Shown piece by piece: positions 1-64,000 of a DNA stretch of 64,000 bases (position 1 is its first letter; each line of letters starts with the position of its first letter). This DNA comes from an uncultured Acetatifactor sp. (GTDB taxonomy: Bacteria; Bacillota; Clostridia; Lachnospirales; Lachnospiraceae): NCBI GenBank assembly GCA_944384205.1, contig CALWSL010000009.1, positions 1-64,000 of the forward strand, given 5' to 3'. The translations under genes were made by a program, and so were the position numbers. The notes below the pieces were generated by a model, which saw only the letters and a list, made by a program, of their open reading frames with translations, had not been told where the DNA came from and searched no databases.

Positions 1-186
1 GAAAACGGCGAGCGCTGCGGCAAGTGGGTACGTTACGATGAGAACGGACACATGGTAAAAGGCTGGCAGACCACCGAGGCAGGAACGTATTTCTTTGATT
101 ATATTTACGGAACCATGGCAAAGGGTGACGCAAACATTGACGGAGTACAGTATTACTTCAACCCCGATACCGGAATTCAGCAATAA
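1..186 (+). CDS. Cell-wall-binding repeat protein, C-terminal end (partial)
   Basis: The reading frame is open from base 1 to the TAA at 184-186, so only the last 61 residues are visible. They read as choline/glucan-binding type repeats: W-V-R-Y-D-E-N-G, then K-G-W-Q, then a Y-F-F-D unit, and finally G-V-Q-Y-Y-F-N-P-D-T-G near the stop. Such repeats anchor secreted proteins to the cell wall. The same repeat type recurs in the secreted protein at 18,776-19,618, with similar end motifs. The catalytic or functional N-terminal part lies outside the window, so the activity is unknown. Confidence 0.75.
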   Translation, partial: ENGERCGKWVRYDENGHMVKGWQTTEAGTYFFDYIYGTMAKGDANIDGVQYYFNPDTGIQQ

Positions 187-195
187 AATGATTTT

Positions 196-230
196 AAAAA
201 TCTCTCGCACTTATGTGCGGGAGATTTTTT
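196..230 (+). terminator. Intrinsic terminator after the cell-wall-binding gene
   Basis: A stem made by AAATCTCTCGCAC and GTGCGGGAGATTT closes a TTAT loop and is followed by a T run. It lies ten bases after the stop codon. The group II intron relic begins three bases past the T run. Confidence 0.8.
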
Positions 231-233
231 CAT

Positions 234-575
234 GTGCGCCTTGCGGCGCACGTTTCTAACGGGGGAAAGTCCCTAATCTGCCCTGGTAGTGGGAAGGATA
301 CAGTCAAGACCAAGGGTGTCCATTGTGAGGTGGAATCTGAAGGAAGGTGGAGGCAAATCTCTGGTCTGACGAACAGAAATGCTGGCAGATATATGGAGAG
401 AAAGAAACGTGTGGTACCAAGGCGGTTACGAACATCATGGGAAGGACTGAACTTTAGGAGACACAAGCAAATACATGTCCATGCTTGACTATTATCCAGT
501 AGTCTATGAAAACTAAAGAACCGCCGTGTACCGAACGGTACGCCACGGTGGTGAGAGGTCGGGGAAACTTATTTT
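234..575 (+). mobile_element. ORF-less group II intron relic
   Basis: The segment begins GTGCGCC, matching the conserved GUGYG 5' end of group II introns. About 285 bases later, at 519-552, is a domain V-like hairpin: the lower stem pairs CCGCCGTG with CACGGTGG and the upper stem is TACC-GAAC-GGTA. One extra base at the internal bulge departs from consensus. GTGAGAGGTCGG, typical of the domain V/VI junction, follows. There is no room for a reverse transcriptase/maturase and no fragment of one is seen, so the element cannot move by itself. The 3' end is uncertain because domain VI is not clear. It sits directly behind a transcription terminator, a site preference known for some bacterial group II introns. 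Confidence 0.6.
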
Positions 576-878
576 ACAGCCCTTTTTTTGTACCGAAGCG
601 CTCCTTGAACCCAAGATTCAAGGTCTCCGCTTCGAACTGACCGGCGCAAAACCCAGCCCCACCACGCCTCGTGCGCCCCATCTTCCGGAGTAATTTTACC
701 TTAAAAAATTCCATTTCAAGCAATGGCGTACGAAATATGACTGGCACATGGTTTTGTACGAAGAAGCTAATTCTTTTTCTGACAGACATTTGCCGAGCTG
801 ACAGGCAATCATTGAAAGATAAAAAAGATTTGAACAGCTTTCCATAATAGACCTCACATAAGGACTTTATATATGTAA
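576..878. other. Stretch without a credible gene; one strong nested hairpin
   Basis: No convincing gene is present. The one minus-strand frame that spans it (574-900) starts inside a terminator hairpin and has no ribosome binding site. At 595-633 the arms GAAGCG/CGCTTC and CCTTGAA/TTCAAGG form a nested inverted repeat with no T run on either strand, so it is not a plain terminator. A second GGCGC...GCGCC pairing follows at about 642-677. The segment looks like a structured intergenic repeat, of unknown function. Confidence 0.35.
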
Positions 879-898
879 GCAGGGCATAAAAGCCCTGC
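879..898 (-). terminator. Hairpin after the 99-aa minus-strand gene
   Basis: GCAGGGC and GCCCTGC form a perfect 7-bp stem just beyond the stop codon of the gene at 901-1200 (minus). The following sequence is A/T-rich but lacks a clean T run, so termination strength is uncertain. Confidence 0.5.
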
Positions 899-900
899 AA

Positions 901-1200
901 TCAGCACTCCGGTTTCGGAGGCTTCTTGTCACAGTCGTCAAGAATTGGTTTAATCAAGTCTAATTTAGACTTTAATACGATTTCCGGACTGGTAATCTTA
1001 TCAACCATATTCTCAACAGATTTGTTAATTTGAATCAATTCTTCCTGATTACAGTCAAGGGAAATGGCTTTTTGCAGCTTTTCTCCCTCCGCATTCAGAA
1101 TGTTGGAAATGGCGGTTTCTTCCAGTGCAATTGACTGGAGAAGTGCGGCAGCAGCACAGCATTTGTCAATGTGTGAGCATTCAATTTTGGGCATACTCAT
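901..1200 (-). CDS. Small conserved hypothetical protein (99 aa)
   Basis: The start is set by AAGGAG seven bases upstream of the ATG at 1200. The protein has paired Cys near residues 14-15, a helical middle with A-E-E-T-A-I-S-N-I-L-N-A-E-G-E-K-L-Q (residues 26-43), and a Pro/Lys/Cys-rich end. I know the N-A-E-G-E-K-L-Q style segment from many small Firmicutes proteins without an assigned function. There is no signal peptide or membrane segment. It is monocistronic and ends in the hairpin at 879-898. Function unknown. Confidence 0.7.
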   Translation of the reverse strand: MSMPKIECSHIDKCCAAAALLQSIALEETAISNILNAEGEKLQKAISLDCNQEELIQINKSVENMVDKITSPEIVLKSKLDLIKPILDDCDKKPPKPEC

Positions 1201-1364
1201 ATAGGTTTCTCCTTTTTGATAGGTCTACACTATATATTGTATGTTAAAAAGAGGAAAGTGTTATCAGTGTATCAATTTTGTTATTGAGAAGAAACGGTTA
1301 GAATGATAAAATTTGGTTATAGTGAAAGCAGAGTACAGTACACAACACGGAAGAGAGGCAGAGC

Positions 1365-1835
1365 ATGAATGTAGACAATTTGACAATGACAATCGGAAAA
1401 CAGAAAAAGATAGCGTTAATTGCACATGACGGCAAGAAGCAGGAGATGCTTGACTGGTGTGAGGCAAATAAGGAGATATTGCAGAAGCATAAGCTGTGCG
1501 GAACCGGAACGACGGCGCGTATGATTACCGAGAGAGTAGGCATATCCGTCAAGGGCTATAACAGCGGTCCGTTGGGCGGGGATCAGCAGATTGGCGCCAA
1601 AATTGTGGAGGGACAGGTGAATATGGTTATTTTCTTCTCTGACCCTTTGGCAGCGCAGCCTCATGACCCCGATGTGAAAGCACTGCTGCGTATCGCACAG
1701 GTGTATGACATTCCTATTGCCAACAATAAGGCAACTGCGGATTTTCTGGTGCACTCCCTTTATATGGAACAGGAATATACCCATCAGATTGAAAACTTTA
1801 GAAATACGGTGAAAAAGAGAGCGGAACTATTATAG
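1365..1835 (+). CDS. mgsA: Methylglyoxal synthase
   Basis: This enzyme converts dihydroxyacetone phosphate to methylglyoxal and phosphate, a cytosolic bypass of lower glycolysis. After a short extension the core begins K-K-I-A-L-I-A-H-D-G-K-K. It continues with the phosphate-binding G-T-G-T-T segment (about residue 46), the S-G-P-L-G-G-D-Q-Q-I-G motif (66-76), and F-F-S-D-P-L with P-H-D-P-D (90-102), which carry the catalytic Asp/His residues of the family. The length of 156 aa is close to the usual 120-155. Internal Met codons at positions 8 and 10 could serve as the start. A promoter for the next gene follows. Confidence 0.93.
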   Translation: MNVDNLTMTIGKQKKIALIAHDGKKQEMLDWCEANKEILQKHKLCGTGTTARMITERVGISVKGYNSGPLGGDQQIGAKIVEGQVNMVIFFSDPLAAQPHDPDVKALLRIAQVYDIPIANNKATADFLVHSLYMEQEYTHQIENFRNTVKKRAELL

Positions 1836-1909
1836 ATTTGCTTTAGCAGCAATTATAGGACGAAAATCTTATGATTGCTGTTTTCGGCAGGATTGCAGCT
1901 AAACTTTTT

Positions 1910-1938
1910 TTGCCTTTTTGCCGATAACATGGTATAAT
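1910..1938 (+). promoter_or_regulatory. Sigma-A promoter with extended -10
   Basis: TTGCCT at 1910-1915 and TATAAT at 1933-1938 are separated by exactly 17 bases. TGG precedes the -10 box (extended -10). It lies about 80 bases upstream of the FliD-like gene at 2020. Confidence 0.7.
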
Positions 1939-2019
1939 AAAGATAATCCAAAACAAGGATGTTGCGGATAGTACAAATAGTCGGATGATACATTTGATTT
2001 TAGTACAAGGAGGTAGTTT

Positions 2020-2790
2020 ATGAGTGTGACAATTAAGGCAAAAACAGATTATACTTATTTGTTTTCCAGTTTGGGAACAAACGCATACAATGCGGCAACC
2101 AGTAACTTTTTAGTACAGTATGCAAGCATTAAGAACGGCAGTTATGCGAAGCTTCTGAAGGCATATTACAGTGAGAGCAGTAATTCTGCCGTAAACAGTC
2201 TGGCAAGCAAGTCAACGACCAGCACGGTATCCGGTGCAGAGACAAAAGCGCTTACCAAGGTAGAGAGTACCACCGATTCGCTGAAGGATTCAGCAGACGC
2301 CCTTTTGGTAAAGGGAAGTAAGTCTCTGTTTGCGACAAAGGACGTTGTTACCGGGGATGAAAACGGTGTGGAGACTACTGCGAAGGGTTATGATACAGAT
2401 GCCATTTATAAGGCGGTGAGCAGCTTTGTGGACGATTACAATGCTGTTATTGAGGCGGCAAATGATGTGAGCAGCAAAACCGTTATCAACAGAACCGCCA
2501 GCATGGTGAACGCTACTGCTGTAAATGAGAAACTTTTGAATAAGACAGGCATTACGATTAACGAGGATAATACGCTTTCACTGGATAAGGAGACTTTTGA
2601 AAGTGCGGATATGGCTACCGTGAAGTCGCTGTTTAACGGTAACGGTTCTTACGCTTACCGAGTGTCTGCACAGGCATCCATGATTAATTTTGCGGCGGAT
2701 CAGGCGGCTTCCAGGTCAGCTCTGTATACCACCAACGGTACTTATAACAACACTTACAGCACCGGCGTTTTATTTAACTCTTATTTTTAA
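2020..2790 (+). CDS. FliD-like (flagellar hook-associated protein 2 C-terminal type) orphan protein
   Basis: This 256-aa protein has an AGGAGG site eight bases before its ATG and its own promoter and terminator. The N-terminal third is Ser/Ala/Asn-rich (N-S-A-V-N-S-L-A-S-K-S). Residues about 125-205 read like the C-terminal region of FliD: V-S-S-F-V-D-D-Y-N-A-V-I-E, then K-T-G-I-T-I-N-E-D-N-T-L-S-L-D-K-E-T-F, and V-K-S-L-F-N-G. FliD caps the flagellar filament, but no flagellar gene is near and the protein is about half the usual FliD length. No signal peptide or membrane segment is seen. I infer a FliD-derived protein of unknown role. Confidence 0.6.
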   Translation: MSVTIKAKTDYTYLFSSLGTNAYNAATSNFLVQYASIKNGSYAKLLKAYYSESSNSAVNSLASKSTTSTVSGAETKALTKVESTTDSLKDSADALLVKGSKSLFATKDVVTGDENGVETTAKGYDTDAIYKAVSSFVDDYNAVIEAANDVSSKTVINRTASMVNATAVNEKLLNKTGITINEDNTLSLDKETFESADMATVKSLFNGNGSYAYRVSAQASMINFAADQAASRSALYTTNGTYNNTYSTGVLFNSYF

Positions 2791-2812
2791 AATTATGAGA
2801 TAGTAACGAGTA

Positions 2813-2852
2813 ATCACAGTTCAGCTATGTTATCCCATAGCTGAACTGTGAT
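2813..2852 (+). terminator. Perfect 17-bp inverted repeat after the FliD-like gene
   Basis: Arms at 2813-2829 and 2836-2852 (ATCACAGTTCAGCTATG and its complement) are perfectly paired around a 6-nt loop, with AAATTGTTT downstream. The hairpin is much stronger than usual but its T tract is weak. Confidence 0.6.
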
Positions 2853-2881
2853 AAATTGTTTCAAAAATTTAAAAAATTCTA

Positions 2882-2910
2882 TTGACATTTGAGATGAAAC
2901 AATATAAAAT
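2882..2910 (+). promoter_or_regulatory. Promoter of tRNA-Leu
   Basis: A consensus TTGACA at 2882-2887 and TAAAAT at 2905-2910 are 17 bases apart and end 11 bases before the tRNA. Confidence 0.7.
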
Positions 2911-2921
2911 ATGATTTGTTC

Positions 2922-3005
2922 GCAGGAATGGCGGAATTGGCAGACGCGCACGGTTCAGGTCCGTGTGGTAGCAATACCATGAGAGTTCAAGTCTCTTTTC
3001 CTGCA
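2922..3005 (+). tRNA. tRNA-Leu (anticodon CAG)
   Basis: The acceptor arms GCAGGAA and TTCCTGC pair over 7 bp with discriminator A. The anticodon stem CACGG/CCGTG holds loop TTCAGGT, giving CAG. A long variable arm (class II) and the T-arm GAGAGTTCAAGTCTC are present. CCA is not encoded. Such genes are common phage integration sites, but I found no repeat of its 3' end at the other edge of the phage-like locus. Confidence 0.95.
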
Positions 3006-3008
3006 TGT

Positions 3009-3042
3009 AAAAAGTGCCGAGAGCAAGTCTTGGCACTTTTTT
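3009..3042 (+). terminator. Terminator of tRNA-Leu
   Basis: AAGTGCCGAGA pairs with TCTTGGCACTT around GCAAG, followed by a run of T. Confidence 0.85.
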
Positions 3043-3072
3043 GTGTAAATAAAAGAGATATTGTAAGGACGT

Positions 3073-3103
3073 AAAAAAGGTAGCGAGAAAATCTCACTAC
3101 CTT
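3073..3103 (-). terminator. Terminator of the minus-strand tail locus
   Basis: On the minus strand AAGGTAG-TGAG-ATTT-CTCG-CTACCTT forms a stem-loop followed by TTTTTT. It lies 12 bases beyond the stop of the last tail gene and ends the 26-kb minus-strand block. Confidence 0.8.
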
Positions 3104-3115
3104 GTATTATTTATA

Positions 3116-5125
3116 CTAACTGTCAATCATTGTTTTCAACTTATCAATTTCTTTCTGCTGTATCTGCACCATTTTAATAAGCTGCGGAACAAAACGGCTG
3201 TAGTCGATTTTGTCCGGATTACCGTTGGAATCTCTGATTACCGGATATTCACAAATTTCTGCAACCTCCTCCGCTATTAATCCAAGACAATTCGTGCCGT
3301 CCAATTCATTAATGTAATCATACGATACCACTCTGTAATCAAGTAAACTCTTTGCTACTTCATCTGTCATGTCTTCAATATTCTTTTTATACTTTCGGGA
3401 GGACTGGTTTGTAAACGAAGCGGCGGAAATCCCTGCCCAAGTTGAATTATCCAACCGTTGACATTGGATTTCCTGAGGGGTCAGAAGTTTTAACCATGCA
3501 GCAGAACTATTGTTATTTGCCACGACATAAGTGTTGTTTCCGCTTGCGTAAAATTGACCGCCCACACCAATTGAAGTTCCGGTATTTGCGTAGAATTTTG
3601 CGGTATTATTTGTGCAAATATTTGTATTTGAATGTAACGAACCGGAAACGCCAAGCGCACCGCTTACCGAGCCGCCGCTCAAAGGTAAATAAGAGTGTGT
3701 ATGATTGGCTGCTGCAGCGCCGATATTTGCAGGGGTGAGATTTACATTGCCCGTCCTGTAAGAGCTTTCCGCATTTCCCTTTACGCCAGTCACTGCATGT
3801 GTATTGGTATCGGTGAGGGCAATTGTTGTGTTACCGGACTGGTTTGTCGTAAAACTTCCTTTTGCGGTTCCGTTTTGGGTTATGGTGATGGTTCCGTTTC
3901 CTACAGACGGTATTGTGGGTTTATCACTTAAATCGTTATAACTTCCACTGAATGCCACCGCTTTTAAATCGGCGAACCATTTCATGATTTTTCCAAACAG
4001 TGCGGATAGTTTTTCTCCGCTTGCAATGTTTGTCCTTGTTGTTGTCTGCGTAAAAGTCGGCGTCTGGTCGTTTGTCGCTACATTGGGAACATTCCCCAAA
4101 CCGATATTTGCTTTTGTGATAGTAACGTTCCCCCTTCTGTAACTGCTTTCCGAATCGCCTTTTACGCCCGTCACCGGGTTTCCGGCAAGCACATCCCAAT
4201 AGCCGTCTGCCGTTTTGTAGACGTTTGCCCCTGCCGGAATGACATTTCCGCTGCCTTCCTTGAACTCCGCCGTTGTGGTAAATTCATCGGAGAGATTGTA
4301 CATATCTCCTCCGGCGGCGTCCTCAAGCAGCGGCAGGGAGGCAAATGTTACCGTTCCCATGGGACGCAGCGCTCCGGCAAAGGATTCTGAGATGGATTTG
4401 CTCTGCTGATAGTAGTACTGCGCATTAGAGGAAGATGTGCCTGCTTCGTTTGCCCTGTTTGCCGCCTCTGCCGCACTGGCAGCGGCATTATTGGCAGATT
4501 CACCTGCGCTTGTCTCGGATGCTTTTGCTGCGTTTTCGCTTGCCTTCGCATTACTTTCGGATATAGAAGCCTTGTTTTCACTGGTAGCTGCACTTTTGGC
4601 AGATAAAGCGGCGGTTTCCTTGCTCTGTAAAGCCGATTCTTTCGCTTCCTGTATCGTATCCAAAGATTTCTTTAAGGTTTCAGCATTGCCCATAATTTCC
4701 GTAATCGCTTGAAATTCATTAAGAGAAGTGATAACTTCTGCATCAATGGCAGCCTTATCGACGACAATGCGGAAGGGGAAGGTGGTCAGCGCATCAACTT
4801 CTTCATTTACCTCCGCTTGTCCGTATAAGGCAATTTCGTATTTTCCGATACCCGGTACTGCCAGCATTTGTTCCGTCAGTTCTACAATGACCTCACCGTT
4901 TTCCGATAAGGTGCAATAATGAAAGACACCGGTGCCGTCAGGCTTCGTTCCTCTTAAAACAATGGAATCGCAGTTTAACTCATAAGGAACACTATCGTTC
5001 AGTAGCGTAATATAAAGATATCTGGTTTCATTATCCCCTTGTACCGCTTTGACAAAATCAAAATTATTGGTGGTGGCAAGGTCTAGCGTCATATATTGAA
5101 TAATGGGATTTAATTCCGTTGCCAT
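3116..5125 (-). CDS. Phage baseplate/tail appendage protein with S74 self-cleaving chaperone
   Basis: A 669-aa structural protein at the end of the locus. Residues 1-135 look like the N-terminal domain of BppU-type baseplate proteins (short beta-rich domain, e.g. I-V-L-R-G-T-K-P-D-G-T). Residues about 160-245 form an Ala/Ser/Glu helix with repeated K-A-S-E-N-A-A type units, a trimeric coiled coil. The middle carries fibre-like repeats (G-V-K-G-D-S-E-S-S-Y-R and N-I-G-A-A-A-A-N-H-T-H). The end (from about residue 565) is a peptidase S74 intramolecular chaperone: S-S-R-K-Y-K-K-N-I followed by G-L-I-A-E-E-V. This domain trimerises the fibre and then cuts itself off. The likely role is host binding. 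Confidence 0.8.
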   Translation of the reverse strand: MATELNPIIQYMTLDLATTNNFDFVKAVQGDNETRYLYITLLNDSVPYELNCDSIVLRGTKPDGTGVFHYCTLSENGEVIVELTEQMLAVPGIGKYEIALYGQAEVNEEVDALTTFPFRIVVDKAAIDAEVITSLNEFQAITEIMGNAETLKKSLDTIQEAKESALQSKETAALSAKSAATSENKASISESNAKASENAAKASETSAGESANNAAASAAEAANRANEAGTSSSNAQYYYQQSKSISESFAGALRPMGTVTFASLPLLEDAAGGDMYNLSDEFTTTAEFKEGSGNVIPAGANVYKTADGYWDVLAGNPVTGVKGDSESSYRRGNVTITKANIGLGNVPNVATNDQTPTFTQTTTRTNIASGEKLSALFGKIMKWFADLKAVAFSGSYNDLSDKPTIPSVGNGTITITQNGTAKGSFTTNQSGNTTIALTDTNTHAVTGVKGNAESSYRTGNVNLTPANIGAAAANHTHSYLPLSGGSVSGALGVSGSLHSNTNICTNNTAKFYANTGTSIGVGGQFYASGNNTYVVANNNSSAAWLKLLTPQEIQCQRLDNSTWAGISAASFTNQSSRKYKKNIEDMTDEVAKSLLDYRVVSYDYINELDGTNCLGLIAEEVAEICEYPVIRDSNGNPDKIDYSRFVPQLIKMVQIQQKEIDKLKTMIDS

Positions 5126-5148
5126 GAATTTCTCCTTTCTTTTATCTG

Positions 5149-6981
5149 TTAATCTTCTTGTATGCTTTCAGGATTTTCCAAGCGTTTGATCCGACGCTCT
5201 AAATTCTGAATTTTTTGAATCAATAATGGAATTATTTCCATATACGAAACAGAATCAGGTCGTCCTTTGGAGTCGCATCCTACTATCTGCGGCAAGACCT
5301 TAATAACATCTTCGGCAATCAAACCGAGAGAGTGTTTGCCGGTCGAAATGTAATCGTACTCTTTGGCAGATAATTCTAAAATTTTGTCCGCATATTCATC
5401 GGAAATGTCGGAAATGTTTTCTTTATACCGGCGGGATGAATTCTGTTCCAAGGTACCTTCATATTTGATTGTGCCGGAAGCGGACTTTAATCTTAAATCC
5501 ATTTCATTGCGGCTTTCAACAGACATTCCGTTTTCATTTGCAAATAATGCGCCAAAATGAGAGCTGTCATAATAAAAATCCGCAGAAGACTGCTTGTCTG
5601 AGGTTGTATTGAAATTGATGGTATATTCCGAATTTACCGTTCCGTTCAAATTAATATCAGGCGCTGTCAGACGGATGGAATTACCCTCATACGCTTCCAG
5701 ATTGATATTAGATTTATCTGACTTAATCCATAATCCATATTCATCATGATAAATGGTACCGGTATAAATGGGGTTAGAAGTACCTCTGGTATATACAAAG
5801 TTAAGATAAGCGTTTTCGGAAGCATATCTGTCCTCAAGACGAAGATTGAAAAACGTTCCTGTTTGTGCATACATTTCACCACCGTGTCCAATGTTAAATA
5901 TATGTTGGTCATTGTATGGAGAAACGGGAACGGAGCCATCCGGATTATCTAATCTCTCTCCGACGTAGAACGCCCATCCCTGAGACTGATAACTATTCAT
6001 ACCGATATTATCGCCAAGAAACCGTTTGCCCTCTATTGTCTCCCCTTTTATGGTTTCGCAGGTGATTGCGTTGCCGGTAATAGTGGTAATGTACTCATCC
6101 GTAGGGATATCGCCGGTGTAAGCGACATTATCCGTACCTGTTATATTGTCCCACGAAATAGATACGCTTTTGTCAAGCGTGATACCATTTTTATCCAATA
6201 GAACTAATTTCTTTTCGCCGGTTGCATCCATTACATTTATTGTGCCGCTTTCGTTATTCTGACCGCCTACAGTAATAGTAGTACCGTAAATATTTCCACC
6301 CGTGACAGTGCTTCCGATAATATATCCGGCTAACACGGCTTTTGCAATTACTCCGAATACGGATTCCCCGTTGATATCGACCCGTCCAATGGCTTCCTCC
6401 ACGGTCAGCCAGTTATCCTGCGTAAAAAGAATACGTCCGTTGCCCATATATATGGAATCGCCAATATAATTGCCGGTAGTGGTATTGATATAAATACCCC
6501 GTCTGTCAATTATCATTTCTGAATCTTCACCGGACTTTAAACTGACACCGGCAGAAAGTAAACCATCAGCTATCATTTGGTCAATAGCCGCGCTGGTTTT
6601 ATTGGCTTTGTTCCAGTTAGAAGAGTTAAATGATACGGAAGCAGCGGCGGATTGTGCTGTTTTAACTGCATCTGTAATGTCTGTATATACATTTTTAGCT
6701 TTACGGGTAATATTGCCAAATTCAACTATAAAATCAGTTAAATCATAAAAGCTGATGTGTATGGATAAAAGACGTGCTTTTACAGAATAGTCGTCTCTTA
6801 ACGATACCCAGATATAATTGCCCACATCAAAATTACCGGTAAAATTCTGAAATTCGGGAATAGCAAACAAATTAACCATATCTGCTTTAAAAGTCAGTTG
6901 TGGTGAAGCAGCTTTTGATAGCATATTTTCCCCATAATTTAGCAAACCATAAGATTGCTCATATTTTTCATCTATTGACAT
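5149..6981 (-). CDS. Tail-tip protein, downstream part of a frameshifted gene, with S74 chaperone
   Basis: 610 residues. The N-terminal 110 residues (through G-N-Y-I-W-V-S-L and F-I-V-E-F-G-N-I) match the end of the tail-associated hub/endopeptidase domain of siphophages. Beta-rich repeats follow, and the protein ends in a second S74 chaperone (S-S-R-R-Y-K-E-N-I, H-S-L-G-L-I-A-E-D-V). The ATG at 6981 is probably not the native start: the same frame is open 60 bases further upstream and lines up with the gene at 7016-7693 if one T of a TTTT run is removed. I infer one gene split by a frameshift. Confidence 0.72.
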   Translation of the reverse strand: MSIDEKYEQSYGLLNYGENMLSKAASPQLTFKADMVNLFAIPEFQNFTGNFDVGNYIWVSLRDDYSVKARLLSIHISFYDLTDFIVEFGNITRKAKNVYTDITDAVKTAQSAAASVSFNSSNWNKANKTSAAIDQMIADGLLSAGVSLKSGEDSEMIIDRRGIYINTTTGNYIGDSIYMGNGRILFTQDNWLTVEEAIGRVDINGESVFGVIAKAVLAGYIIGSTVTGGNIYGTTITVGGQNNESGTINVMDATGEKKLVLLDKNGITLDKSVSISWDNITGTDNVAYTGDIPTDEYITTITGNAITCETIKGETIEGKRFLGDNIGMNSYQSQGWAFYVGERLDNPDGSVPVSPYNDQHIFNIGHGGEMYAQTGTFFNLRLEDRYASENAYLNFVYTRGTSNPIYTGTIYHDEYGLWIKSDKSNINLEAYEGNSIRLTAPDINLNGTVNSEYTINFNTTSDKQSSADFYYDSSHFGALFANENGMSVESRNEMDLRLKSASGTIKYEGTLEQNSSRRYKENISDISDEYADKILELSAKEYDYISTGKHSLGLIAEDVIKVLPQIVGCDSKGRPDSVSYMEIIPLLIQKIQNLERRIKRLENPESIQED

Positions 6982-7015
6982 CGTGCCGGTAATTACAAAA
7001 TTATCTGTATTTACT

Positions 7016-7693
7016 TCATCTTCCCTGATAAAAGAGTAAGTCTGTATCTAAACCAAAAGTCTTTTCTTCATACACGTTAATTGTATTATTCAGTGTATTA
7101 AAAACAAAAACACATTGAAACGCTTCCGCTACATCCGTGGTTAAAAACGAGTATACATCCTGTCTTGTTACTTCAAAGCTTCTTTCCAAAGAAACTAAAA
7201 GGGGATCCACATGACCGACAGACCATTCGGGAAACTTTTCGAGCGCAAGATGAAGTAAGCTTCTTTCTTTATTCATCGGATTATAGAATGTAACGATTCC
7301 GGTTTTACCTCCAACACTTTCGTCAGTTCCCTTATTAATAACAAACAACTCTAAATACCTTTGTGCTAAACGGCATTGGTATTCCTTTGCAATGACGGTT
7401 TTTGATTCTTCTCTTGTACCCTCGGATTCGATGTCTACAGAGGAAATACAAAAGAATCCGATATCGGGAAGCAGAATATATTTCATAACGTCAACGGCTT
7501 CGTAGTATGGATTTTTTGTATTTTCATCAATATATAAATTGATCTTGAAACTAATTTCATTAATATCATTGAATTTTACATCAAGTGTTTTTTCTATGCA
7601 CTTTAAAACCCCGATTCGTTCTCTGTTTGCCTTGCATAATATATAATCCGGAGCTTCTATATTGTTGAAATAATCTCTGTTAATGTTTATCAT
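7016..7693 (-). CDS. Tail-tip/hub protein, upstream part of a frameshifted gene
   Basis: 225 residues with the layout of the N-terminal domain of siphophage tail-associated (prophage endopeptidase) proteins. A beta-rich start is followed by G-F-F-C-I-S-S-V-D-I, a C-R-L-A-Q-R-Y-L-E-L-F segment, and N-T-L-N-N-T-I-N-V-Y. The frame stops shortly after the run of four A (plus strand) at 7030-7033. Shifting there continues into the next frame as L-L-F-I-R-E-D-E-V-N and on to the S74 protein. Its start overlaps the end of the upstream Dit gene by 4 bases. Either a disrupted gene or a sequencing error. Confidence 0.7.
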   Translation of the reverse strand: MININRDYFNNIEAPDYILCKANRERIGVLKCIEKTLDVKFNDINEISFKINLYIDENTKNPYYEAVDVMKYILLPDIGFFCISSVDIESEGTREESKTVIAKEYQCRLAQRYLELFVINKGTDESVGGKTGIVTFYNPMNKERSLLHLALEKFPEWSVGHVDPLLVSLERSFEVTRQDVYSFLTTDVAEAFQCVFVFNTLNNTINVYEEKTFGLDTDLLFYQGR

Positions 7694-8502
7694 CCGACAA
7701 AACCTGCCTTTCTTGGGACACGATACTTAAATTGGACAGAAGCGTCCTGATTGACGGAAAATTCGTTTCTGTCAGGCACGAATCTGATGTAATGCAGATT
7801 AAAGTCATTTAAGAGCAAAGTGTGAGACTTGCTGGAAGACAATAATTCATTTTTGGAATCCATTGTCAATACCTCATCTGCGGAAAGATTGGTGATTCTT
7901 GTTTCCCGATTTTCCGTATGATTGATAATGGAAAGTTCTCCGCTGACAGTCGGTGCAATCGTAGTAACCGGTAACACGTAATGATACAAATCGTCTGTAT
8001 TATTATAAATACTGAATTTCTGATTTGCCTTGGCGTTGATCGTAATTGCATATTCCTTCGACCATGCAAAACAGGAATCGCATTCCAGATCCAACAGGAT
8101 ACCGGCAACCCTGCCTCCCATTCTTTGATAAGACACATTTACGACTTTTGCCTGATACCATAGATTCTCATCGGGGTTATCATGGATAAGCCTCATCCAC
8201 TGATAACCGTTGTATCCAATCGCCTTTCTTAAAACAGCCCTGCAATCATTTTCCGTAAAATACACATTCTCGTGAAATACGCAGGGATTCTTGACTAAGG
8301 TTACCTGAGGCTTAAGTTTGTCCGTGTATTCCTGTCCGATATAAACGGGAACGGGATTATGCCCGATAAATTCTTCCCGGATAGATATGCTCATACCGAT
8401 GTCATCATCGGAAGAGCCGCCGGATGAAAAGGAAGCAGCCAGCAGTCCGTAATCGGACGCCTGAAAATCACCCAACATCCAGTCATTACCGTATATTTCC
8501 AT
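7690..8502 (-). CDS. Distal tail protein (Dit family)
   Basis: 270 residues directly behind the tape-measure gene and in front of the hub gene, the canonical siphophage order. It starts M-E-I-Y-G-N-D-W-M-L-G-D-F, then shows the family features: a D-F-x-x-S-D-Y-G-L segment, a middle with Y-Q-W-M-R-L-I, and a galectin-like C-terminal half ending in a V-Q-F-K-Y-R strand. Dit forms the hexameric ring that joins tail tube to baseplate. Four-base overlap (ATGA type) with the hub gene suggests coupled translation. Confidence 0.75.
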   Translation of the reverse strand: MEIYGNDWMLGDFQASDYGLLAASFSSGGSSDDDIGMSISIREEFIGHNPVPVYIGQEYTDKLKPQVTLVKNPCVFHENVYFTENDCRAVLRKAIGYNGYQWMRLIHDNPDENLWYQAKVVNVSYQRMGGRVAGILLDLECDSCFAWSKEYAITINAKANQKFSIYNNTDDLYHYVLPVTTIAPTVSGELSIINHTENRETRITNLSADEVLTMDSKNELLSSSKSHTLLLNDFNLHYIRFVPDRNEFSVNQDASVQFKYRVPRKAGFVG

Positions 8503-8578
8503 ATTTTATCCCCACTTTCTTTTATAAATTTTATACAATAGAAGAAAGGGAGCATTTTGGCATACTCCCTTTCTGAAT

Positions 8579-11500
8579 TTAATACTTTAAGCTGTCCGTT
8601 GCTTTTTTCCAACTCTTTTCAACCTGCCTGTCTGCAATCCTGGCGATATCTCTGGCAAAGCTGTTGGCATCGTTTACCGCACCGGTAAAAGTGATATTGC
8701 TTTGAATCGTTACGGGCTGATTGATGTTTTTCTGCGCAATATCGGGTAATTTAGGCAAAGCCAAATCAGGAACCATACTGACAGGATTCATCTTAGCCCA
8801 CTCGAACAGGTTATCTGTCTGAGCTTTCGTCAAAATCTGTGAACCCTCCGGCATAAGCGCATAGCTGCCGTTTAACAGCTTCGGCAATCCTAATTCATAA
8901 CCTTCCTCGTCCTTGATAAGCAGTTCGCCTTTTGTGCTTCGTGTACCGGCAGCGTAAGATTTAATATAATAACCTGCTGCATAATTTTTACCGGTACCGC
9001 CTTTATATTCATTTAACTTTTTCCTGGCGTCTTCAGCAGAAGTGTATGTTATACCGTCTACAGAATTACCCTTGTCATCAAGAATCTTGTATGTTTTCTT
9101 TGCTGTGGCAGTAGTGGAACCGGTCTTTTTTTGGTCGCCGGAACCGCCGGAATTATCAGAGCCGCCGGAACTATTGCTGACGTTGCCAACTGCCTTTCCA
9201 GCAGCTTCAGCACTTTCTTTAACACTGTTTAAGGCATTGGTAAGCGTGCTGACGTCATAGCCGCCCTCCAATGCGGTTTTAAGCGCATCGCCCAGAGACT
9301 TTGCCATATTGTACAGATTCTCCGCAGAGGTATAGGCATTTGAAAGCTGAGTCACAAAATCCTCTGATTTCTGTGAGAAGAGAGAAGAGTAGGACAGAGA
9401 CGCTGAGTCCGCCTGAAGCCGGAGTATTTCTGTTTCGTTTTTTATGACACCAAGATTCCATGCAAAAGCAGAAGTACCGGCTGATAAAGCCTCCCCATAT
9501 CCTGCAATGGCACCCTGACCATTCTGCCATGGAGATGTTACCGTTTCCGACACGGTAACTCCGTGTTCTTTTGCCACTTCTGCAATCCGTTCCCCTATAG
9601 CGGCGGCATTCTGTTTCACCGCATCAAAGGAATTGGCAATCAGTTCTTCCCTGTCAGATAAAGGCTCCTCAAGGGCTTCGATTTCCCCGTCCTTTTTGGT
9701 TTCAAATTCTTCGTACTGCTTATTTAAGGCTTCTTTCTGCGCTTCTATGGAATGCTCGTACTGCGCCTCCTCAAGTTCTTCCTTCGCTTCCGCAAGTTCC
9801 GCTTCTAACAGTTTACGTTTTGCTATACCGGCAGCGCTATTGTCATTTCTCATTGCAGAAATTTGTTGCTCTAAATCTGTAACATTTTTTGTTTTTTCGG
9901 AAATTGACTTTTTATAGTCGTGCAATTCTTTCTCGGCATCCAGTGCTTCAATCTGCGCGTCCACAAGCTCCTTGTAAGCATCCTTTTCTTTTTCGATACC
10001 TTCAATGATTTCATCCACACGAGCTTCATTAAGTTCCACGATAGCATCTTTGGCAGATTCACTAGCTTTGACAGCTTTCCACTGACCTTCTGACAGTTCA
10101 GCAAGTTTTTCGGCATATTCGGCAGCGGAATACTTCCCGTCTGCATAGTCCTGCTTTAATTCCCTGATGGCATCGTTGTAGTCAGAAATGGATACCTGTG
10201 CCGCTTCATACTGCTGTGCCAGCAGTCCGAGTTTTGCGAGGGCGTCGGCAGTCCATTCTCCTGTAGAATCGTCTGCAACGTCAATATCATCAAACAAATC
10301 AACCAGATTTTCTAATTCAGACTGTACATTAGAAATCGCTTCCCGCTGACGGTCAAAGGTATCCCAATCCAGTTGAAGAACTGCGTTATCGTATTTTTCG
10401 ATGGCGGTCTGGCAGTCAATGATTTCACCTTCTACCCCGGACAGTGTTTTTACCATATCCAGCCATTCCTCAGAGCCTGCCTGAATGTTGCCGGATGACA
10501 AAGCCTGTTCCAGTGCATCGGCAAGACCGTTTTTCTTTTCCGTAAGGGTTTCCAGCTGTTTTTCCGCAAGGGATTTCTGTGCTTCATAATACGATGCGCC
10601 GACTAATTCGCCCATTTCCTCCAGCAAAGAAATCTGTTTGTCAATGTTGGTGATGGCAGAATCTCTTAAATCATACCGGTCATCGAAGTCCTGCGCAATG
10701 TTGTTGAACTTCTCTAATTCTAACTGTGCAATGGTTTTCTTTAGATTTGTAAGCTGCTGATTGCAGTCTGCAACCTTATCTGCCCATTTCTCATACTCTC
10801 CAATGGCGTCTGCAACCGCTTCATTTCCGTCTCCGACAAAATCCGTCAGACTGACCGCGCCGTTTTTAACTTTCTCCGCAATGCCGGATGGGATAGTGGC
10901 AAGAATTTTTTCTGCTTCGTCGGTATACATGGCGAGGGCGTCGGTGTAGTTTCTGACTTTTTCTTTATTGATACTTAACTGACCATCAATGATGCTGTTT
11001 TTTGCAAAGGAGCCTGTGATGTTTTCCAGGCTGGACTTAAGCAAATCCAGGGAATTGTCAAGCACTTCGATTCTGCGCTCAAAGAAGTCTATGAGTTCGC
11101 TGAATTCGGATTCTGCAGAAGAAGCGTTTTTCGCAAAATCACCGCTGATGCTGCTGAAGTTTGCTTCTATCCCGTTATAAATCACGTTGTTCAGGTCATC
11201 CATTGCTTTCTTCGCCTGTTCATACCGGCTAATCTGGCTCATGATTTCAGCGTACTGCTCATGGGATTCTTTGTTTGAACTCTGAGATAAAGTGGAAAGA
11301 AGTACGTTGCCTTCGGCAGTCAAAGCCATGGATTGAGCATCATAATACCTGCTCCAATTCTTACCAAGCGATTCTATGGTATCTATTGTAATATTGAGTT
11401 TTGCTTCGTGGTAAGATTTGTAATTTTTTAAATCGATACCATAGTTATCCTTGAAGGTGTTTATAAATTCCGTATCTGATAACACAACGGAATGATAAAA

Positions 11501-13924
11501 GCTTTCGCTTAACTCGTTTTTGGCAATCAGAGCGTTCCCATAATTATGCAAATCTGTCCGGTAATGCTCCGTCAACGCTTTATAGAGTTCGTCCGCACTG
11601 ACCGTACCTGCATAGAACCCAGCCACAAGGTCATTCAGTTTTTGGCTGAGTGAACCGACGGAAGAAAGGGTTTCATCGGTCATGCCGTTGGACATGGCAT
11701 TTTTAAAATCATGCATGATGTCATAGGATTCCTGGATTGCGGAAAATGCAGCATCCAGTTGCGGGACAACACCTGTCGCCTCGTCAGCGATGGCTTGTAA
11801 ATCGTCTCTTACATCGGAAGGAAGCCCATCCCCAAGGGTATCATATAATTCCTGTAAAGAATTGTAGATTAGGTTTGTAATGGCTTGTTCCAGATTTTCG
11901 GATTCTCCCTGCAATTCGGGGAACTCCTGAATAAAATCGGTCAGCGCACCGTTACCCATGGAACCAGATTTGAGAGAGGAGAGTGCGTCTGAAAGAGTTT
12001 TTACGTTGGACTGGAAATTATCTATGGATTGGGATTGAGATTCGGTGAAAGAGAATAAACTGTCCGTTTCATTGTTAAAGGTTTCGCTTTTAACTTTATT
12101 GTACATTTCAACTGCTTCACTAGCAGTTTTAGCCCCATCGGTTACTTTATTCCAATAATCAATTTCATACTCGTCATTAATAGAGTTGTCCTTAAAGAAC
12201 TTATATAAATCAATATCATTTGCCTCACCAACAAATTTCGACATCGCAGTATTATATTTCGTCTTTAAGTCTTCAACATCATCAGTAATATCGCCAAAAC
12301 TCAATTTAATAGCAGGATAATTTTCTTTGCAATATTTACTAATTTCATCAATTCCAGTTTTAACTCTAGTTTCATAATCCTCAATAGATTCATTTTCTCC
12401 TTGTGGATTATATAGATTATTAAAACTAGATAGAAGAGTTTCATCTGTGGATAATTTATTTACAAAATCTTTTAAATCTGTAGCCATAGATGAAAATTTC
12501 TCTTTTGTCATATCATTATAATCAAAAGAGTCAATCATGCTAGTAATATTTGATTTTGTACCTTCTTCTAAGTCATTATAAGTATCACCAACAGCTCTAG
12601 CATTAAGATTTAGTTGATCTTTATATTGCTGAAAATATTCTTGTTCCTCGCCTTCAATTCTAGCAAGTTCTTGGAAGTATTCGCCTGCACCACGAATTAA
12701 TTCGTCAATCTGTTCATCTGTGAACCATTGATAAATAGGATTGTCTTCGTTTGATAGGCTGTTTGCAAATTTTTCAAAGTTTTCTTTAGAAGAAGTGATT
12801 TTATCACCAAGTTTTGATATATAGTCATTACCATCTAAATTATGATAATCAAACTCACCATATAAATATTCACTAATTTTAGAAGCCATATCATAATCAT
12901 TCAATGGACTTTTTATACCATTAATTGTTTTGGTATATTTCTTACTACTAATAGCTTTGTTGGCGTAATTTCGTAAATCCTTCCATACTAAATCATATTT
13001 AGTTCCTGATACAGTCTTTGTATCACCAGAATTGTCAAAATCTTTCTTTTGCTCAATAATACCAGCAGCAATCTCTTCGTTTTTAGATTTTGTTGTGCTA
13101 TTTCTAAGACTTTTTTGATATTCCTCATCAAGTAAATCTATTGACATTTGCAATAGATTGTTCTTATTAGAAATTGCTCGACCTTCTTCATCCCACCCGG
13201 TAATTAACTTTGGAGTAATACCAAGAATTTCAGAAGTGATATCTCTATATCTTTCATATTCGTCAGCAGATAAAGATGCTTTAGCACCATTTTCTCCTAT
13301 TTTAGATGTAAGAGAATCATATTCGTCTTTTAGTCCAACTAATGTGTTATGTTCACTTTCATAGTCGGAAGATATTTGAGAAAGCTCTTGTTGCAATTCT
13401 TTTGTTTTCTCTATTGCACGCTCAGAAGCGGTGGTTAAATATTCAATACCCTCAATTACTTTAGAAATAGCAAATGATATAGACATACCAGCCAACATAT
13501 TGCCAGCTATAGATAAAGCTTTTACACCAACAGCAGCAACCTTAGAAGCAGTTCCAGTATTTTGAATAAACTGCTTTAATGCCTTCTGCTTATCAGCATA
13601 AATTTGAGCAGAACCGGTACCATTTTTGATATTCTTAGAATATTCTTGTGCCTGTTCACTTGCTTTACCCATTATTCTAGTGAAGTCGTCAGATGTTATT
13701 GTCCCATTTTTACAAGCAGTTTCGTAATTTCTCAAACATTGAATATCAAGATTCGTCTGTTTAATTGCTTGTTCTTGAGCTATTTTTCTTGCTTGTAAAG
13801 CACCTACAATTTTTTGACCAGATAAAGTTGTTTCATCATCTATCGTCTTGAATATCGTACTATTTTGATGTATAATTATAAAAATCATACAAAATTGCAC
13901 TATGTGGAGTAGTGCATTGAGCAT
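8579..13924 (-). CDS. Tape-measure protein, second exon B and C-terminal part
   Basis: The frame is formally open from an ATG at 13924, but the first 23 codons lie in intron-like sequence. The phage-like part starts at 13855 with I-F-K-T-I-D-D-E-T-T. About 1,758 residues follow, mostly helix and coiled coil with a hydrophobic stretch around A-G-M-S-I-S-F-A-I-S-K-V-I (about residues 145-160), as in tape-measure proteins that set tail length. The C-terminus runs to the Dit gene. There is no ribosome binding site at the ATG. The first 1.8 kb (from about 12,060 upward) is clearly more AT-rich than the rest. I infer that it is expressed as an exon joined to the N-terminal piece at 20,112-21,317. 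Confidence 0.75.
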   Translation of the reverse strand: MLNALLHIVQFCMIFIIIHQNSTIFKTIDDETTLSGQKIVGALQARKIAQEQAIKQTNLDIQCLRNYETACKNGTITSDDFTRIMGKASEQAQEYSKNIKNGTGSAQIYADKQKALKQFIQNTGTASKVAAVGVKALSIAGNMLAGMSISFAISKVIEGIEYLTTASERAIEKTKELQQELSQISSDYESEHNTLVGLKDEYDSLTSKIGENGAKASLSADEYERYRDITSEILGITPKLITGWDEEGRAISNKNNLLQMSIDLLDEEYQKSLRNSTTKSKNEEIAAGIIEQKKDFDNSGDTKTVSGTKYDLVWKDLRNYANKAISSKKYTKTINGIKSPLNDYDMASKISEYLYGEFDYHNLDGNDYISKLGDKITSSKENFEKFANSLSNEDNPIYQWFTDEQIDELIRGAGEYFQELARIEGEEQEYFQQYKDQLNLNARAVGDTYNDLEEGTKSNITSMIDSFDYNDMTKEKFSSMATDLKDFVNKLSTDETLLSSFNNLYNPQGENESIEDYETRVKTGIDEISKYCKENYPAIKLSFGDITDDVEDLKTKYNTAMSKFVGEANDIDLYKFFKDNSINDEYEIDYWNKVTDGAKTASEAVEMYNKVKSETFNNETDSLFSFTESQSQSIDNFQSNVKTLSDALSSLKSGSMGNGALTDFIQEFPELQGESENLEQAITNLIYNSLQELYDTLGDGLPSDVRDDLQAIADEATGVVPQLDAAFSAIQESYDIMHDFKNAMSNGMTDETLSSVGSLSQKLNDLVAGFYAGTVSADELYKALTEHYRTDLHNYGNALIAKNELSESFYHSVVLSDTEFINTFKDNYGIDLKNYKSYHEAKLNITIDTIESLGKNWSRYYDAQSMALTAEGNVLLSTLSQSSNKESHEQYAEIMSQISRYEQAKKAMDDLNNVIYNGIEANFSSISGDFAKNASSAESEFSELIDFFERRIEVLDNSLDLLKSSLENITGSFAKNSIIDGQLSINKEKVRNYTDALAMYTDEAEKILATIPSGIAEKVKNGAVSLTDFVGDGNEAVADAIGEYEKWADKVADCNQQLTNLKKTIAQLELEKFNNIAQDFDDRYDLRDSAITNIDKQISLLEEMGELVGASYYEAQKSLAEKQLETLTEKKNGLADALEQALSSGNIQAGSEEWLDMVKTLSGVEGEIIDCQTAIEKYDNAVLQLDWDTFDRQREAISNVQSELENLVDLFDDIDVADDSTGEWTADALAKLGLLAQQYEAAQVSISDYNDAIRELKQDYADGKYSAAEYAEKLAELSEGQWKAVKASESAKDAIVELNEARVDEIIEGIEKEKDAYKELVDAQIEALDAEKELHDYKKSISEKTKNVTDLEQQISAMRNDNSAAGIAKRKLLEAELAEAKEELEEAQYEHSIEAQKEALNKQYEEFETKKDGEIEALEEPLSDREELIANSFDAVKQNAAAIGERIAEVAKEHGVTVSETVTSPWQNGQGAIAGYGEALSAGTSAFAWNLGVIKNETEILRLQADSASLSYSSLFSQKSEDFVTQLSNAYTSAENLYNMAKSLGDALKTALEGGYDVSTLTNALNSVKESAEAAGKAVGNVSNSSGGSDNSGGSGDQKKTGSTTATAKKTYKILDDKGNSVDGITYTSAEDARKKLNEYKGGTGKNYAAGYYIKSYAAGTRSTKGELLIKDEEGYELGLPKLLNGSYALMPEGSQILTKAQTDNLFEWAKMNPVSMVPDLALPKLPDIAQKNINQPVTIQSNITFTGAVNDANSFARDIARIADRQVEKSWKKATDSLKY
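10355..11120. repeat. 766-bp direct repeat, copy in exon B
   Basis: Identical, as far as I can read, to 15144-15909. Both copies are in the same reading frame and encode the same 255 residues of tape-measure coiled coil. The copies are 4,789 bp apart, start to start. Confidence 0.9.
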
Positions 13925-13963
13925 ATTGTGGAGATATGCTATAAACGCTATGTGGAGTAGCGT
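13896..13963. promoter_or_regulatory. Three tandem hairpins with identical 7-nt loop TGTGGAG
   Basis: Plus strand: TGCACTA-TGTGGAG-TAGTGCA (13896-13916), AGCATAT-TGTGGAG-ATATGCT (13920-13940) and ACGCTA-TGTGGAG-TAGCGT (13945-13963). All stems are perfect and all differ, while the loop is invariant. On the minus strand the loops read CTCCACA and lie about 40 bases before exon B. On the plus strand they form the leader of the gene at 14011. Selection on loop and pairing, not stem sequence, points to an RNA or single-stranded-DNA recognition element. Function unknown. Confidence 0.85.
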
Positions 13964-14010
13964 ATTTTAAGAAACAATATTATCTAATAAAATAAAGGAG
14001 ATGTTAAACT

Positions 14011-14661
14011 TTGCAAAGCTTAAATAGGAAAGAAATGGCAATCAAAACATTATTAATTTTGATTTCAATATTATCAATTTTACTAATTATAGAAGGCATT
14101 GACGGTATTAAACATTCCTTAGACATTATCGAAAATCAAGGTGGATTTGATATATACCCTATAAATCATCCTGATACAATAGTACAAGAATGGTATTATT
14201 GTATCTTTAGAAATGTGTTATTTACATTATTCCCTGTGATGGTCTTGATATTATCCATGATTTCAATATTTGTCAAAAACAGAATTATTGAAATAGTAAT
14301 AATTGCACAAACCGTTTTAACATTATTGCTTGGAGCAACAGCTAATTATAAAATTATAGGTGAAACCATTAGCTATTACACATATATAGTAATAGCATTT
14401 TCGATTACCTTGATACCTATAATCATATCTGTGATTAAAGAAAAAACTGTATTTGTTTTCTACATCATCGGAATTGTTTTGCTTATTGCAAAATATGTTA
14501 ATGTCTACAAGTTTTGGTACAGCAGAGTAAGAGGAGACATGTCTTTGTTTAGTTGGTTTGATATGTATGGTGTTAAATATGCAATTATTACTATTTTAGG
14601 ATTTTGCATACTTATACTCAAACGACAAAAACAAAACAACAAAAAAATAATCAAATCATAA
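14011..14661 (+). CDS. Polytopic membrane protein of unknown function (cargo gene)
   Basis: 216 residues, AT-rich, opposite in direction to all surrounding tail genes. AAAGGAG lies ten bases before a TTG start at 14011; the ATG at 14035 is an alternative. About six membrane segments are visible, including residues 10-26 (L-L-I-L-I-S-I-L-S-I-L-L-I-I), 68-90, 93-112, 122-140, 146-165 and 185-205. No catalytic motif is recognised. It sits between the hairpin cluster and a shared terminator, inside the segment that interrupts the tape-measure gene, and ends with a basic K/Q/N tail. Confidence 0.65.
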   Translation: MQSLNRKEMAIKTLLILISILSILLIIEGIDGIKHSLDIIENQGGFDIYPINHPDTIVQEWYYCIFRNVLFTLFPVMVLILSMISIFVKNRIIEIVIIAQTVLTLLLGATANYKIIGETISYYTYIVIAFSITLIPIIISVIKEKTVFVFYIIGIVLLIAKYVNVYKFWYSRVRGDMSLFSWFDMYGVKYAIITILGFCILILKRQKQNNKKIIKS

Positions 14662-14709
14662 AAATCACAACCTTTCTTTGAAAAATATGTATATATTATT
14701 TATACACAC

Positions 14710-14752
14710 AAAGAGGATACCTCAAATTATAAATAACAGAAGTATCCTCTTT
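14710..14752. terminator. Bidirectional terminator between convergent genes
   Basis: AAAGAGGATAC and GTATCCTCTTT form an 11-bp stem with A and T runs on both sides. It serves the plus gene ending at 14661 and the minus gene ending at 14784. Confidence 0.8.
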
Positions 14753-14783
14753 CTATATATAAAATATAAATTTGCGTTATGTA

Positions 14784-14957
14784 TTAAATCTGAACGTTAC
14801 ACTTTGTATTCGCCAATATACAAAGATAACCCTTTGTTTCTAACTCTTTTTTATCTCTCTTAGCCTTTTCAATATCTGACAACGCATAATTATCTTCAAA
14901 GAAAATAGAAGAGCGGAAGTCATCAATATTCAACGCTATAAGTTTTATGTATTCCAT
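14784..14957 (-). CDS. Small unknown protein (57 aa)
   Basis: The ATG at 14957 overlaps the TAA of the preceding minus-strand frame (TAATG), a sign of coupled translation. The sequence starts M-E-Y-I-K-L-I-A-L-N-I-D-D-F-R-S and is charged in the middle (D-I-E-K-A-K-R-D-K-K-E-L-E-T-K-G-Y). A terminator follows. No family recognised. Confidence 0.5.
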   Translation of the reverse strand: MEYIKLIALNIDDFRSSIFFEDNYALSDIEKAKRDKKELETKGYLCILANTKCNVQI

Positions 14958-15143
14958 TACGCACAATCCTCCATATCCTTTGCTGTTTCAAGAAGAGTAC
15001 CAACATCAAATTCATCAATCAAATCATATTTTTTAATAAGTCGATAAATGAATTTAAGATCTCTTGCGGTAACTAAAGTGACAGGTGTATTGTACTTTTC
15101 TTTAATCTTAATCTTGAAGTACCCTTGCTTTATGTATTTATTT
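14957..15143 (-). pseudogene. C-terminal fragment resembling a phage antirepressor (KilAC-like)
   Basis: The frame reads N-K-Y-I-K-Q-G-Y-F-K-I-K-I, then N-T-P-V-T-L-V-T-A-R-D-L-K-F-I-Y, and ends ...M-E-D-C-A. A G-Y-F-x-V/I-K followed by T-x-V-T-x-x-G/D-L pattern is typical of the end of KilAC/ANT domains, so a KilAC-like origin is possible but not proven. The upstream part is missing because the sequence joins the 766-bp tape-measure repeat at 15143/15144. The frame is formally open through the repeat to 15217, but that part is antisense or off-frame to the tape measure and not original. Confidence 0.4.
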
Positions 15144-18100
15144 AAAGGTATCCCAATCCAGTTGAAGAACTGCGTTATCGTATTTTTCGATGGCGGTCTG
15201 GCAGTCAATGATTTCACCTTCTACCCCGGACAGTGTTTTTACCATATCCAGCCATTCCTCAGAGCCTGCCTGAATGTTGCCGGATGACAAAGCCTGTTCC
15301 AGTGCATCGGCAAGACCGTTTTTCTTTTCCGTAAGGGTTTCCAGCTGTTTTTCCGCAAGGGATTTCTGTGCTTCATAATACGATGCGCCGACTAATTCGC
15401 CCATTTCCTCCAGCAAAGAAATCTGTTTGTCAATGTTGGTGATGGCAGAATCTCTTAAATCATACCGGTCATCGAAGTCCTGCGCAATGTTGTTGAACTT
15501 CTCTAATTCTAACTGTGCAATGGTTTTCTTTAGATTTGTAAGCTGCTGATTGCAGTCTGCAACCTTATCTGCCCATTTCTCATACTCTCCAATGGCGTCT
15601 GCAACCGCTTCATTTCCGTCTCCGACAAAATCCGTCAGACTGACCGCGCCGTTTTTAACTTTCTCCGCAATGCCGGATGGGATAGTGGCAAGAATTTTTT
15701 CTGCTTCGTCGGTATACATGGCGAGGGCGTCGGTGTAGTTTCTGACTTTTTCTTTATTGATACTTAACTGACCATCAATGATGCTGTTTTTTGCAAAGGA
15801 GCCTGTGATGTTTTCCAGGCTGGACTTAAGCAAATCCAGGGAATTGTCAAGCACTTCGATTCTGCGCTCAAAGAAGTCTATGAGTTCGCTGAATTCGGAT
15901 TCTGCAGAACCGTATGCTTCGCCTGTAGTCTTCTCAACGGCAGATTTGTAACCGGAGCCGCCGCTGTATTTCACGGTCGGTTTAAAATTAGCAACCTCAG
16001 TCTGGACCTCTTTAGCTGCTTTTTGCATTTCAGCTGCGATAGCAGATGCTTCGTTGCTTCTTCCTGCACTGACAGCCTTTTCATATGCAGCTTTTAATCC
16101 AGCCAGTCTGCTGACTGCCTTTGTGGCAACACCTGCCGCATTTGCCATGGAGAGAAGATTGTTGATATCTGCACTTGTATTGAGTGGCATGTTATTTATG
16201 TTCATTTTATCCAGGCTATAGGTAATCAGTGCATCGGATGTAAGCCCCAGCTGTTCGGCTTCTGCGATTAACGACCGGATTTCTTCGTAAGTGGCGTTTT
16301 TTAAGTCAATTTTTGATAATTGGGCTAAGAATTCTGAGTCAGCTTCCGATTTAACATTTTTGGATAACTGTTCGTAAACGGCAGACTGTTCTTTTTTGGC
16401 TTCGGATAAATACTTCGTATTTTTAGCAAGCTGGTATTCCACGACCTCCAGAGCGTTGGCAACGCCCATCTGGGAGAGCATTTCAACAGTGGCCTGTTTT
16501 GTCTCCTCTGTGAGATTGGACATGATGCTGTAGCCGTCGGAATCTTTTGCAGAGTAAACGTAGGAGGTCAGCAGGTCATCAAATGCGGACCGGCATTTGT
16601 CCAGATCGTCAGGAGCTTCGGATACTGTCCTGATAAAGTCATCGTAGGATTCGCCCATATCACCGAAAATGTTTGTAAAGCTTTCGTTATTGAAGATGGA
16701 AGACCAGTCGAAGTCCTCTTTGTCCTGGATATCCGTGTAGATTTTGTCTAATTGTTCGAGACCTTGGGAGAGGGACTGGACCTGGGAGAGAATGTCGGTG
16801 TAGGAAAGGGGCGATTTCACGGGAAGGTCTTCAACGCCTGCCTTAATCTGTTCTATGACCTCATTGGCTGTAAACCCGGCTTCCTTAAATTGTTCTATGA
16901 TTTCTTCTGATAAATCATCAACCGACAGGGTACCGTTCTGAGCCAGCTCAATCAGTTCTTTTTGTACATTACCGGATAACCTGTTAAACACTTCATTAAA
17001 TTTTTCCGTCTGCACTGACGCGGGGTATAAGCACTCGCTGATCGCAACAGATAAGCTATGCCAGGACTGCGATGTTTCATCGTCAATGCCGTATCTGTCC
17101 ACATAATCATCCAGGTCAACTGCCGCATCAACTAATTCATTCCGCCATTCTTTGAGTTGCTGTTCCTCTTCTTCAGAAAGTTCATTTCCTTCTTTCTTTT
17201 TCTGGTTTAATTCGTTATAAGCGTTTATGGTTTCATGGATATGTTCCGAAAAAGAAGTTTTTTCACCTACATTTGTCTCCCAGACATATATTTCAGCTTT
17301 AAGTTTCTGCAATTCCTCATATTCAGCACGGGTCAGGTCATATTTGGCTTCTAATTCCGTGTGGCGATTGCGTTTTGCTTCGATTTCATCATTATCTGCC
17401 TGTGTGCCTATAGTTTGATAAAATTTGCTGCCATATTCTTTGTCATATTCTTTTTTTACGGAATCGGCTATTTCCTGCTGTTTCCTTGCTTCCTGCTCTT
17501 CAAGTAATTCTTTCCTGCGTTCCAGCTCGTCATTTTCTGCTTTTAAATTTTCCAATTCCTCTTTTTCCACAAAGGATAAGCTGTCTTTGGCATTTAATTC
17601 ATCAATCCTGTCACCGGTAGCGTCCAGTGCTGAATTTACATCTTCAATACCGGATTGGATATCAGACAGTTCACTTTGTAGGTTCTTGGTTATTTCCTGC
17701 TGTTCTGCGAGAGTAGTGTGCAAACCGTCTATGAATCTGACGAATACGCTGATTAGCTGTGTGGCTGCCCACATAAGCAGCATGTTGCCTGCTGCGGAAA
17801 CAGCCTGTAGTGCAACGGAATGTGCCCTTGCTGCCAATGTAGATTGTTCCTGAGCAGCAGTTAAAGCTTGTGTTTCTACGACAGCACCATTTGTAGTTGC
17901 TATTAATTGTGCAGTGGATTTATTGGTACCTTCCATAGCAGATTTCATTATTTTCTGTTTTTCTGCCATAGTAGCACCATTGACGATTGCTCTTTCAATT
18001 TCATTGTTATAACGATTTATCGCTGTTACATCAATTATCGGAGTGCTAAAAAGTGTATTTATTATTCCATTTGCTTTTATGGAAGATATATTTGTTTTTA

Positions 18101-18179
18101 ATTCATTTATGGACTTCCCAAATAGACCAATAGACCTGATTGCTCCCGTAGATTCATCTGTTATTGTTTTGAATATCAT
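15138..18179 (-). CDS. Tape-measure protein, second exon A (C-terminally truncated)
   Basis: The frame starts at ATG 18179 and the shared exon motif I-F-K-T-I-T-D-E-S-T follows at once. There is no ribosome binding site. The 1,013 residues are mainly coiled coil (E-E-L-E-N-L-K-A-E-N-D-E-L-E-R-R-K), with a hydrophobic patch near residues 125-150 (A-G-N-M-L-L-M-W-A-A-T-Q-L-I). The last 255 residues are identical to those in exon B because they lie in the 766-bp repeat. The protein then stops after one new residue (D-T-F-K) at the repeat junction. Without the insertion at 15143 this frame would run on into the C-terminal part at 10354-8579. Confidence 0.72.
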   Translation of the reverse strand: MIFKTITDESTGAIRSIGLFGKSINELKTNISSIKANGIINTLFSTPIIDVTAINRYNNEIERAIVNGATMAEKQKIMKSAMEGTNKSTAQLIATTNGAVVETQALTAAQEQSTLAARAHSVALQAVSAAGNMLLMWAATQLISVFVRFIDGLHTTLAEQQEITKNLQSELSDIQSGIEDVNSALDATGDRIDELNAKDSLSFVEKEELENLKAENDELERRKELLEEQEARKQQEIADSVKKEYDKEYGSKFYQTIGTQADNDEIEAKRNRHTELEAKYDLTRAEYEELQKLKAEIYVWETNVGEKTSFSEHIHETINAYNELNQKKKEGNELSEEEEQQLKEWRNELVDAAVDLDDYVDRYGIDDETSQSWHSLSVAISECLYPASVQTEKFNEVFNRLSGNVQKELIELAQNGTLSVDDLSEEIIEQFKEAGFTANEVIEQIKAGVEDLPVKSPLSYTDILSQVQSLSQGLEQLDKIYTDIQDKEDFDWSSIFNNESFTNIFGDMGESYDDFIRTVSEAPDDLDKCRSAFDDLLTSYVYSAKDSDGYSIMSNLTEETKQATVEMLSQMGVANALEVVEYQLAKNTKYLSEAKKEQSAVYEQLSKNVKSEADSEFLAQLSKIDLKNATYEEIRSLIAEAEQLGLTSDALITYSLDKMNINNMPLNTSADINNLLSMANAAGVATKAVSRLAGLKAAYEKAVSAGRSNEASAIAAEMQKAAKEVQTEVANFKPTVKYSGGSGYKSAVEKTTGEAYGSAESEFSELIDFFERRIEVLDNSLDLLKSSLENITGSFAKNSIIDGQLSINKEKVRNYTDALAMYTDEAEKILATIPSGIAEKVKNGAVSLTDFVGDGNEAVADAIGEYEKWADKVADCNQQLTNLKKTIAQLELEKFNNIAQDFDDRYDLRDSAITNIDKQISLLEEMGELVGASYYEAQKSLAEKQLETLTEKKNGLADALEQALSSGNIQAGSEEWLDMVKTLSGVEGEIIDCQTAIEKYDNAVLQLDWDTFK
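15144..15909. repeat. 766-bp direct repeat, copy in exon A
   Basis: Matches 10355-11120 base for base where compared. Outside the repeat the two exon sequences diverge at once (G-S-A-E-S in exon A, A-S-S-A-E-S in exon B). Identity of this length suggests recent duplication, gene conversion, or a single-crossover insertion. Confidence 0.9.
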
Positions 18180-18193
18180 ATTATGATTTTTAT

Positions 18194-18239
18194 GTACATT
18201 GTGGAAATGTACTTGATTTATACTTTGTGGAGAAGTATA
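18194..18239. promoter_or_regulatory. Two hairpins with loop TGTGGAA / TGTGGAG
   Basis: Plus strand: GTACAT-TGTGGAA-ATGTAC (18194-18212) and TATACTT-TGTGGAG-AAGTATA (18219-18239). Same design as the cluster at 13896-13963: perfect, unrelated stems and a shared 7-nt loop. They end 15 bases from exon A on one side and 30 bases before the plus-strand gene at 18269 on the other. Confidence 0.85.
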
Positions 18240-18268
18240 ATTAAAAACAAAAATGGGAGTAAAGGATT

Positions 18269-18613
18269 ATGATTTATGAGAGAGTTTGCTATATGTGTCC
18301 TAAATGTAATCACATGCATTTTTTCAATGCGGAAGAAATACCTACAATAATTTGTCCTGAATGCAATGTACAAATGGTATGCGTTGAAAAAAAATTTGTT
18401 TCAGCAGAACAAGAAAAAAAAGATGAAGAAAGACGTGAAAGATTGTATCGTTCATACCGTTCAGCAACGATAGTTAATTGTCCATACTGTAATTCGATAA
18501 ATACTTCTAAAATTTCAACAACCAGTAAGGCAGTCAATACTGCAATTTTTGGAATTTGGGGAACTAAGAGGCATAAGCAGTGGCATTGCAACCAGTGTGG
18601 CAGTGATTTTTAA
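18269..18613 (+). CDS. Phage-type double zinc-ribbon protein
   Basis: 114 residues preceded by GGGAGTAAAGG. The N-terminal ribbon has C-P-K-C (10-13) and C-P-E-C (30-33). A charged helix follows (E-E-R-R-E-R-L-Y-R-S), then a C-terminal ribbon C-P-Y-C (71-74) and C-N-Q-C (108-111) around T-K-R-H-K-Q-W-H. Similar small zinc-ribbon proteins are common in Firmicutes phages. It is transcribed against the tail genes and starts right after the hairpin pair. I infer nucleic-acid binding; target unknown. Confidence 0.7.
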   Translation: MIYERVCYMCPKCNHMHFFNAEEIPTIICPECNVQMVCVEKKFVSAEQEKKDEERRERLYRSYRSATIVNCPYCNSINTSKISTTSKAVNTAIFGIWGTKRHKQWHCNQCGSDF

Positions 18614-18679
18614 ATCATCACAATTACGTTCTTTTTAGTAACAAGATTAATAGTTTCAGTATGAAAAATAGCTTTTTAT

Positions 18680-18760
18680 CTTAGAATAGTGAGAAGCCGA
18701 GATGCGTGTTCCGGATGTTAATAGTCTGAGGGGCTGGCAAAATGCCAAGCCCCATAAATA
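18680..18760 (-). other. Structured segment and GC-rich hairpin after the secreted-protein gene
   Basis: On the minus strand GGGGCTTGGCA-TTT-TGCCAGCCCC (18753-18730) makes a strong hairpin 20 bases after the stop of the gene at 18776. Next comes a segment reading CTCAGACTATTAACATCC and GAACACGCATCTCGGC that is GC-richer than its surroundings. The first part may act as a terminator, though there is no T run. The rest could belong to the 3' half of the intron-like RNA. I cannot fold it reliably by eye. Confidence 0.4.
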
Positions 18761-18775
18761 TACACTTTTTCAAAA

Positions 18776-19618
18776 TTACCTAATTAAGGCACCTGTATTC
18801 TCATCGAAGTGATACTGAACACCATCAATTGTCAGATAACCTTTTGCCATAAGTCCTGTCTTGTTATCGTAATAATAAGTGTTACCAGCTTGGGACGGAT
18901 ATAAATCCGCGTCAACCCCTTCAACTGTGTACCATCCTTTATACATCTTTCCGTTGGAATCGTATCGAACCCACTTGCCTTGCTTGTTTACAATAGCATC
19001 GTGTACTTGCTGAGCCATACCACTATCACTTGCGTTAGCATTGTTCCAAATTTCTGTGTCTGACCAATCAGCTTCATTCTGATAAATATATGGCATCCAA
19101 ACTTCCTTGCTTGTGGCTTTCGCTCCATCGTAACAAGCATCGAGCCAATACCATCCATCTGACGCAGAATCATAAATTTCTCTACCTCTTACTGTTCCAT
19201 CACCAATTACGCCTTTAGGGTCATTATATGTTCCTTGCTTTATTCCACCTTCGTACCAATAGGATTTTCCATTTTCTTCACGCCATACACAATCGCTTCC
19301 ACTATTATTATTAGATTCTGAATCAGAGATTGTTTCGACTAATGTAATATATAAATGGCTTGCTGTTGGGGCTTCATTCCATCTATATAATGAGTAGAAT
19401 AATTTTTTGACTTCTAACGTATATTCTCCTAAATCATATCCTTCATTATTGTATTCCGGATACCAAAGCATCCTGATTGTATTTACACCTTTAGCCATCG
19501 TCATAGTAACAACAAGATTTTCATAATCTTCATCTGAGAAAAAAAATACACTGGGATATGATGCCGCCATAACCTTTGATGGAGTCAATGTTACTATACT
19601 TGTCACTGTAAATACCAT
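18776..19618 (-). CDS. Secreted protein with C-terminal cell-wall-binding repeats (cargo gene)
   Basis: 280 residues from the ATG at 19618, which falls inside a signal peptide (V-F-T-V-T-S-I-V-T-L-T-P-S-K-V-M-A, cleavage likely after M-A). The same frame continues upstream for 14 more codons as K-K-N-C-S-K-K-L-I-L-S-I-L-I, the natural basic start of that signal peptide, but the expected start position is TAG (19663-19661). Residues about 25-110 are an unrecognised beta-rich domain. From about 105 on come aromatic cell-wall-binding repeats, ending G-V-Q-Y-H-F-D-E-N-T-G-A. It lies in sense orientation within the intron-like element. It may be impaired by the loss of its start codon. Confidence 0.65.
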   Translation of the reverse strand: MVFTVTSIVTLTPSKVMAASYPSVFFFSDEDYENLVVTMTMAKGVNTIRMLWYPEYNNEGYDLGEYTLEVKKLFYSLYRWNEAPTASHLYITLVETISDSESNNNSGSDCVWREENGKSYWYEGGIKQGTYNDPKGVIGDGTVRGREIYDSASDGWYWLDACYDGAKATSKEVWMPYIYQNEADWSDTEIWNNANASDSGMAQQVHDAIVNKQGKWVRYDSNGKMYKGWYTVEGVDADLYPSQAGNTYYYDNKTGLMAKGYLTIDGVQYHFDENTGALIR

Positions 19619-20012
19619 TATTAGGATAGATAAAATAAGTTTTTTCGAGCAATTTTTCTTCTAAAACCGTATAAAAGTTCACAAAAAATTCACATCTTCC
19701 AGCCTTCCTATCCCCTCCGGCAAAAGAGTTCCACAATACATGAGTGAAAGATAAGATTTTCACATTTATATAATCCTTTCACGGATTATCCTGTCATGTC
19801 AGGCAGTATCGAGCGCATATTCGGTAAGCATCGTTGCATATAACTTACCGTGGAAGTTGTCGCTGCTGTGAGGGCTTGTCTCAGGGAGACCTGTCCCTGC
19901 GGATTCCTTGAGCGTCACGTTGTTACGAACCTGGCTATGTCGCCATAGCAGGAGAGTAGTGATACATTGCCGTTACGCAATCGTTGTACGCGGTTCCCGC
20001 ATATTGTTCCGG

Positions 20013-21317
20013 TTATTTATTTACCCATGTGTATCTCACATTTGATGATAGGAAAACTCCGGTATCCCGGAGAACACATACCATTGTCGGCATATTCAAA
20101 ACAAGGGAACACATTTTATCCCTACCGACGTTTTTGATTCCTGCAAATATCCCCGCACCGAGTCCGATGGTTCCCAAACTCCCAAGGGAACCGGTTAATT
20201 TGTTGATTCCCGAAACAATTCCGTTTAAACCGTTAAGGATGGTAACAGCTATATCAGAATTTGCGATATTTCCAACGGTATCAGTCCAGGTATTTTTAAG
20301 GCGGTTTAAACTGCCTTCCCATGAGTCTGCTGTTTTTTCTGCATCGGCAGCCATGGATCCGGCGCCGTCAGCATATTGCTGAAGCATTTTTTCATAGGTA
20401 TCCCACTGGCTCAGAAGGGCGTCCAGTTGTGTACCCGCTGCCTTGTCGCCAACGGAATTAAGCAGGCTGGTTTTGCGGGGGTCATTGTCCCCCAGCCTGT
20501 TATATGCTTCGGAAAGTTCTTCCAAAACCTCCATCGCGTCTCTTGCCTGCAGCACGCCGTTTACGGTTTCCTTTAAGGAAACGCCCAGGGCATTGCAGGC
20601 TTTCTCATATTCTGCAAGACCTTCTGCATCGATACCTGCTTCTTCAGCAGCAATCTGCCTGATATGCAAAAGAATTGTCCGAAAGGCATCGGCAGCCTCG
20701 GAACCGCTTTGCCGGGTGGCGGACGCCATGGTTCCTAAAGCTGCCGTTAATTCATTCACATCGACGCCGGAAGAAGCGGCAGTGGAACCGACAGCGGACA
20801 TGGCTTCCGATAATTCGGTCATGTCAAGCGCGTTGTTATCGCAAACCTGGTTTACACCATCCAACACTTTTGTTAATTCCTTAACGGACCCGCTCATGTT
20901 ATACGCCTGGTCGGTTGCAGTAACCATTTTATTTGCTGCGTCGGCGGTCATATCGCCGGCGCTTTGGGCAGCCAGGGAAAGTTCAGCCATTGCTTCTGCA
21001 TTTTTATATCCGGCAAGAAGCATGGCCTGAACGCCGGATAAATACTCTGTTGCTGATTTGCCATAGCCGGAAGCCGTGTCAAAAGCGGTTCTGCCGATTT
21101 GTTTTAAATCGGATGAAGTGAGATAACGATTGGTTTTACTGATATTTGTAAGGCAGGTATCAATCTCTTTCAGCTCACTCAGGGCTTCCGAAGTTTCCGA
21201 GATAATTTTGGAAACGACAGTCTCGGCAGACAGCAATCCTGATAAAGTGGAAGAGACCTGTTCCCATTGGTCTTTAAAAGCCTTACTCAGTTTGTTAAAA
21301 ACATCTGTATTTGCCAT
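20013..21317 (-). CDS. Tape-measure protein, N-terminal exon 1 (TP901 type)
   Basis: 434 codons are open, of which about 402 (to the ATG at 20114-20112) look like tape measure. The N-terminal part carries the TP901-type core domain: S-A-E-T-V-V-S-K-I-I-S-E, Y-G-K-S-A-T-E-Y-L-S-G (about 85-95) and S-G-S-E-A-A-D-A-F-R-T-I-L (about 208-220). A Gly-rich hydrophobic stretch (G-S-L-G-T-I-G-L-G-A-G-I-F-A-G-I) precedes K-N-V-G-R-D-K-M. The last 32 residues are translation into the intron-like element. Keeping one G at the boundary joins K-M to I-F-K-T in frame with either second exon. The joined products would be about 1,414 aa (exon A) or 2,160 aa (exon B). Confidence 0.8.
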   Translation of the reverse strand: MANTDVFNKLSKAFKDQWEQVSSTLSGLLSAETVVSKIISETSEALSELKEIDTCLTNISKTNRYLTSSDLKQIGRTAFDTASGYGKSATEYLSGVQAMLLAGYKNAEAMAELSLAAQSAGDMTADAANKMVTATDQAYNMSGSVKELTKVLDGVNQVCDNNALDMTELSEAMSAVGSTAASSGVDVNELTAALGTMASATRQSGSEAADAFRTILLHIRQIAAEEAGIDAEGLAEYEKACNALGVSLKETVNGVLQARDAMEVLEELSEAYNRLGDNDPRKTSLLNSVGDKAAGTQLDALLSQWDTYEKMLQQYADGAGSMAADAEKTADSWEGSLNRLKNTWTDTVGNIANSDIAVTILNGLNGIVSGINKLTGSLGSLGTIGLGAGIFAGIKNVGRDKMCSLVLNMPTMVCVLRDTGVFLSSNVRYTWVNK

Positions 21318-21327
21318 TTATATCGTT

Positions 21328-21510
21328 TTACCTCCCCGATTGCTGACTTGTTTTGTGAACCAGTTCTGCCAGATAGGGCAGAACCTTCTTCTCCATCTCT
21401 TCCGGATTCTTAATGAATTCCAGTGCCTGTTTGTCAATAAACTGCCAGGCAGCCAGGCTCCATTTCGTTTTGAGCTGCCATAGTCTGATGATTCTGAATA
21501 GTGTAATCAT
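21328..21510 (-). CDS. Small phage protein between the lysis genes and the tape measure
   Basis: About 60 residues. GGAGG lies ten bases before the ATG at 21510; a Met three codons earlier is too close to it. The sequence has an aromatic, amphipathic N-terminus (I-T-L-F-R-I-I-R-L-W-Q-L) and a charged C-terminal half (N-P-E-E-M-E-K-K-V-L-P-Y-L-A-E-L-V). The gene stops 10 bases before the tape-measure start. Its position fits a tail assembly accessory protein, but no family is recognised. Confidence 0.5.
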   Translation of the reverse strand: MITLFRIIRLWQLKTKWSLAAWQFIDKQALEFIKNPEEMEKKVLPYLAELVHKTSQQSGR

Positions 21511-21536
21511 AAATGTCATTCCTCCATGTTTTCCTT

Positions 21537-22046
21537 CTAAAATCCTTCTTTTAATTTCTGTTTATAGGCTTCATTGATAATTTCCATTGAAATTTCCACT
21601 TCTCCGTTTTCAAGCGCATTCTCTTCTAATAGCTTCTCGTATTTTTCCCATGTGTGAATGCAATGCTGAAAACTGTCTTTGTTACAAGGTCTGCCTTCTG
21701 ACACTTTATTGGCGAAATTATTAATTTCCCAACGCATATCGTTAATTTCTTTATCTACAAACATTTCTGTTAATTTCTTTATGTCTTTACGCATTTCTTC
21801 ATCATAAAAATTTGATTCTGCAACACTTTTTTCATGTCTTTCCTGCAATGCGGTTAATTGATTGGCAGTGCGGATTAACAATTCATGGTCTGCATTTTTA
21901 TGAGTCACCCATCTCACGGGTTTGCCGATAATCTCGGAGAATTTTCCAATGATTGTTGCCATCGCAATCACTCCTGACATTACAATAAAGATGCCGGGAA
22001 TGAAAGAAGGAATATCCTGTTTCAATAATTCCGTGATTGCTTCCAT
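21537..22046 (-). CDS. Membrane-anchored coiled-coil phage protein
   Basis: 169 residues. One membrane segment near residues 15-35 (I-P-G-I-F-I-V-M-S-G-V-I-A-M-A-T-I) is followed by a charged helical region with R-W-E-I-N-N-F-A-N-K-V-S-E-G. The start is supported by AAACGGTGGGATAAAA before the ATG. It lies directly after the holin in the lysis cassette, so a holin-associated or spanin-like role is possible, but I see no diagnostic motif. Confidence 0.6.
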   Translation of the reverse strand: MEAITELLKQDIPSFIPGIFIVMSGVIAMATIIGKFSEIIGKPVRWVTHKNADHELLIRTANQLTALQERHEKSVAESNFYDEEMRKDIKKLTEMFVDKEINDMRWEINNFANKVSEGRPCNKDSFQHCIHTWEKYEKLLEENALENGEVEISMEIINEAYKQKLKEGF

Positions 22047-22064
22047 TTTTATCCCACCGTTTCC

Positions 22065-22322
22065 TTATTCTTTTTCAATTAAATTTTTATAAGCCTGATG
22101 TAAGCCGGTAGAGGATAAACCGCTTGCCGCTCCCGCGACAATTACATTGATATGAATGGACTGACTGATAATACATCCCAAAACTGCTCCAAGAATACAA
22201 ACGATGGTAGGAATGTATTTGTTATCAACGTCCCGAATCCATTTCTTAATAATGTATCCGACAATGAGGCAGGCAGTCACGATAATCGGTACATACATTT
22301 CCGTAATAAAAGATAAATCCAT
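22065..22322 (-). CDS. Phage holin
   Basis: 85 residues with three hydrophobic helices: 9-27 (M-Y-V-P-I-I-V-T-A-C-L-I-V-G-Y-I-I), 38-53 (I-P-T-I-V-C-I-L-G-A-V-L-G-C-I-I) and 57-73, the last rich in small residues (A-G-A-A-S-G-L-S-S-T-G). The C-terminal Y-K-N-L-I-E-K is basic and short. Size, topology and location next to the endolysin gene fit small Firmicutes holins that permeabilise the membrane for lysin release. Confidence 0.75.
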   Translation of the reverse strand: MDLSFITEMYVPIIVTACLIVGYIIKKWIRDVDNKYIPTIVCILGAVLGCIISQSIHINVIVAGAASGLSSTGLHQAYKNLIEKE

Positions 22323-22340
22323 AATAATCCTCCTCGTTAA

Positions 22341-23168
22341 TCAGGTAAGTTTAAATAGTTTCTTCCAGGTTTTTATGCCGACAATGCCGTCTGCAGTTAA
22401 GCTGTTTGCTTTCTGAAACGCTTTGACTGCCGTATCGAATCTGGTGCCCGCAATGCCGTCCACAGTACCGCAGGGATATCCGATAGAATTAAGATATTTC
22501 TGGATTGGCGCCACAGCGGTGTGTTTCCTGTTTCTTGTTTTAGAAACGGTTATGATTTTGGATAGTGTTTCGGGTCCGGCAATGCCGTCTGCCTTTGCTC
22601 CGATAGCAGTCTGCACTTCTTTTATGAAATCTGTATGATTATAGGCGGAACCGTTCTGTAATGCCATAACCGTGTGGCTTCCGGCTTTTACAAGAATATC
22701 GCCGCGCTTAAGACAGGAATCGCTTGTCAGATATTTAGAATCCGTAAGAACATCAAATTCTCCGGTTGACCGGAACACATTTTTCATGGTAGAAGTGGTG
22801 GGAGCATTCGCTCCATATGTAATGGGAATACCGGCAGCTAACGCGCATACCGTCATAAAGGAGCTGCAATCGCACTCACAGGGGGATGTAATCCTGCTCA
22901 AATCATAAGAAACGGCTTTTGCTTTCGCATATAATGTATTTCGCTGTCTCTGGTCATAACCAATCATGGAATTGGCACATCCTTTTTCACAGGCAGCAGC
23001 CATTTTTTCCGCTTTGGCGGAATCTGTACACCTTAGAACAAAATCCCAGGGTTTAGAATACCAGGTGCGGGTGCAGACCTCCTTTCCGGTCTGATCCCCG
23101 GCAGCGCCGCCGGATATTGCACCGTTTTCATCAATTGAGGCGTGTCCGATTAAAATTGACATTTTCAT
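22341..23168 (-). CDS. Endolysin: Cys endopeptidase/amidase domain with two peptidoglycan-binding domains
   Basis: 275 residues. The N-terminal 170 form an NlpC/P60- or CHAP-like papain-fold enzyme, with E-C-D-C-S-S-F-M as the Cys site (about residues 99-106) and G-S-H-T-V-M-A-L as the His site (about 163-170). Two peptidoglycan-binding type 1 units follow, at about 180-210 (G-A-K-A-D-G-I-A-G-P-E-T) and about 222-275 (G-T-V-D-G-I-A-G-T-R-F and T-A-D-G-I-V-G-I-K-T-W). It lacks a signal peptide and would need the downstream holin. An active lysis pair within a headless tail locus resembles tailocin release systems. Confidence 0.8.
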   Translation of the reverse strand: MKMSILIGHASIDENGAISGGAAGDQTGKEVCTRTWYSKPWDFVLRCTDSAKAEKMAAACEKGCANSMIGYDQRQRNTLYAKAKAVSYDLSRITSPCECDCSSFMTVCALAAGIPITYGANAPTTSTMKNVFRSTGEFDVLTDSKYLTSDSCLKRGDILVKAGSHTVMALQNGSAYNHTDFIKEVQTAIGAKADGIAGPETLSKIITVSKTRNRKHTAVAPIQKYLNSIGYPCGTVDGIAGTRFDTAVKAFQKANSLTADGIVGIKTWKKLFKLT

Positions 23169-23223
23169 TCGTCCTTTCCATAAAAGCGGGAGAGCAGTGT
23201 TGCCTGCTCTCCCAAATTATCAA

Positions 23224-23955
23224 TTACTCTTCAATCAGAACTAAATCAAGGATGTTGTCATCACTGTCAGCCAAAAGGTCGCAGGTGATCGTAATGGAAC
23301 CGGGATCGCCGTTGTTAGAGAAACTGAGAGACATGTTGGACTGAGGCGCAACCTTATACGCTGTCAGCTTGTAAGGTAATACCTCGTCGTCCTCGGTTTT
23401 CATAACAGTGTCGCCGTAAACGATAAAGTTCTTAGGGAAGCTTGTAGACTTAATGTTAACTCTCTGTACGCCGGCGGATACTTCCTTCATGTAATAGATG
23501 ATTACCTTATCGCCTTCTGTAAGAGCAGTCGTAAGCGTGATAGCTTTTTCCGCAACGCTGCATTCCAGTTCCGTGCCGCAATCATCACCGTCTGCGTATA
23601 CGACAACGCTTCCTGCAACGGGAACTTCATCAAGAGTAATCGCAGTGCCGTCCGTACCGACAGCCTTCTCCACTCTTGTTACAAATTTAGCGGATTTGCT
23701 TACTTCGCCGCCGGTAATCAACTGCCACAATTTAACAGTCTGAATCTGTGTCTCAATGGTAATGGTGCCGCCTCTTTCACCGGCAAACTGAACACGTTTC
23801 GGGTGACCTTTGCCGCCGTAGGCAAATACGGACTCGCCGGTAAGCTCGGTTGTAGTAACGTTAGCGAAGTCTAAGTTTAAAAATGGTTTCTTTGTAGAAT
23901 AATCTACAAAAATGAGGTCACAGACCTCTCTGTTTGTCATGTTTGGATTTGACAT
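23224..23955 (-). CDS. Major tail tube protein
   Basis: 243 residues, beta-rich and acidic. It starts S-N-P-N-M-T-N-R-E-V-C-D-L, then S-V-F-A-Y-G-G-K-G-H-P-K-R-V and T-I-T-I-E-T-Q-I-Q. An Ig-like insertion lies around residues 95-150, and the protein ends with S-I-T-I-T-C-D-L-L-A-D-S-D-D-N. This arrangement is typical of Firmicutes siphophage tube proteins. AAGGAGG precedes the ATG. Tube subunits polymerise around the tape measure. Confidence 0.7.
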   Translation of the reverse strand: MSNPNMTNREVCDLIFVDYSTKKPFLNLDFANVTTTELTGESVFAYGGKGHPKRVQFAGERGGTITIETQIQTVKLWQLITGGEVSKSAKFVTRVEKAVGTDGTAITLDEVPVAGSVVVYADGDDCGTELECSVAEKAITLTTALTEGDKVIIYYMKEVSAGVQRVNIKSTSFPKNFIVYGDTVMKTEDDEVLPYKLTAYKVAPQSNMSLSFSNNGDPGSITITCDLLADSDDNILDLVLIEE

Positions 23956-23983
23956 AAAATTTTCCTCCTTTATTTTTGAGTAT

Positions 23984-24739
23984 TTAATCAGTATCTATTC
24001 TTTTAAACCATGCGGCTGCATCGAAGGAATGGTCTTTATTACCCCAAGCGGCAACACTCATGGATTGAATATTGTAAATAGTATTGTTGGAGAGCCGTGA
24101 AAAGCAATCCCAAACCTGATATACGGTTAAATCCCAGATATTTATAATATTGAGGGACTGACTTTTATTGGCAACAGCGGATATAATGTTTCCTAATTCC
24201 ATATTTTTATCTGATTTTGTTTGTTTTGCTTTTTCAGTCCTTCCTTTTTGGAGCTTCTTCATGATCTCCAACGCTTTTTTACTTTTTATGTGTGATAAAT
24301 CTTCTTGTTGATTCGATTTCATACAATTTCGCTGACAAATCAAATCACAGATTTGAGAATATGTTTCTTTCGTAACAGCGCCGATAACGGTATGATTGTC
24401 CTGCACGAGAAAACATTTCTTTTGGGAAGAATAGATAACCTCTTCTTTGATGAAAAAGTTTAGAACAGCTTGCAGAAGTTTTATTGATTGTTCATTTATT
24501 GTCAATAAATCAAACAGATAAATCTGCGATTTTTCTTTGTCTGACAGCGCTTCGTATTGTTCTTCCTGTCCAAGCATAGTAAAATATGATTTTAAATCCA
24601 GCAATAAAATACTTAAATAATACTGATAGGTATGAATACCGATAGAAGAGATATCTCTTAATTTCGGGGAAATAATTCCGCCTGCGTTTGGGATGTTGAT
24701 TGGGTCAGGGGATAATAAGTCAAAATAGCTAAGCTTCAA
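23984..24739 (-). CDS. Tail assembly protein (chaperone-like)
   Basis: 251 residues, mostly helical. The C-terminal 80 residues (L-N-I-I-N-I-W-D-L-T-V-Y-Q-V-W-D-C-F, then M-S-V-A-A-W-G-N) are strongly reminiscent of phage tail assembly proteins encoded beside tube genes. The start overlaps the upstream gene by 4 bases. I recognise the style rather than a named family, so the call rests on gene order and composition. Confidence 0.5.
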   Translation of the reverse strand: MKLSYFDLLSPDPINIPNAGGIISPKLRDISSIGIHTYQYYLSILLLDLKSYFTMLGQEEQYEALSDKEKSQIYLFDLLTINEQSIKLLQAVLNFFIKEEVIYSSQKKCFLVQDNHTVIGAVTKETYSQICDLICQRNCMKSNQQEDLSHIKSKKALEIMKKLQKGRTEKAKQTKSDKNMELGNIISAVANKSQSLNIINIWDLTVYQVWDCFSRLSNNTIYNIQSMSVAAWGNKDHSFDAAAWFKRIDTD

Positions 24740-25248
24740 AATATCACCTGCCTGCTCTTATTGCTTCGTTGGTAGAATGCCTGATAGGTGTAGTGCAAAA
24801 CCTTTCCATAGAATCCGGTGCCCGGTAGTACATACTGCTCCAATGGGTTTTTGTCCAGTAAATTCATGGAGCCGATAGAATAGTTCTGCTTGAGATTCAG
24901 GATGGATGAATTGATTATCTGAACAGCACTGTCTACTCTGTTCCCATATACGTCAATCGATTCGTAATATGTTTTTTCTTCGTCTGATAACACGACGGAA
25001 TCCATGTGGCATACTACCGTGATATCAATACCAACTTCTTTGATACGCTGATTTTCTATTTTTGTTAAATAGGTTTCTACAAAAACAGCACAGCTATTAT
25101 CGGTAACTGCACCCTCAATATACGGGGTGTCAAAGCAATGACCCGGCGTAATAAGATTCGTCAGGTCCTCTGATTCACAAAAAAGAGACATAAGGTCTGC
25201 TTTTATTTTGTTCATATCAGAAAGCGGATTATCATATTTTTGTGTCAT
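24736..25248 (-). CDS. Probable tail completion/terminator protein
   Basis: 170 residues in the slot just upstream of the tail assembly and tube genes. It has an alpha/beta pattern with V-E-T-Y-L-T-K-I, a long beta strand E-V-G-I-D-I-T-V-V-C-H, and an aromatic C-terminus (G-F-Y-G-K-V-L-H-Y-T-Y-Q). Tail terminator proteins have this size and position. No diagnostic motif, so the function is inferred from context. TTATGA overlap with the gene before it. Confidence 0.45.
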   Translation of the reverse strand: MTQKYDNPLSDMNKIKADLMSLFCESEDLTNLITPGHCFDTPYIEGAVTDNSCAVFVETYLTKIENQRIKEVGIDITVVCHMDSVVLSDEEKTYYESIDVYGNRVDSAVQIINSSILNLKQNYSIGSMNLLDKNPLEQYVLPGTGFYGKVLHYTYQAFYQRSNKSRQVIF

Positions 25249-25454
25249 AAACCATCTCCTTCAAAAATATTAATAGTTATCTTTGAACTCACAAGCCGGC
25301 TTTGTATAGTTCTCTTCACAGTAAGAAAAACGGGCACGATGTGGGGAACCACAGTAAAATCAAGGGGTTTGGGCGTTTTTTTATTTTTCGGATTTTCTGT
25401 TTTTGGCGTCCCATTCGTATTTTTGCCTGTTTTGTATACGTTTAGCGCAGTCAC
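25245..25454 (-). CDS. Small phage protein (69 aa)
   Basis: The stop (TGA) overlaps the next gene's ATG in TTATGA, and the first 25 codons overlap the end of the zinc-ribbon gene in another frame. The sequence is Lys/Pro/Asn-rich at first (K-T-E-N-P-K-N-K-K-T-P-K-P) and then beta-like (R-L-V-S-S-K-I-T-I-N-I-F-E). Coupling suggests it is real, and a non-ATG start inside the overlap is possible. No family recognised. Confidence 0.45.
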   Translation of the reverse strand: MTALNVYKTGKNTNGTPKTENPKNKKTPKPLDFTVVPHIVPVFLTVKRTIQSRLVSSKITINIFEGDGL

Positions 25455-26145
25455 TGCAATAGAGGCATTTGTTATTTGTCTTTTTTACAAGACGTTTACA
25501 ATATTTACAGTGAATAAATTTGCCCTCCCCAATATAGTTCAAATACTCATATCCAAGTTCTCTGAAATCGGTTATCTCCAAAACAGATTCTCCATCCATG
25601 TCCAGAAAATTAATTTTTAAATTCAGATTATCATTCTGATTGGAAAAGGAAATCAATCCCTTTTTTTCAAGGTCGTTTAGATATAAGAATTTGTCTTTTC
25701 TATATTTTACAGTCACTTTTGCAGTTCTGTATAACTCCTGAATGCCTGTATTCACCCAGTCGTTATTGTGTTCGGAAAGTACATTATATAATTTCGCATA
25801 GCATAACATGGTAAACAATAATTTTTCATATTTCATATGGTGTAATTCTGAGATTACATCCAATTCCGATTGGGTAATACCAACAGCATCAAGCTCCCGC
25901 AAAGGGTATTCCTTTGCCTTCTTGGAAATATCTTCAATTGTCTGCTCCCATAGCGCAGGATTGTAATTCTTATAGTTTGTTTCCATGAATTCATTTAATT
26001 TATTTGCAGTCTGTTCTTTATCTAATTGTTCTTTCTGTCGATAGTATTTACCTAAAAGAAAGAGGGTAGAAGCCGGCTTATTGCCAACTTCCCCTGTTTC
26101 CATGATGTATTTCGCCTGTTTTGTCTCATTTAATATAATTGACAT
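25381..26145 (-). CDS. Zinc-ribbon protein next to the RNA polymerase
   Basis: 254 residues. Most is helical and charged. The C-terminal 45 residues carry H-C-K-Y-C-K-R (CxxC) and C-L-Y-C-S-D-C-A-K-R, a treble-clef or zinc-ribbon site, ending in a very basic tail. The ATG lies inside the last codons of the polymerase gene, so the two are probably translated together. A nucleic-acid-binding partner or promoter-specificity factor for the polymerase is a reasonable inference but is not shown by sequence alone. Confidence 0.6.
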   Translation of the reverse strand: MSIILNETKQAKYIMETGEVGNKPASTLFLLGKYYRQKEQLDKEQTANKLNEFMETNYKNYNPALWEQTIEDISKKAKEYPLRELDAVGITQSELDVISELHHMKYEKLLFTMLCYAKLYNVLSEHNNDWVNTGIQELYRTAKVTVKYRKDKFLYLNDLEKKGLISFSNQNDNLNLKINFLDMDGESVLEITDFRELGYEYLNYIGEGKFIHCKYCKRLVKKTNNKCLYCSDCAKRIQNRQKYEWDAKNRKSEK

Positions 26146-28904
26146 TCCTTATCCTCCGTTTCCCTGTCAGCGCCAACTTTAATCCTGGCTGTTTTCATGC
26201 TAAAATGTAATCCGTTAAATTCGATATCACCATCCCTGTCTAATGTAGGATAGGAAACCATGTAATCATGTCTTTTTAATAAGTTCTGAATCAAGATATC
26301 TCCACAAATATCCCATGCAAACTGCTTACTATAGTCAGACTTTGCATAGCATAAATCCAACACAATATTACAGAGATATTTTTCGTTGGGGCATTGCTCT
26401 AAACACTCTCTCTTAAACTGCTCTTTGAAAAGATATTTCTGCATCTGACGTTCATCTGATTTGATGCGTTCTGACTTGGCATACTGCATGTAGCTGGCGG
26501 TTTCACGCCGATATCTGTCGTATATTTTTTTGATTTTGTGATACAACTGACTGGAATATTCCACATCACATTTCAGAATGGAATAATCAAAATCGTTATT
26601 GTTTAACCATTCGGTATTGTCAAACAGCTCCTCCAGCTTCCAGCATATCTTATTGATAGTGCAGGGAGCAGTGCCAAGGGGCATTCTTTGATGATAGCAG
26701 GTAATAAATGCTTCTTCCTCCTGCGTTTTTTCTTCTTTGGAGAGCAATTCCTCAAGGGTCATCCGAAAGCGCATCATACATTTTTCATTATTTTTTTTCA
26801 TATATTCCTTCATTTTGGCTCTTTCAGACGGATAGATATATTGCATAAAGTAAGGCTTCTTGTCTGCCACCAGCTTTCTATTCAACCAAAGTTCCTTCTT
26901 CTCGGAGGAATCCTTACCTTTCTCGATTTGGTTTGCGTTCCAATGATACCATTTATCAGGCATTGGCTTTGCCTCAATTCCTTTGGTCTTGTCAATCGCA
27001 TTCTGTTGATAAAGCTGTCCGCATTTGATTCGATAATCCAGTATGCGATATTCACGGCTGTCTTTTTCGTATCTTGCCTGTACTTCAAACATGGAAGTAA
27101 TTTTATTTGTAATCTCTCCAACGTTATTCCCGAAACTATTGATATTAGACTGTATCATATCATCTTCCGTCGGAATACATTTGGGAGCTTTCCGCTGCAC
27201 ACACACAATGGCAGGTAATTCCTTCGTATTGTTGATAAGCAAGGGGAGAGAGGTATTAAATACGCAGTCCCCGTCCTTGTCAAAGCCGTTCATGGCGTCC
27301 GCACAGGTGTCCCAACTGTTGAAGACGGTAGGAGTGGTCATATACTGATAAAATTCGTCCATTTCTTTATTATGTACAACGTTTAATAACCTGATGTTAT
27401 TGTGGGACGTCATCGGAGCACGAAAGCTTACAATTCTATTTACGCCCTGCTCAATCCAATACTTAGAATACACTTCACCTGTTTTTAACAGACCGGTTAC
27501 CTCTAAACCAAACATTGACTGACAAAGGGAGTAGGGGTCGCCGGATACCAAAGAGTAATTGGCAGGAACCTTTAACACACCTACCTTTGCATCGTTAATC
27601 CGCTTTTTAATCATCGTGTAAATCTGATTCCTGATATAGGGGTCATTTTGCATTTCCGGTTCAATCATGAGAGCAGTAGCGAAGGAAGTATCCAAATGCT
27701 GTATATTTTTTTCGTTCAATCCCATCCCTTTTGTGTACAGTATGGTTTTTCGATAATCATCAGATAAGATACCTTTTATTTCATCCACCGTAGGCGCAAT
27801 CAATTCCTCAAGCTGCTCATCGGAAAAATCATAGCTTTGTAAAAACTGATAATTCATGGTTCTTACATGTTCCAATTCTTCCTCTGATGATTTTGTGATG
27901 GCAAAGGTATAATGATTTTTGGCGCAGTTGTCTAAATAATCCCGAATAGAGGAGTAGGAATCCCACAGCTTTAGCATGGATTCGGTCAATACAAGCTCGA
28001 CCTTATCGATATCGTGCGTTTCTCCCCACACATCGGTAATGGCAGAAATTCCTCTGTCCCTTGCGAATTTCTGAAAATCAACGGGGAAAACGCATCCTTT
28101 ACAGAAGGAATTGCGAATGACGCATCCCGGTAATAAGTAATCTGCGCCGATTTCTTTTCCCCATCGTTCCATGAGCGGCGGCATTGCCAGACCATAACCG
28201 TCACTGTCATTTAATGCGATATCTTTCTCTTTGCTGTATTTCATGCTTGGTTGTTCTAACCCCGTATCATTCAGCTCAATGACGTCAGCTTTAAAATGGG
28301 TGATACAGTCATGGACCACAACAACTCCGTTTGGCATGGAAACGGGAATGGACGAGCTGCATACTAAAGCGTTGTAAGCCTCCAGCTTTGCCGGCGCAAA
28401 CGGTCTGGTCAAATCGCGTCCGTTATCGATTCTTCTTTTTAATTCCGGAAGCAATTTCTCATTTACGAACACGATGGTATTACTTTTTACACCGCCGGTT
28501 GTACCAAGCAACCGCCTGAAGGTGATGCCGTTTATCTGAAATCCGGTTTTATATATTTTTGCATAATCCTTGTTGTTATCGATAACCACGCACACATAAT
28601 CTTTTTGAAACTGATACTTGTCCAATTCTTCATATAATTTCTTGATTTTAGGACGTGAAACGGCTAAATTTTGTTCGGATTTCAGCTTTTTAATCTGCGC
28701 TTTGATATCAGAGATATGTACCTCCGGATTTGTGATACCGTTCAATTCGTCAATAAATCTCATCATCTGGCTTTCGCTCAATGCGATAAGCTCTTTATTT
28801 TCTCTTGCCTGATTTACGGTTAATTGTAAATTCCATTTTGCTCTGCGAAGACGGGAGGAATGGATTTTATAAATATATCGTTGGGATGTTAAATACTTAC
28901 TCAT
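26130..28904 (-). CDS. Single-polypeptide DPBB RNA polymerase (YonO/RdRP-like)
   Basis: 924 residues. Two double-psi beta-barrel signatures of the YonO/QDE-1 superfamily are in order. The first barrel region has S-D-G-Y-G-L-A-M-P-P-L (234-244) and I-R-N-S-F-C-K-G-C-V-F-P-V-D (263-276), with the conserved Lys at 269. The second has F-R-A-P-M-T-S-H-N-N-I-R (494-505) and the Mg-binding loop F-D-K-D-G-D (541-546). The D-x-D-G-D triad marks this superfamily and separates it from T7-type enzymes. YonO of phage SPbeta, of similar length, is a DNA-dependent RNA polymerase for late genes. This gene heads the tail operon, so it may transcribe the locus. The start overlaps the upstream stop (AAATGA). 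Confidence 0.82.
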   Translation of the reverse strand: MSKYLTSQRYIYKIHSSRLRRAKWNLQLTVNQARENKELIALSESQMMRFIDELNGITNPEVHISDIKAQIKKLKSEQNLAVSRPKIKKLYEELDKYQFQKDYVCVVIDNNKDYAKIYKTGFQINGITFRRLLGTTGGVKSNTIVFVNEKLLPELKRRIDNGRDLTRPFAPAKLEAYNALVCSSSIPVSMPNGVVVVHDCITHFKADVIELNDTGLEQPSMKYSKEKDIALNDSDGYGLAMPPLMERWGKEIGADYLLPGCVIRNSFCKGCVFPVDFQKFARDRGISAITDVWGETHDIDKVELVLTESMLKLWDSYSSIRDYLDNCAKNHYTFAITKSSEEELEHVRTMNYQFLQSYDFSDEQLEELIAPTVDEIKGILSDDYRKTILYTKGMGLNEKNIQHLDTSFATALMIEPEMQNDPYIRNQIYTMIKKRINDAKVGVLKVPANYSLVSGDPYSLCQSMFGLEVTGLLKTGEVYSKYWIEQGVNRIVSFRAPMTSHNNIRLLNVVHNKEMDEFYQYMTTPTVFNSWDTCADAMNGFDKDGDCVFNTSLPLLINNTKELPAIVCVQRKAPKCIPTEDDMIQSNINSFGNNVGEITNKITSMFEVQARYEKDSREYRILDYRIKCGQLYQQNAIDKTKGIEAKPMPDKWYHWNANQIEKGKDSSEKKELWLNRKLVADKKPYFMQYIYPSERAKMKEYMKKNNEKCMMRFRMTLEELLSKEEKTQEEEAFITCYHQRMPLGTAPCTINKICWKLEELFDNTEWLNNNDFDYSILKCDVEYSSQLYHKIKKIYDRYRRETASYMQYAKSERIKSDERQMQKYLFKEQFKRECLEQCPNEKYLCNIVLDLCYAKSDYSKQFAWDICGDILIQNLLKRHDYMVSYPTLDRDGDIEFNGLHFSMKTARIKVGADRETEDKECQLY

Positions 28905-29092
28905 TTATCTGCCTCCAATTCTGTTTTTTCCCATTGCAGGTCGGCTTCAATACGGGCGGCAATGGGAGAACCATGCGGATTATCTTTGCCGTGATAATTG
29001 GTATTAAAATCGGAAGGGTAAATCCTTCCCCCAAAATGGATGTGCTGTCTGTCATAGATTTCTGTTGGATTTAATTTTTTAGTTGATTTCAT
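28901..29092 (-). CDS. Small phage protein, first gene of the tail locus (63 aa)
   Basis: AAGGAGAT precedes the ATG at 29092 and the stop overlaps the polymerase start. The sequence begins M-K-S-T-K-K-L-N-P-T-E-I-Y-D-R and contains H-I-H-F-G-G-R-I-Y-P-S-D-F-N-T and P-H-G-S-P-I-A-A-R. Unknown function. Coupling to the polymerase suggests a related role. Confidence 0.6.
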   Translation of the reverse strand: MKSTKKLNPTEIYDRQHIHFGGRIYPSDFNTNYHGKDNPHGSPIAARIEADLQWEKTELEADK

Positions 29093-29626
29093 AATATATC
29101 TCCTTTGTATTTTAAATTTGCCGGTAATGAGTTCCTAATGATTACTTCTACATTTTGTTTTGAGATATTTTGAAAAATTTTTCCCATTACAGATTTGTGT
29201 TCCTTCTGATTTCTTATGTATAAAAAAATTGCAAATGTACTTAGTTATCCTCCCTTTTCTTCCCGATAGGGGGCTATTACAACAAACGCCCACGCAGAAT
29301 AAGGCTGCATGAGCGTTTGGGTAATATGAATTATTAAGGCATACTAAATGATCATCATGGCGGCTACCTCCATTAGCCGCCGTACCTGTCAGCGTCAGGG
29401 CGACATTCCTTTAGAGGGAATAAAAAAACGGCGGTCTTGATTTTCTCAAAGCCGCCGGGATAGGATAAGCGCGTGAAAATGTCCCTGCTCTGCGACGGCT
29501 TTTTTCTTTTGCCGTCGTCCGGCAGAATGTAGTTTTATTCTTTACCTATATCTTACAGGGAAATTATGAAGATCTCATAAAGATTTGAAAAATGATGAAC
29601 GATACCGCATATCGCCCATTCATTTT
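29093..29626. other. Accessory intergenic region with hairpins and one tiny ORF
   Basis: No substantial gene. Hairpins: AAACGC...GCGTTT (29284-29318), GGCGGCT/AGCCGCC (29359-29381) and GACGGC/GCCGTC (about 29496-29518). A 30-codon plus-strand frame (29348-29440) starts M-I-I-M-A-A-T-S-I-S-R-R and lies over two of them. It could be a leader peptide, but there is no clear ribosome binding site. The region separates the tail locus from the lantibiotic-immunity operon and probably belongs to the mobile segment carrying the latter. Confidence 0.4.
29421..29460 (-). terminator. Terminator of the immunity/two-component operon
   Basis: On the minus strand CGGCGG...CCGCCG (29457-29429) closes a hairpin followed immediately by TTTTTTT. 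It lies about 170 bases after the histidine kinase stop. Confidence 0.75.
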
Positions 29627-30991
29627 TTAATATGGAATTTTTATTGTAACCTGTGCGCCGCCAGTCTTTTTAGAGTTGCTTAAAATAAGCTGACCGCTAT
29701 GTTGTTTGATAATGCTGCTTGTGATATAAAGCCCCATACCAAAGTGCATATTAGAAGTCCGGCTTTTATCGCCCATGAAAAACTGTTCCTGTGCATGGTG
29801 CAGTTCCTCCGGCGTGAAGCCGCTTCCCTCGTCAGTTATGGATATGTGCAAAAAGCGGTCTGCCTTTTGTACCGTCACATAGACTGTTCCCTGTGGTGGA
29901 GAGTAGTCTGACGCATTGCCTATCACATTCATAATGGCTCGCTCCAACAGTAGCTTATCCGCTTTGAGTGCGTCCAGGTCAGCCCCCATTTCCATGTGCA
30001 GACAAATTTCTTTGGTAAGGCATAATGAATTTGCCTGCGCTTCAATCCGTCCCATATAATCAGCCACATCAAATTTTTCCAAATGAAGCTGATACCCGGC
30101 AACTGTCCGGGAAATATCAATTAACGTCTTAATATAAACGCCTATCTGCTCGGAACTTTCCGTGATGTAACCCGCATATACACGCTGTTCATTGTCAAGT
30201 TTCGTTTCACTTATCAAATCAATATTCCCCTGAATGACGGTCAAAGGTGTTTTCAAATCGTGAGCGAGTGCTGCAATCTGTTCTCTTTGTAGTTGTTCCG
30301 CGTGCCATTGCTTCTCTAACGATATTTTCAGATTATCTTTCATATTTTCAAAAGAACCAAGTATGTCCTCAAATTCTTTGATTTTTGAATGTCCTACTTC
30401 AAAATCGAGATTTCGTTCCGCAACCTGCCTTGTCGCTTCAAAAAGCGGGGCAAGCTGCGCCCGCATATTTTTTGCAAATTTCGCTGTCAATATCACGCAT
30501 ACCGCAATACAGTTGATTGCTATAAAAATATAGAGCAGAAATTCCGGCGAAGGAAAATGCTTATAAAGCCATTCATTTGTAAACTGCGAGCCAATGTAAT
30601 ATTGCAGCACAACATATTCATTTTCACGGGTCACAAGCAAATACTGTTTGTTGAGATTTGTATTTATCTTCCCGGATATTGCGTATTCCATTGCCCGGTC
30701 TAAATCGTCGCCCTCTAAGGTCGTTTCTGCCACTTGATAATTCTTATCCAGTATCAAATACTTGCAGCCCATAGGAAGCTGTACATCTGTTAAATCCGGC
30801 GTTGCAGCAATAACAGGAACAAGGTTCTTTGCGCTGCGTTCTGAATAATTCGCATAGGTAATAAGCCCCGTACTGTTTCCGGCTAAAATAAGACTGAATG
30901 GTATCGCCACCGCACCTATTAGCCCAATCAGTAACATACATAAGAATTTCCAAAAAGACGCTTTCAGTGATGTTGTTTTTTTCATTCCCAT
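29627..30991 (-). CDS. Sensor histidine kinase, lantibiotic-responsive type (LanK-like)
   Basis: 454 residues. Membrane helices at about 10-38 and 150-172 flank a short extracellular domain, followed by HAMP-like linker, HisKA with A-L-A-H-D-L-K-T-P (phospho-acceptor His about 244) and an HATPase domain (N-V-I-G-N-A-S-D-Y, D-E-G-S-G-F, G-M-G-L-Y). Gene order LanF-E-G, lipoprotein, regulator, kinase on one strand suggests it senses a lantibiotic or cell-wall antibiotic and induces the upstream pump. Start overlaps the regulator stop by about 10 bases; the Met two codons later is an alternative. Confidence 0.85.
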   Translation of the reverse strand: MGMKKTTSLKASFWKFLCMLLIGLIGAVAIPFSLILAGNSTGLITYANYSERSAKNLVPVIAATPDLTDVQLPMGCKYLILDKNYQVAETTLEGDDLDRAMEYAISGKINTNLNKQYLLVTRENEYVVLQYYIGSQFTNEWLYKHFPSPEFLLYIFIAINCIAVCVILTAKFAKNMRAQLAPLFEATRQVAERNLDFEVGHSKIKEFEDILGSFENMKDNLKISLEKQWHAEQLQREQIAALAHDLKTPLTVIQGNIDLISETKLDNEQRVYAGYITESSEQIGVYIKTLIDISRTVAGYQLHLEKFDVADYMGRIEAQANSLCLTKEICLHMEMGADLDALKADKLLLERAIMNVIGNASDYSPPQGTVYVTVQKADRFLHISITDEGSGFTPEELHHAQEQFFMGDKSRTSNMHFGMGLYITSSIIKQHSGQLILSNSKKTGGAQVTIKIPY

Positions 30992-31641
30992 TTATACCCA
31001 ATCCCCCAGACTGTCGCTATCGGCTGTATATCCAGTTTGTTTAATTTTGCCCGGATATTCTTGATATGGGTAGAAATCGTGGAATTATCACTATCGCCCT
31101 CTAAGCTGAAAACTGTTTCGTAAATCTGTTCCTTTGAAAAAACCTGTCCTTTGTTCCTTGCAAGATATTCACAGATCAGATATTCGCTTTTGGTTAAGGT
31201 AACGGGCGTATTATCTACCCGCAACTCTTTTGCAGATAAATCAATTTTTATTCGGTCAAAGGTCAGGGCGGTATGACGTTCCCTGTGTTCACGCCGCAAA
31301 TGGGCGTTTACTCTCGCCTGTAATTCTGCAATGCGGAATGGTTTTGTCAGATAGTCGTCTGCTCCCAGACCAAGCCCAAATGTGATGTCATGTTCCATTG
31401 TCTTTGCAGTCAGAAAAAGAATAGGGCAGTCCACAAGGGAACGGATTTTATCACAATAGGAAAAACCGTCTATATCCGGCATCATAATATCCAGTATTAT
31501 CAAGTCATATCTGTTCAGTTTATCAAGCGGCACCTGTGCAGCAGAGGTATAAGCGGTCACAAAATGCCCGTCCTTTTGCAGTCCGTTTTTGACAAGCTCT
31601 AAAATAGCCTGTTCATCATCAATCATAAGGATTGCTGCCAT
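30982..31641 (-). CDS. OmpR-family response regulator (LanR-like)
   Basis: AAAGGAGG seven bases before the ATG at 31641 sets this start; an earlier in-frame ATG (31662) has no site. The receiver has I-D-D-E-Q at the N-terminus, the phospho-acceptor in L-I-I-L-D-I-M-M-P, and L-T-A-K with the switch Lys in Y-L-T-K-P-F. The winged helix ends I-A-T-V-W-G-I-G-Y-K-W. Partner of the overlapping histidine kinase and probable activator of the immunity genes. Confidence 0.9.
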   Translation of the reverse strand: MAAILMIDDEQAILELVKNGLQKDGHFVTAYTSAAQVPLDKLNRYDLIILDIMMPDIDGFSYCDKIRSLVDCPILFLTAKTMEHDITFGLGLGADDYLTKPFRIAELQARVNAHLRREHRERHTALTFDRIKIDLSAKELRVDNTPVTLTKSEYLICEYLARNKGQVFSKEQIYETVFSLEGDSDNSTISTHIKNIRAKLNKLDIQPIATVWGIGYKWE

Positions 31642-31975
31642 ATTGTCGCCTCCTTTCGCCATTCCCTCTTAGTATATCATAATCAACAAGTACAGCAAAG
31701 CGATTACTGCCGCTTATGGTTTTTCCGCTTTCATCTATGGCGGCAAGCTGCCGGATATATCCAATCCATTCTCCAAGTCCTCCATTCGATACGGTATCTG
31801 CCAAAATCGTGTAATCGTTACCCTTGTAGGAAAACTGCGTTACGTTCTCTGCATTTAAGCTGCATTGTTCTTTACCGCCGGAATATTCTTTAATTTTATC
31901 CTGTAAAGAGCAACCCGCAAGAGCAGTACAGACGATAAAAGCAAACAACACAAACATAATCCGTTTTTTATTCAT
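31619..31975 (-). CDS. Lipoprotein of the lantibiotic immunity operon (LanI-like)
   Basis: 118 residues with a lipoprotein signal: basic M-N-K-K-R, a hydrophobic core, and the lipobox L-A-G-C (Cys about 21). The mature part has Y-K-G-N-D-Y-T-I-L-A-D-T and W-I-G-Y-I-R. Position between LanG and LanR fits the immunity lipoproteins that sequester lantibiotic at the membrane. It overlaps the regulator gene start, so the last 20 residues may be an extension. It also overlaps the LanG stop by 8 bases. Confidence 0.7.
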   Translation of the reverse strand: MNKKRIMFVLFAFIVCTALAGCSLQDKIKEYSGGKEQCSLNAENVTQFSYKGNDYTILADTVSNGGLGEWIGYIRQLAAIDESGKTISGSNRFAVLVDYDILRGNGERRRQYGSNPYD

Positions 31976-32699
31976 AATTTTTCCGCCCCTCCCAATGAGA
32001 AAACCATAATAAAGTTAATAATACGCCGCTTATTGTTAATGCAGCAATCCATATCCATTCTGTGACATGAACAGTAAGCCTGTCGTTTATAACATCATGC
32101 ACCCAGTTCATAGACCATGCAAAGGGGATATATCGCCCTATGCCTTTTAACTCAATATTACTGTATAAAATACATTGCAGGCTTTCAAATACTCCCCAAA
32201 ACAAGGAGATACCCAGTCCAAACCGAAAGCTAAGGAATAAATGCAGGGCATAAATAATTAAATTGTAAAATGCCATTCCTGCGGCTGCTTTGATTAACAT
32301 ACTAAGTTGTACGGTGTCAGCTATTCTCAAAAAATGTACGCCAAGCAGAAAGACAAAAAACAGACAAAACAGTGCAGCTATTCCCACTCCATATAAAACG
32401 ATCAATTTTGTCAGGATAACTGTATATCGGTTAGGCACTCCAAGCAATATTTGAAAGTGTGAAGCCTTTTCTTCTAATAAGACGTTCAAACTGACGATAA
32501 CACTTATCAGCAAAGGAAAAACGGTTGCTGTAAGCTCCATTATCATGTTTAATCTTTTGTAATCCGCTGTGTTTCCATATAGGACATAGTAAACAATAAA
32601 CAGCAGCGCCCCAAGAACAGGCACACATAAATGAATTGTTCCAAAGGACGTATGTTTTACTTTTATCAGTTCGGAACGAACCGCTCCCCAAAAGCCCAT
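31968..32699 (-). CDS. Lantibiotic protection ABC transporter permease (LanG-like)
   Basis: The native start is the ATG at 32699 (M-G-F-W-G-A-V-R-S-E-L-I-K-V-K-H), four bases after the LanE stop; the frame is open further upstream only by chance. About 243 residues with six membrane helices. The N-terminal S-E-x-x-K-x-K-H is the hallmark of both permeases of this type. With LanE and LanF it forms an export complex that removes lantibiotics from the membrane. Confidence 0.82.
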   Translation of the reverse strand: MGFWGAVRSELIKVKHTSFGTIHLCVPVLGALLFIVYYVLYGNTADYKRLNMIMELTATVFPLLISVIVSLNVLLEEKASHFQILLGVPNRYTVILTKLIVLYGVGIAALFCLFFVFLLGVHFLRIADTVQLSMLIKAAAGMAFYNLIIYALHLFLSFRFGLGISLFWGVFESLQCILYSNIELKGIGRYIPFAWSMNWVHDVINDRLTVHVTEWIWIAALTISGVLLTLLWFSHWEGRKNYE

Positions 32700-32703
32700 A
32701 CTG

Positions 32704-33423
32704 TTACCTCCCTTTTGAAAAATCTTTTGCGTCCACAAAAGATAATACAGCGAATAAGAATATGGATAGTGCAACAGAGATAACAACGGTTGTGGAAAAG
32801 TCGGGATTTCCTGCAAAAGTTCCGTTGAGTTCAATCCCCATAAGCGGCTCTGACAGTTTCGCCGCATAGCAATACGGCATGAACCACCAAACTGCTGTGT
32901 TTCCAAACAAGGTAGGAAGAAATATTCCAAGTATGGTATTTAGCATGAGCGGCACAAACAGCCCTGTTTTACGCGCAAGGTACAGGCATAACGGGATTTG
33001 CCAGACGGACGCAAGAACAATCGCTATGCTGCCTGCTATACTCTGTGGGACAGAATATACCGCCGTTGCCGGGGAAATGATATTGCTGATTGAGATAAGC
33101 AATGCTAAAAATGTTCCTGCTACAAGCAACTTTTCAATCAGAATAATTCCTTTTGCCAGTTCAAATTTTGAAAGGTCAAGGGGCATAGAAAATACAGAAT
33201 AATATTTTCCTGCGCTTTCTTCTTTCCGGTGTGATAAGGAACATAAAATTGCGATTGCTCCCGGAAGCAGGAACGCATACCACCAGTAAAGCGTCATATA
33301 TTGAAAACCGATAAAGCCGCCCATCGTCCATGCAAAAATAGCTGTGATAAGTGGAATGATGAAAAGCAGCTTGTTTGATATTGTCCTTTTGAATTTCAAA
33401 TGTTCTGATTTTAAATAGTTCAT
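32704..33423 (-). CDS. Lantibiotic protection ABC transporter permease (LanE-like)
   Basis: 239 residues. Starts M-N-Y-L-K-S-E-H-L-K-F-K-R-T, the same S-E-x-x-K-x-K/R start as LanG. Six hydrophobic helices, including L-L-F-I-I-P-L-I-T-A-I-F-A-W (18-31) and the last V-V-I-S-V-A-L-S-I-F-L-F-A-V-L. Three bases separate it from the ATPase gene. Ends in the charged D-A-K-D-F-S-K-G-R. Confidence 0.85.
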   Translation of the reverse strand: MNYLKSEHLKFKRTISNKLLFIIPLITAIFAWTMGGFIGFQYMTLYWWYAFLLPGAIAILCSLSHRKEESAGKYYSVFSMPLDLSKFELAKGIILIEKLLVAGTFLALLISISNIISPATAVYSVPQSIAGSIAIVLASVWQIPLCLYLARKTGLFVPLMLNTILGIFLPTLFGNTAVWWFMPYCYAAKLSEPLMGIELNGTFAGNPDFSTTVVISVALSIFLFAVLSFVDAKDFSKGR

Positions 33424-33426
33424 ACC

Positions 33427-34128
33427 TTACCCCTCCCTGTGGTTATTTTTTACAACGTCCATAAAAAGCTGTTCCAAATTTTCATTCGCGTGAAGTTTCC
33501 CCTCATAGCCTAAGACACCGCCCGCAATAATGCCGATATGGTCTGCGGTCTGCTGCACCTCGGAAAGAATATGACTGGATAAAATAACAGTAATACCCTT
33601 TGCCGGAAATGAACGGATAAGCTCCCTGAGTTCTTCAATCCCTACCGGGTCAAGACCGTTTGTAGGCTCGTCAAGAATAAGCAACTTCGGACTGTTTAAT
33701 AATGCAATCGCAATTCCAAGCCGTTGTTTCATGCCAAGAGAAAACTGTCCGGCTCTTTTTCTGCCTGTTTCTGTCAGCCGGACGATTTGCAGCACTTCCT
33801 CAATCCTTTTGTCTGACAGCCCTAAAAGGTTTGACCTGACTTTCAGATTTTCATAGGCAGTTAAATTCTCATAAAGCGGCGGCATTTCAATCAATGCTCC
33901 GATGTGGTTTAAGTCGCTTCTCCGCCATGCGTGACTGTCAAACTCAATGCTTCCAGATGTCGGCTTCAAAATGCCTGTTATCATTTTGAGTGTTGTGGAT
34001 TTTCCGGCTCCGTTTGGGCCTAACAATCCATAGACGGAATTTTTTTCAATGTTCAGCGATATATTATTTACGGCTGTCTGCCCGCTGAATGATTTGCAGA
34101 GATTTGTTGTTTTCAAAATCATACTCAT
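33427..34128 (-). CDS. Lantibiotic protection ABC transporter ATPase (LanF-like)
   Basis: 233 residues with Walker A G-P-N-G-A-G-K-S-T, signature F-S-L-G-M-K-Q-R, Walker B L-L-I-L-D-E-P-T-N-G-L-D-P, and switch His in I-L-S-S-H-I-L-S-E. It is the first gene of the minus-strand operon LanF-E-G-lipoprotein-LanR-LanK. No lantibiotic precursor or modification enzyme is present, so this is an immunity or resistance set only. Confidence 0.9.
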   Translation of the reverse strand: MSMILKTTNLCKSFSGQTAVNNISLNIEKNSVYGLLGPNGAGKSTTLKMITGILKPTSGSIEFDSHAWRRSDLNHIGALIEMPPLYENLTAYENLKVRSNLLGLSDKRIEEVLQIVRLTETGRKRAGQFSLGMKQRLGIAIALLNSPKLLILDEPTNGLDPVGIEELRELIRSFPAKGITVILSSHILSEVQQTADHIGIIAGGVLGYEGKLHANENLEQLFMDVVKNNHREG

Positions 34129-34231
34129 ATTTTGTACTGTCCTTTCTTTTGGTTTATGAGAAAAGGATAATTGATAATTTTGAAGATTTCATAAAGAAAG
34201 TAGAATTTCCCCAAATAACAGGTGAATGAAT

Positions 34232-34290
34232 ATGACAAAAAGACCAGTAGAAAAATATGACTTCAAGACTTTGGGGGAAGCGATAAAAGT
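34232..34290 (+). pseudogene. N-terminal fragment of an XRE-type regulator
   Basis: T-K-R-P-V-E-K-Y-D-F-K-T-L-G-E-A-I-K is the start of a helix-turn-helix regulator common on Firmicutes integrative elements (usually Y-D-F-K-x-F-G-x-A-I-K). Homology stops after about 19 residues where the sequence joins an unrelated gene remnant, so the gene is truncated. Confidence 0.5.
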
Positions 34291-34307
34291 GCCGACAGAC
34301 CATTGTT

Positions 34308-34754
34308 ATGGGGCTACGCCGCCTAATCGGAAAGTACTTCCTTGTAACCGAAAATCCTTCATTTTTGAAACTTGTAAGAGAAGATTTGGCGGATTTTGTA
34401 AGAGAACATGACTATGAACCCATTTTATCCGAGAATGGTGATATTGGTTAGATACCAGGACAAAATCTGGATAAATCATGTTATGTTGCAATGCAGACTT
34501 CGGATATGGTTATTTTGATAATTGGAAGTGAGTATGGAAGCGCCGCCAGTGGAGAAACAAAAGATGAATTTACTGAATATATTTCAATCACAAGAAATGA
34601 GTTTCGAACGGCAATAGAGGCGGGAATCCCCGTATTTGCCATGATTGATAAAAAAGTAATGGCTGAATACGGAATTTATGAAGAAAATATAGAAAAAATA
34701 GAGAAGAATGGTTTAGAAATAAAATTTAAAATGGTTAAGGTATGGTCTGTTTAA
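34308..34754 (+). pseudogene. DUF4062-like protein interrupted by a stop codon
   Basis: One frame runs from ATG 34308 (G-K-Y-F-L-V-T-E-N-P-S-F, V-R-E-D-L-A-D-F-V-R-E, I-L-S-E-N-G-D-I-G), is broken by TAG at 34449-34451, and continues I-P-G-Q-N-L-D-K-S-C-Y-V-A-M, then M-V-I-L-I-I-G-S-E-Y-G-S. The pattern of a Rossmann-like start followed by C-Y-x-A-I/M and D-x-V-I-x-I-I-G-x-x-Y-G is that of DUF4062 proteins. One base change (a Tyr codon to TAG) explains the break. The C-terminus also appears shortened. Confidence 0.55.
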
Positions 34755-34817
34755 CAAACTATTTCGAGTTCTGTTTTTTGGACATAAAAAGTGATACGAT
34801 TCTTTCAAAAGAAAATA

Positions 34818-34869
34818 AAAACATTTGTTCGATTTAGCTATTGACAATCGCAAACGTGTGTTCTATACT
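34818..34869 (+). promoter_or_regulatory. Promoter with two LexA-like boxes
   Basis: TTGACA (34841-34846) and TATACT (34864-34869) are 17 bases apart. Two sites fit the Gram-positive LexA pattern CGAAC-N4-GTTYG on the minus strand: CGAAC-AAAT-GTTTT (34831-34818), just upstream, and AGAAC-ACAC-GTTTG (34864-34851), within the spacer and touching the -10. This is the arrangement of an SOS-repressed promoter. No convincing gene follows within 300 bases. Confidence 0.6.
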
Positions 34870-35205
34870 TGTTCTTGTCAGGGAAACATAATAATAAAAG
34901 ACCCATCCTCAAACGCTGTTGGGGCAGCATCGGACAGGTCTTTCAACACATATACAAATTCTTGCCGAAAATGGCAGGAATTTGAACACAGCAGAAGAGC
35001 TATGCACTTGTATTTTTACATATTTAGAATAAATCGTCAAGAGATTTTGCTCTGTAAAGCTTTTCTGCCAATAATTCCCTTAGAAATAAATAATCATGCA
35101 GATTTGTGTAAAGGAAAGACTTAAGATAGTGCTTTTTGTGGTATTTTCTAATTACTTATCTGTAGATTTGATACGAAAGATAAAAAAGAAAGGATGTGTT
35201 TAGCA
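34870..35205 (+). other. Transcribed-looking stretch without a credible gene
   Basis: It begins at the LexA-type promoter. Arms AAAGACC and GGTCTTT (about 34900-34943) can pair around a GC-rich interior. The only long frame (34825-35124) has no ribosome binding site and starts upstream of the transcription start. I read this as a remnant leader or possibly a small RNA. Nothing else is seen before the sigma-factor gene. Confidence 0.3.
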
Positions 35206-35790
35206 ATGGCAAACACGTTTCGTAGGGGACACACGGAACAGATATTGAATACTTATTATGCGGATAACGCTCGAAAACTTCATAATGTAGTAGACAAAAT
35301 ACTGCTAATGTTTGGCGGATTATCAGAAAAAGACAGAGACGATTTCTATTCGCTGGCGAATGAAGTATTTACGGATGTCCTGAAAGGATATGATGAGGTG
35401 CAATCTTTTGATGGTTTTTTGTATTCCTGTTTATGTAATAAAATAAAAACGGAAATGACAAGCAGAAACAGATATAAGAGAAAAACAGACAGGATGTCCG
35501 TTTCGATTGATATGCCCATTGACGGGGAAGAAAACGCTACGATAGGAGATATGATTCCGGATAGTTTTTGCATGGAAAAGGAATTGTTGGAAGACAATGA
35601 GGAAGAATATAGCGAAAAAATGCTGATATATCTGGACAGACTGTCACAAACCCAAAAGGAAGTATTGCGGCTTACGGTTGCAGGTTATCTTCCAAGTGAA
35701 ATAAAAGAAGAACTGCACATTACAGAAAAACAATATTGCGATTGCTATGCAGCAATTCACTCGGATAGAAATGTATCAGTGTTGTATTAG
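35206..35790 (+). CDS. Sigma-70 family sigma factor (accessory)
   Basis: The start at ATG 35206 (M-A-N-T-F-R-R-G-H) is preceded by GAAAGGA 11 bases upstream; another ATG at 35194 sits on top of that site. 194 residues. A region 2-like part (F-D-G-F-L-Y-S-C-L-C-N-K-I-K-T-E, R-N-R-Y-K-R-K) is followed by an acidic linker and a region 4 helix-turn-helix (L-S-Q-T-Q-K-E-V-L-R-L-T-V-A-G-Y, I-T-E-K-Q-Y). It is followed 21 bases later by the DUF262 gene, so the two form an operon. Its target promoters are unknown. Confidence 0.75.
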   Translation: MANTFRRGHTEQILNTYYADNARKLHNVVDKILLMFGGLSEKDRDDFYSLANEVFTDVLKGYDEVQSFDGFLYSCLCNKIKTEMTSRNRYKRKTDRMSVSIDMPIDGEENATIGDMIPDSFCMEKELLEDNEEEYSEKMLIYLDRLSQTQKEVLRLTVAGYLPSEIKEELHITEKQYCDCYAAIHSDRNVSVLY

Positions 35791-35811
35791 GATAATTGGA
35801 GGGATAATGTC

Positions 35812-37176
35812 ATGGCAAGACCGAGAAAACAAACATATACATTGGACATGTATTTAACAAAAATAAAGAAGGGAAGTATCAGTAACGATGCAGATGTACA
35901 GAGATATTTCGTATGGAGCAATGAACAAATCAACGGTTTAATTGTTACAGTTCTTACAGATGATTATATTCCTCCGATTATCCTTGGAGAAGAAGATAAT
36001 TCGCAGTTAAGGATTGCTGACGGCGGTCAAAGAACATTTGCTTTGAACAAGTTTCGATACGGAAACTATAAAATAACATCAGCAGTCGAAGATTCCGTTA
36101 TTTCCTATAAAAAGAAGGTTGTCGATAAAGAAGGGAATATCGGTTGGGAAGATGCAGTGTTTGACATTAAAGGCAAGACCTATGAACAACTGCCGGATGA
36201 GTTGAAAGATACCTTTAATGAATATCAAATCGAAACCGTTATTCACGAACATTGTGATATGGATAAGATATCAAAGTACATCAAACGCTATAATGCGACA
36301 ACGCCAATGAACACCAATCAAAAAGCATTTACCTATATTTCCGCTTATGCGAAAACCGTGCGAAAAATTTTAAATAATAGATTTTTTATTGATTATAGCA
36401 ATTTTACCGAAAAAGAAAAGACAAAGGGTGTTACGGAAAGAGTAGTTGTAGAAACAATTATGTGTTCAAATCATCTGGACGACTGGAAGAAACAAATGAA
36501 AACCATTTGTGCATATCTGAATGAAAATGCCACACAGGAAGAGTTCGATAAGCTGGCTGATAATTTACATCGGTTAGAGAAGGTAATTACGGACGATGTA
36601 CAGGATATTTTTAACAGTAAGGATTCTTTTATCTGGTTGACCTTGTTTGAAAGATTTACAAAACTGGCTATTGAGGATAAAAAATTTGTGGATTTTCTGC
36701 GAGAATTTAAGAAGCGCCTTAAATATAAAGCTGTTGACGGAAAACTATTTGACACTGTTGACGACGGCGCCGGCACAAAGGACAAGGCGGTTATAATTGC
36801 CAAATTACATATTCTGGAAACTCTTATGCTGGAATATTTACATATTAATAAGTCAGACGCAGAAGAGATTGACTATGTGTCTTTTATAAAAGAAAATGTC
36901 GGATCTGATGTAACGGAGGAAGATATAGAGTTATTTGAGATGATTGCAAACGATAAGTCTGGTGTAATTGAAGATCTTGATTCCTGGATGTTATCTGACA
37001 GGAACAGACCATCGCTTGTGGCATTGGTGGGATATGCAATGAGAGAAGATAATGAAGATGTACTGGATGAATGGCTTCCGGTTTATGAGAAGAACCATTC
37101 GCTTATACGAAATCAGAAAGAAAATTTTCAGCTTATGAAACGGAGCTTTGAACAATTTATAGCCGGGCGCGGTTAA
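35812..37176 (+). CDS. DUF262 (ParB-like fold) protein
   Basis: 454 residues with GGAGGG upstream of the ATG. The N-terminal domain holds the DUF262 signature: P-P-I-I-L-G-E (about 54-60) and I-A-D-G-G-Q-R-T-F-A-L (about 68-78), equivalent to the D-G-Q-Q-R motif that binds NTP or DNA in GmrS-type proteins. The rest is helical. No C-terminal HNH (DUF1524) nuclease motif is visible, unlike full GmrSD restriction enzymes, so it may be a regulator or an NTP-sensing part. It is paired with the sigma factor. Confidence 0.75.
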   Translation: MARPRKQTYTLDMYLTKIKKGSISNDADVQRYFVWSNEQINGLIVTVLTDDYIPPIILGEEDNSQLRIADGGQRTFALNKFRYGNYKITSAVEDSVISYKKKVVDKEGNIGWEDAVFDIKGKTYEQLPDELKDTFNEYQIETVIHEHCDMDKISKYIKRYNATTPMNTNQKAFTYISAYAKTVRKILNNRFFIDYSNFTEKEKTKGVTERVVVETIMCSNHLDDWKKQMKTICAYLNENATQEEFDKLADNLHRLEKVITDDVQDIFNSKDSFIWLTLFERFTKLAIEDKKFVDFLREFKKRLKYKAVDGKLFDTVDDGAGTKDKAVIIAKLHILETLMLEYLHINKSDAEEIDYVSFIKENVGSDVTEEDIELFEMIANDKSGVIEDLDSWMLSDRNRPSLVALVGYAMREDNEDVLDEWLPVYEKNHSLIRNQKENFQLMKRSFEQFIAGRG

Positions 37177-37211
37177 CAGCGCATCCATGGATAATAACAG
37201 TCGTTGATTTG

Positions 37212-37240
37212 TTGAAATACCTATTTACGCATGGTATAAT
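37212..37240 (+). promoter_or_regulatory. Promoter 1 upstream of the acyltransferase operon
   Basis: TTGAAA (37212-37217) and TATAAT (37235-37240), 17 bases apart, with TGG before the -10. Confidence 0.65.
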
Positions 37241-37242
37241 GA

Positions 37243-37375
37243 TTCTGCATTAGCAGAATGTACGATGGCATATGCCATCGTACCGCTGCTTGCGCAGCGC
37301 ATTATATAAAATCCACTGCTTGAAAATCAAATGTCTGCTTTGCAGCCGCTTGATTTTCTGCGCTTGTGGTATAAT
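37243..37375. promoter_or_regulatory. Inverted repeats and a second promoter in the acyltransferase leader
   Basis: TTCTGC/GCAGAA (37243-37258), a perfect 24-bp palindrome GTACGATGGCAT/ATGCCATCGTAC (37260-37283), and GAAAATCAA/TTGATTTTC (37322-37358) follow promoter 1. An extended -10 (TGTGGTATAAT, ending 37375) makes a probable second promoter. The palindrome could be an operator or part of an attenuator between the two starts. Confidence 0.5.
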
Positions 37376-37485
37376 AAATGCTGATGTTGCGCCATTTGTG
37401 GAAGAGAGGAAGCTTCTCGGTTACATTTTAGCGCCTTTGGGGGCAGCGTCGATATATGGCGGTTGGAGGGGAAACAGCGGAAATT

Positions 37486-38796
37486 ATGGCGGGAGCAGAA
37501 CAGAAAAAAAACAGAGAAAAAGAGAATGAATGGTATAAGCTGGATTTATCTGCTATCGTGTACCCCACTCTGCAGCGGAGAGATTTCTCGTCGGTATATC
37601 GTTTATCAGTACTCTTGAAGGAGGCGATTGACCCTGAGATTTTGCAGAGGGCAGTAGATATGGCAATGCCGCGCTTTCCCACCTATAAGGTGGCGATTCG
37701 CAAGGGGGTGTTCTGGCGGTATCTGGAGCCGAATAACAGACCGGGTCCCTTTGTGCAGCAGGATGTGAAGAATCCCTGTCAGCCTATGAATTTTAAGGCA
37801 GACAACAGATATCTGGTGCGTTTTTATTATTACCGGAACCGCATTGCCATGGAAGCGCATCATAGTCTGGGAGACGGTACAGGCGGGATGTGTCTGCTGC
37901 AGACGGTGACAGCCACTTATTTAAGGCTTTTAGGGCATGAAGAAATTGAAAATGGTGATTTTGTCCTGGATATTCATCAGCCGCCCGACAAGGGCGAGCT
38001 TGAGGATGCCTACATGAAATATGCCAATGCCAAGGTGTGTCCGCCCAGACCGGGAGAGAAAACCTATCGTGTCAGGGGAACTAAGGAGCCTTTTTATACG
38101 TTAAATATTGTGGGCGGTATTATGTCGGTTTCGGAGGTTATGAGGGTGGCGAAAAAGTACAATGCTACCATCACGGAATATCTTAATGCGGTTTTGCTCT
38201 ATGCGCTGATGACGAAGCAGGAGCGGGACTTTCATATACGTCTGCGTCCGGTAAAGATTGCCATGCCGGTAAATCTGAGGCGTTTTTTTCCGTCCGGGAC
38301 GCTTCGGAATTTTATTACCATGATTTATCCGGGCATTGATCCCAGACTTGGGGAGTATACCTTTGAAGAAATTGTGACACATGTGCACAATTATATGAGA
38401 TATTATATTAATGAGAAATTTCTGCGGGGAGATATTACGACGAATGCGGAAACCCAGCGGAATCCTTTTATCCGGGTTGTACCGTTATTTATTAAGGATT
38501 TTGTGGTGAAAAGGTTTTATACGATGGTACAGGATAAGAATTCTTCTGCGGGACTTACCAATATGGGAGCGTTAAAGGTACCGGAGAGCATGAAACCCTA
38601 TATTGAGCGGTTTGATATTTATATGGGGCAGCCTTTTTCCAGCAGAACCAATTGTGCCATTATCAGCTTTGAGGATATTCTGACAATAAATTTTGCAAGC
38701 AGTATTAAAGAGACGGATGTGGAACGGTATTTTTTCCGCAAGCTGGTGCAGGATGGAATTCATGTAAAGATTGAAAGCAACCGCGATGCGGTGTGA
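37486..38796 (+). CDS. Acyltransferase of the alcohol acetyltransferase/condensation-domain type
   Basis: Starting from ATG 37486 the protein has 436 residues (an ATG ten codons earlier lacks a ribosome site). The catalytic motif H-H-S-L-G-D-G-T-G-G (about residue 125) corresponds to HHxxxDG of chloramphenicol acetyltransferase-like condensation enzymes. The late S-S-A-G-L-T-N-M-G and S-F-E-D-I-L-T-I-N-F segments are typical as well. The substrate is unknown; lipid or sugar acylation is plausible. It is the first gene of an operon with a DUF6320 membrane protein and an esterase. Confidence 0.7.
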   Translation: MAGAEQKKNREKENEWYKLDLSAIVYPTLQRRDFSSVYRLSVLLKEAIDPEILQRAVDMAMPRFPTYKVAIRKGVFWRYLEPNNRPGPFVQQDVKNPCQPMNFKADNRYLVRFYYYRNRIAMEAHHSLGDGTGGMCLLQTVTATYLRLLGHEEIENGDFVLDIHQPPDKGELEDAYMKYANAKVCPPRPGEKTYRVRGTKEPFYTLNIVGGIMSVSEVMRVAKKYNATITEYLNAVLLYALMTKQERDFHIRLRPVKIAMPVNLRRFFPSGTLRNFITMIYPGIDPRLGEYTFEEIVTHVHNYMRYYINEKFLRGDITTNAETQRNPFIRVVPLFIKDFVVKRFYTMVQDKNSSAGLTNMGALKVPESMKPYIERFDIYMGQPFSSRTNCAIISFEDILTINFASSIKETDVERYFFRKLVQDGIHVKIESNRDAV

Positions 38797-38810
38797 AAAT
38801 GAGGATTATT

Positions 38811-39515
38811 ATGTCATATTGTGTAAATTGTGGTGTGGAGCTGCACGGGTCGGCTAAGACATGTCCTTTATGTAACACGCCTGTGTACAATCCGAACGAA
38901 GTGAAAAAAGAAGAACAGCCGACTCCTTATCCTCAGGAAAAAGGGCAGGTGGAGAAGGTGAAAAGAAAGGACTTGGGGATTCTGCTTTCCACGGTTGTGC
39001 TGGCGACGGCAATCACCTGTGGACTGTTAAATGCCTACGTGTTTACCGGACCACTGTGGTCTCTGGCGGTTATCGGAGTATGTGCGGTTTTGTGGGTAAT
39101 TATGATTCCCGTGGTAATTTATACGAACCTGTCAATTTATATTTCCCTGCTTTTTGACGGGGCGGCGGCAGCAGGATATCTCTATATGCTGGCTTTTATG
39201 ATTGGCAGGGATGGATGGTTTTTCGGTTTGGGACTTCCGATTGTGGTATTGGTTACAGTTATTGCGGAGGTAGTGACTTTTGCAGTAAAGAAGTTGCCGA
39301 AGTCTTTTTTGACGGAATCCCTGTATCTGATTACGGCGGTTGCCGTTTTGTGTGTGGGATTGGAAGTGTTGATAGACAGATATATAGGAGACGGTATTGC
39401 GTTAAGCTGGTCGGCGGTGGTGCTGACGGTGTGTGTCATTGTGGATATTGCGCTTATCACGATACTTTCCCTCAGAAGGCTTAGGAATGCCGTCAGGAAA
39501 AGACTGCACTTTTAA
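38811..39515 (+). CDS. DUF6320-type membrane protein with N-terminal zinc ribbon
   Basis: 234 residues. It starts M-S-Y-C-V-N-C-G-V-E-L and C-P-L-C-N-T-P-V-Y, a CxxC...CxxC ribbon (residues 4-26). A Pro/Lys linker and about six membrane helices follow, from residue 55 onward (L-S-T-V-V-L-A-T-A-I-T-C-G-L; V-I-G-V-C-A-V-L-W-V-I-M). It lies between acyltransferase and esterase genes, an arrangement I have seen repeatedly in Lachnospiraceae, and may scaffold them at the membrane. Confidence 0.7.
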   Translation: MSYCVNCGVELHGSAKTCPLCNTPVYNPNEVKKEEQPTPYPQEKGQVEKVKRKDLGILLSTVVLATAITCGLLNAYVFTGPLWSLAVIGVCAVLWVIMIPVVIYTNLSIYISLLFDGAAAAGYLYMLAFMIGRDGWFFGLGLPIVVLVTVIAEVVTFAVKKLPKSFLTESLYLITAVAVLCVGLEVLIDRYIGDGIALSWSAVVLTVCVIVDIALITILSLRRLRNAVRKRLHF

Positions 39516-39542
39516 GAAAAATACGTAAGGATTGGAGAATTT

Positions 39543-40436
39543 ATGGCAAATACAAAGAAGAATCAAAACCTGATGCAGCTTGTCAGATATGTGCATGGGA
39601 TGGTGGAAAATACAGATTTGGAGAAACACAGGCAGTCTCAGGATCATATCGGGGCGCTGATGGGCAACGCAAAGGAAATGGAATATAAAGAGGTGGACAT
39701 TGACGGCATGTATGGAGAGTGGGTCAGTGTCAGACGCGCACATATGAAAAAAAATATAATTCTGTACTGCCACGGGGGCGGTTATTCCACCGGCAGCAGA
39801 CTGTATGCAAGAACATTGACAACGAAGCTGGCAGCGTCCACTTCCATGGATGTTTTATGCTTTGATTACCGTCTGGCGCCGGAGAATCCCTATCCCGCAG
39901 CGCTTGAGGATGGCTTGAAGGCATGGAATTATCTGATGCTTTTAGGATATGGCGCAAGAGATGTGATTGTGGCGGGGGATTCTGCAGGAGGAAATTTAGC
40001 TTTGGCGCTGACGCTGAAACTGAAGGAGGAGAAGAGGCTCCTTCCGAGAGGACTGGTGTTAATGTCCCCGTGGACGGATTTGACTTCATCGGGAAAATCC
40101 TTTACGGAAAAAGCTAAGGTAGACCCGGTTTTAGACAAGGAGTATATCGACAGGATGATTACAGCCTACGCGGAAGGACAGGACCTGAAAAATCCTTTGA
40201 TTTCCCCCTTGTTTGGTGATTTTGAAGGATTTCCGTCAACCTATATCCAAGTGGGTGAAAATGAAATTCTGTTAAGCGATTCCCTGCGTCTGCATAAGGC
40301 GCTGGTGGATGCCAATGTCCCCGTGAGGATAGACCGGTTTAAGGGAATGTGGCATGTCTTTCAGATGTCGCCTTTTAAAACTGCCTATGAGGCAATGGAA
40401 AAGAACGCGGAATTTATTTATGATATTTGTCGCTAA
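39543..40436 (+). CDS. Alpha/beta-hydrolase (hormone-sensitive lipase-type esterase)
   Basis: 297 residues with GGAGA before the ATG. The oxyanion motif H-G-G-G-Y-S-T-G is at about 78-85, the nucleophile elbow G-D-S-A-G-G at about 145-150, the acid in V-D-P-V-L-D or nearby, and the catalytic His in M-W-H-V-F near the end. There is no signal peptide, so it is cytosolic or membrane-associated. It likely removes acyl groups and so may oppose or complement the acyltransferase two genes upstream. Confidence 0.85.
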   Translation: MANTKKNQNLMQLVRYVHGMVENTDLEKHRQSQDHIGALMGNAKEMEYKEVDIDGMYGEWVSVRRAHMKKNIILYCHGGGYSTGSRLYARTLTTKLAASTSMDVLCFDYRLAPENPYPAALEDGLKAWNYLMLLGYGARDVIVAGDSAGGNLALALTLKLKEEKRLLPRGLVLMSPWTDLTSSGKSFTEKAKVDPVLDKEYIDRMITAYAEGQDLKNPLISPLFGDFEGFPSTYIQVGENEILLSDSLRLHKALVDANVPVRIDRFKGMWHVFQMSPFKTAYEAMEKNAEFIYDICR

Positions 40437-40538
40437 AAAAATAAAAGGATTTTTAGAAAACGTGCAGAATAATTATAACAGGAGTATTTTTTGTGTGGTT
40501 TTCGGCTTGGACGGGATACGTCAGAAGGTGAGGCAGGC

Positions 40539-41543
40539 ATGACAATCAGAGAAAGCATGGAACAATGGGAACGGGACTATTTAAGTCCGTATGCGTCTCT
40601 CAGTGTGAATTCTAAGGGCAGACTGAAACCGGAGGAGCAGTGTGACATCCGTCCGGTCTTTCAGCGTGACCGTGACCGTATTCTTCATTGCAAGGCATTC
40701 AGAAGACTGAAGGACAAGACACAGGTATTCTTAACCCCGGAGGGAGATCATTATCGGACAAGACTTACGCACACGCTGGAAGTATCGCAGACTGCACGGA
40801 CAATAGCCAAATCCCTGAGATTGAACGAGGAGCTTGTAGAGGCGATTGCCCTTGGGCATGATTTAGGACATACGCCGTTTGGACATGCAGGAGAGAGAGC
40901 ACTGAACCGGGTGTGCCCTTTGGGCTTTGAGCACAGCGAACAGAGTGTCCGTACAGTGGACAGGCTGGAAAAGAAAGGTCAGGGATTAAATCTGACCTAT
41001 GAGGTCAGGGATGGAATCCTGAATCACCAGACCATTGGAAAGCCGCATACGCTGGAGGGAAAGGTGGTACGCCTTTCCGATAAGATTGCCTATATTCATC
41101 ATGATATGGATGATGCGGTGCGCGGCGGGATACTTACGGAGAATGATGTGCCGAAGGAAATCAGGGAGGTAATCGGTGCTTCCACCACGGACAGACTGGA
41201 TCATTTTATCCATGATATCGTTACGAACAGTATGGGGAAAAATGATATAGTGATGTCGAAGCCTGTGGAGGAAGCCATGAAGCAGATTCGGCAGTTTATG
41301 TTTGAACGGGTATATAAGAATCCGGAGGCGAAAAGTGAGGAAAGCAAGGCGGAAATGCTGATGGAAACGCTGTATCAGCACTATCTGAAGCATATTGACG
41401 ATTTGCCGGAGGAGTTTCTGAACCTTTTATCAGAAGGTGAGCCGAGGGAGAGAGTAGTCTGTGACTATGTAGGAGCGATGAGTGACCGTTTTGCCATCGC
41501 TGTGTATGAGGAAATCTACATACCGAAGTCATGGCAGATATAA
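40539..41543 (+). CDS. dgt: dGTP triphosphohydrolase-like HD-domain protein
   Basis: 334 residues from ATG 40539 (M-T-I-R-E-S-M-E-Q-W). HD phosphohydrolase motifs are T-R-L-T-H-T-L-E-V (first His, about 77), I-A-L-G-H-D-L-G-H-T-P-F-G-H (HD pair, about 104) and D-K-I-A-Y-I-H-H-D-M-D (late Asp). The family hydrolyses dNTPs to nucleosides and triphosphate. Its position directly before dnaG and rpoD is the usual clostridial macromolecular-synthesis operon. Only 15 bases separate it from dnaG. Confidence 0.88.
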   Translation: MTIRESMEQWERDYLSPYASLSVNSKGRLKPEEQCDIRPVFQRDRDRILHCKAFRRLKDKTQVFLTPEGDHYRTRLTHTLEVSQTARTIAKSLRLNEELVEAIALGHDLGHTPFGHAGERALNRVCPLGFEHSEQSVRTVDRLEKKGQGLNLTYEVRDGILNHQTIGKPHTLEGKVVRLSDKIAYIHHDMDDAVRGGILTENDVPKEIREVIGASTTDRLDHFIHDIVTNSMGKNDIVMSKPVEEAMKQIRQFMFERVYKNPEAKSEESKAEMLMETLYQHYLKHIDDLPEEFLNLLSEGEPRERVVCDYVGAMSDRFAIAVYEEIYIPKSWQI

Positions 41544-41558
41544 GGACAGGAGATAAAA

Positions 41559-43331
41559 ATGTTTTATCCTGAGGAACTTGTAGAAGAAATCAGAATGAAG
41601 AACGATATCGTGGACGTGATATCGGGATATGTAAAACTGCAGAAAAAAGGGAGCAATCATTGGGGATGCTGCCCTTTTCATAATGAAAAGACGCCATCCT
41701 TTTCGGTGTCGCAGCAAAAGCAGATGTATCACTGTTTTGGATGCGGCGTCAGCGGAAATGTGTACACCTTTGTAATGAAGTACGAAAACTTCACGTTTCC
41801 TGAGGCCGTGAAAGCGCTGGCGGACAGAGCGGGGGTACAACTGCCGGAAGCGGAAGAATCTGCGGAAATGAAAAAGAAAGCAGGCAAACGGGCAAGGCTT
41901 TTGGAGGTAAACAAGGAGGCGGCTAAGTTTTTCTATTATCAGCTTCGCTCTCCCCACGGGGAGACAGGGCAGCAATATCTGAAAAAGAGGCAGTTGTCTG
42001 ACGAAACCATGCACAGGTTTGGTCTGGGTTATGCGGGAAAGAACGGTGCGCTTTTGGTTGAGTATCTGCGCAAGAAGGGGTTTGAGGACGGACTGATAAA
42101 GGAAGCGGGACTTGCGAACTTTACGGAGCGGTCAGGATTCTTAAGCCAGTTCTGGAATCGCGTCATGTTTCCCATACAGGATATCAACCACCGCGTCATC
42201 GGCTTCGGCGGGCGGGTGATGGGAGACGGAGAACCGAAATATTTGAATTCTCCCGAAACTCCTGTTTTTGATAAACGAAGAAATCTGTACGGCTTGAATT
42301 TTGCACGAACGGCGAGGAGCGGCAATATTATCCTGTGCGAGGGGTATATGGATGTGATTGCGCTGCATCAGGCGGGCTTTACACAGGCGGTTGCATCTCT
42401 GGGAACAGCGTTTACGCCGGAACAGGCGAAACTTTTGCACCGCTATACGGACAATGTGCTGCTGGCATACGACAGCGACGGCGCCGGAGTGAAAGCGGCT
42501 CTCAGGGGTGTCGGTATCCTGCGGGATGAAGGTCTTACCGGTAAGGTGATAAATATGAAACCTTATAAGGACCCGGATGAATTTATCAAAAATCTGGGAT
42601 GTGAGGCTTTTCAGGAGCGGATAAATCAGGCGGAGAACAGTTTTTTCTTTGAAATCCGTATTCTGGAGGGAAACTATGACTTAAATGACCCGGAGGATAA
42701 AACGAAATTTCACAGGGAGATAGCCAAAAAGCTCTGTGAATTTAAGGAGGACGTGGAGCGGGAAAATTATTTGCAGGCGGTAGCGGACAAGTATCATATC
42801 GGCTTTGAAAATCTGCGGAAGCTGGTTATGAGTTATGCTTCCCAGACGGGGTTAGTACGTCCGGTAGAGCGTCCAAGATCAGGAGTACAGCAGAAAAATC
42901 ATCCTGAGGAAAATGCAAAAAAATCCCAACGGCTTCTGATTACATGGATTTCGGACAATCCTGCCATCTATCAGAAAATCAAAGACTATATATCGGCGGC
43001 GGATTTTACCGAGGACTTGTACAAAAAAGTTGCCGGACGTCTGTTTGAGGACTTAGAGAAGGGGAATTTTAATCCTGCGGGCATTATCAGTATGTTTGAG
43101 GATGAGGAGGAGCAGCGCGAGGCGGCAAGTCTGTTTCATACGAATCTGCCGGAGCTGACTACCGTGCAGGAGCGGGAAAAGGCATTTCATGATATTCTTT
43201 TGGCTGTTAAAAAAAACAGTTATGAATATTATACTGCGAGAATGGGAACAGATGTTAACAGTACGGAACAGGTAATTAAAGGAAAAAAAGCGTTGGAAAA
43301 GCTTGCAAAAACGCATATTTCTCTGGATTAA
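41559..43331 (+). CDS. dnaG: DNA primase
   Basis: 590 residues, AGGAG before the ATG. The N-terminal CHC2 zinc site is C-C-P-F-H-N-E-K-T-P-S-F and C-F-G-C-G (about 38-64). The core and TOPRIM domains show V-I-G-F-G-G-R-V-M-G, Y-L-N-S-P-E-T and the TOPRIM E in I-L-C-E-G-Y-M-D-V, then A-Y-D-S-D-G-A-G (DxD). The C-terminal helicase-binding domain is the least conserved part. It synthesises RNA primers at the replication fork. Confidence 0.95.
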   Translation: MFYPEELVEEIRMKNDIVDVISGYVKLQKKGSNHWGCCPFHNEKTPSFSVSQQKQMYHCFGCGVSGNVYTFVMKYENFTFPEAVKALADRAGVQLPEAEESAEMKKKAGKRARLLEVNKEAAKFFYYQLRSPHGETGQQYLKKRQLSDETMHRFGLGYAGKNGALLVEYLRKKGFEDGLIKEAGLANFTERSGFLSQFWNRVMFPIQDINHRVIGFGGRVMGDGEPKYLNSPETPVFDKRRNLYGLNFARTARSGNIILCEGYMDVIALHQAGFTQAVASLGTAFTPEQAKLLHRYTDNVLLAYDSDGAGVKAALRGVGILRDEGLTGKVINMKPYKDPDEFIKNLGCEAFQERINQAENSFFFEIRILEGNYDLNDPEDKTKFHREIAKKLCEFKEDVERENYLQAVADKYHIGFENLRKLVMSYASQTGLVRPVERPRSGVQQKNHPEENAKKSQRLLITWISDNPAIYQKIKDYISAADFTEDLYKKVAGRLFEDLEKGNFNPAGIISMFEDEEEQREAASLFHTNLPELTTVQEREKAFHDILLAVKKNSYEYYTARMGTDVNSTEQVIKGKKALEKLAKTHISLD

Positions 43332-43384
43332 GGTCAAAATAGAAAAAGCTTATATTAAAATACAAAAGGAAATTTTTGGGAAGG

Positions 43385-44509
43385 ATGGAACCACAAATGG
43401 ATGAAAACACACAGGCAAAATTTTTAGAAAAAATAAATGAGCTTTTGAATATGGCAAAAAAGAAAAAGAATGTTTTGGAATATCAGGAAATCAACGATTT
43501 CTTTTCGGACATGAATCTGGGAGAGGAGCAGTTTGAGAAAATCCTGGAGGTATTGGAGCAGAACAGTGTGGATGTTCTGCGCATTACGGACGAAGATGAT
43601 GTGGACGATGAAGAAATTATGTTGTCTGAAGAAGATGAGGTAGATGTGGAGAGCATTGACCTCTCTGTTCCTGACGGAATCAGTATTGAGGACCCGGTCC
43701 GCATGTATCTGAAGGAAATCGGCAAGGTTCCCCTGTTAAGCGCAGAGGAAGAGATAGAGCTTGCTAAGAGGATGGAGCTGGGGGATCAGGAGGCGAAGAA
43801 GCGTCTTGCAGAGGCAAACTTACGTCTGGTAGTCAGCATCGCGAAGCGTTATGTAGGACGTGGTATGCTGTTCCTCGATTTGATTCAGGAGGGAAATTTG
43901 GGATTGATTAAGGCGGTGGAAAAATTTGACTACCGTAAGGGATACAAATTCTCCACATATGCGACATGGTGGATTCGTCAGGCAATCACGAGAGCGATTG
44001 CAGATCAGGCCAGAACCATCCGTATTCCTGTGCATATGGTAGAAACCATAAACAAGCTGATTCGTGTGAGCCGCCAGCTTTTGCAGGAGCTTGGAAGAGA
44101 GCCGGCTCCGGAGGAAATTGCGGAGGAGATGAATATGCCGGTTGAGCGTGTCCGCGAAATTCTGAAAATCAGTCAGGAACCGGTATCTCTGGAAACGCCT
44201 ATCGGTGAAGAGGAGGACAGCCATCTGGGTGACTTTATTCAGGATGACAATGTTCCTGTTCCTTCGGATGCAGCGGCATTTACGCTGTTAAAGGAGCAGT
44301 TGGTTGAGGTTCTCGGCACCCTTACAGAGAGAGAGCAGAAGGTGCTTCGTCTGCGTTTCGGTCTGGATGATGGACGTGCCCGCACTTTAGAAGAGGTCGG
44401 AAAAGAATTCAATGTGACCCGTGAGCGCATCCGTCAGATTGAGGCGAAAGCGCTTCGTAAGCTGCGTCATCCCAGCCGCAGCCGCAAATTAAAGGATTAT
44501 CTGGACTAA
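43385..44509 (+). CDS. rpoD: Primary sigma factor SigA/RpoD
   Basis: About 374 residues. The start is ambiguous: TTG at 43376, ATG at 43385 or ATG at 43397. The acidic N-terminal region ([10 protein letters not shown]) leads to region 1.2 ([11 protein letters not shown]), region 2 ([30 protein letters not shown]), region 3 and region 4 ([21 protein letters not shown]). It is the housekeeping sigma factor. The stop overlaps trmK (TAATG). Confidence 0.96.
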
Positions 44510-45258
44510 TGGCAGGCGATAGCGTTGTGCTTTCCAGACGGCTTAAGAGCCTTGCAGATATGGTATCCCATGGAAAGCGTGTGGTGGATGTGGGCTGTGA
44601 TCATGGCTTTTTATCTATTTATCTGGTACAACAGGGAATCAGTCCGGGTATACTCGCCATGGATGTGAGGAAAGGTCCGCTGTCCAGAGCGCAGGAGCAT
44701 ATTGCGGAATACGGACTGGAAAATTACATAGAGACACGTTTGTCAGACGGGCTTTTGGAATACAAAGCCGGTGAGGCGCAGTCTCTTGTGTGTGCGGGAA
44801 TGGGCGGCAGACTGATGATGAAAATTCTTTCAGAGAGCGGAGAAAAGGCGAAGGCTTTGGAAGAGTTAATTTTGCAGCCGCAGTCAGAGCTTCCCGCATT
44901 TCGCAAATTTTTAAGAACAGAAGGCTATCTGACGCTGGATGAAAATATCGTGTGCGAAGACGGAAAATTTTATTTTCTGTTTAAAGTGCGTTTTGACCCG
45001 GCAGCAGTGCAGAAGGAAGTCTTTTATGACGACGATAAAAGCAGGATATATGAGAAATATGGCAGGCTTTTGTTGGAAAGAAGGCATCCTGTACTGCGGG
45101 AATATCTGGAATATATGATTGGGACGGCAAAGCAGATTGAAGAGAAGCTTTTAAATAATCAGGCGGAGAGGGCGAAAAAACGTCTTTCGGAGGTCAGAGC
45201 GGAAATCGCAGATTTGAAAGCGGCGCTTGCAGGATTTTATGAACAGGGAAGCATATAG
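44509..45258 (+). CDS. trmK: tRNA (adenine-22 N1)-methyltransferase
   Basis: 249 residues translated through overlap with rpoD. The AdoMet site V-V-D-V-G-C-D-H-G-F-L-S-I-Y-L (about 24-38) is the TrmK signature, followed by D-V-R-K-G-P-L and the catalytic-type C-A-G-M-G-G-R-L-M (about 90-98). C-terminal coiled helices complete the protein. It methylates A22 in the D-arm of tRNA. The rpoD-trmK order is standard in Firmicutes. Confidence 0.93.
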   Translation: MAGDSVVLSRRLKSLADMVSHGKRVVDVGCDHGFLSIYLVQQGISPGILAMDVRKGPLSRAQEHIAEYGLENYIETRLSDGLLEYKAGEAQSLVCAGMGGRLMMKILSESGEKAKALEELILQPQSELPAFRKFLRTEGYLTLDENIVCEDGKFYFLFKVRFDPAAVQKEVFYDDDKSRIYEKYGRLLLERRHPVLREYLEYMIGTAKQIEEKLLNNQAERAKKRLSEVRAEIADLKAALAGFYEQGSI

Positions 45259-45312
45259 TATTAAAAACAGAGAAGACAGCGGAGTAAGATGGCGAGAAGG
45301 GCAGGTTGCAGA

Positions 45313-46968
45313 ATGTATACAATTACGATAAACGGAGAACAGAAAAAGTATCCACAGGGAATCACATATGAGAATATTGTGGATGAATATCAGGAACAGT
45401 ATGACAATATGATTGTTGTGGCAGCGGCAGACGGTAAAATAAGGGAGCTTTTCAAAAAAGTGACAAAGGACTGTACGGTGGATTTCTTTACATTAAAGGA
45501 TGATATCGGTCACAAGACCTATGTGCGTACAGCGACCATGTTGCTTTTAAAGGGTGTGTTTGATGTGTTTGGTGAAGAAAGCTGTATGAGCTGCCGTGTG
45601 GAATTTACGGTAGGAAACGGTTATTATGTGAATCCCTGCGGGACCATTCCTGCAACCAGAGAAAACGCCGAAAAGATAAAGGTAAGAATGCTGGAGCTGG
45701 TAGAGAAAAAAACGCCGTTTATGAAGCGTTCCTACCCTATTGAAGAGGCAATGGAATTGTTTCGTACTCATAAGATGCAGGATAAGGAGCGACTGTTTCG
45801 TTATCGGAGAAGTTCTTTTGTAAATATTTATGAAATTGAAGGATACTATGATTATTATTACGGGTATATGCTTCCAAATGCAGGATATGTAAAATGGTTT
45901 GATGTGATACCATATGCTGACGGCTTTATGCTGCTGCTCCCCAGAAAGAAGAATCCTATGGTGGTAGAGCCGTTTAAGGAGCAGAAAAAGCTGTTCCATA
46001 CCCTGAAGGCGTCAGAGGATTGGGGCAGAAAGATTGGAATCGCAACAGTCGGCGATTTAAACGACGGTATTTGCAGCGGTTCCTTCAGTGAACTGATTCT
46101 GGTTCAGGAGGCGGAGCAGGAGCGTAAAATCGGCGAGATTGCCAAGGATATTGTAAACCGGGGCGGGGTTAAATTTGTTATGATTGCAGGACCTTCCTCT
46201 TCGGGAAAGACCAGCTTTTCCCACAGACTTTCCATACAACTGCGCACACTGGGCAAGGTTCCTCACCCGATTGCATTGGATGATTATTTTGTGGACAGGG
46301 AGCACACGCCCAGAGATGAGAACGGTGAATATAATTTTGAGTGTCTGGAAGCGATAGATACAAAAAAATTTAATGAGGATATGACGAAGCTTCTGGCAGG
46401 AGAGCAGGTAGAGATGCCTACCTTTAATTTTAAAACCGGAAAAAGGGAGTATCACGGCGATTATAAGAAGCTTGGTCCCGACGATATTTTGGTTATTGAA
46501 GGGATTCATGGGTTGAATGATAAAACATCTTATGCGCTGCCGAAGGAAAGCAAGTATAAGATTTATATCAGTGCGCTGACTAATATAAATGTAGATGACC
46601 ACAACCGCATTCCCACCACGGACGGAAGGCTACTCCGGCGTATGGTGCGCGATGCGAGGACAAGGGGGTCGGATGCCCGAAGAACCATAGAAATGTGGCC
46701 CTCTGTCAGACGTGGTGAGGAGGAGAATATTTTTCCCTTTCAGGAGGATGCGGACGCCATGTTTAATTCCGTATTGATTTACGAGCTTGCTGTATTGAAG
46801 CAGTTTGCGGAACCTCTTTTGTTTCAGATACCTAAGAATGCACCGGAATACTATGAAGCAAGGCGTTTGCTGAAGTTTCTTGATTATTTTCTAAGCGTAC
46901 CAAGCGAAAGCCTTCCCAATAATTCCATTTGCAGGGAATTTGTGGGAGGAAGCTGCTTTAAGGTGTGA
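45313..46968 (+). CDS. TGS-domain nucleoside (uridine-type) kinase
   Basis: 551 residues from ATG 45313 (M-Y-T-I-T-I-N-G-E-Q-K); an ATG 24 bases earlier is less likely. Residues 1-65 are a TGS/ubiquitin-like domain, followed by a threonyl-tRNA-synthetase-like second domain (residues about 70-200). The kinase part has the P-loop A-G-P-S-S-S-G-K-T-S-F (about 295-305), D-D-Y-F-V-D and V-I-E-G-I-H-G-L-N. Such proteins are annotated as uridine kinase-like P-loop kinases; the true substrate is uncertain. Confidence 0.85.
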   Translation: MYTITINGEQKKYPQGITYENIVDEYQEQYDNMIVVAAADGKIRELFKKVTKDCTVDFFTLKDDIGHKTYVRTATMLLLKGVFDVFGEESCMSCRVEFTVGNGYYVNPCGTIPATRENAEKIKVRMLELVEKKTPFMKRSYPIEEAMELFRTHKMQDKERLFRYRRSSFVNIYEIEGYYDYYYGYMLPNAGYVKWFDVIPYADGFMLLLPRKKNPMVVEPFKEQKKLFHTLKASEDWGRKIGIATVGDLNDGICSGSFSELILVQEAEQERKIGEIAKDIVNRGGVKFVMIAGPSSSGKTSFSHRLSIQLRTLGKVPHPIALDDYFVDREHTPRDENGEYNFECLEAIDTKKFNEDMTKLLAGEQVEMPTFNFKTGKREYHGDYKKLGPDDILVIEGIHGLNDKTSYALPKESKYKIYISALTNINVDDHNRIPTTDGRLLRRMVRDARTRGSDARRTIEMWPSVRRGEEENIFPFQEDADAMFNSVLIYELAVLKQFAEPLLFQIPKNAPEYYEARRLLKFLDYFLSVPSESLPNNSICREFVGGSCFKV

Positions 46969-46977
46969 GACAAAGTC

Positions 46978-47006
46978 TTGATTTTTGCTCAGAGAACCGA
47001 TATAAT
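46978..47006 (+). promoter_or_regulatory. Promoter of rnpB
   Basis: TTGATT (46978-46983) and TATAAT (47001-47006) with a 17-base spacer, a few bases upstream of the RNase P RNA. Confidence 0.75.
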
Positions 47007-47011
47007 CAGTG

Positions 47012-47487
47012 GGGCGTAAGTAAGACGGATAATCGCAGCTGCAAATTGCAGGTGAGGAAAGTCCGGGCTTCACAGGGCAGGATGCCAGATAACGTCTGGT
47101 GGAGGCGACTCCAAGGCTAGTGCAATAGAAATATACCGCCACGACTTCACGGCTTATCTGTGGAGAAGAGAAGAGTCCGTGGGAGACTTCTGCATTGTGT
47201 GGAAGAATCCGCAGGTGGATTCTGCATTATTTGCGGAAGTTGCGCGGCAACTTCCCGGCGAAACGCTTTGCGTTTCACCGTGGTAAGGGTGGAAAGGCAG
47301 TGTAAGAGACTACCGTTCGTCTGGTAACAGGCGGAGCCATGTAAACCCCATCCGAAGCAAGACCAAGAAGAAAGCGACAGGTTTGCCCGACCTGCTTTCA
47401 GGTAGGTCGCTTGATGCGGCTGGCGACAGCCGTACTAGATAGATGATTATCCGAGACAGAACCCGGCTTATAGTCTTGCTTACGCCT
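47012..47487 (+). ncRNA. rnpB: RNase P RNA
   Basis: The ends pair as GGCGTAAG/CTTACGCC (helix P1). The universal core is present: GAGGAAAGTCCGGGCTTC near the 5' end and CAGAACCCGGCTTATAG near the 3' end, plus GTAACAGGCGGAGCCATG in the middle. The length of about 475 nt is long for the class. An extra hairpin around 47230-47285 (GAAGTTGC/GCAACTTC and GAAACGC/GCGTTTC) and a second at 47378-47412 explain this. It is the catalytic subunit that matures the 5' ends of tRNA. Confidence 0.95.
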
Positions 47488-47499
47488 TTTATTTAGTGG

Positions 47500-48189
47500 T
47501 TGCCTTTTCCGGGGGAGCGGGCAGCCTGCTACTCGGCGGATTTACTATTACGGCAGTATAAGAGAATCCGGGATGAGAAGAAAAAGAAGTTCAGCTACAA
47601 GGACATAAAGCCTGTCTATACCATCGTCCTGTTTGAATGCAGCCCGGTGGAATTCCATCAGTTTCCCGATACCTATCTTCATTATGTCGAACCGAAATCG
47701 GACAGCGGGATTTCGTTAAATTTAATTCAAAAATATCTCTTTATTCCCCTTGACATCTTTCAGAAAATTTATCACAATAAGGATATAACCAGTAACGCTG
47801 ACGCATGGCTGGCATTCCTGTGCATGGACGGGGCGGAGGATGTAATCCGGCTGATAACCGCCTACCCCCGGTTCAAGCCCCTGTATGAGGAAATATACCG
47901 GCTGTGCTTAAATACGGAGAAGATTATGGGATTGTTTTCAAAGGAATTACAAATATTAGATGAAAATACGGTGCAGTACATGATGGACGAGATGCAGGAG
48001 ACCATCAATAAACAGCAGGGAACTATTGATGAACAGCAGGGTACTATCAATGAGATGCAGGGGCAGCTTGGAGAGAAAGAGGATATCATAGAAGAAAAAG
48101 ACGCCATGATTGCGGAGAAAAATGCTGACATCCAGGCGCTGCAAAAACGCATCAAAGACTTGGAGGAGGAACGGGAATACTCTGTATGA
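47500..48189 (+). pseudogene. Rpn/PD-(D/E)XK transposase-like protein, N-terminally truncated
   Basis: The first residues of real homology are A-C-Y-S-A-D-L-L-L-R-Q-Y, which in intact Rpn-family proteins lie about 100 residues inside. The nuclease core with its D...ExK residues is therefore mostly missing. The rest is typical (Y-T-I-V-L-F-E-C-S-P-V-E-F-H), ending in a Gln/Glu coiled coil with imperfect repeats (Q-Q-G-T-I-D-E, Q-Q-G-T-I-N-E). The ATG at 47500 lies 12 bases after rnpB without a ribosome site. Probably a non-functional relic inserted at the rnpB end. Confidence 0.7.
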
Positions 48190-48282
48190 GGAAATATACA
48201 TTGACAAGTGTTTGCTTATGGAGGAAAATAGAAAACAGTGGGTTAGTGTAGCAAAACACAAAGTAAGAAAGGATTGAGTAAT

Positions 48283-49380
48283 ATGACAAAGATTGATGTA
48301 GTATCAGGCTTTCTTGGAGCAGGTAAAACTACTTTGATAAAGAAGCTGTTGAAAGAGGCATTGGACGGCAGCAAAACGGTTCTGATTGAGAATGAATTTG
48401 GAGAAATCGGTATTGACGGCGGATTTTTGAAAGAAGCGGGAATTGAAATTAAAGAGATGAATTCCGGCTGCATCTGTTGTTCTCTGGTTGGCGATTTCGG
48501 TACTTCTCTGAAGGAAGTTATCAGCACCTATGCGCCTGAGAGAATTTTAATTGAGCCTTCGGGAGTAGGCAAACTCTCTGATGTGTTAAAGGCTGTGGAA
48601 AATGTTGCAGGAGAATTGGATGTACAGGTAAACAGTGCGGTTGCGGTTGTGGATGCCACAAAATGCAAAATGTTTATCAAAAATTTCGGCGAGTTTTTCA
48701 TAAATCAGATTGCTTATGCGGGAACTATTATTTTGAGCAGGACGGGGAAAATCTCACAGGAAAAGCTGAATACCTGTGTGGAACTGATTCGTGAGCACAA
48801 TAAGGCGGCTACGATTATCACAACCCCCTGGGAGCAGTTGGAAGGAACTGCAATTTTGGAAACCATTGAGGGGGCGGATAAGCTGGAGGATATGATGAAA
48901 GAAATGTTAGAAGATGTCCACGAGCATGGAGAGGGCTGTTGCGGACATCATCATGACCATGAGGAGCATGAGCATCACCACGAGCATGGAGAGGGCTGCT
49001 GCGGGCATCATCATGACCATGAGGAGCATGAACATCACCACGAGCATGGAGAAGGCTGCACCTGTGGATGCCATGACCATCATCATACCAATGACCACCA
49101 TCATGCAGATGAAGTGTTTACAAGCTGGGGCATGGAGACACCCAATGTGTACGGCAGAGAGGAAATCGACAGCATTCTGACTGCTCTGGACAGCGGTGAA
49201 TACGGCGCTGTTTTACGAGCAAAGGGCATGGTGCCTGCGGAGGATGATACATGGATTTATTATGACTATGTTCCGGGAGAGCATGAAATCAGAAGCGGAA
49301 AGCCTGAAGTGACCGGCAAAATCTGCGTTATCGGTTCTAAGCTGGATGAGGAGAAGCTGGCGGTGCTTTTTCGCAAATAA
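48283..49380 (+). CDS. CobW-family G3E GTPase (metallochaperone) with His-rich repeats
   Basis: 365 residues from ATG 48283, with AAAGGA ten bases upstream. The P-loop is G-F-L-G-A-G-K-T-T (about 8-16), the metal site C-I-C-C (about 66-69), and E-P-S-G-V-G is switch II-like. Between the GTPase and the CobW C-terminal domain lies a His/Cys/Glu metal-binding insert made of a 20-residue unit (H-E-H-G-E-G-C-C-G-H-H-H-D-H...) repeated about 2.5 times. G3E GTPases hand metals such as Zn or Co to client proteins. A second G3E GTPase and a ZIP transporter follow. Confidence 0.9.
   Translation: MTKIDVVSGFLGAGKTTLIKKLLKEALDGSKTVLIENEFGEIGIDGGFLKEAGIEIKEMNSGCICCSLVGDFGTSLKEVISTYAPERILIEPSGVGKLSDVLKAVENVAGELDVQVNSAVAVVDATKCKMFIKNFGEFFINQIAYAGTIILSRTGKISQEKLNTCVELIREHNKAATIITTPWEQLEGTAILETIEGADKLEDMMKEMLEDVHEHGEGCCGHHHDHEEHEHHHEHGEGCCGHHHDHEEHEHHHEHGEGCTCGCHDHHHTNDHHHADEVFTSWGMETPNVYGREEIDSILTALDSGEYGAVLRAKGMVPAEDDTWIYYDYVPGEHEIRSGKPEVTGKICVIGSKLDEEKLAVLFRK
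48919..49068 (+). repeat. 60-bp tandem repeat encoding the His-rich metal-binding insert
   Basis: Units start at 48919, 48979 and 49039 (partial) and differ by only a few bases. Repeat-number change would alter the count of His ligands without shifting the frame. Confidence 0.85.
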
Positions 49381-49446
49381 GCGGTAAGGCAGTGAAACAA
49401 AATGGATATCATAATAAATAGATAATGGATGGAAAGGCGGCAGAGG

Positions 49447-50376
49447 ATGAAGCCGGTATATGTAATTAATGGTTTCCTGGAGAGTGGTAAGACGGAGTTT
49501 ATTACGTTTACTCTGGGACAGCCCTATTTTCAAATTAAAGGGAAAACCCTGATTATTCTTTGTGAAGAGGGGGAAATAGAGTATGACGAGGCGCTTTTAA
49601 AAAAGAGCCGTGCCGAGATAGAAGTGATTGAGGATGAGGAGGATTTCAATCCGTCTCATTTGATGGAGCTTGAAAAAAAGCATAAGCCTGAGAGAATTAT
49701 TATTGAATATAACGGTATGTGGAATTATAAGGATATGAAGCTTCCATGGTACTGGAAGATTGAGCAGCAGATTACCACGATTGACGGTTCCACTTTTCCT
49801 ATGTATTACACTAATATGCGTTCTCTTTTGGCAGAGATGGTCCGCAAGTCGGAAATGATTATTTTCAATCGTTGTGACGGTATCAGCGATTTGAACAATT
49901 ACAAGAGAAATATTAAGGCGGTAAATCCTTCTGCGGATGTTATTTTTGAGGATTCCAACGGCGAAATTGACGAGATTTTTGAAGAGGATTTACCGTATGA
50001 CTTAAATCAGGATGTGATTGTGCTTGACAATATGGGATATGGTATCTGGTATCTGGATTCCATGGAACATTTGGAACGTTACATCGGCAAAAAGGTTCAG
50101 TTTGTGGCAATGGTGTTAAAGCCCGAAAACTTTCCGGAGGGTTATTTTGTGCCGGGACGAATGGCGATGACCTGCTGTGCGGACGATATGGCGTTTCTAG
50201 GATATGCCTGTGAATTTGCGGGTGCGGAAGCTTTGAAGCAAAAGGAATGGGTAAAGGTTACTGCCACCGTAACCAGAGAGTATTGGGAGGATTATAAGGG
50301 CGAAGGTCCTATGCTCCATGCTGTCAGTGTGGAAAAAACCAAGGCGCCGAAGGAAGAAGTAATCAGTTTTATGTAA
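49447..50376 (+). CDS. Second CobW/G3E-type GTP-binding protein
   Basis: 309 residues from ATG 49447 (M-K-P-V-Y-V-I-N-G-F-L-E-S-G-K-T-E-F). The P-loop G-F-L-E-S-G-K-T is retained but the CxCC metal motif is replaced by L-C-E-E-G-E. The C-terminal domain (from about residue 195) resembles the YcgQ/TIGR03943-type domain, with Y-F-V-P-G-R-M-A-M-T-C-C-A-D-D (about 238-252). Relatives usually accompany a YcgR-like permease, which is not seen here. A metal-trafficking role with the preceding CobW protein is likely. Confidence 0.75.
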   Translation: MKPVYVINGFLESGKTEFITFTLGQPYFQIKGKTLIILCEEGEIEYDEALLKKSRAEIEVIEDEEDFNPSHLMELEKKHKPERIIIEYNGMWNYKDMKLPWYWKIEQQITTIDGSTFPMYYTNMRSLLAEMVRKSEMIIFNRCDGISDLNNYKRNIKAVNPSADVIFEDSNGEIDEIFEEDLPYDLNQDVIVLDNMGYGIWYLDSMEHLERYIGKKVQFVAMVLKPENFPEGYFVPGRMAMTCCADDMAFLGYACEFAGAEALKQKEWVKVTATVTREYWEDYKGEGPMLHAVSVEKTKAPKEEVISFM

Positions 50377-50389
50377 GGAAAAGAAGAAG

Positions 50390-52036
50390 ATGGAACATAG
50401 AAAGAGAAGGCGCATACTATATAGTATCTGCTTTATTTGTCTTGTTTTTATTGACTGGATAAGAGGAAGCCAGAGCGGCATTTACTGGCAGACGGCAATT
50501 AATTTGACGGGAATGTTGATGGCTGTCGTCATACTGGGGCATTTTCGCTGGAAAGGGGAAGCGCCAAAGCCCTATCTGCTATGGATGGGACTGTGGCTTC
50601 TGGGAAGTCTTGCAGGATACGGTATCTGGCGTGTCCATCCGGGAAAGGTATTTCTTTCTCAATATTTTGCAGCGGCGGTATCGGTTCTCTTTGTCGGAAT
50701 TGCAGCAGTGCGTATCTGGCGGGAACGTAAGGCTCTTGAAGAAAACAATTTGGGAAATTCTTTTCTTTTGGCATGTTGGGTGATTCTTTCGGTGCTGATG
50801 AGTTGTTCCCGTCTGGGAGAAATCTGGCAGATATGGTATGCGGCGGTTTTTCTATTGTTTTATATGGTTGAGTTTGCGGAGGAGGAACGGCGGGATTTAT
50901 GGGATAGTCTGGCTGACGGGCTGATAATCGGCTTTTTCATGCTGCAGATTTTTGCCTATGGATTCAGACCTTATGATGAGCTGCGCTACAAGGGAGCATT
51001 CGGCAACTGTAATATGAATGCGCTGTTTTATTTGGTGACTTATATTGCACTATTGTATCGCAGTCACGGTATGAGATGGCGGGAAAGGCAGGAGAAGCTT
51101 ACCGTTACCTGGAAAAGAAAGCTTGGAAAGGCAGTTTTGTGGATTCTGGAAGCTGGTATCTGGGGATTTCTATTCCTGACGATGACACGTACGGCGTTGT
51201 TGGCGATTATTGTGATTACAATTATTTACGGAGTGATTGAATTCCATGTAATTTATAGAGAAAAATTTGGTATACTGATTTTAAGAGGAGCGGCTCTGGT
51301 ATTGAGCGCACTGGTGATATTTCCGGCGGTATATCTGACGGTGAGGTATCTGCCGACGATATTACATCATCCTGTTTGGTTTGGTGGAGAATACTCTGTT
51401 GATAAGGTTCATTCCTTTGATCCGGCAAATTCCGATAAATATGTTTCGTGGGAGGAGCTTTTCGGAGGAATGTCCGAGCGTTTCCGTACCGGAAGCGATA
51501 CGGGCAAAGAGACGGAAGATGCAGGTAATGCAAGGACGGCGTTTCCGTTACTTGTATCTGCAGAGGTTACGGGAGAAATGTTTTCCGGCTCGGAGGAATA
51601 TCTTTTGACAGGTGAGGCGGCAAACAGCTCCGCAAGAATTCGTCTGGAGATTTATAAGCTGTATCTGAAAAATATGAATCTGACAGGTCATGAACTGGAG
51701 GAGGGATATTTTCAGATTACGGAGGATTATCACGCATGGCATGCACAGAATATTTTCCTGCAGGTGGGCTTTTATTATGGCATTGTAGCCGGTATTCTGT
51801 TTTTGATTGTTATAGCGGGCTTAGGCGTGCAGGCGTTTGTATTGGCATACAGGAAGCATAGATGTGAGGATTTACTGCCATTATTGGTATGGCTTTTGTT
51901 TGTAGGCTATGGAATGTTGGAATGTGTCTGGTACCCGGGACAGACAATTTTTCTTCTTATTTACCTTGTGCCCAAAATCATAATAGATAGCGGAAGGGAA
52001 CTGCGTATAGATAATAAAAAAAGTAGAAAAAAGTAG
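50390..52036 (+). CDS. O-antigen ligase/Wzy-like polytopic membrane protein
   Basis: 548 residues with about twelve membrane helices spread over the protein. A large external loop of about 130 residues lies in the second half (from H-H-P-V-W-F-G-G-E-Y, about 325, to H-A-W-H-A-Q-N-I-F-L-Q, about 455). The motifs G-A-F-G-N-C-N-M-N-A and H-A-x-N-I-F-L-Q are typical of WaaL/Wzy family enzymes. The family polymerises or ligates surface glycans; the substrate is unknown. Confidence 0.75.
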   Translation: MEHRKRRRILYSICFICLVFIDWIRGSQSGIYWQTAINLTGMLMAVVILGHFRWKGEAPKPYLLWMGLWLLGSLAGYGIWRVHPGKVFLSQYFAAAVSVLFVGIAAVRIWRERKALEENNLGNSFLLACWVILSVLMSCSRLGEIWQIWYAAVFLLFYMVEFAEEERRDLWDSLADGLIIGFFMLQIFAYGFRPYDELRYKGAFGNCNMNALFYLVTYIALLYRSHGMRWRERQEKLTVTWKRKLGKAVLWILEAGIWGFLFLTMTRTALLAIIVITIIYGVIEFHVIYREKFGILILRGAALVLSALVIFPAVYLTVRYLPTILHHPVWFGGEYSVDKVHSFDPANSDKYVSWEELFGGMSERFRTGSDTGKETEDAGNARTAFPLLVSAEVTGEMFSGSEEYLLTGEAANSSARIRLEIYKLYLKNMNLTGHELEEGYFQITEDYHAWHAQNIFLQVGFYYGIVAGILFLIVIAGLGVQAFVLAYRKHRCEDLLPLLVWLLFVGYGMLECVWYPGQTIFLLIYLVPKIIIDSGRELRIDNKKSRKK

Positions 52037-52045
52037 AGGAGAGTT

Positions 52046-52822
52046 ATGGGAATTTTCTTTGGTTTATTGATTCCTTTAGTGGGAACGACAGCAGGAGCCG
52101 CCTGCGTTTTCTTTTTAAGAAGGCAGATTAGCCCTAATATACAACGCAGCTTTACAGGATTTGCAGCAGGCGTCATGGTAGCTGCATCTGTGTGGTCTCT
52201 GATTATACCGGCTATCGATATGAGTGAGGAGATGGGAAAGCTTTCTTTCCTGCCTGCTTTGGTTGGTTTCCTGGCGGGAATCCTTTTTTTATTATTCATG
52301 GACAGTCTGATACCGCATCTCCATGTGGGAAGTGATAAGCCGGAAGGTAAGAAAAGCGGTCTGGGAAGAACCGCTATGATGATGCTGGCGGTCACGATCC
52401 ACAATTTCCCGGAAGGGGCTGCCTGTGGCGCCATACTTGCGGGTGTTCTCAGCGGAGAAGACGGTATTACGATGGCGGGGGCATTAACACTGGCGCTGGG
52501 AATAGCCATACAGAATTTTCCGGAGGGAGCGATTATTTCCCTGCCTTTAAGAAGCGAGGGACACAGCCGTTTGAAATCATTTACGATGGGAGCATTGTCC
52601 GGAGTTGTAGAGCCTATCGGAGCGATACTTGCCATTGCGTTAGCCGGTCTGGTGACGCCGGTTTTGCCTTATCTTTTGGCATTTGCAGCGGGAGCCATGT
52701 TATACGTGGTGGTTGAGGAACTGATACCTGAGGCAAGTGAAGGAGAGCATTCTAATCTGGGAACTATTGCCTTTGCCATAGGATTTGCCCTGATGATGGT
52801 GCTGGATGTAGCTTTGGGGTAG
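52046..52822 (+). CDS. ZIP family metal transporter
   Basis: 258 residues, GGAGAG before the ATG, eight predicted membrane helices. The metal-site signatures are H-N-F-P-E-G-A-A-C-G (helix 4, about 116-125) and Q-N-F-P-E-G-A (helix 5, about 149-155). The family imports Zn and other divalent cations. The location just after two metallochaperone GTPases fits a local metal-handling group. Confidence 0.9.
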   Translation: MGIFFGLLIPLVGTTAGAACVFFLRRQISPNIQRSFTGFAAGVMVAASVWSLIIPAIDMSEEMGKLSFLPALVGFLAGILFLLFMDSLIPHLHVGSDKPEGKKSGLGRTAMMMLAVTIHNFPEGAACGAILAGVLSGEDGITMAGALTLALGIAIQNFPEGAIISLPLRSEGHSRLKSFTMGALSGVVEPIGAILAIALAGLVTPVLPYLLAFAAGAMLYVVVEELIPEASEGEHSNLGTIAFAIGFALMMVLDVALG

Positions 52823-52834
52823 GAGGAAATACAT

Positions 52835-53605
52835 GTGACACGGGAGAATGAAAAAGAGGTACAGCAGCTAAAAAACAGACTTCGTGAGCTGGCGGATAAA
52901 TCCTTTCAGCAGAACATGTTTACCTTTACGGGATTTTTGGGTTTCAGTGAGCAGGATGTTTTCTGGCAGATGGAACCGGAACTGAAATATGCGGGTTATA
53001 CCTTGTGCGGAGGCAGTGGGAATACGGACAGACAGTTGATACGCTTCGGAAGTGTGGAGGAGCTTGGCTATGAGGCGCCGTTTCCCATTGTGTGCATTCA
53101 TATCAGACCGCTTGCGGCAAAATTTGCGGATAAACTGTCACATAGAGATTTTCTGGGAGCTTTAATGAATCTGGGAATTGAGCGCAGTACGATTGGTGAT
53201 ATCAAGGTGGGGGACAGGGAGGCTTATTTGTTTTGTCTTGCATCCATAGCGGATTATATCTGCGAGAATTTGGAGCAGATTAAGCATACCCATGTTTCAT
53301 GCAGTATTACGCAGGATTATGAGGAGATACCGGAGGAGGAGCCTCAGATATGCTCCATACAGGTATCCTCCGTGCGGGTTGATGCGGTGGTTTCCAAAGT
53401 ATATCGTAAATCGAGAAGCGAGTGCATCGAATTATTCCGGGGAGGAAGGGTATTTATAAACGGAAGATTGTGTGAAAACAACTCCAGATTATTAAAACCG
53501 GGGGATACCGTAAATGCCCGCGGATATGGAAAGTTCAGATTGCAGGGAGAGCTTCGGGAAACAAGAAAAGGCAAGCTTTGCATTGAAGTGGCGGTGTATC
53601 GTTAG
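52835..53605 (+). CDS. S4-domain RNA-binding protein (YlmH-like)
   Basis: 256 residues starting at GTG 52835, with AGGAGG nine bases upstream; the nearby ATG is out of frame. The first 170 residues match the YlmH N-terminal region (F-T-G-F-L-G-F-S-E-Q, F-P-I-V-C-I-H-I-R, D-F-L-G-A-L-M-N-L-G). Residues about 180-245 are an S4 domain (R-V-D-A-V-V-S-K-V-Y-R-K-S-R-S-E, G-R-V-F-I-N-G-R). Homologues bind ribosomes and act in the rescue of stalled 50S-peptidyl-tRNA complexes. Confidence 0.85.
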   Translation: MTRENEKEVQQLKNRLRELADKSFQQNMFTFTGFLGFSEQDVFWQMEPELKYAGYTLCGGSGNTDRQLIRFGSVEELGYEAPFPIVCIHIRPLAAKFADKLSHRDFLGALMNLGIERSTIGDIKVGDREAYLFCLASIADYICENLEQIKHTHVSCSITQDYEEIPEEEPQICSIQVSSVRVDAVVSKVYRKSRSECIELFRGGRVFINGRLCENNSRLLKPGDTVNARGYGKFRLQGELRETRKGKLCIEVAVYR

Positions 53606-53628
53606 CCGCAGGATAAAGGGAGTAAAAT

Positions 53629-54486
53629 ATGTATAATTATACGATAATGCAGTGGTTATTCTTTTTTTATTTTTATTGTTTCTTTGGATGGTGTTTTGAG
53701 TCGGCGTATGTATCCATAAAAAAAAGAAAACCGGTAAACAGAGGGTTTATGCGCGGACCTTTTCTGCCGCTTTATGGAACCGGAGGTATTATGATGCTTT
53801 TGGTGTCCATGCCTTTTCAGGATAATGTTGTGCTGGTGTACATAGCGGGCTGCGTCGGCGCCACAGTGCTGGAATATGTGACGGGCGTTGTAATGGAAGC
53901 GCTTTTTAAGGTGCGTTACTGGGATTACTCCAAGAATAAATTTAATTTCCAGGGACATATCTGTCTTGGTTCCTCTTTGGCATGGGGATTTCTGACTGTT
54001 TTTATGACGGAGTGGCTTCATAAGCCGGTGGAGCGTTTTGTATTGTCCATTCCCGAGGGGGTGCTGACTGTGGTTACATTGATTCTGACTGCGGGTATCT
54101 GGGCTGATTTTGCACTCTCCTTCAAGGCGGCTCTGGATTTGCAGGATGTGCTTGTTAAGATGGAAAAAGCGAAGGAGGAAATGCAGCGTATCCAAAAGAG
54201 GCTGGATGTGCTGATTGCGCTGACAAACGAGGATATTACCAATCGAAGAGACGAGCTGACAGAAAGTGTTCTGCAGAAGAAGGAAGAGTGGTCAGAAAAT
54301 ATCAAAGCTGAACTTGGAGAGTTAAAGGAAAAGTACGGAAAAATTGTGGAGAACAGGGAACATATCAGTACTTTGCGTGATTTTTTCCAAAGGGATTTGA
54401 TTCGTTCCAATCCCTCTATGAGTTCCGTTCATTTTAAAGAAGCGTTGGAGGAGCTTAAAAAGCGGGTCGATGAGCGGAAGAAATAA
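53629..54486 (+). CDS. CmpB-type membrane protein (putative ABC transporter permease family)
   Basis: 285 residues. The N-terminal 160 hold about five membrane helices with the family motifs F-F-G-W-C-F-E-S, N-R-G-F-M-R-G-P-F-L-P-L-Y-G and F-N-F-Q-G-H-I-C-L. The C-terminal 115 residues are coiled coil. The family is named after ABC permeases, but no partner ATPase is present and its function is not established. Confidence 0.8.
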   Translation: MYNYTIMQWLFFFYFYCFFGWCFESAYVSIKKRKPVNRGFMRGPFLPLYGTGGIMMLLVSMPFQDNVVLVYIAGCVGATVLEYVTGVVMEALFKVRYWDYSKNKFNFQGHICLGSSLAWGFLTVFMTEWLHKPVERFVLSIPEGVLTVVTLILTAGIWADFALSFKAALDLQDVLVKMEKAKEEMQRIQKRLDVLIALTNEDITNRRDELTESVLQKKEEWSENIKAELGELKEKYGKIVENREHISTLRDFFQRDLIRSNPSMSSVHFKEALEELKKRVDERKK

Positions 54487-54495
54487 AACGGATTA

Positions 54496-54530
54496 TGGCG
54501 GGAGCTGCACAAAAAGTGCGGCTCCTGTTT
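54496..54530. terminator. Hairpin between convergent genes
   Basis: GGAGC-T-GCAC (54501-54510) pairs with GTGC-G-GCTCC (54516-54525) around AAAAA. TGTTT follows on the plus strand. It probably stops transcription from the left; a longer stem using the downstream GGGAGCC is also possible. Confidence 0.6.
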
Positions 54531-54720
54531 ACTGGGAGCCATTTTCAGATACGAAATATTCAACAAGGCGTTCTACGTCTTCCAGACAGGCGCCGCATAC
54601 GGTACCTGCACCAGTAGCATTCTGAACCTCTTCAAGTGTGCGTGCGCCTGCATCAACAGCATCTTTAATCATTCCACTTGTAACACTCATGCAATTACAG
54701 ACTATTTTTTCAAGATTCAT
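54529..54720 (-). CDS. BFD-like [2Fe-2S]-binding protein
   Basis: 63 residues. The cluster ligands are C-N-C near the start (8 and 10) and C-G-A-C (about 42 and 45), in the order of bacterioferritin-associated ferredoxin domains; T-G-A-G-T-V-C-G-A-C is the classic motif. GAAAGGAAGG lies before the ATG. It is a stand-alone small redox or iron-release protein, transcribed opposite to its neighbours. Confidence 0.88.
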   Translation of the reverse strand: MNLEKIVCNCMSVTSGMIKDAVDAGARTLEEVQNATGAGTVCGACLEDVERLVEYFVSENGSQ

Positions 54721-54852
54721 ACATTTACCTTCCTTTCTATGATAGAATGTGTAGGTTAGAGAAAAAATATTACGCTTAAAAAAATCTTAAATATTTCCCT
54801 TGTTTTTTATTAAGGGGCATTTTGCTACAATTGTTTTGTGAGGAGGCAGAAA

Positions 54853-55545
54853 ATGTATAACATACTGATTTGTGATGATGAAAAAGATATTGTAAACGCA
54901 TTAAAAATTTATCTGTATGATGCCAATTATACGATATATGAGGCATTTAACGGGAAAGAGGCACTGGAGGTTATCAGAAAGCACGATATTCATCTGGTAC
55001 TCCTGGATATCATGATGCCGGAGATGGACGGCATTCAGACCATGCTGAAAATTCGGGAAACCAGCAATGTACCGATTATTTTGCTTACGGCGAAAAGTGA
55101 GGATTCGGATAAGGTTTTGGGACTGACCGTGGGAGCGGATGATTATATCACCAAGCCCTTTAATCCTATCGAGGTGTCGGCAAGGGTTCGTTCCCAGCTT
55201 CGCAGATATATGCAGCTTGGCGGGGGAAATGTCAAGCCGGATGTGCTGCGTGTGGGAGGAATTGAGCTGGATGATAAGGAAAAGGCGGTTACACTTGACG
55301 GAGAGCCGGTAGCGCTGACGCCTACAGAGTACGATATTTTAAAGCTGTTGATGCAGAATCCGGGTCAGGTGTTTTCACCGAGAGAGATTTATCAAAAGAT
55401 TTGGAATGATTTGCCCTATGGCAGTGAAAATACGGTGGCGGTACATATCCGGCATCTTCGCGAGAAACTGGAGATTAACCCTGCGGAGCCGCGATATTTG
55501 AAGGTGGTGTGGGGACAAGGCTACAAGTGTGAAAAGAACATCTAA
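54853..55545 (+). CDS. OmpR/VanR-type response regulator
   Basis: 230 residues from ATG 54853, with AGGAGG eight bases upstream. The receiver has C-D-D-E-K, phospho-acceptor L-L-D-I-M-M-P (Asp about 52), L-T-A-K and Y-I-T-K-P-F-N. The winged helix has L-T-P-T-E-Y-D-I-L and ends V-V-W-G-Q-G-Y-K-C-E-K. Its partner kinase begins 83 bases downstream, across a region able to form two competing hairpins that overlap this stop codon. Confidence 0.9.
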   Translation: MYNILICDDEKDIVNALKIYLYDANYTIYEAFNGKEALEVIRKHDIHLVLLDIMMPEMDGIQTMLKIRETSNVPIILLTAKSEDSDKVLGLTVGADDYITKPFNPIEVSARVRSQLRRYMQLGGGNVKPDVLRVGGIELDDKEKAVTLDGEPVALTPTEYDILKLLMQNPGQVFSPREIYQKIWNDLPYGSENTVAVHIRHLREKLEINPAEPRYLKVVWGQGYKCEKNI

Positions 55546-55606
55546 GGCGGTACAGTACACCGCCAAGATGTTCTAAGTTTCACACTGTGAAAAGAACATC
55601 TAAGGC
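55528..55606 (+). promoter_or_regulatory. Competing hairpins between regulator and kinase genes
   Basis: A 21-bp direct repeat (55528-55548 and 55586-55606) flanks an inverted copy. Hairpin 1 pairs AGAACATCT (55535-55543) with AGATGTTCT (55567-55575) and GGCGGT with ACCGCC inside. Hairpin 2 pairs the same AGATGTTCT with the second AGAACATCT (about 55593-55601) and TTTCACA with TGTGAAA inside. Only one can form at a time. The kinase ribosome binding site (GGAGGG) is just downstream, so the switch could tune kinase expression. Confidence 0.6.
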
Positions 55607-55627
55607 ATTAGGAGGGATGGTTGATTT

Positions 55628-57703
55628 ATGGCGGAAAAGAGCAAAAGGGATTCTATTCTCAGCAGTACGGTTGTGAGGATTGCGGCTTTTTTTGTGCTGG
55701 CAATCAGTTTTATCATAGCGGCAGCAGGAATATTTGGGACTGTTTTGCTGCTGGAAATGGAGGTTTATACCAAGGGTGTTACCTCTTTGATTCATGATGG
55801 GATGACATCTCATATCTGGGATGACGTCATTTATGTGAAAACGCTTTATCAGCAAAATGATCTGGAAGGAATGGAGATTTATTTAAGTAGGCGCAATATC
55901 TCCATAGAAATTTATGATACGGATGTGCCGGAGGATGAAAAAGCTGTACTGCTGTGGAGTAATTATGACGGAACTGAGACGTCTTATTCCTTTAACTGCT
56001 TCACTGAGATTTATGTAACGGACACACAGGTATTTAAAGAGGATGCCGTATCGGAGAAAGAGTTGGAGGAAGCGGCTCAATATAATACAGAGGAAGTGCT
56101 GGAGCAGGAAGTGACGGTTCCAAAGGAGCTGCTTTTCCGCGTGTATGTGGATGAAAGCTTCCCCCGAGAGGATGACTATAAGAATATCTACAACTGGGGA
56201 ATGTTGTTGCAGAAATTTATTTATGTGATTCCTGTTGCCGGGGTGATTGCCGTATTTTTATTCCTGTGCAGTTTTATCTATCTGATGTGCAGTGCTGGAC
56301 ATCATCGAGGACAGGAGGGGATTACCGGCGGGGTGCTGTATTTCTTTCATTTTGATGCGGTGACTCTTATTTTTGGCGCCGGTGCTGTCGGGATACTGCT
56401 TTGTATTTGCTTTCTGGTAAATTGGGGCGGATTCGCCGGACTGGTGTTGGCGATAACTTTTGCGGCGCTGGAAATTATCTGGTGTACCGTTTACTGTATG
56501 GAGTTTGCAATTGAGCTGAAAAAAGGAACCATTTTTAAACATACGTTAACAGGGGCTTTTTTGCGCCGGTTCGGAAGAGGTATCAAGTCTCTGGTTCACC
56601 GGATTATGGATTTGGCATGCGGGCTTCCGCTGGTTACCAATGTGGCGCTTGTATATATCGGATTTAGCTTTGTACAATTTGTCGTACTGCTGTTCTTCTG
56701 TGTGTTGTGGAGCATGGAGTTTGATGTTCTGCTTCTGTGCTTTTTGGAAAAGCTTGTGCTGTTTCCCATTGTCCTGTATTTTGCACTTACATGTAAAAAG
56801 CTGCAGCAGGGAAGCGAGGCATTGGCAGAAGGTAATTTATTATACAAGCTGGACACTTCAAATATGCCTTGGGGCTTCAAACAGCATGGAGAAAATCTGA
56901 ACCGCATCGGAGACGGTATTTCGCTGGCGGTAGAGGAACGTATGCGAAGTGAACATCTGAAGACAGAGCTGATTACGAATGTATCCCATGATTTGAAGAC
57001 CCCTTTGACCTCTATCATCAATTATGCGGATTTGCTTGGAGCGGCGGTAGCGGGAAAGAATGCAGCCCAAACACTGGGAGGTTCCTTGGAAGGGGATTCT
57101 CTGACGAAAGGAGAACAGATTGATAAAGAGCAGGTGGCGGGGTATGCCGAAGTCCTTTTGCGTCAGTCCAAACGGTTGAAGAAGCTGTTGGAGGATTTGG
57201 TCGAGGCTTCCAAGGCGACCACGGGCAATTTGGAGGTTCATCTTGTACCCTGTGAAATCGGTGTGCTACTTTCACAGACGGCAGGGGAGTATGAGCAGCG
57301 CTTTGCAGAGAAGGAATTGGAGTTGATTGTCAGACAGCCGGATGAACCTGTAACGATTCAGGCGGACAGCAGACATATCTGGCGGGTATTTGATAATCTG
57401 ATGAACAATATTTATAAGTATGCGCAGGAAGGTACCAGAGTGTATCTGACAGTGATGCTTAAAGGGGATAATGTGGAAATTGTGTTCCGAAATATGTCTA
57501 AATACCCGCTGGAGCTGACGGCGGAGGAATTGCAGGAGAGGTTTGTACGCGGCGATAAATCCCGTCATATGGAGGGTAACGGTCTGGGACTTTCTATTGC
57601 TGGCAGTCTTATGGACTTGCAGAACGGCAGAATGGAGATTGTGACCGATGGGGATCTATTCAAGGTAATCCTGTGTTTTCCGGTGTATAAACAGAGAGAA
57701 TGA
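55628..57703 (+). CDS. Large sensor histidine kinase
   Basis: 691 residues. Membrane helix 1 at about 17-42, an extracellular domain to about 190, then about five further helices (195-385; e.g. F-I-Y-V-I-P-V-A-G-V-I-A-V-F and V-A-L-V-Y-I-G-F-S-F-V). HisKA has V-S-H-D-L-K-T-P-L-T-S-I (His about 451), followed by HATPase motifs N-L-M-N-N-I-Y-K-Y and G-N-G-L-G-L-S-I-A-G-S. The number of helices is unusual for the class. It is the partner of the response regulator just upstream; its signal is unknown. Confidence 0.88.
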   Translation: MAEKSKRDSILSSTVVRIAAFFVLAISFIIAAAGIFGTVLLLEMEVYTKGVTSLIHDGMTSHIWDDVIYVKTLYQQNDLEGMEIYLSRRNISIEIYDTDVPEDEKAVLLWSNYDGTETSYSFNCFTEIYVTDTQVFKEDAVSEKELEEAAQYNTEEVLEQEVTVPKELLFRVYVDESFPREDDYKNIYNWGMLLQKFIYVIPVAGVIAVFLFLCSFIYLMCSAGHHRGQEGITGGVLYFFHFDAVTLIFGAGAVGILLCICFLVNWGGFAGLVLAITFAALEIIWCTVYCMEFAIELKKGTIFKHTLTGAFLRRFGRGIKSLVHRIMDLACGLPLVTNVALVYIGFSFVQFVVLLFFCVLWSMEFDVLLLCFLEKLVLFPIVLYFALTCKKLQQGSEALAEGNLLYKLDTSNMPWGFKQHGENLNRIGDGISLAVEERMRSEHLKTELITNVSHDLKTPLTSIINYADLLGAAVAGKNAAQTLGGSLEGDSLTKGEQIDKEQVAGYAEVLLRQSKRLKKLLEDLVEASKATTGNLEVHLVPCEIGVLLSQTAGEYEQRFAEKELELIVRQPDEPVTIQADSRHIWRVFDNLMNNIYKYAQEGTRVYLTVMLKGDNVEIVFRNMSKYPLELTAEELQERFVRGDKSRHMEGNGLGLSIAGSLMDLQNGRMEIVTDGDLFKVILCFPVYKQRE

Positions 57704-57711
57704 AAAAGTCC

Positions 57712-57740
57712 TTGACAAAACAGGAAAACAGCGGTAAGGT
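57712..57740 (+). promoter_or_regulatory. Probable promoter of the trp T-box operon
   Basis: Consensus TTGACA (57712-57717). The -10 is less clear: TAAGGT at 57735-57740 has the right 17-base spacing, and TATATT at 57741-57746 is a better box but too far. Confidence 0.45.
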
Positions 57741-57778
57741 TATATTCATAAGAAAATTTCATTACATGTTTTGTAAAC

Positions 57779-58055
57779 CTGTGAGAAAGAAGAGTAGGCT
57801 TAAGGAAACATATCAGAGAGCTGCCGGCGGTGGAATGGCAGTATGGGAACTTTTGCTGAATGGACTTTCGAGGCTGACCCGAACTTAAGAAAAGTGTAGG
57901 CGTCGGCGGGATTCGGACCCGTTATCAAGCCGACGGATATGTTAGTATTCGGAACAAGAGGACATTTGTCAATTTGAGTGGTACCGCGATAATAATGATT
58001 GAATTATTACCGTCTCAGATACGTTAGAAGCGTGTTTGGGGCGGTTTTCTTTTGT
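57779..58055 (+). promoter_or_regulatory. T-box riboswitch, tryptophan-specific
   Basis: The leader has Stem I with GTGAGAAAGAAGAGTAGGC, the distal loop GCCGGCGGTGGAATGGCAG, and a specifier region GAATGGAC in which TGG (57861-57863, a Trp codon) is followed by A as usual. The conserved T-box TTGAGTGGTACCGCG is at about 57974-57988. A terminator hairpin follows (ACCGTC...GGGCGGT, then TTTTC), ending about 58053. Uncharged tRNA-Trp would stabilise the antiterminator and turn on the downstream transporter. Confidence 0.9.
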
Positions 58056-58126
58056 GCGGCGCGACCCTCCTCGTAACAGGCGCAAAACAAATCAAATGCA
58101 GCCTAAGGGCGGAAAAGGAGAGAATT

Positions 58127-59122
58127 ATGAAAAAGAAAGTATTGGCAGTTTTGTTAAGTGCAGCAATGATAGCAGGCGTTTTGACCGGCTGTGGTTCCAA
58201 GGGGGAGGAGTATACCATCGGTATTTCCCAGTTTGCCGTACATGGTTCCCTGGACAACTGTAGAGAAGGATTTCTGGCAGGTCTGGAGGAAGAAGGCTTT
58301 GTGGAAGGTGAAAATCTGAAAATTGAATATGTGAATGCGCAGGCGGATGCAGGTACAGCCGCTCTGACAGCCGACAACTTTGTTACGAAAAAAGTAGATT
58401 TAATCTGTGCGATTGCAACGCCCTCTGCGATGACCGCATATAATGCAACCATGAACACGGATATTCCTGTGATTTATACAGCGGTATCTGACCCTGTTGA
58501 GGCAGGTCTGGCAAATGAGGATGGCAGTCCTGTTGGAAATGTCACCGGAACCAGCGATGCGCTTGCGATTGAAGCGCAGCTTCAGATGATTCGTGAGGTG
58601 CTTCCCGATGCAACCAAAATCGGCATCATTTATACCACCAGTGAAGCAAACTCCATCAGTAATGTTGCGGCTTACAAAGAACTGGCAGGCACTTACGGCT
58701 TTGAAATTGTAGATACCGGCGTTACTGCTATGTCAGAGGTGGCATTGGCAGCGGCAGATATCGTGGGAAAGGTTGACTGTATCACAAATTTGACGGATAA
58801 TACAGTGGTAAGCGCTTTGCAGACCGTATTGGATGAGGCTAACAAAAAGAATATTCCGGTATTCGGTTCCGAGGTAGAGCAGGTGAAGGCTGGCTGTGTC
58901 GCTTCCATGGGACTGGAATATTATGAACTCGGTAAGCAGACCGGAAAAATGGCTGCAAAGGTATTAAAGGGTGAGGCAAAGGCATCGGAGATGAATTATG
59001 AGATTATTTCCGAACCCAGTCTGTATGTAAACTATGCGGCGGCTGAGAAAATCAGTCTTTCTCTTCCTGCTGCTTATGCAGAGGATGCTTACCAGACCTT
59101 TGATGAGATTATTGTAGAGTAA
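58127..59122 (+). CDS. trpX: Tryptophan ABC transporter substrate-binding lipoprotein
   Basis: 331 residues from ATG 58127 (AAAGGAGAG before it); the frame is open upstream without a start signal. Lipoprotein signal K-K-K-V-L-A-V-L-L and lipobox L-T-G-C (Cys about 23). The mature part is of the ABC_sub_bind type (G-I-S-Q-F-A-V-H-G-S-L-D, Y-T-A-V-S-D-P-V-E-A, N-V-T-G-T-S-D). The Trp T-box and the trpY/trpZ genes support tryptophan as the ligand. Confidence 0.88.
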   Translation: MKKKVLAVLLSAAMIAGVLTGCGSKGEEYTIGISQFAVHGSLDNCREGFLAGLEEEGFVEGENLKIEYVNAQADAGTAALTADNFVTKKVDLICAIATPSAMTAYNATMNTDIPVIYTAVSDPVEAGLANEDGSPVGNVTGTSDALAIEAQLQMIREVLPDATKIGIIYTTSEANSISNVAAYKELAGTYGFEIVDTGVTAMSEVALAAADIVGKVDCITNLTDNTVVSALQTVLDEANKKNIPVFGSEVEQVKAGCVASMGLEYYELGKQTGKMAAKVLKGEAKASEMNYEIISEPSLYVNYAAAEKISLSLPAAYAEDAYQTFDEIIVE

Positions 59123-59138
59123 ATTTTGGGAGGACGAA

Positions 59139-60020
59139 ATGGCTTTATTATTGAGTGTTTTGGAACAGGGTATGATATACGGAATCCTGGCATTGGGTGT
59201 GTATATTACCTATAAAATTCTGGATTTTCCTGATTTAACCGTGGATGGAAGCTTTCCCTTCGGAGCGGCGCTTACGGTCCGTTTAATCAGTGATTTGGGA
59301 GTGCCGGCGATTCTGACGCTTCCCATTGCGTTTCTGGGCGGCGCGCTGGTGGGTATGTGTACCGGTCTGATTCATGTAAAGCTGAAGGTCAGGGATTTGC
59401 TGTCCGGTATCATTATGATGACGGGACTTTACACCGTCAATCTGTGGGGGGCAGGGACCGGCTATGTTCCTATCTTCAATAAAGAAAGCATTTTCGACAA
59501 TCAGGTGCTAAACAGTATTTTTCCCTCCTTTTTGACGAATTTTAAGAATGTTATTATTATCTTTGTGATTACAATGATTGCAAAATATCTTCTGGACTGG
59601 TATATGAGTACCAAATCAGGTTTTCTACTTCGTGCAGTCGGCGATAACGATACCATCGTAACCAGTCTCGGCGTGGATAAAGGACTGGTAAAAATCGTTG
59701 GTCTTTCCATTGCCAATGGTCTGGTATCCTTAAGCGGCTGTATTTATGCGCAGCAGCAGAGATGTTTTGAAATTTCCATCGGTACCGGAGCAGTGGTAAT
59801 CGGTCTCGCCAGTGTCATAATCGGGACCAGTCTTTTTAAGAAGATAACGTTCTTTCGTGTGACAGCCAGTGTGATTATCGGTTCCATTCTTTATAAGGCG
59901 TGTGTGGCGCTTGCCATGTTTGCAGGCATTGACGCCAATGCAATCAAGCTGATAACGGCGGTATTGTTCCTGATTATCCTTGTTATCAGTATGGATAGAA
60001 AGAAGGTGAAGTCATGTTAG
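59139..60020 (+). CDS. trpY: Tryptophan ABC transporter permease
   Basis: 293 residues, GGGAGGA before the ATG. About eight membrane helices of the branched-chain amino-acid (BPD_transp_2) type: early L-A-L-G-V-Y-I-T-Y-K-I-L-D-F-P-D-L-T-V-D-G, the coupling segment A-V-G-D-N, and late N-G-L-V-S-L-S-G. It ends overlapping the start of trpZ, so the two are translated in tandem. Confidence 0.88.
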   Translation: MALLLSVLEQGMIYGILALGVYITYKILDFPDLTVDGSFPFGAALTVRLISDLGVPAILTLPIAFLGGALVGMCTGLIHVKLKVRDLLSGIIMMTGLYTVNLWGAGTGYVPIFNKESIFDNQVLNSIFPSFLTNFKNVIIIFVITMIAKYLLDWYMSTKSGFLLRAVGDNDTIVTSLGVDKGLVKIVGLSIANGLVSLSGCIYAQQQRCFEISIGTGAVVIGLASVIIGTSLFKKITFFRVTASVIIGSILYKACVALAMFAGIDANAIKLITAVLFLIILVISMDRKKVKSC

Positions 60021-60787
60021 AGCTGGTTCATATTTCAAAAAATTATAATCCGGGTTCTGTCAATGAGCTTTGTCTGTTCAAGGATTTTAATTTTAAGGTA
60101 AACGACGGAGATTTTGTGTCTGTGGTCGGAAGCAACGGCTCCGGCAAGACGTCCATGTTAAATATTATCTGCGGAAGTATTGATGTAGACGGAGGAAAGA
60201 TTCTGATAAACGGACAGGATATTTCAAGACAGAAGGATTTTGTGCGTCAGCGCCGTATTGGCAGGGTTTATCAGGACCCTTCCAAGGGTACCTGCCCGGC
60301 AATGACGATTTTGGAAAATATGTCTCTTGCCGAAAACAAGGGAAAGCCTTATAATTTAGGCAGAGGCGTAAACAAAGCCAGGATTGAAGGGTATCGGGAA
60401 ATGCTCCGACCTTTAAATCTGGGACTGGAGGATAAGATGGGAGTTCAGGTAGGCTCCCTGTCAGGCGGTCAGCGTCAGGCGTTGGCGCTTCTGATGGCAA
60501 CCATGACGCCGATTGACTTTCTGATTCTGGATGAGCATACCGCAGCGCTTGACCCGAAAACGGCGGAAATTATCATGGAGCTTACGGATAGGGTAGTTAA
60601 GGAAAAGGGTGTTACTACTATTATGGTAACCCACAATCTGCGTTATGCGGTGGAATATGGGAATCGCCTCATTATGATGCACGAGGGCAATGTGATTCTG
60701 GATAAGGCAGGCGAAGAGAAAAGAACCGTTAATACCGAAGAGATTATGGGAATCTTTAACAGAATCAGTGTGGAATGCGGAAATTAA
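60014..60787 (+). CDS. trpZ: Tryptophan ABC transporter ATP-binding protein
   Basis: 257 residues. Walker A G-S-N-G-S-G-K-T-S (about 40-48), signature L-S-G-G-Q-R-Q-A, Walker B F-L-I-L-D-E-H-T-A-A-L-D-P and switch His in M-V-T-H-N. The Walker B has His after the Glu, as is common in this subfamily. Third gene of the T-box-controlled trpXYZ operon, ended by the hairpin at 60786-60825. Confidence 0.9.
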   Translation: MLELVHISKNYNPGSVNELCLFKDFNFKVNDGDFVSVVGSNGSGKTSMLNIICGSIDVDGGKILINGQDISRQKDFVRQRRIGRVYQDPSKGTCPAMTILENMSLAENKGKPYNLGRGVNKARIEGYREMLRPLNLGLEDKMGVQVGSLSGGQRQALALLMATMTPIDFLILDEHTAALDPKTAEIIMELTDRVVKEKGVTTIMVTHNLRYAVEYGNRLIMMHEGNVILDKAGEEKRTVNTEEIMGIFNRISVECGN

Positions 60788-60825
60788 AAACAGCAGCAGT
60801 CATCGAAGCGGTGGCTGCTGTTTTT
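60786..60825 (+). terminator. Terminator of trpXYZ
   Basis: AAAAACAGCAGC pairs with GCTGCTGTTTTT, starting at the trpZ stop and ending 15 bases before the fructokinase gene. Confidence 0.85.
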
Positions 60826-60840
60826 ACAGGAGGCTACGGA

Positions 60841-61841
60841 TGAAAAAATACGATGTGACGGCATTGGGAGAGTTGTTGATTGATTTTACGATGAATGGAG
60901 AGAGCGGTCAGGGGAATCCCTTATTTGAGGCAAATCCCGGCGGTGCGCCCTGCAATGTGCTTGCCATGCTGCAGAAGCTGGGGAAACGGACGGCTTTTAT
61001 TGGTAAGGTGGGAAACGATATGTTTGGCAATCTGCTGGAGGAGCGGGTTCGCAGTACCGGAATTAACCTCGACGGACTAAAAAAAGATGAATATGTGCAT
61101 ACAACCCTTGCATTTGTCAGAACGCTTGCGGATGGCGACAGGGATTTTTCCTTTTACCGCAGTCCCGGTGCGGATATGATGCTTACGGAAGAGGAAGTGG
61201 ATGTGCAGTTGATTCGCGATTCGAGAATCTTTCATTTTGGAACGCTGTCCATGACGGATGCTGTGGTGGAGCAGGCGACCCGAAAGGCAATTACGGTTGC
61301 GAAAGAAAGCGGCTGTCTGCTGTCCTTCGACCCTAACTTGCGTCCGCCTCTCTGGAGTTCCTTGGAGAAGGCGAAGGAGAAGATTGCTTTTGGCTTAAGT
61401 GTCTGTGATATTTTGAAGATATCGGATAATGAGATTGCGTTTATGACGGGAACTGCGGATATTGATGAGGGAATCGGGCGTATCCATGAGCAATATCAGA
61501 TTCCGCTGATTTTTGCAACGTTGGGTAAGGAAGGAAGCAGGGCTTACTATCAGGATATGGTGGTGAGCGTTCCCGGCTTTATAAACCCGAATACCATAGA
61601 GACAACGGGGGCAGGGGATACCTTCTGCGCCTGCGCGCTGAATTCTGTGTTGGAGCATGGAGCGAAGCTGGGAGCGGATGACGCGGAGGATATGCGGGGG
61701 ATGCTTCGGGATTTGCGTCGGGAGGATTTGGCGGAACTTTTGACCTTCGCGAACGGCGCGGCGTCCCTGATTACCACGAGGAAGGGCGCACTCTGCGTGA
61801 TGCCGGAGAAGGAGGAAGTGCTTCGGTATATTAGGCGATGA
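60841..61841 (+). CDS. Fructokinase-type PfkB carbohydrate kinase
   Basis: 333 residues from ATG 60841 (GGAGG nine bases before). The first PfkB signature G-G-A-P-C-N-V-L-A-M-L is at about 32-42, with G-K-V-G-N-D-M-F-G at about 55. The second signature with the catalytic base is T-T-G-A-G-D-T-F-C (about 257-265). The N-terminal L-G-E-L-L-I-D-F and D-P-N-L-R-P-P-L-W fit fructokinases. There is an unusual insertion near the end (G-A-D-D-A-E-D-M-R-G). The 3' end abuts a degraded regulator on the other strand. Confidence 0.85.
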
Positions 61842-62119
61842 GCAGGTTTTTTTTGTTCTGCAATAATGTTTTCTACCAAAGTGTTAATACTGGTTTGCAG
61901 TGCAGGGGAAAGCTTACAATATCTGTCCAGATGCTGCAACTGGCCAGGGGAATAAATTACTTCAATCTTCTCATGTGGACGAGAAGGCTCATCAGTATAT
62001 TCTACAATATAGTCTACTGTGGTGTGGAAATAATCAGCGAAATCTTTGAGTGTGCGGATGCTTGGTTCAGCGAGATTATTTTCATATTTGTAAATGGTTT
62101 GCTGGCTCAGGTTAAACAT
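61838..62119 (-). pseudogene. XRE-family regulator, broken at both ends
   Basis: A helix-turn-helix (S-Q-Q-A-L-A-D-M-F-N-L-S-Q-Q-T-I-Y-K-Y-E) and the following A-D-Y-F-H-T-T-V-D-Y-I-V-E-Y belong to XRE regulators. The part before the motif is shortened: a TAA lies about 13 codons before the ATG at 62119 in the same frame. At the other end no native stop is found, and the frame runs on antisense into the fructokinase gene to 61550. Both ends look eroded. Confidence 0.6.
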
Positions 62120-62295
62120 ATCTGCAAGAGCCTGCTGGCTACAGTGGCAGTCTGCTCGATGTATTTATGATATAAGTTAATTTCATCGCGAAAAAAACAA
62201 ACTTTATAAAAATAATCTAAAATGTTACACAAAGTGTTGATAACGTGCGCACAAATGAATCTAATATAATTAGAAAAGATAGGAGGATGAGGAAT

Positions 62296-62595
62296 ATGGC
62301 AAAGACAGCAAATATTAATATCCGTATTGACCCTGAAACCAAAACCAAGGCGGAAAAGCTTTTTGCAAGTTTTGGTATAACAATAACAGATGCGATTAAT
62401 ATTTTTTTGCGAAAATCTATTATGGAGGGTGGTTTGCCTTTTGAAGTAAAACAACCTAAATACAATGAGGAAACAGAAGCGGCAATGGAAGAAACACGAG
62501 CTATTATGCAGGGAAAAGTTGATGCAAAAAAATATTCTTCGGCACAGGAATTGTTTGAAGAACTGGATGCGGAAATGGATGGTGAAGAATGTTAG
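62296..62595 (+). CDS. RelB/DinJ-family antitoxin
   Basis: 99 residues from ATG 62296, with AGGAGG nine bases upstream; an in-frame ATG at 62287 touches that site. The N-terminal ribbon-helix-helix reads N-I-N-I-R-I-D-P-E-T-K-T-K-A-E and F-G-I-T-I-T-D-A-I-N-I-F-L, the DinJ signature. The acidic C-terminus (E-E-L-D-A-E-M-D-G-E-E-C) would bind the toxin. The partner toxin gene overlaps but is truncated. Confidence 0.85.
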   Translation: MAKTANINIRIDPETKTKAEKLFASFGITITDAINIFLRKSIMEGGLPFEVKQPKYNEETEAAMEETRAIMQGKVDAKKYSSAQELFEELDAEMDGEEC

Positions 62596-62756
62596 AGTTG
62601 GAAGTTACCGGACAATTCCGGAAGGATTACAAACGTATTAAGAAACGCGGATATAATATGGAGTTACTAGAAAGGGTGATTGATACCTTGCCTGCAGAGA
62701 AAATTCTGATTGATTCAATAAATTTCTGGAATTATTTAAGAAAAATTCCCGATTAG
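62589..62756 (+). pseudogene. YafQ/RelE-family toxin, truncated
   Basis: The ATG at 62589 overlaps the antitoxin stop. The sequence starts L-E-V-T-G-Q-F-R-K-D-Y-K-R-I-K-K-R-G-Y, the conserved YafQ beginning. After about 36 residues the similarity ends and the frame stops at codon 56. The family normally has about 90 residues, with catalytic His and Arg in the second half, so this copy should be inactive. Confidence 0.75.
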
Positions 62757-63009
62757 AATGAAAATATTACAAGTCCTGCGCAACCACAGCAAGGAATAAC
62801 ATATGTATTATATACCAAAATTATATGAAGATAACTGAGAAATTTTTGTAGATTTTATTTCATTCTGTTTTCTGTAAATCAAGTGTTTTAATGATATATG
62901 CTTGAAAAAGAGTCTGCTACATTTTTTTATATTAATCTTGAAAGTTCTGTGATATAATGCTGTAATACGGACTGAGATATATTTGCATTGGAAAGAAAGA
63001 GGAATAGGA
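62757..63009 (+). promoter_or_regulatory. Intergenic region with extended -10 promoter for the ATPase gene
   Basis: AT-rich. The only clear signal is TGATATAAT (62950-62958), an extended -10, about 50 bases before the next ATG. GGAATAGGA provides a weak ribosome site. No gene is seen. Confidence 0.45.
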
Positions 63010-64000
63010 ATGGCAATTAAATCAATAAAAATTTTAAATGTTATGGCATTTCAAAGGCAATGGAGAAAAAATAATGGAGATTGCAGTATCTTTGATGTCA
63101 AAGCTGGCGATAAAATTGGTGAGGCATTTGAACTGCAATTTGGCGATGGAATTAATGTAATTATAGGAGAAAATGGTGTAGGAAAGACTACTATATTAAA
63201 AATGATTTATGCAGCGACGCAATGGTCCTTCCTAAAGACTGAAGCAGGAAAAACACAAAAGTTGATACATTTCTTTTCCAACAATCTTTCTAATATGGAC
63301 TTATTACAAAATAAAAGTGATGGAGGATTTTCTTATTTTGAGGTATCGGACGGAACGCATACGTTTACGAATAATCTGTCCCAAAACAGTATAATAGATT
63401 TTGACGATTGGTTAGGATTGAATATTCAGTCTGTTTTTATACCAACAACAGAAATGTTATCCCATTCCAAGGGCTTTCTTGCATTGAATCAGAAGTATAA
63501 GCTGCCATTTGACGGAACGCAAATTGATATTATAGTCAATGCGTCCTTGCCGGAAGTGAGAGAATTACCGGATTATATGGAGGCAATTTTGGAGAAAATC
63601 AGTCGTGCCATTGACGGGGCTGTAATTATGGAAAATGATACTTTTTATGTGCTGAAAAAGGATGGGAGAAAAATTGATTTTTCACTGGAAGCGGAAGGAT
63701 TAAGAAAGTTAGGCTTGCTTTGGAAACTGATACGCAACGGTTTATTGGAAAAAGGAGCAGTGCTATTATGGGATGAACCGGAAGCAAATTTGAATCCGGA
63801 ATTATTTCCACTTGTTGTAGATATTTTGTTGGAGTTGGAGAAGGCAGGAATCCAAGTGTTTGTTGCGACACATAGCTATAATCTTGCAAAGTACTTTGAA
63901 GTTAAGCGAAATAGTAAGGAGCAGGTGCAATATCATAATTTATATAAAGCGTCATCGGAGGTAGCGCCGGAATATCACTTGCCGGATGATTCATTCGTAG
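63010..64000 (+). CDS. AAA-type ATPase (OLD/RecF-like), partial
   Basis: The frame is open from ATG 63010 to the end of the window (330 residues). Walker A is I-G-E-N-G-V-G-K-T-T-I-L (about 53-64). Late motifs are L-L-W-D-E-P-E-A-N-L-N-P (Walker B and D-loop) and V-F-V-A-T-H-S-Y (switch His). This is the layout of small SMC/ABC-like AAA ATPases that often accompany nucleases in defence systems. What follows lies outside the window, so a partner cannot be named. Confidence 0.8.
   Translation, partial: MAIKSIKILNVMAFQRQWRKNNGDCSIFDVKAGDKIGEAFELQFGDGINVIIGENGVGKTTILKMIYAATQWSFLKTEAGKTQKLIHFFSNNLSNMDLLQNKSDGGFSYFEVSDGTHTFTNNLSQNSIIDFDDWLGLNIQSVFIPTTEMLSHSKGFLALNQKYKLPFDGTQIDIIVNASLPEVRELPDYMEAILEKISRAIDGAVIMENDTFYVLKKDGRKIDFSLEAEGLRKLGLLWKLIRNGLLEKGAVLLWDEPEANLNPELFPLVVDILLELEKAGIQVFVATHSYNLAKYFEVKRNSKEQVQYHNLYKASSEVAPEYHLPDDSFV

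Follow-up and report, generated by a model that had tools for sequence, protein, structure and literature searches.

How does a prophage make its tape-measure protein from a gene that lies in pieces, with one first exon upstream and two similar-looking second exons downstream? In the window, the whole 64-kb stretch of DNA analysed, the interruption of the tape-measure gene is predicted to be a self-splicing group I intron. We consider it probable that this intron combines a single 5' part, an interior that holds cargo and a repeatable 3' module, that the tandem of modules A and B arose by recombination of alleles, and that the splice to B is the productive one.

The identity of the gene follows from profile matches of exon 1 and exon B. 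The 434-aa frame containing exon 1 matches PhageMin_Tail (PF10145, 7.8e-25) in Pfam and phrog_4211 (3.9e-47) in PHROGs, and exon B holds the phrog_4211 C-terminus (1.2e-35). The two exons are parts of one profile of 2625 positions, exon 1 falling on 576-937 and exon B on 2168-2615.

Exon 1 and the predicted ribozyme core

20124..21317, minus strand: tape-measure exon 1, 398 codons, ending K-N-V-G, its end set by P1
20104..20123, minus strand: predicted intron 5' end, hairpin AGGGA-loop-UCCCU (helix 2; 95.5% paired, 5/5 pairs with two-sided changes)
20086..20103, minus strand: predicted internal guide, UGUUUUGAAUAU (P10 half) and GCCGAC (P1 half); P1 covariation in 31 loci
19812..20010, minus strand: predicted ribozyme core P3, P4, P6, P7 and P8; covariation in 31 loci

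The predicted 5' splice site is after K-N-V-G, at 20124|20123. The first-pass annotation had ended exon 1 at K-N-V-G-R-D-K-M, a cut 12 bases off, and a cut after R-D-K-M is ruled out because that stretch is a covarying hairpin within the intron. Six uninterrupted homologous genes span the junction, [KR]DYG-ITQ aligning to KNVG-IFK with no gap there (in 2/6 a one-residue gap lies three residues further on). Joining exon 1 to either downstream frame is indeed in frame, but the retained G that had been thought necessary is not, since GGT|...G|ATA is already in frame.

The 5' region had been called group I intron-like, and comparison supports this for P1, P3, P4, P6, P7, P8 and P10. We aligned 31 of the 40 core-bearing entries, leaving out L078, L083, L058, L065, L093 and L046 as duplicates or near-duplicates (a judgement), L074 and L075, the 2/40 in which exon 1 was not recognisable, and L028, which has a long insert; 5' sites were placed by hand in L067, L071, L077, L089, L090 and L091. 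Across these 31 loci, 98.1% of cells were paired and 34/49 pairs showed two-sided changes, with a covariation score of 0.612 versus 0.051-0.124 for slid alignments. P3 and P4 were 100% paired, and two-sided changes occurred in 4/4 pairs of P3, 3/5 of P4 and 7/7 of P8; P6 and P7 were invariant and so carry no covariation support of their own. The sides of P1, GUCGGU/GCCGAC in the window, varied jointly to give AUCGGU/GCCGAU, UUCGGU/GCCGAA, GUUGGU/GCCAAC, GCUGGU/GCCAGC and GGCGGU/GCCGCC, P1 being imperfect in L071 and L077. Within P1, the pair at the 5' splice site was U.G in 25/31 loci, U-A in 1/31 and C.A in 5/31.

Consistent with a group I intron, we find a U.G pair at the 5' splice site within a P1 formed by the guide, a P3, P4, P6, P7 and P8 core with a P3/P7 pseudoknot, and a terminal G plus P10 at the 3' splice site. 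The Rfam search for group I models that had been suggested gave no match in 8-21.5 kb at E<=5; of the relatives, L016 had none at E<=10, and L013 had no match of any kind at E<=0.1. An Rfam match is a library match, not a defining group I feature. A group II intron is not supported, Rfam giving in 8-21.5 kb only one sub-threshold plastid match (28.4 bits, gathering 90, E 4.4). Nor is an IStron: five ORFs lying between exon 1 and exon B were searched with Pfam and PHROGs, and none was named as a transposase or TnpB.

Two predicted 3' sites for one core

15138..18176, minus strand: predicted second exon A, a truncated exon of 1012 codons with its 3' splice site at 18177|18176
8579..13855, minus strand: predicted second exon B, 1758 codons from 3' splice site 13856|13855, completing the tape measure
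19729..19736, minus strand: proposed dock UUGUGGAA, within the 3' domain of the core, a complement of UCCACA loops
18194..18240, minus strand: two proposed docking hairpins before 3' site A, loops CUCCACA and UCCAC
13896..13963, minus strand: three proposed docking hairpins before 3' site B, loops CUCCACA

Much of what the first-pass annotation said of the downstream frames holds. The open-reading-frame list bears out its frame positions, the IFKTI frames run open for 1012 codons from 18176 and for 1758 codons from 13855, a G stands before each, and by eye the 30 bases upstream of either contain no Shine-Dalgarno-like sequence. With G-U pairs allowed, a scan of both strands of the 64-kb window gives just two G-preceded sites with which the guide pairs 12/12 as P10, namely 18176 and 13855. 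Under a first-order Markov model 0.215 such sites are expected per 20 kb, and at least two arose in 5/200 simulations; the pairing alone is suggestive of splice sites, and the case is carried by relatives. Comparison supports one 5' site and one core, the core motif being single-copy in the window, with two equally well guided 3' sites; it likewise supports the predicted core, P1, P10, junction and two modules.

In the mechanism we propose, the intron's 5' part (P1 guide and P3-P8 core) is present once, and its interior is the site for cargo. The 3' module would consist of UCCACA-loop hairpins, a terminal G and then an exon start (IFKT-type, ATATTCAAAAC at 3' site A) that pairs with the guide as P10. 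We infer a kissing contact between the hairpin loops and GUGGA in the core that carries the distant 3' site to the ribozyme; cargo between core and 3' site could vary because the kissing loops bring that site near. The predicted junctions are ...AACGTCGGT|ATATTCAAAAC for A and ...GGT|ATATTCAAGAC for B. Splicing to B would remove a 6268-nt intron and yield a complete tape measure of 2156 aa, while splicing to A would remove 1947 nt and yield a truncated protein of 1410 aa. These lengths, recomputed, replace the earlier estimates of about 1,414 and 2,160 residues. We expect that both junctions form and that B is the productive one.

Docking on the core by the loops that precede the 3' sites is possible, with modest statistical support. 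The dock/loop pair UGUGGA/UCCACA has the variants UGUUGG/CCAACA (L066), UUUGGA/UCCAAA (L014) and GUUUGGA/UCCAAAC (L069), and by eye GUGGUGG/CCACCAC in L013, where the core is different. The test used 20/22 intron ends (window B and L072 were left out), of which 18 had hairpins and 2/20 had none. A dock/loop match of at least 6 bp was present in 10/18 loci with hairpins (permutation p=0.0055) and absent in 8/18. Shuffled tails reached the observed sum in 1/2000, and the sum statistic gave p=0.032, in a test inflated by the relatedness of the loci.

Repeat R, exon A and the cargo

15144..15909, minus strand: direct repeat R copy 1, at the exon A end; 766 bp and a perfect match to copy 2 (100% identity)
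10355..11120, minus strand: direct repeat R copy 2, within exon B
14784..15217, minus strand: two small ORFs past the R1 break, possibly a cargo remnant

The first-pass annotation had seen two alternative second exons, and in their choice a tail-length or host-range switch. The two are not both intact, however: exon A is truncated and without the C-terminal part, stopping one codon plus a stop beyond R copy 1. A switch by splicing is not supported, as the A product would lack the tape-measure C-terminus, and a tail-length switch is unlikely because exon A is truncated and exon B supplies that C-terminus. R has two matches in its own genome, its copies in the same frame. In L070, a weak relative of the 86-aa ORF past the R1 break lies downstream of the core (8e-9). 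We read the A-B tandem as a probable recombination of two alleles that left module A ahead of module B, viable because the intron could reach B.

It is unlikely, if the strongest of the rival accounts, that the locus is dead or misassembled, with exon A left over from a prophage that is chimeric or degraded, and never used in splicing. Truncation of exon A at the R1/X join and an assembly in 44 contigs fit such an account; the sequence past the join is not part of R, however, so collapse at R is no explanation, tandem 3' modules occur in other records, and exon B and 3' site B are intact. Were A spliced efficiently, most of the protein made would be truncated; the locus may therefore be defective.

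We regard as rather improbable a regulated alternative splicing in which both isoforms function, A being for example a short or non-assembling tape measure that tunes tail assembly. In its favour are one core with two 3' sites, both paired 12/12 and preceded by hairpins, and an exon A open for 1012 codons. Against this, exon A is without the phrog_4211 C-terminus, no relative examined (L114 being covered for 375 nt past its A-like exon) has a comparably long A exon before the full exon, and the 100% identity of R makes the arrangement look recent.

A switch at the DNA level, in which recombination between the 766-bp repeats swaps a B-type for an A-type tape measure within the population while splicing tolerates the store, strikes us as decidedly improbable. 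By arithmetic, recombination across the identical, same-frame copies would remove 4789 bp, and an A-type gene of 2000 aa would remain in frame. Such a deletion is one-way, however, and a search of this assembly turned up no collapsed copy; Pfam and PHROGs also named no integrase or recombinase among the five window intron ORFs tested, although plain homologous recombination would need none. Regulated splicing and the DNA-level switch are both compatible with the intron mechanism, and the likelihoods given to these readings do not sum to one.

18776..19618, minus strand: cargo 1, 280-aa protein with choline-binding repeat (PF19127, 9e-7, above its cut-off)
18269..18613, plus strand: cargo 2, antisense, 114-aa zinc-ribbon-like protein (Pfam zinc-ribbon matches below cut-offs)
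14011..14661, plus strand: cargo before exon B, antisense, 216-aa ORF with a membrane-protein look (by eye)

By tblastn, cargo 2 has relatives in other introns of the same intron family; the 216-aa ORF had no Pfam, PHROGs or PADLOC match. Large cargo within a late gene resembles elements excised from DNA, yet we find it hardly credible that the interruption leaves the DNA on induction instead of being spliced as RNA, given the five ORFs' lack of a named integrase or recombinase and the covariation of P1, P3, P4 and P8 as RNA helices.

Related loci and known systems

Related loci have similar layouts, some with genes for anti-phage defence in the intron; their cargo includes NsnA/B, PARIS-like, TIR, AbiU-like and type I methyltransferase genes. 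In other phages two or three such 3' sites precede one long exon, their introns spanning about 10-23.5 kb. Tandem 3' modules with exon 1 upstream occur in G465 (3), G469 and G466 (3, one lineage) and G467 (2); their cores differ in sequence, guide pairing is weaker (G469 9/12, G467 11/12, G465 8/12) and the proximal exons are short, at 13-72 codons. None of the other loci examined has a long A-like exon before a full exon, the sequence of L114 covering an A-like exon of 337 codons and 375 nt beyond it. The cargo-free L072 has its 3' site 137 nt past the P6-P7 motif, giving a 354-nt intron, with P10 at 11/12 followed by 2174 open codons. The strict core motif is rare, in 2/299 family genomes with the window's own included, and two query sequences found no intron match in a phage DNA collection.

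We give about even chances to a broader reading, in which a group I intron at a fixed tape-measure site would give prophages a cargo island, sheltered by the ribozyme, where defence genes are kept and stacked, up to about 23.5 kb, within an essential late gene. Each stacked unit would bring its own 3' module, and the core would pass over the earlier ones in favour of the long exon that comes last. Some skipped short exons could lock an unwanted 3' site by self-complementarity: the complement of an exon's own first bases, at +31 to +44 with at least 10/12 pairs, is found at 6/12 short-exon sites versus 2/18 long-exon sites, with shuffle probabilities of 0.007-0.080 for the six, which is no more than suggestive of such a lock. 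If the reading is true, the phage carries immunity genes and keeps its virion gene, and these loci are a natural setting in which to test how a group I ribozyme locates a 3' splice site kilobases away and selects among several. As a warning, what looks in such phages like a split tape-measure gene plus an orphan IFKT frame may belong to a single gene.

A C. difficile c-di-GMP riboswitch-group I ribozyme reportedly has alternative splice sites, with ligand controlling the 5' site; in the prophage it is the 3' sites that would alternate, and Rfam names no riboswitch in the tape-measure region. The IStron is a group I intron carrying protein genes (PMC4227781), a likeness to the prophage, which differs in that none of the five intron ORFs tested was named as a transposase or TnpB. 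A group II intron of Clostridium tetani, in a surface-layer gene, undergoes four alternative splicing reactions (PMC3919590); both are bacterial ribozyme introns with alternative splicing, predicted only here, in a cell-surface gene there and, as group I, in a phage tail gene here. Mycobacteriophages of Cluster J have group I introns in capsid and tail genes, and RT-PCR showed their splicing (PMC3706429). As in the prophage, exon 1 ends in U, the intron in G, and the hosts are virion genes, but each has one 3' exon instead of two, and the capsid intron carries a homing endonuclease. In vibriophage ICP1 (PMC10448857), tape-measure introns are removed from RNA (RNA-seq, RT-PCR) and intron content varies while junctions are kept. 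Both phages have a tape-measure intron, its splicing measured in ICP1 and predicted here. The cargo of ICP1 is homing endonuclease genes and the proteins are near-identical, whereas none of the prophage's cargo is recognised as an endonuclease, and one core is followed by two 3' exons. Tape-measure introns are known; here the intron looks like a site for cargo, and its 3' end like the part that can be repeated.

A probable intron in the tape-measure gene

The prophage tape-measure gene starts at 21317 on the minus strand, and its first frame stops at 20013 after 434 aa, of which the final 36 residues are intron. The first-pass annotation had described two downstream frames lacking ribosome sites, and both are present:

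Parts of the tape-measure gene in the window
21317 to 20124, minus, coding part of exon 1, 398 aa, ending K-N-V-G
from 18176, minus, exon A frame, begins IFKTI, 1012 codons, without recognisable ribosome site
from 13855, minus, exon B frame, begins IFKTI, 1758 codons, without recognisable ribosome site

Exon 1 and exon B match one 2625-position tape-measure profile, at 576-937 and 2168-2615 respectively. Endolysin-like and tail-fibre-like genes lie on both flanks, as in a prophage tail region. Elsewhere on the plus strand, Rfam matched a group II intron D1-D4-3 near the window start (319-412, 73.3 bits) and, beyond the prophage, an RNase P RNA (47017-47486) and a T-box leader (57772-58020).

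By similarity search, the 5' region of the intron occurs in 7 of 138 same-genus genomes, and a 22-base motif of its predicted core in 2 of 299 family genomes, own genome counted in both. The motif was also found in 14 virus-contig stretches and 30 genome-contig stretches, the two sets sharing some loci. In 38 of 40 entries (duplicates included), the core follows an apparent tape-measure exon end, as judged by reading, with a profile check on some. We aligned 31 of the 40 entries, drew the structure from the window row and counted it over the alignment: 98.1% of cells were paired, and 34 of 49 pairs showed two-sided changes. The covariation score was 0.612, compared with 0.051-0.124 for slid partners, a comparison that favours the drawn structure because the window row sits in the alignment; the two-sided changes in the remaining rows are independent of this bias. 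P6 and P7 are invariant, five loci have C.A instead of U.G at the cut, and the internal guide co-varies with the 5' exon across loci. Rfam gave the intron no name. RNA splicing by a group I-like intron, as first proposed, is very likely.

Differing intron-like starts follow exon 1 at about the same position in other loci (L113, L115, L116, L118, L119, L120, L121, L123, L124 and L126), for example TTTGCTTGACCCC... and TTGGGTTAGCATAT...GTGCGAGG..., which suggests that this position is prone to acquiring introns of several types.

The predicted splice junction and the 3' hairpins

Splicing had originally been placed after K-N-V-G-R-D-K-M, with one G kept for in-frame joining. Six intron-free tape-measure genes of the same genus (L107-L112, 30-38% identity) cross the junction in a single frame, aligning [KR]DYG-ITQ with KNVG-IFK with no gap at the junction; two of the alignments have a one-residue gap three residues past it. 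On this evidence the junction lies 12 bases upstream of that placement and the need to keep a G disappears; the observation overall stands. With open frames of 910-2433 aa, L107, L108, L109, L110, L111 and L112 are useful intron-free controls.

The guide half preceding P1, UGUUUUGAAUAU, pairs at 12 of 12 positions with the opening 12 bases of each second exon, A and B, with two G-U pairs in the case of B. No further G followed by a 12/12 guide-paired site was found on either strand of the window; simulation predicted 0.215 such sites per 20 kb, and at least two arose in 5 of 200 runs. The cargo-free relative L072 has a 3' site 137 nt beyond the motif; its exon start is the same, and the frame it opens runs for 2174 codons.

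Two hairpins precede the 3' site of exon A and three that of exon B; their stems differ, the loop is nearly identical, and its complement, UGUGGA, lies in the core's 3' domain. The core changes along with the loop in L066, L014 and L069; in L013, where the interruption measures some 10 kb and the core is a different one, both have changed, by eye. When cores were permuted across 18 loci, p was 0.0055 for the number of 6-bp loop-core matches and 0.032 for the sum statistic, and 8 of the 18 have no 6-bp match. Judged from these sequences, the putative docking of the loops on the 3' domain is likely. In L090, hairpins with CUCCACA loops but no following exon stand some 1967 and 1997 nt beyond the core motif; they may be the trace left by a module since lost.

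Tandem 3' modules and a possible origin of the two second exons

A search of virus contigs for the hairpin loop plus a 3' site yielded 27 stretches; we re-searched 19 of the underlying records, fetched the flanks of the tandem ones and located exon 1 in them. Four of the 19 records have at least two separate 3' sites on one strand, and G468 has two on opposite strands.

Tandem records: 3' sites; open codons; guide pairing with every site; approximate distance, from coordinates, from exon 1 to last exon
G465; three; 29, 15 and 1003; 8/12; 10.0 kb
G469; three; 72, 14 and 2651; 9/12; 14.3 kb
G466; lineage identical to G469; 16.2 kb
G467; two; 13 and 2554; 11/12; 23.5 kb

The cores of tandem loci other than the window's are different by sequence, and G482 and G483 have a similar layout, their last site placed by eye. 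Repeated 3' modules recur, and their proximal exons are short; among the loci examined, only the window has a long proximal exon ahead of a full one. A complement of the exon's own first 12 bases lies 31-44 nt downstream at 6 of 12 short-exon sites (L153 7301, L154 9310, L156 9318, L157 19030, L161 4445 and L162 9954) versus 2 of 18 long-exon sites.

Other arrangements were seen in related loci. Hairpins with a 3'-site-like sequence on the strand opposite exon 1 directly precede an apparent ribosome site and a small gene in L157 (minus, 8385), L158 (12186) and L160 (minus, 5926). In L154 (14828) and L159 (10759), both in oriented coordinates, a common sequence, GTAACTATATCGGTTAAA...GACCGAGGAAAGACTG, marks where the second exon stops; long frames pick up again further on, possibly after another intron. 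About 1.2 kb splits exon 1 in G467 (L168, 4195-6630), perhaps a second intron.

Exon A and exon B share a 766-bp stretch with full identity, no third copy of which is present in the own genome, and beyond this stretch exon A has just one more codon before its stop. An A-like exon occurs in L114 (64% over 114 residues) and a B-like exon in L073 (45% over 545 residues); a 216-aa antisense ORF ahead of the latter did not match the window's 216-aa ORF. The locus is most simply explained by recombination of A-type and B-type alleles, and it would stay viable if splicing reaches exon B. Alternative use of exons A and B, as first suggested, is possible. The proposed tail-length switch is unlikely, exon A being truncated just past the repeat.

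Intron cargo and published introns

The more interesting reading is that the intron shelters and stacks cargo. Within the window, the cargo is a protein with a choline-binding repeat, one resembling a zinc ribbon and an ORF of 216 aa that looks membrane-like. None of the five window ORFs tested was assigned to a defence family by Pfam or PHROGs, and the 216-aa ORF, the sole window ORF submitted to PADLOC, had no match. Of the 21 loci whose intron end is defined, window counted, 13 have antisense ORFs ending in a zinc ribbon. In one set of 30 PADLOC-searched proteins, 14 had no match; the assignments below are homology calls.

PADLOC matches in related loci include
NsnA: L077, L079, L013, L154
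NsnB: L066, L013
ThsB-like TIR: L070
AbiU with Pfam AIPR: L013
HD protein with weak dGTPase likeness: L055
KwaA-like protein: L089
UvrD helicase with GajB-like stretches: L071
Methyltransferase, specificity subunit, AriA and AriB: G467

The second exon has been located in L066, L154 and G467, and there the defence-like genes fall between it and exon 1; in L070, L077, L079, L055, L089 and L071, loci without a located second exon, they lie downstream of the core. Also within introns are tandem zinc-ribbon genes (3 copies in L067, 2 in L068) and, in L069, two tandem genes for a secreted-like protein (173-174 aa).

Among the open-access matches listed, titles and abstract openings revealed neither alternative 3' exons in a phage group I intron nor defence cargo in a tape-measure intron. 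Spliced introns in the tape-measure gene (PMC10448857) and a bacterial group II intron that splices alternatively (PMC3919590) are already published. The introns described in PMC8541194 and PMC7344957 carry endonucleases and interrupt genes such as those for terminase, polymerase or ribonucleotide reductase.
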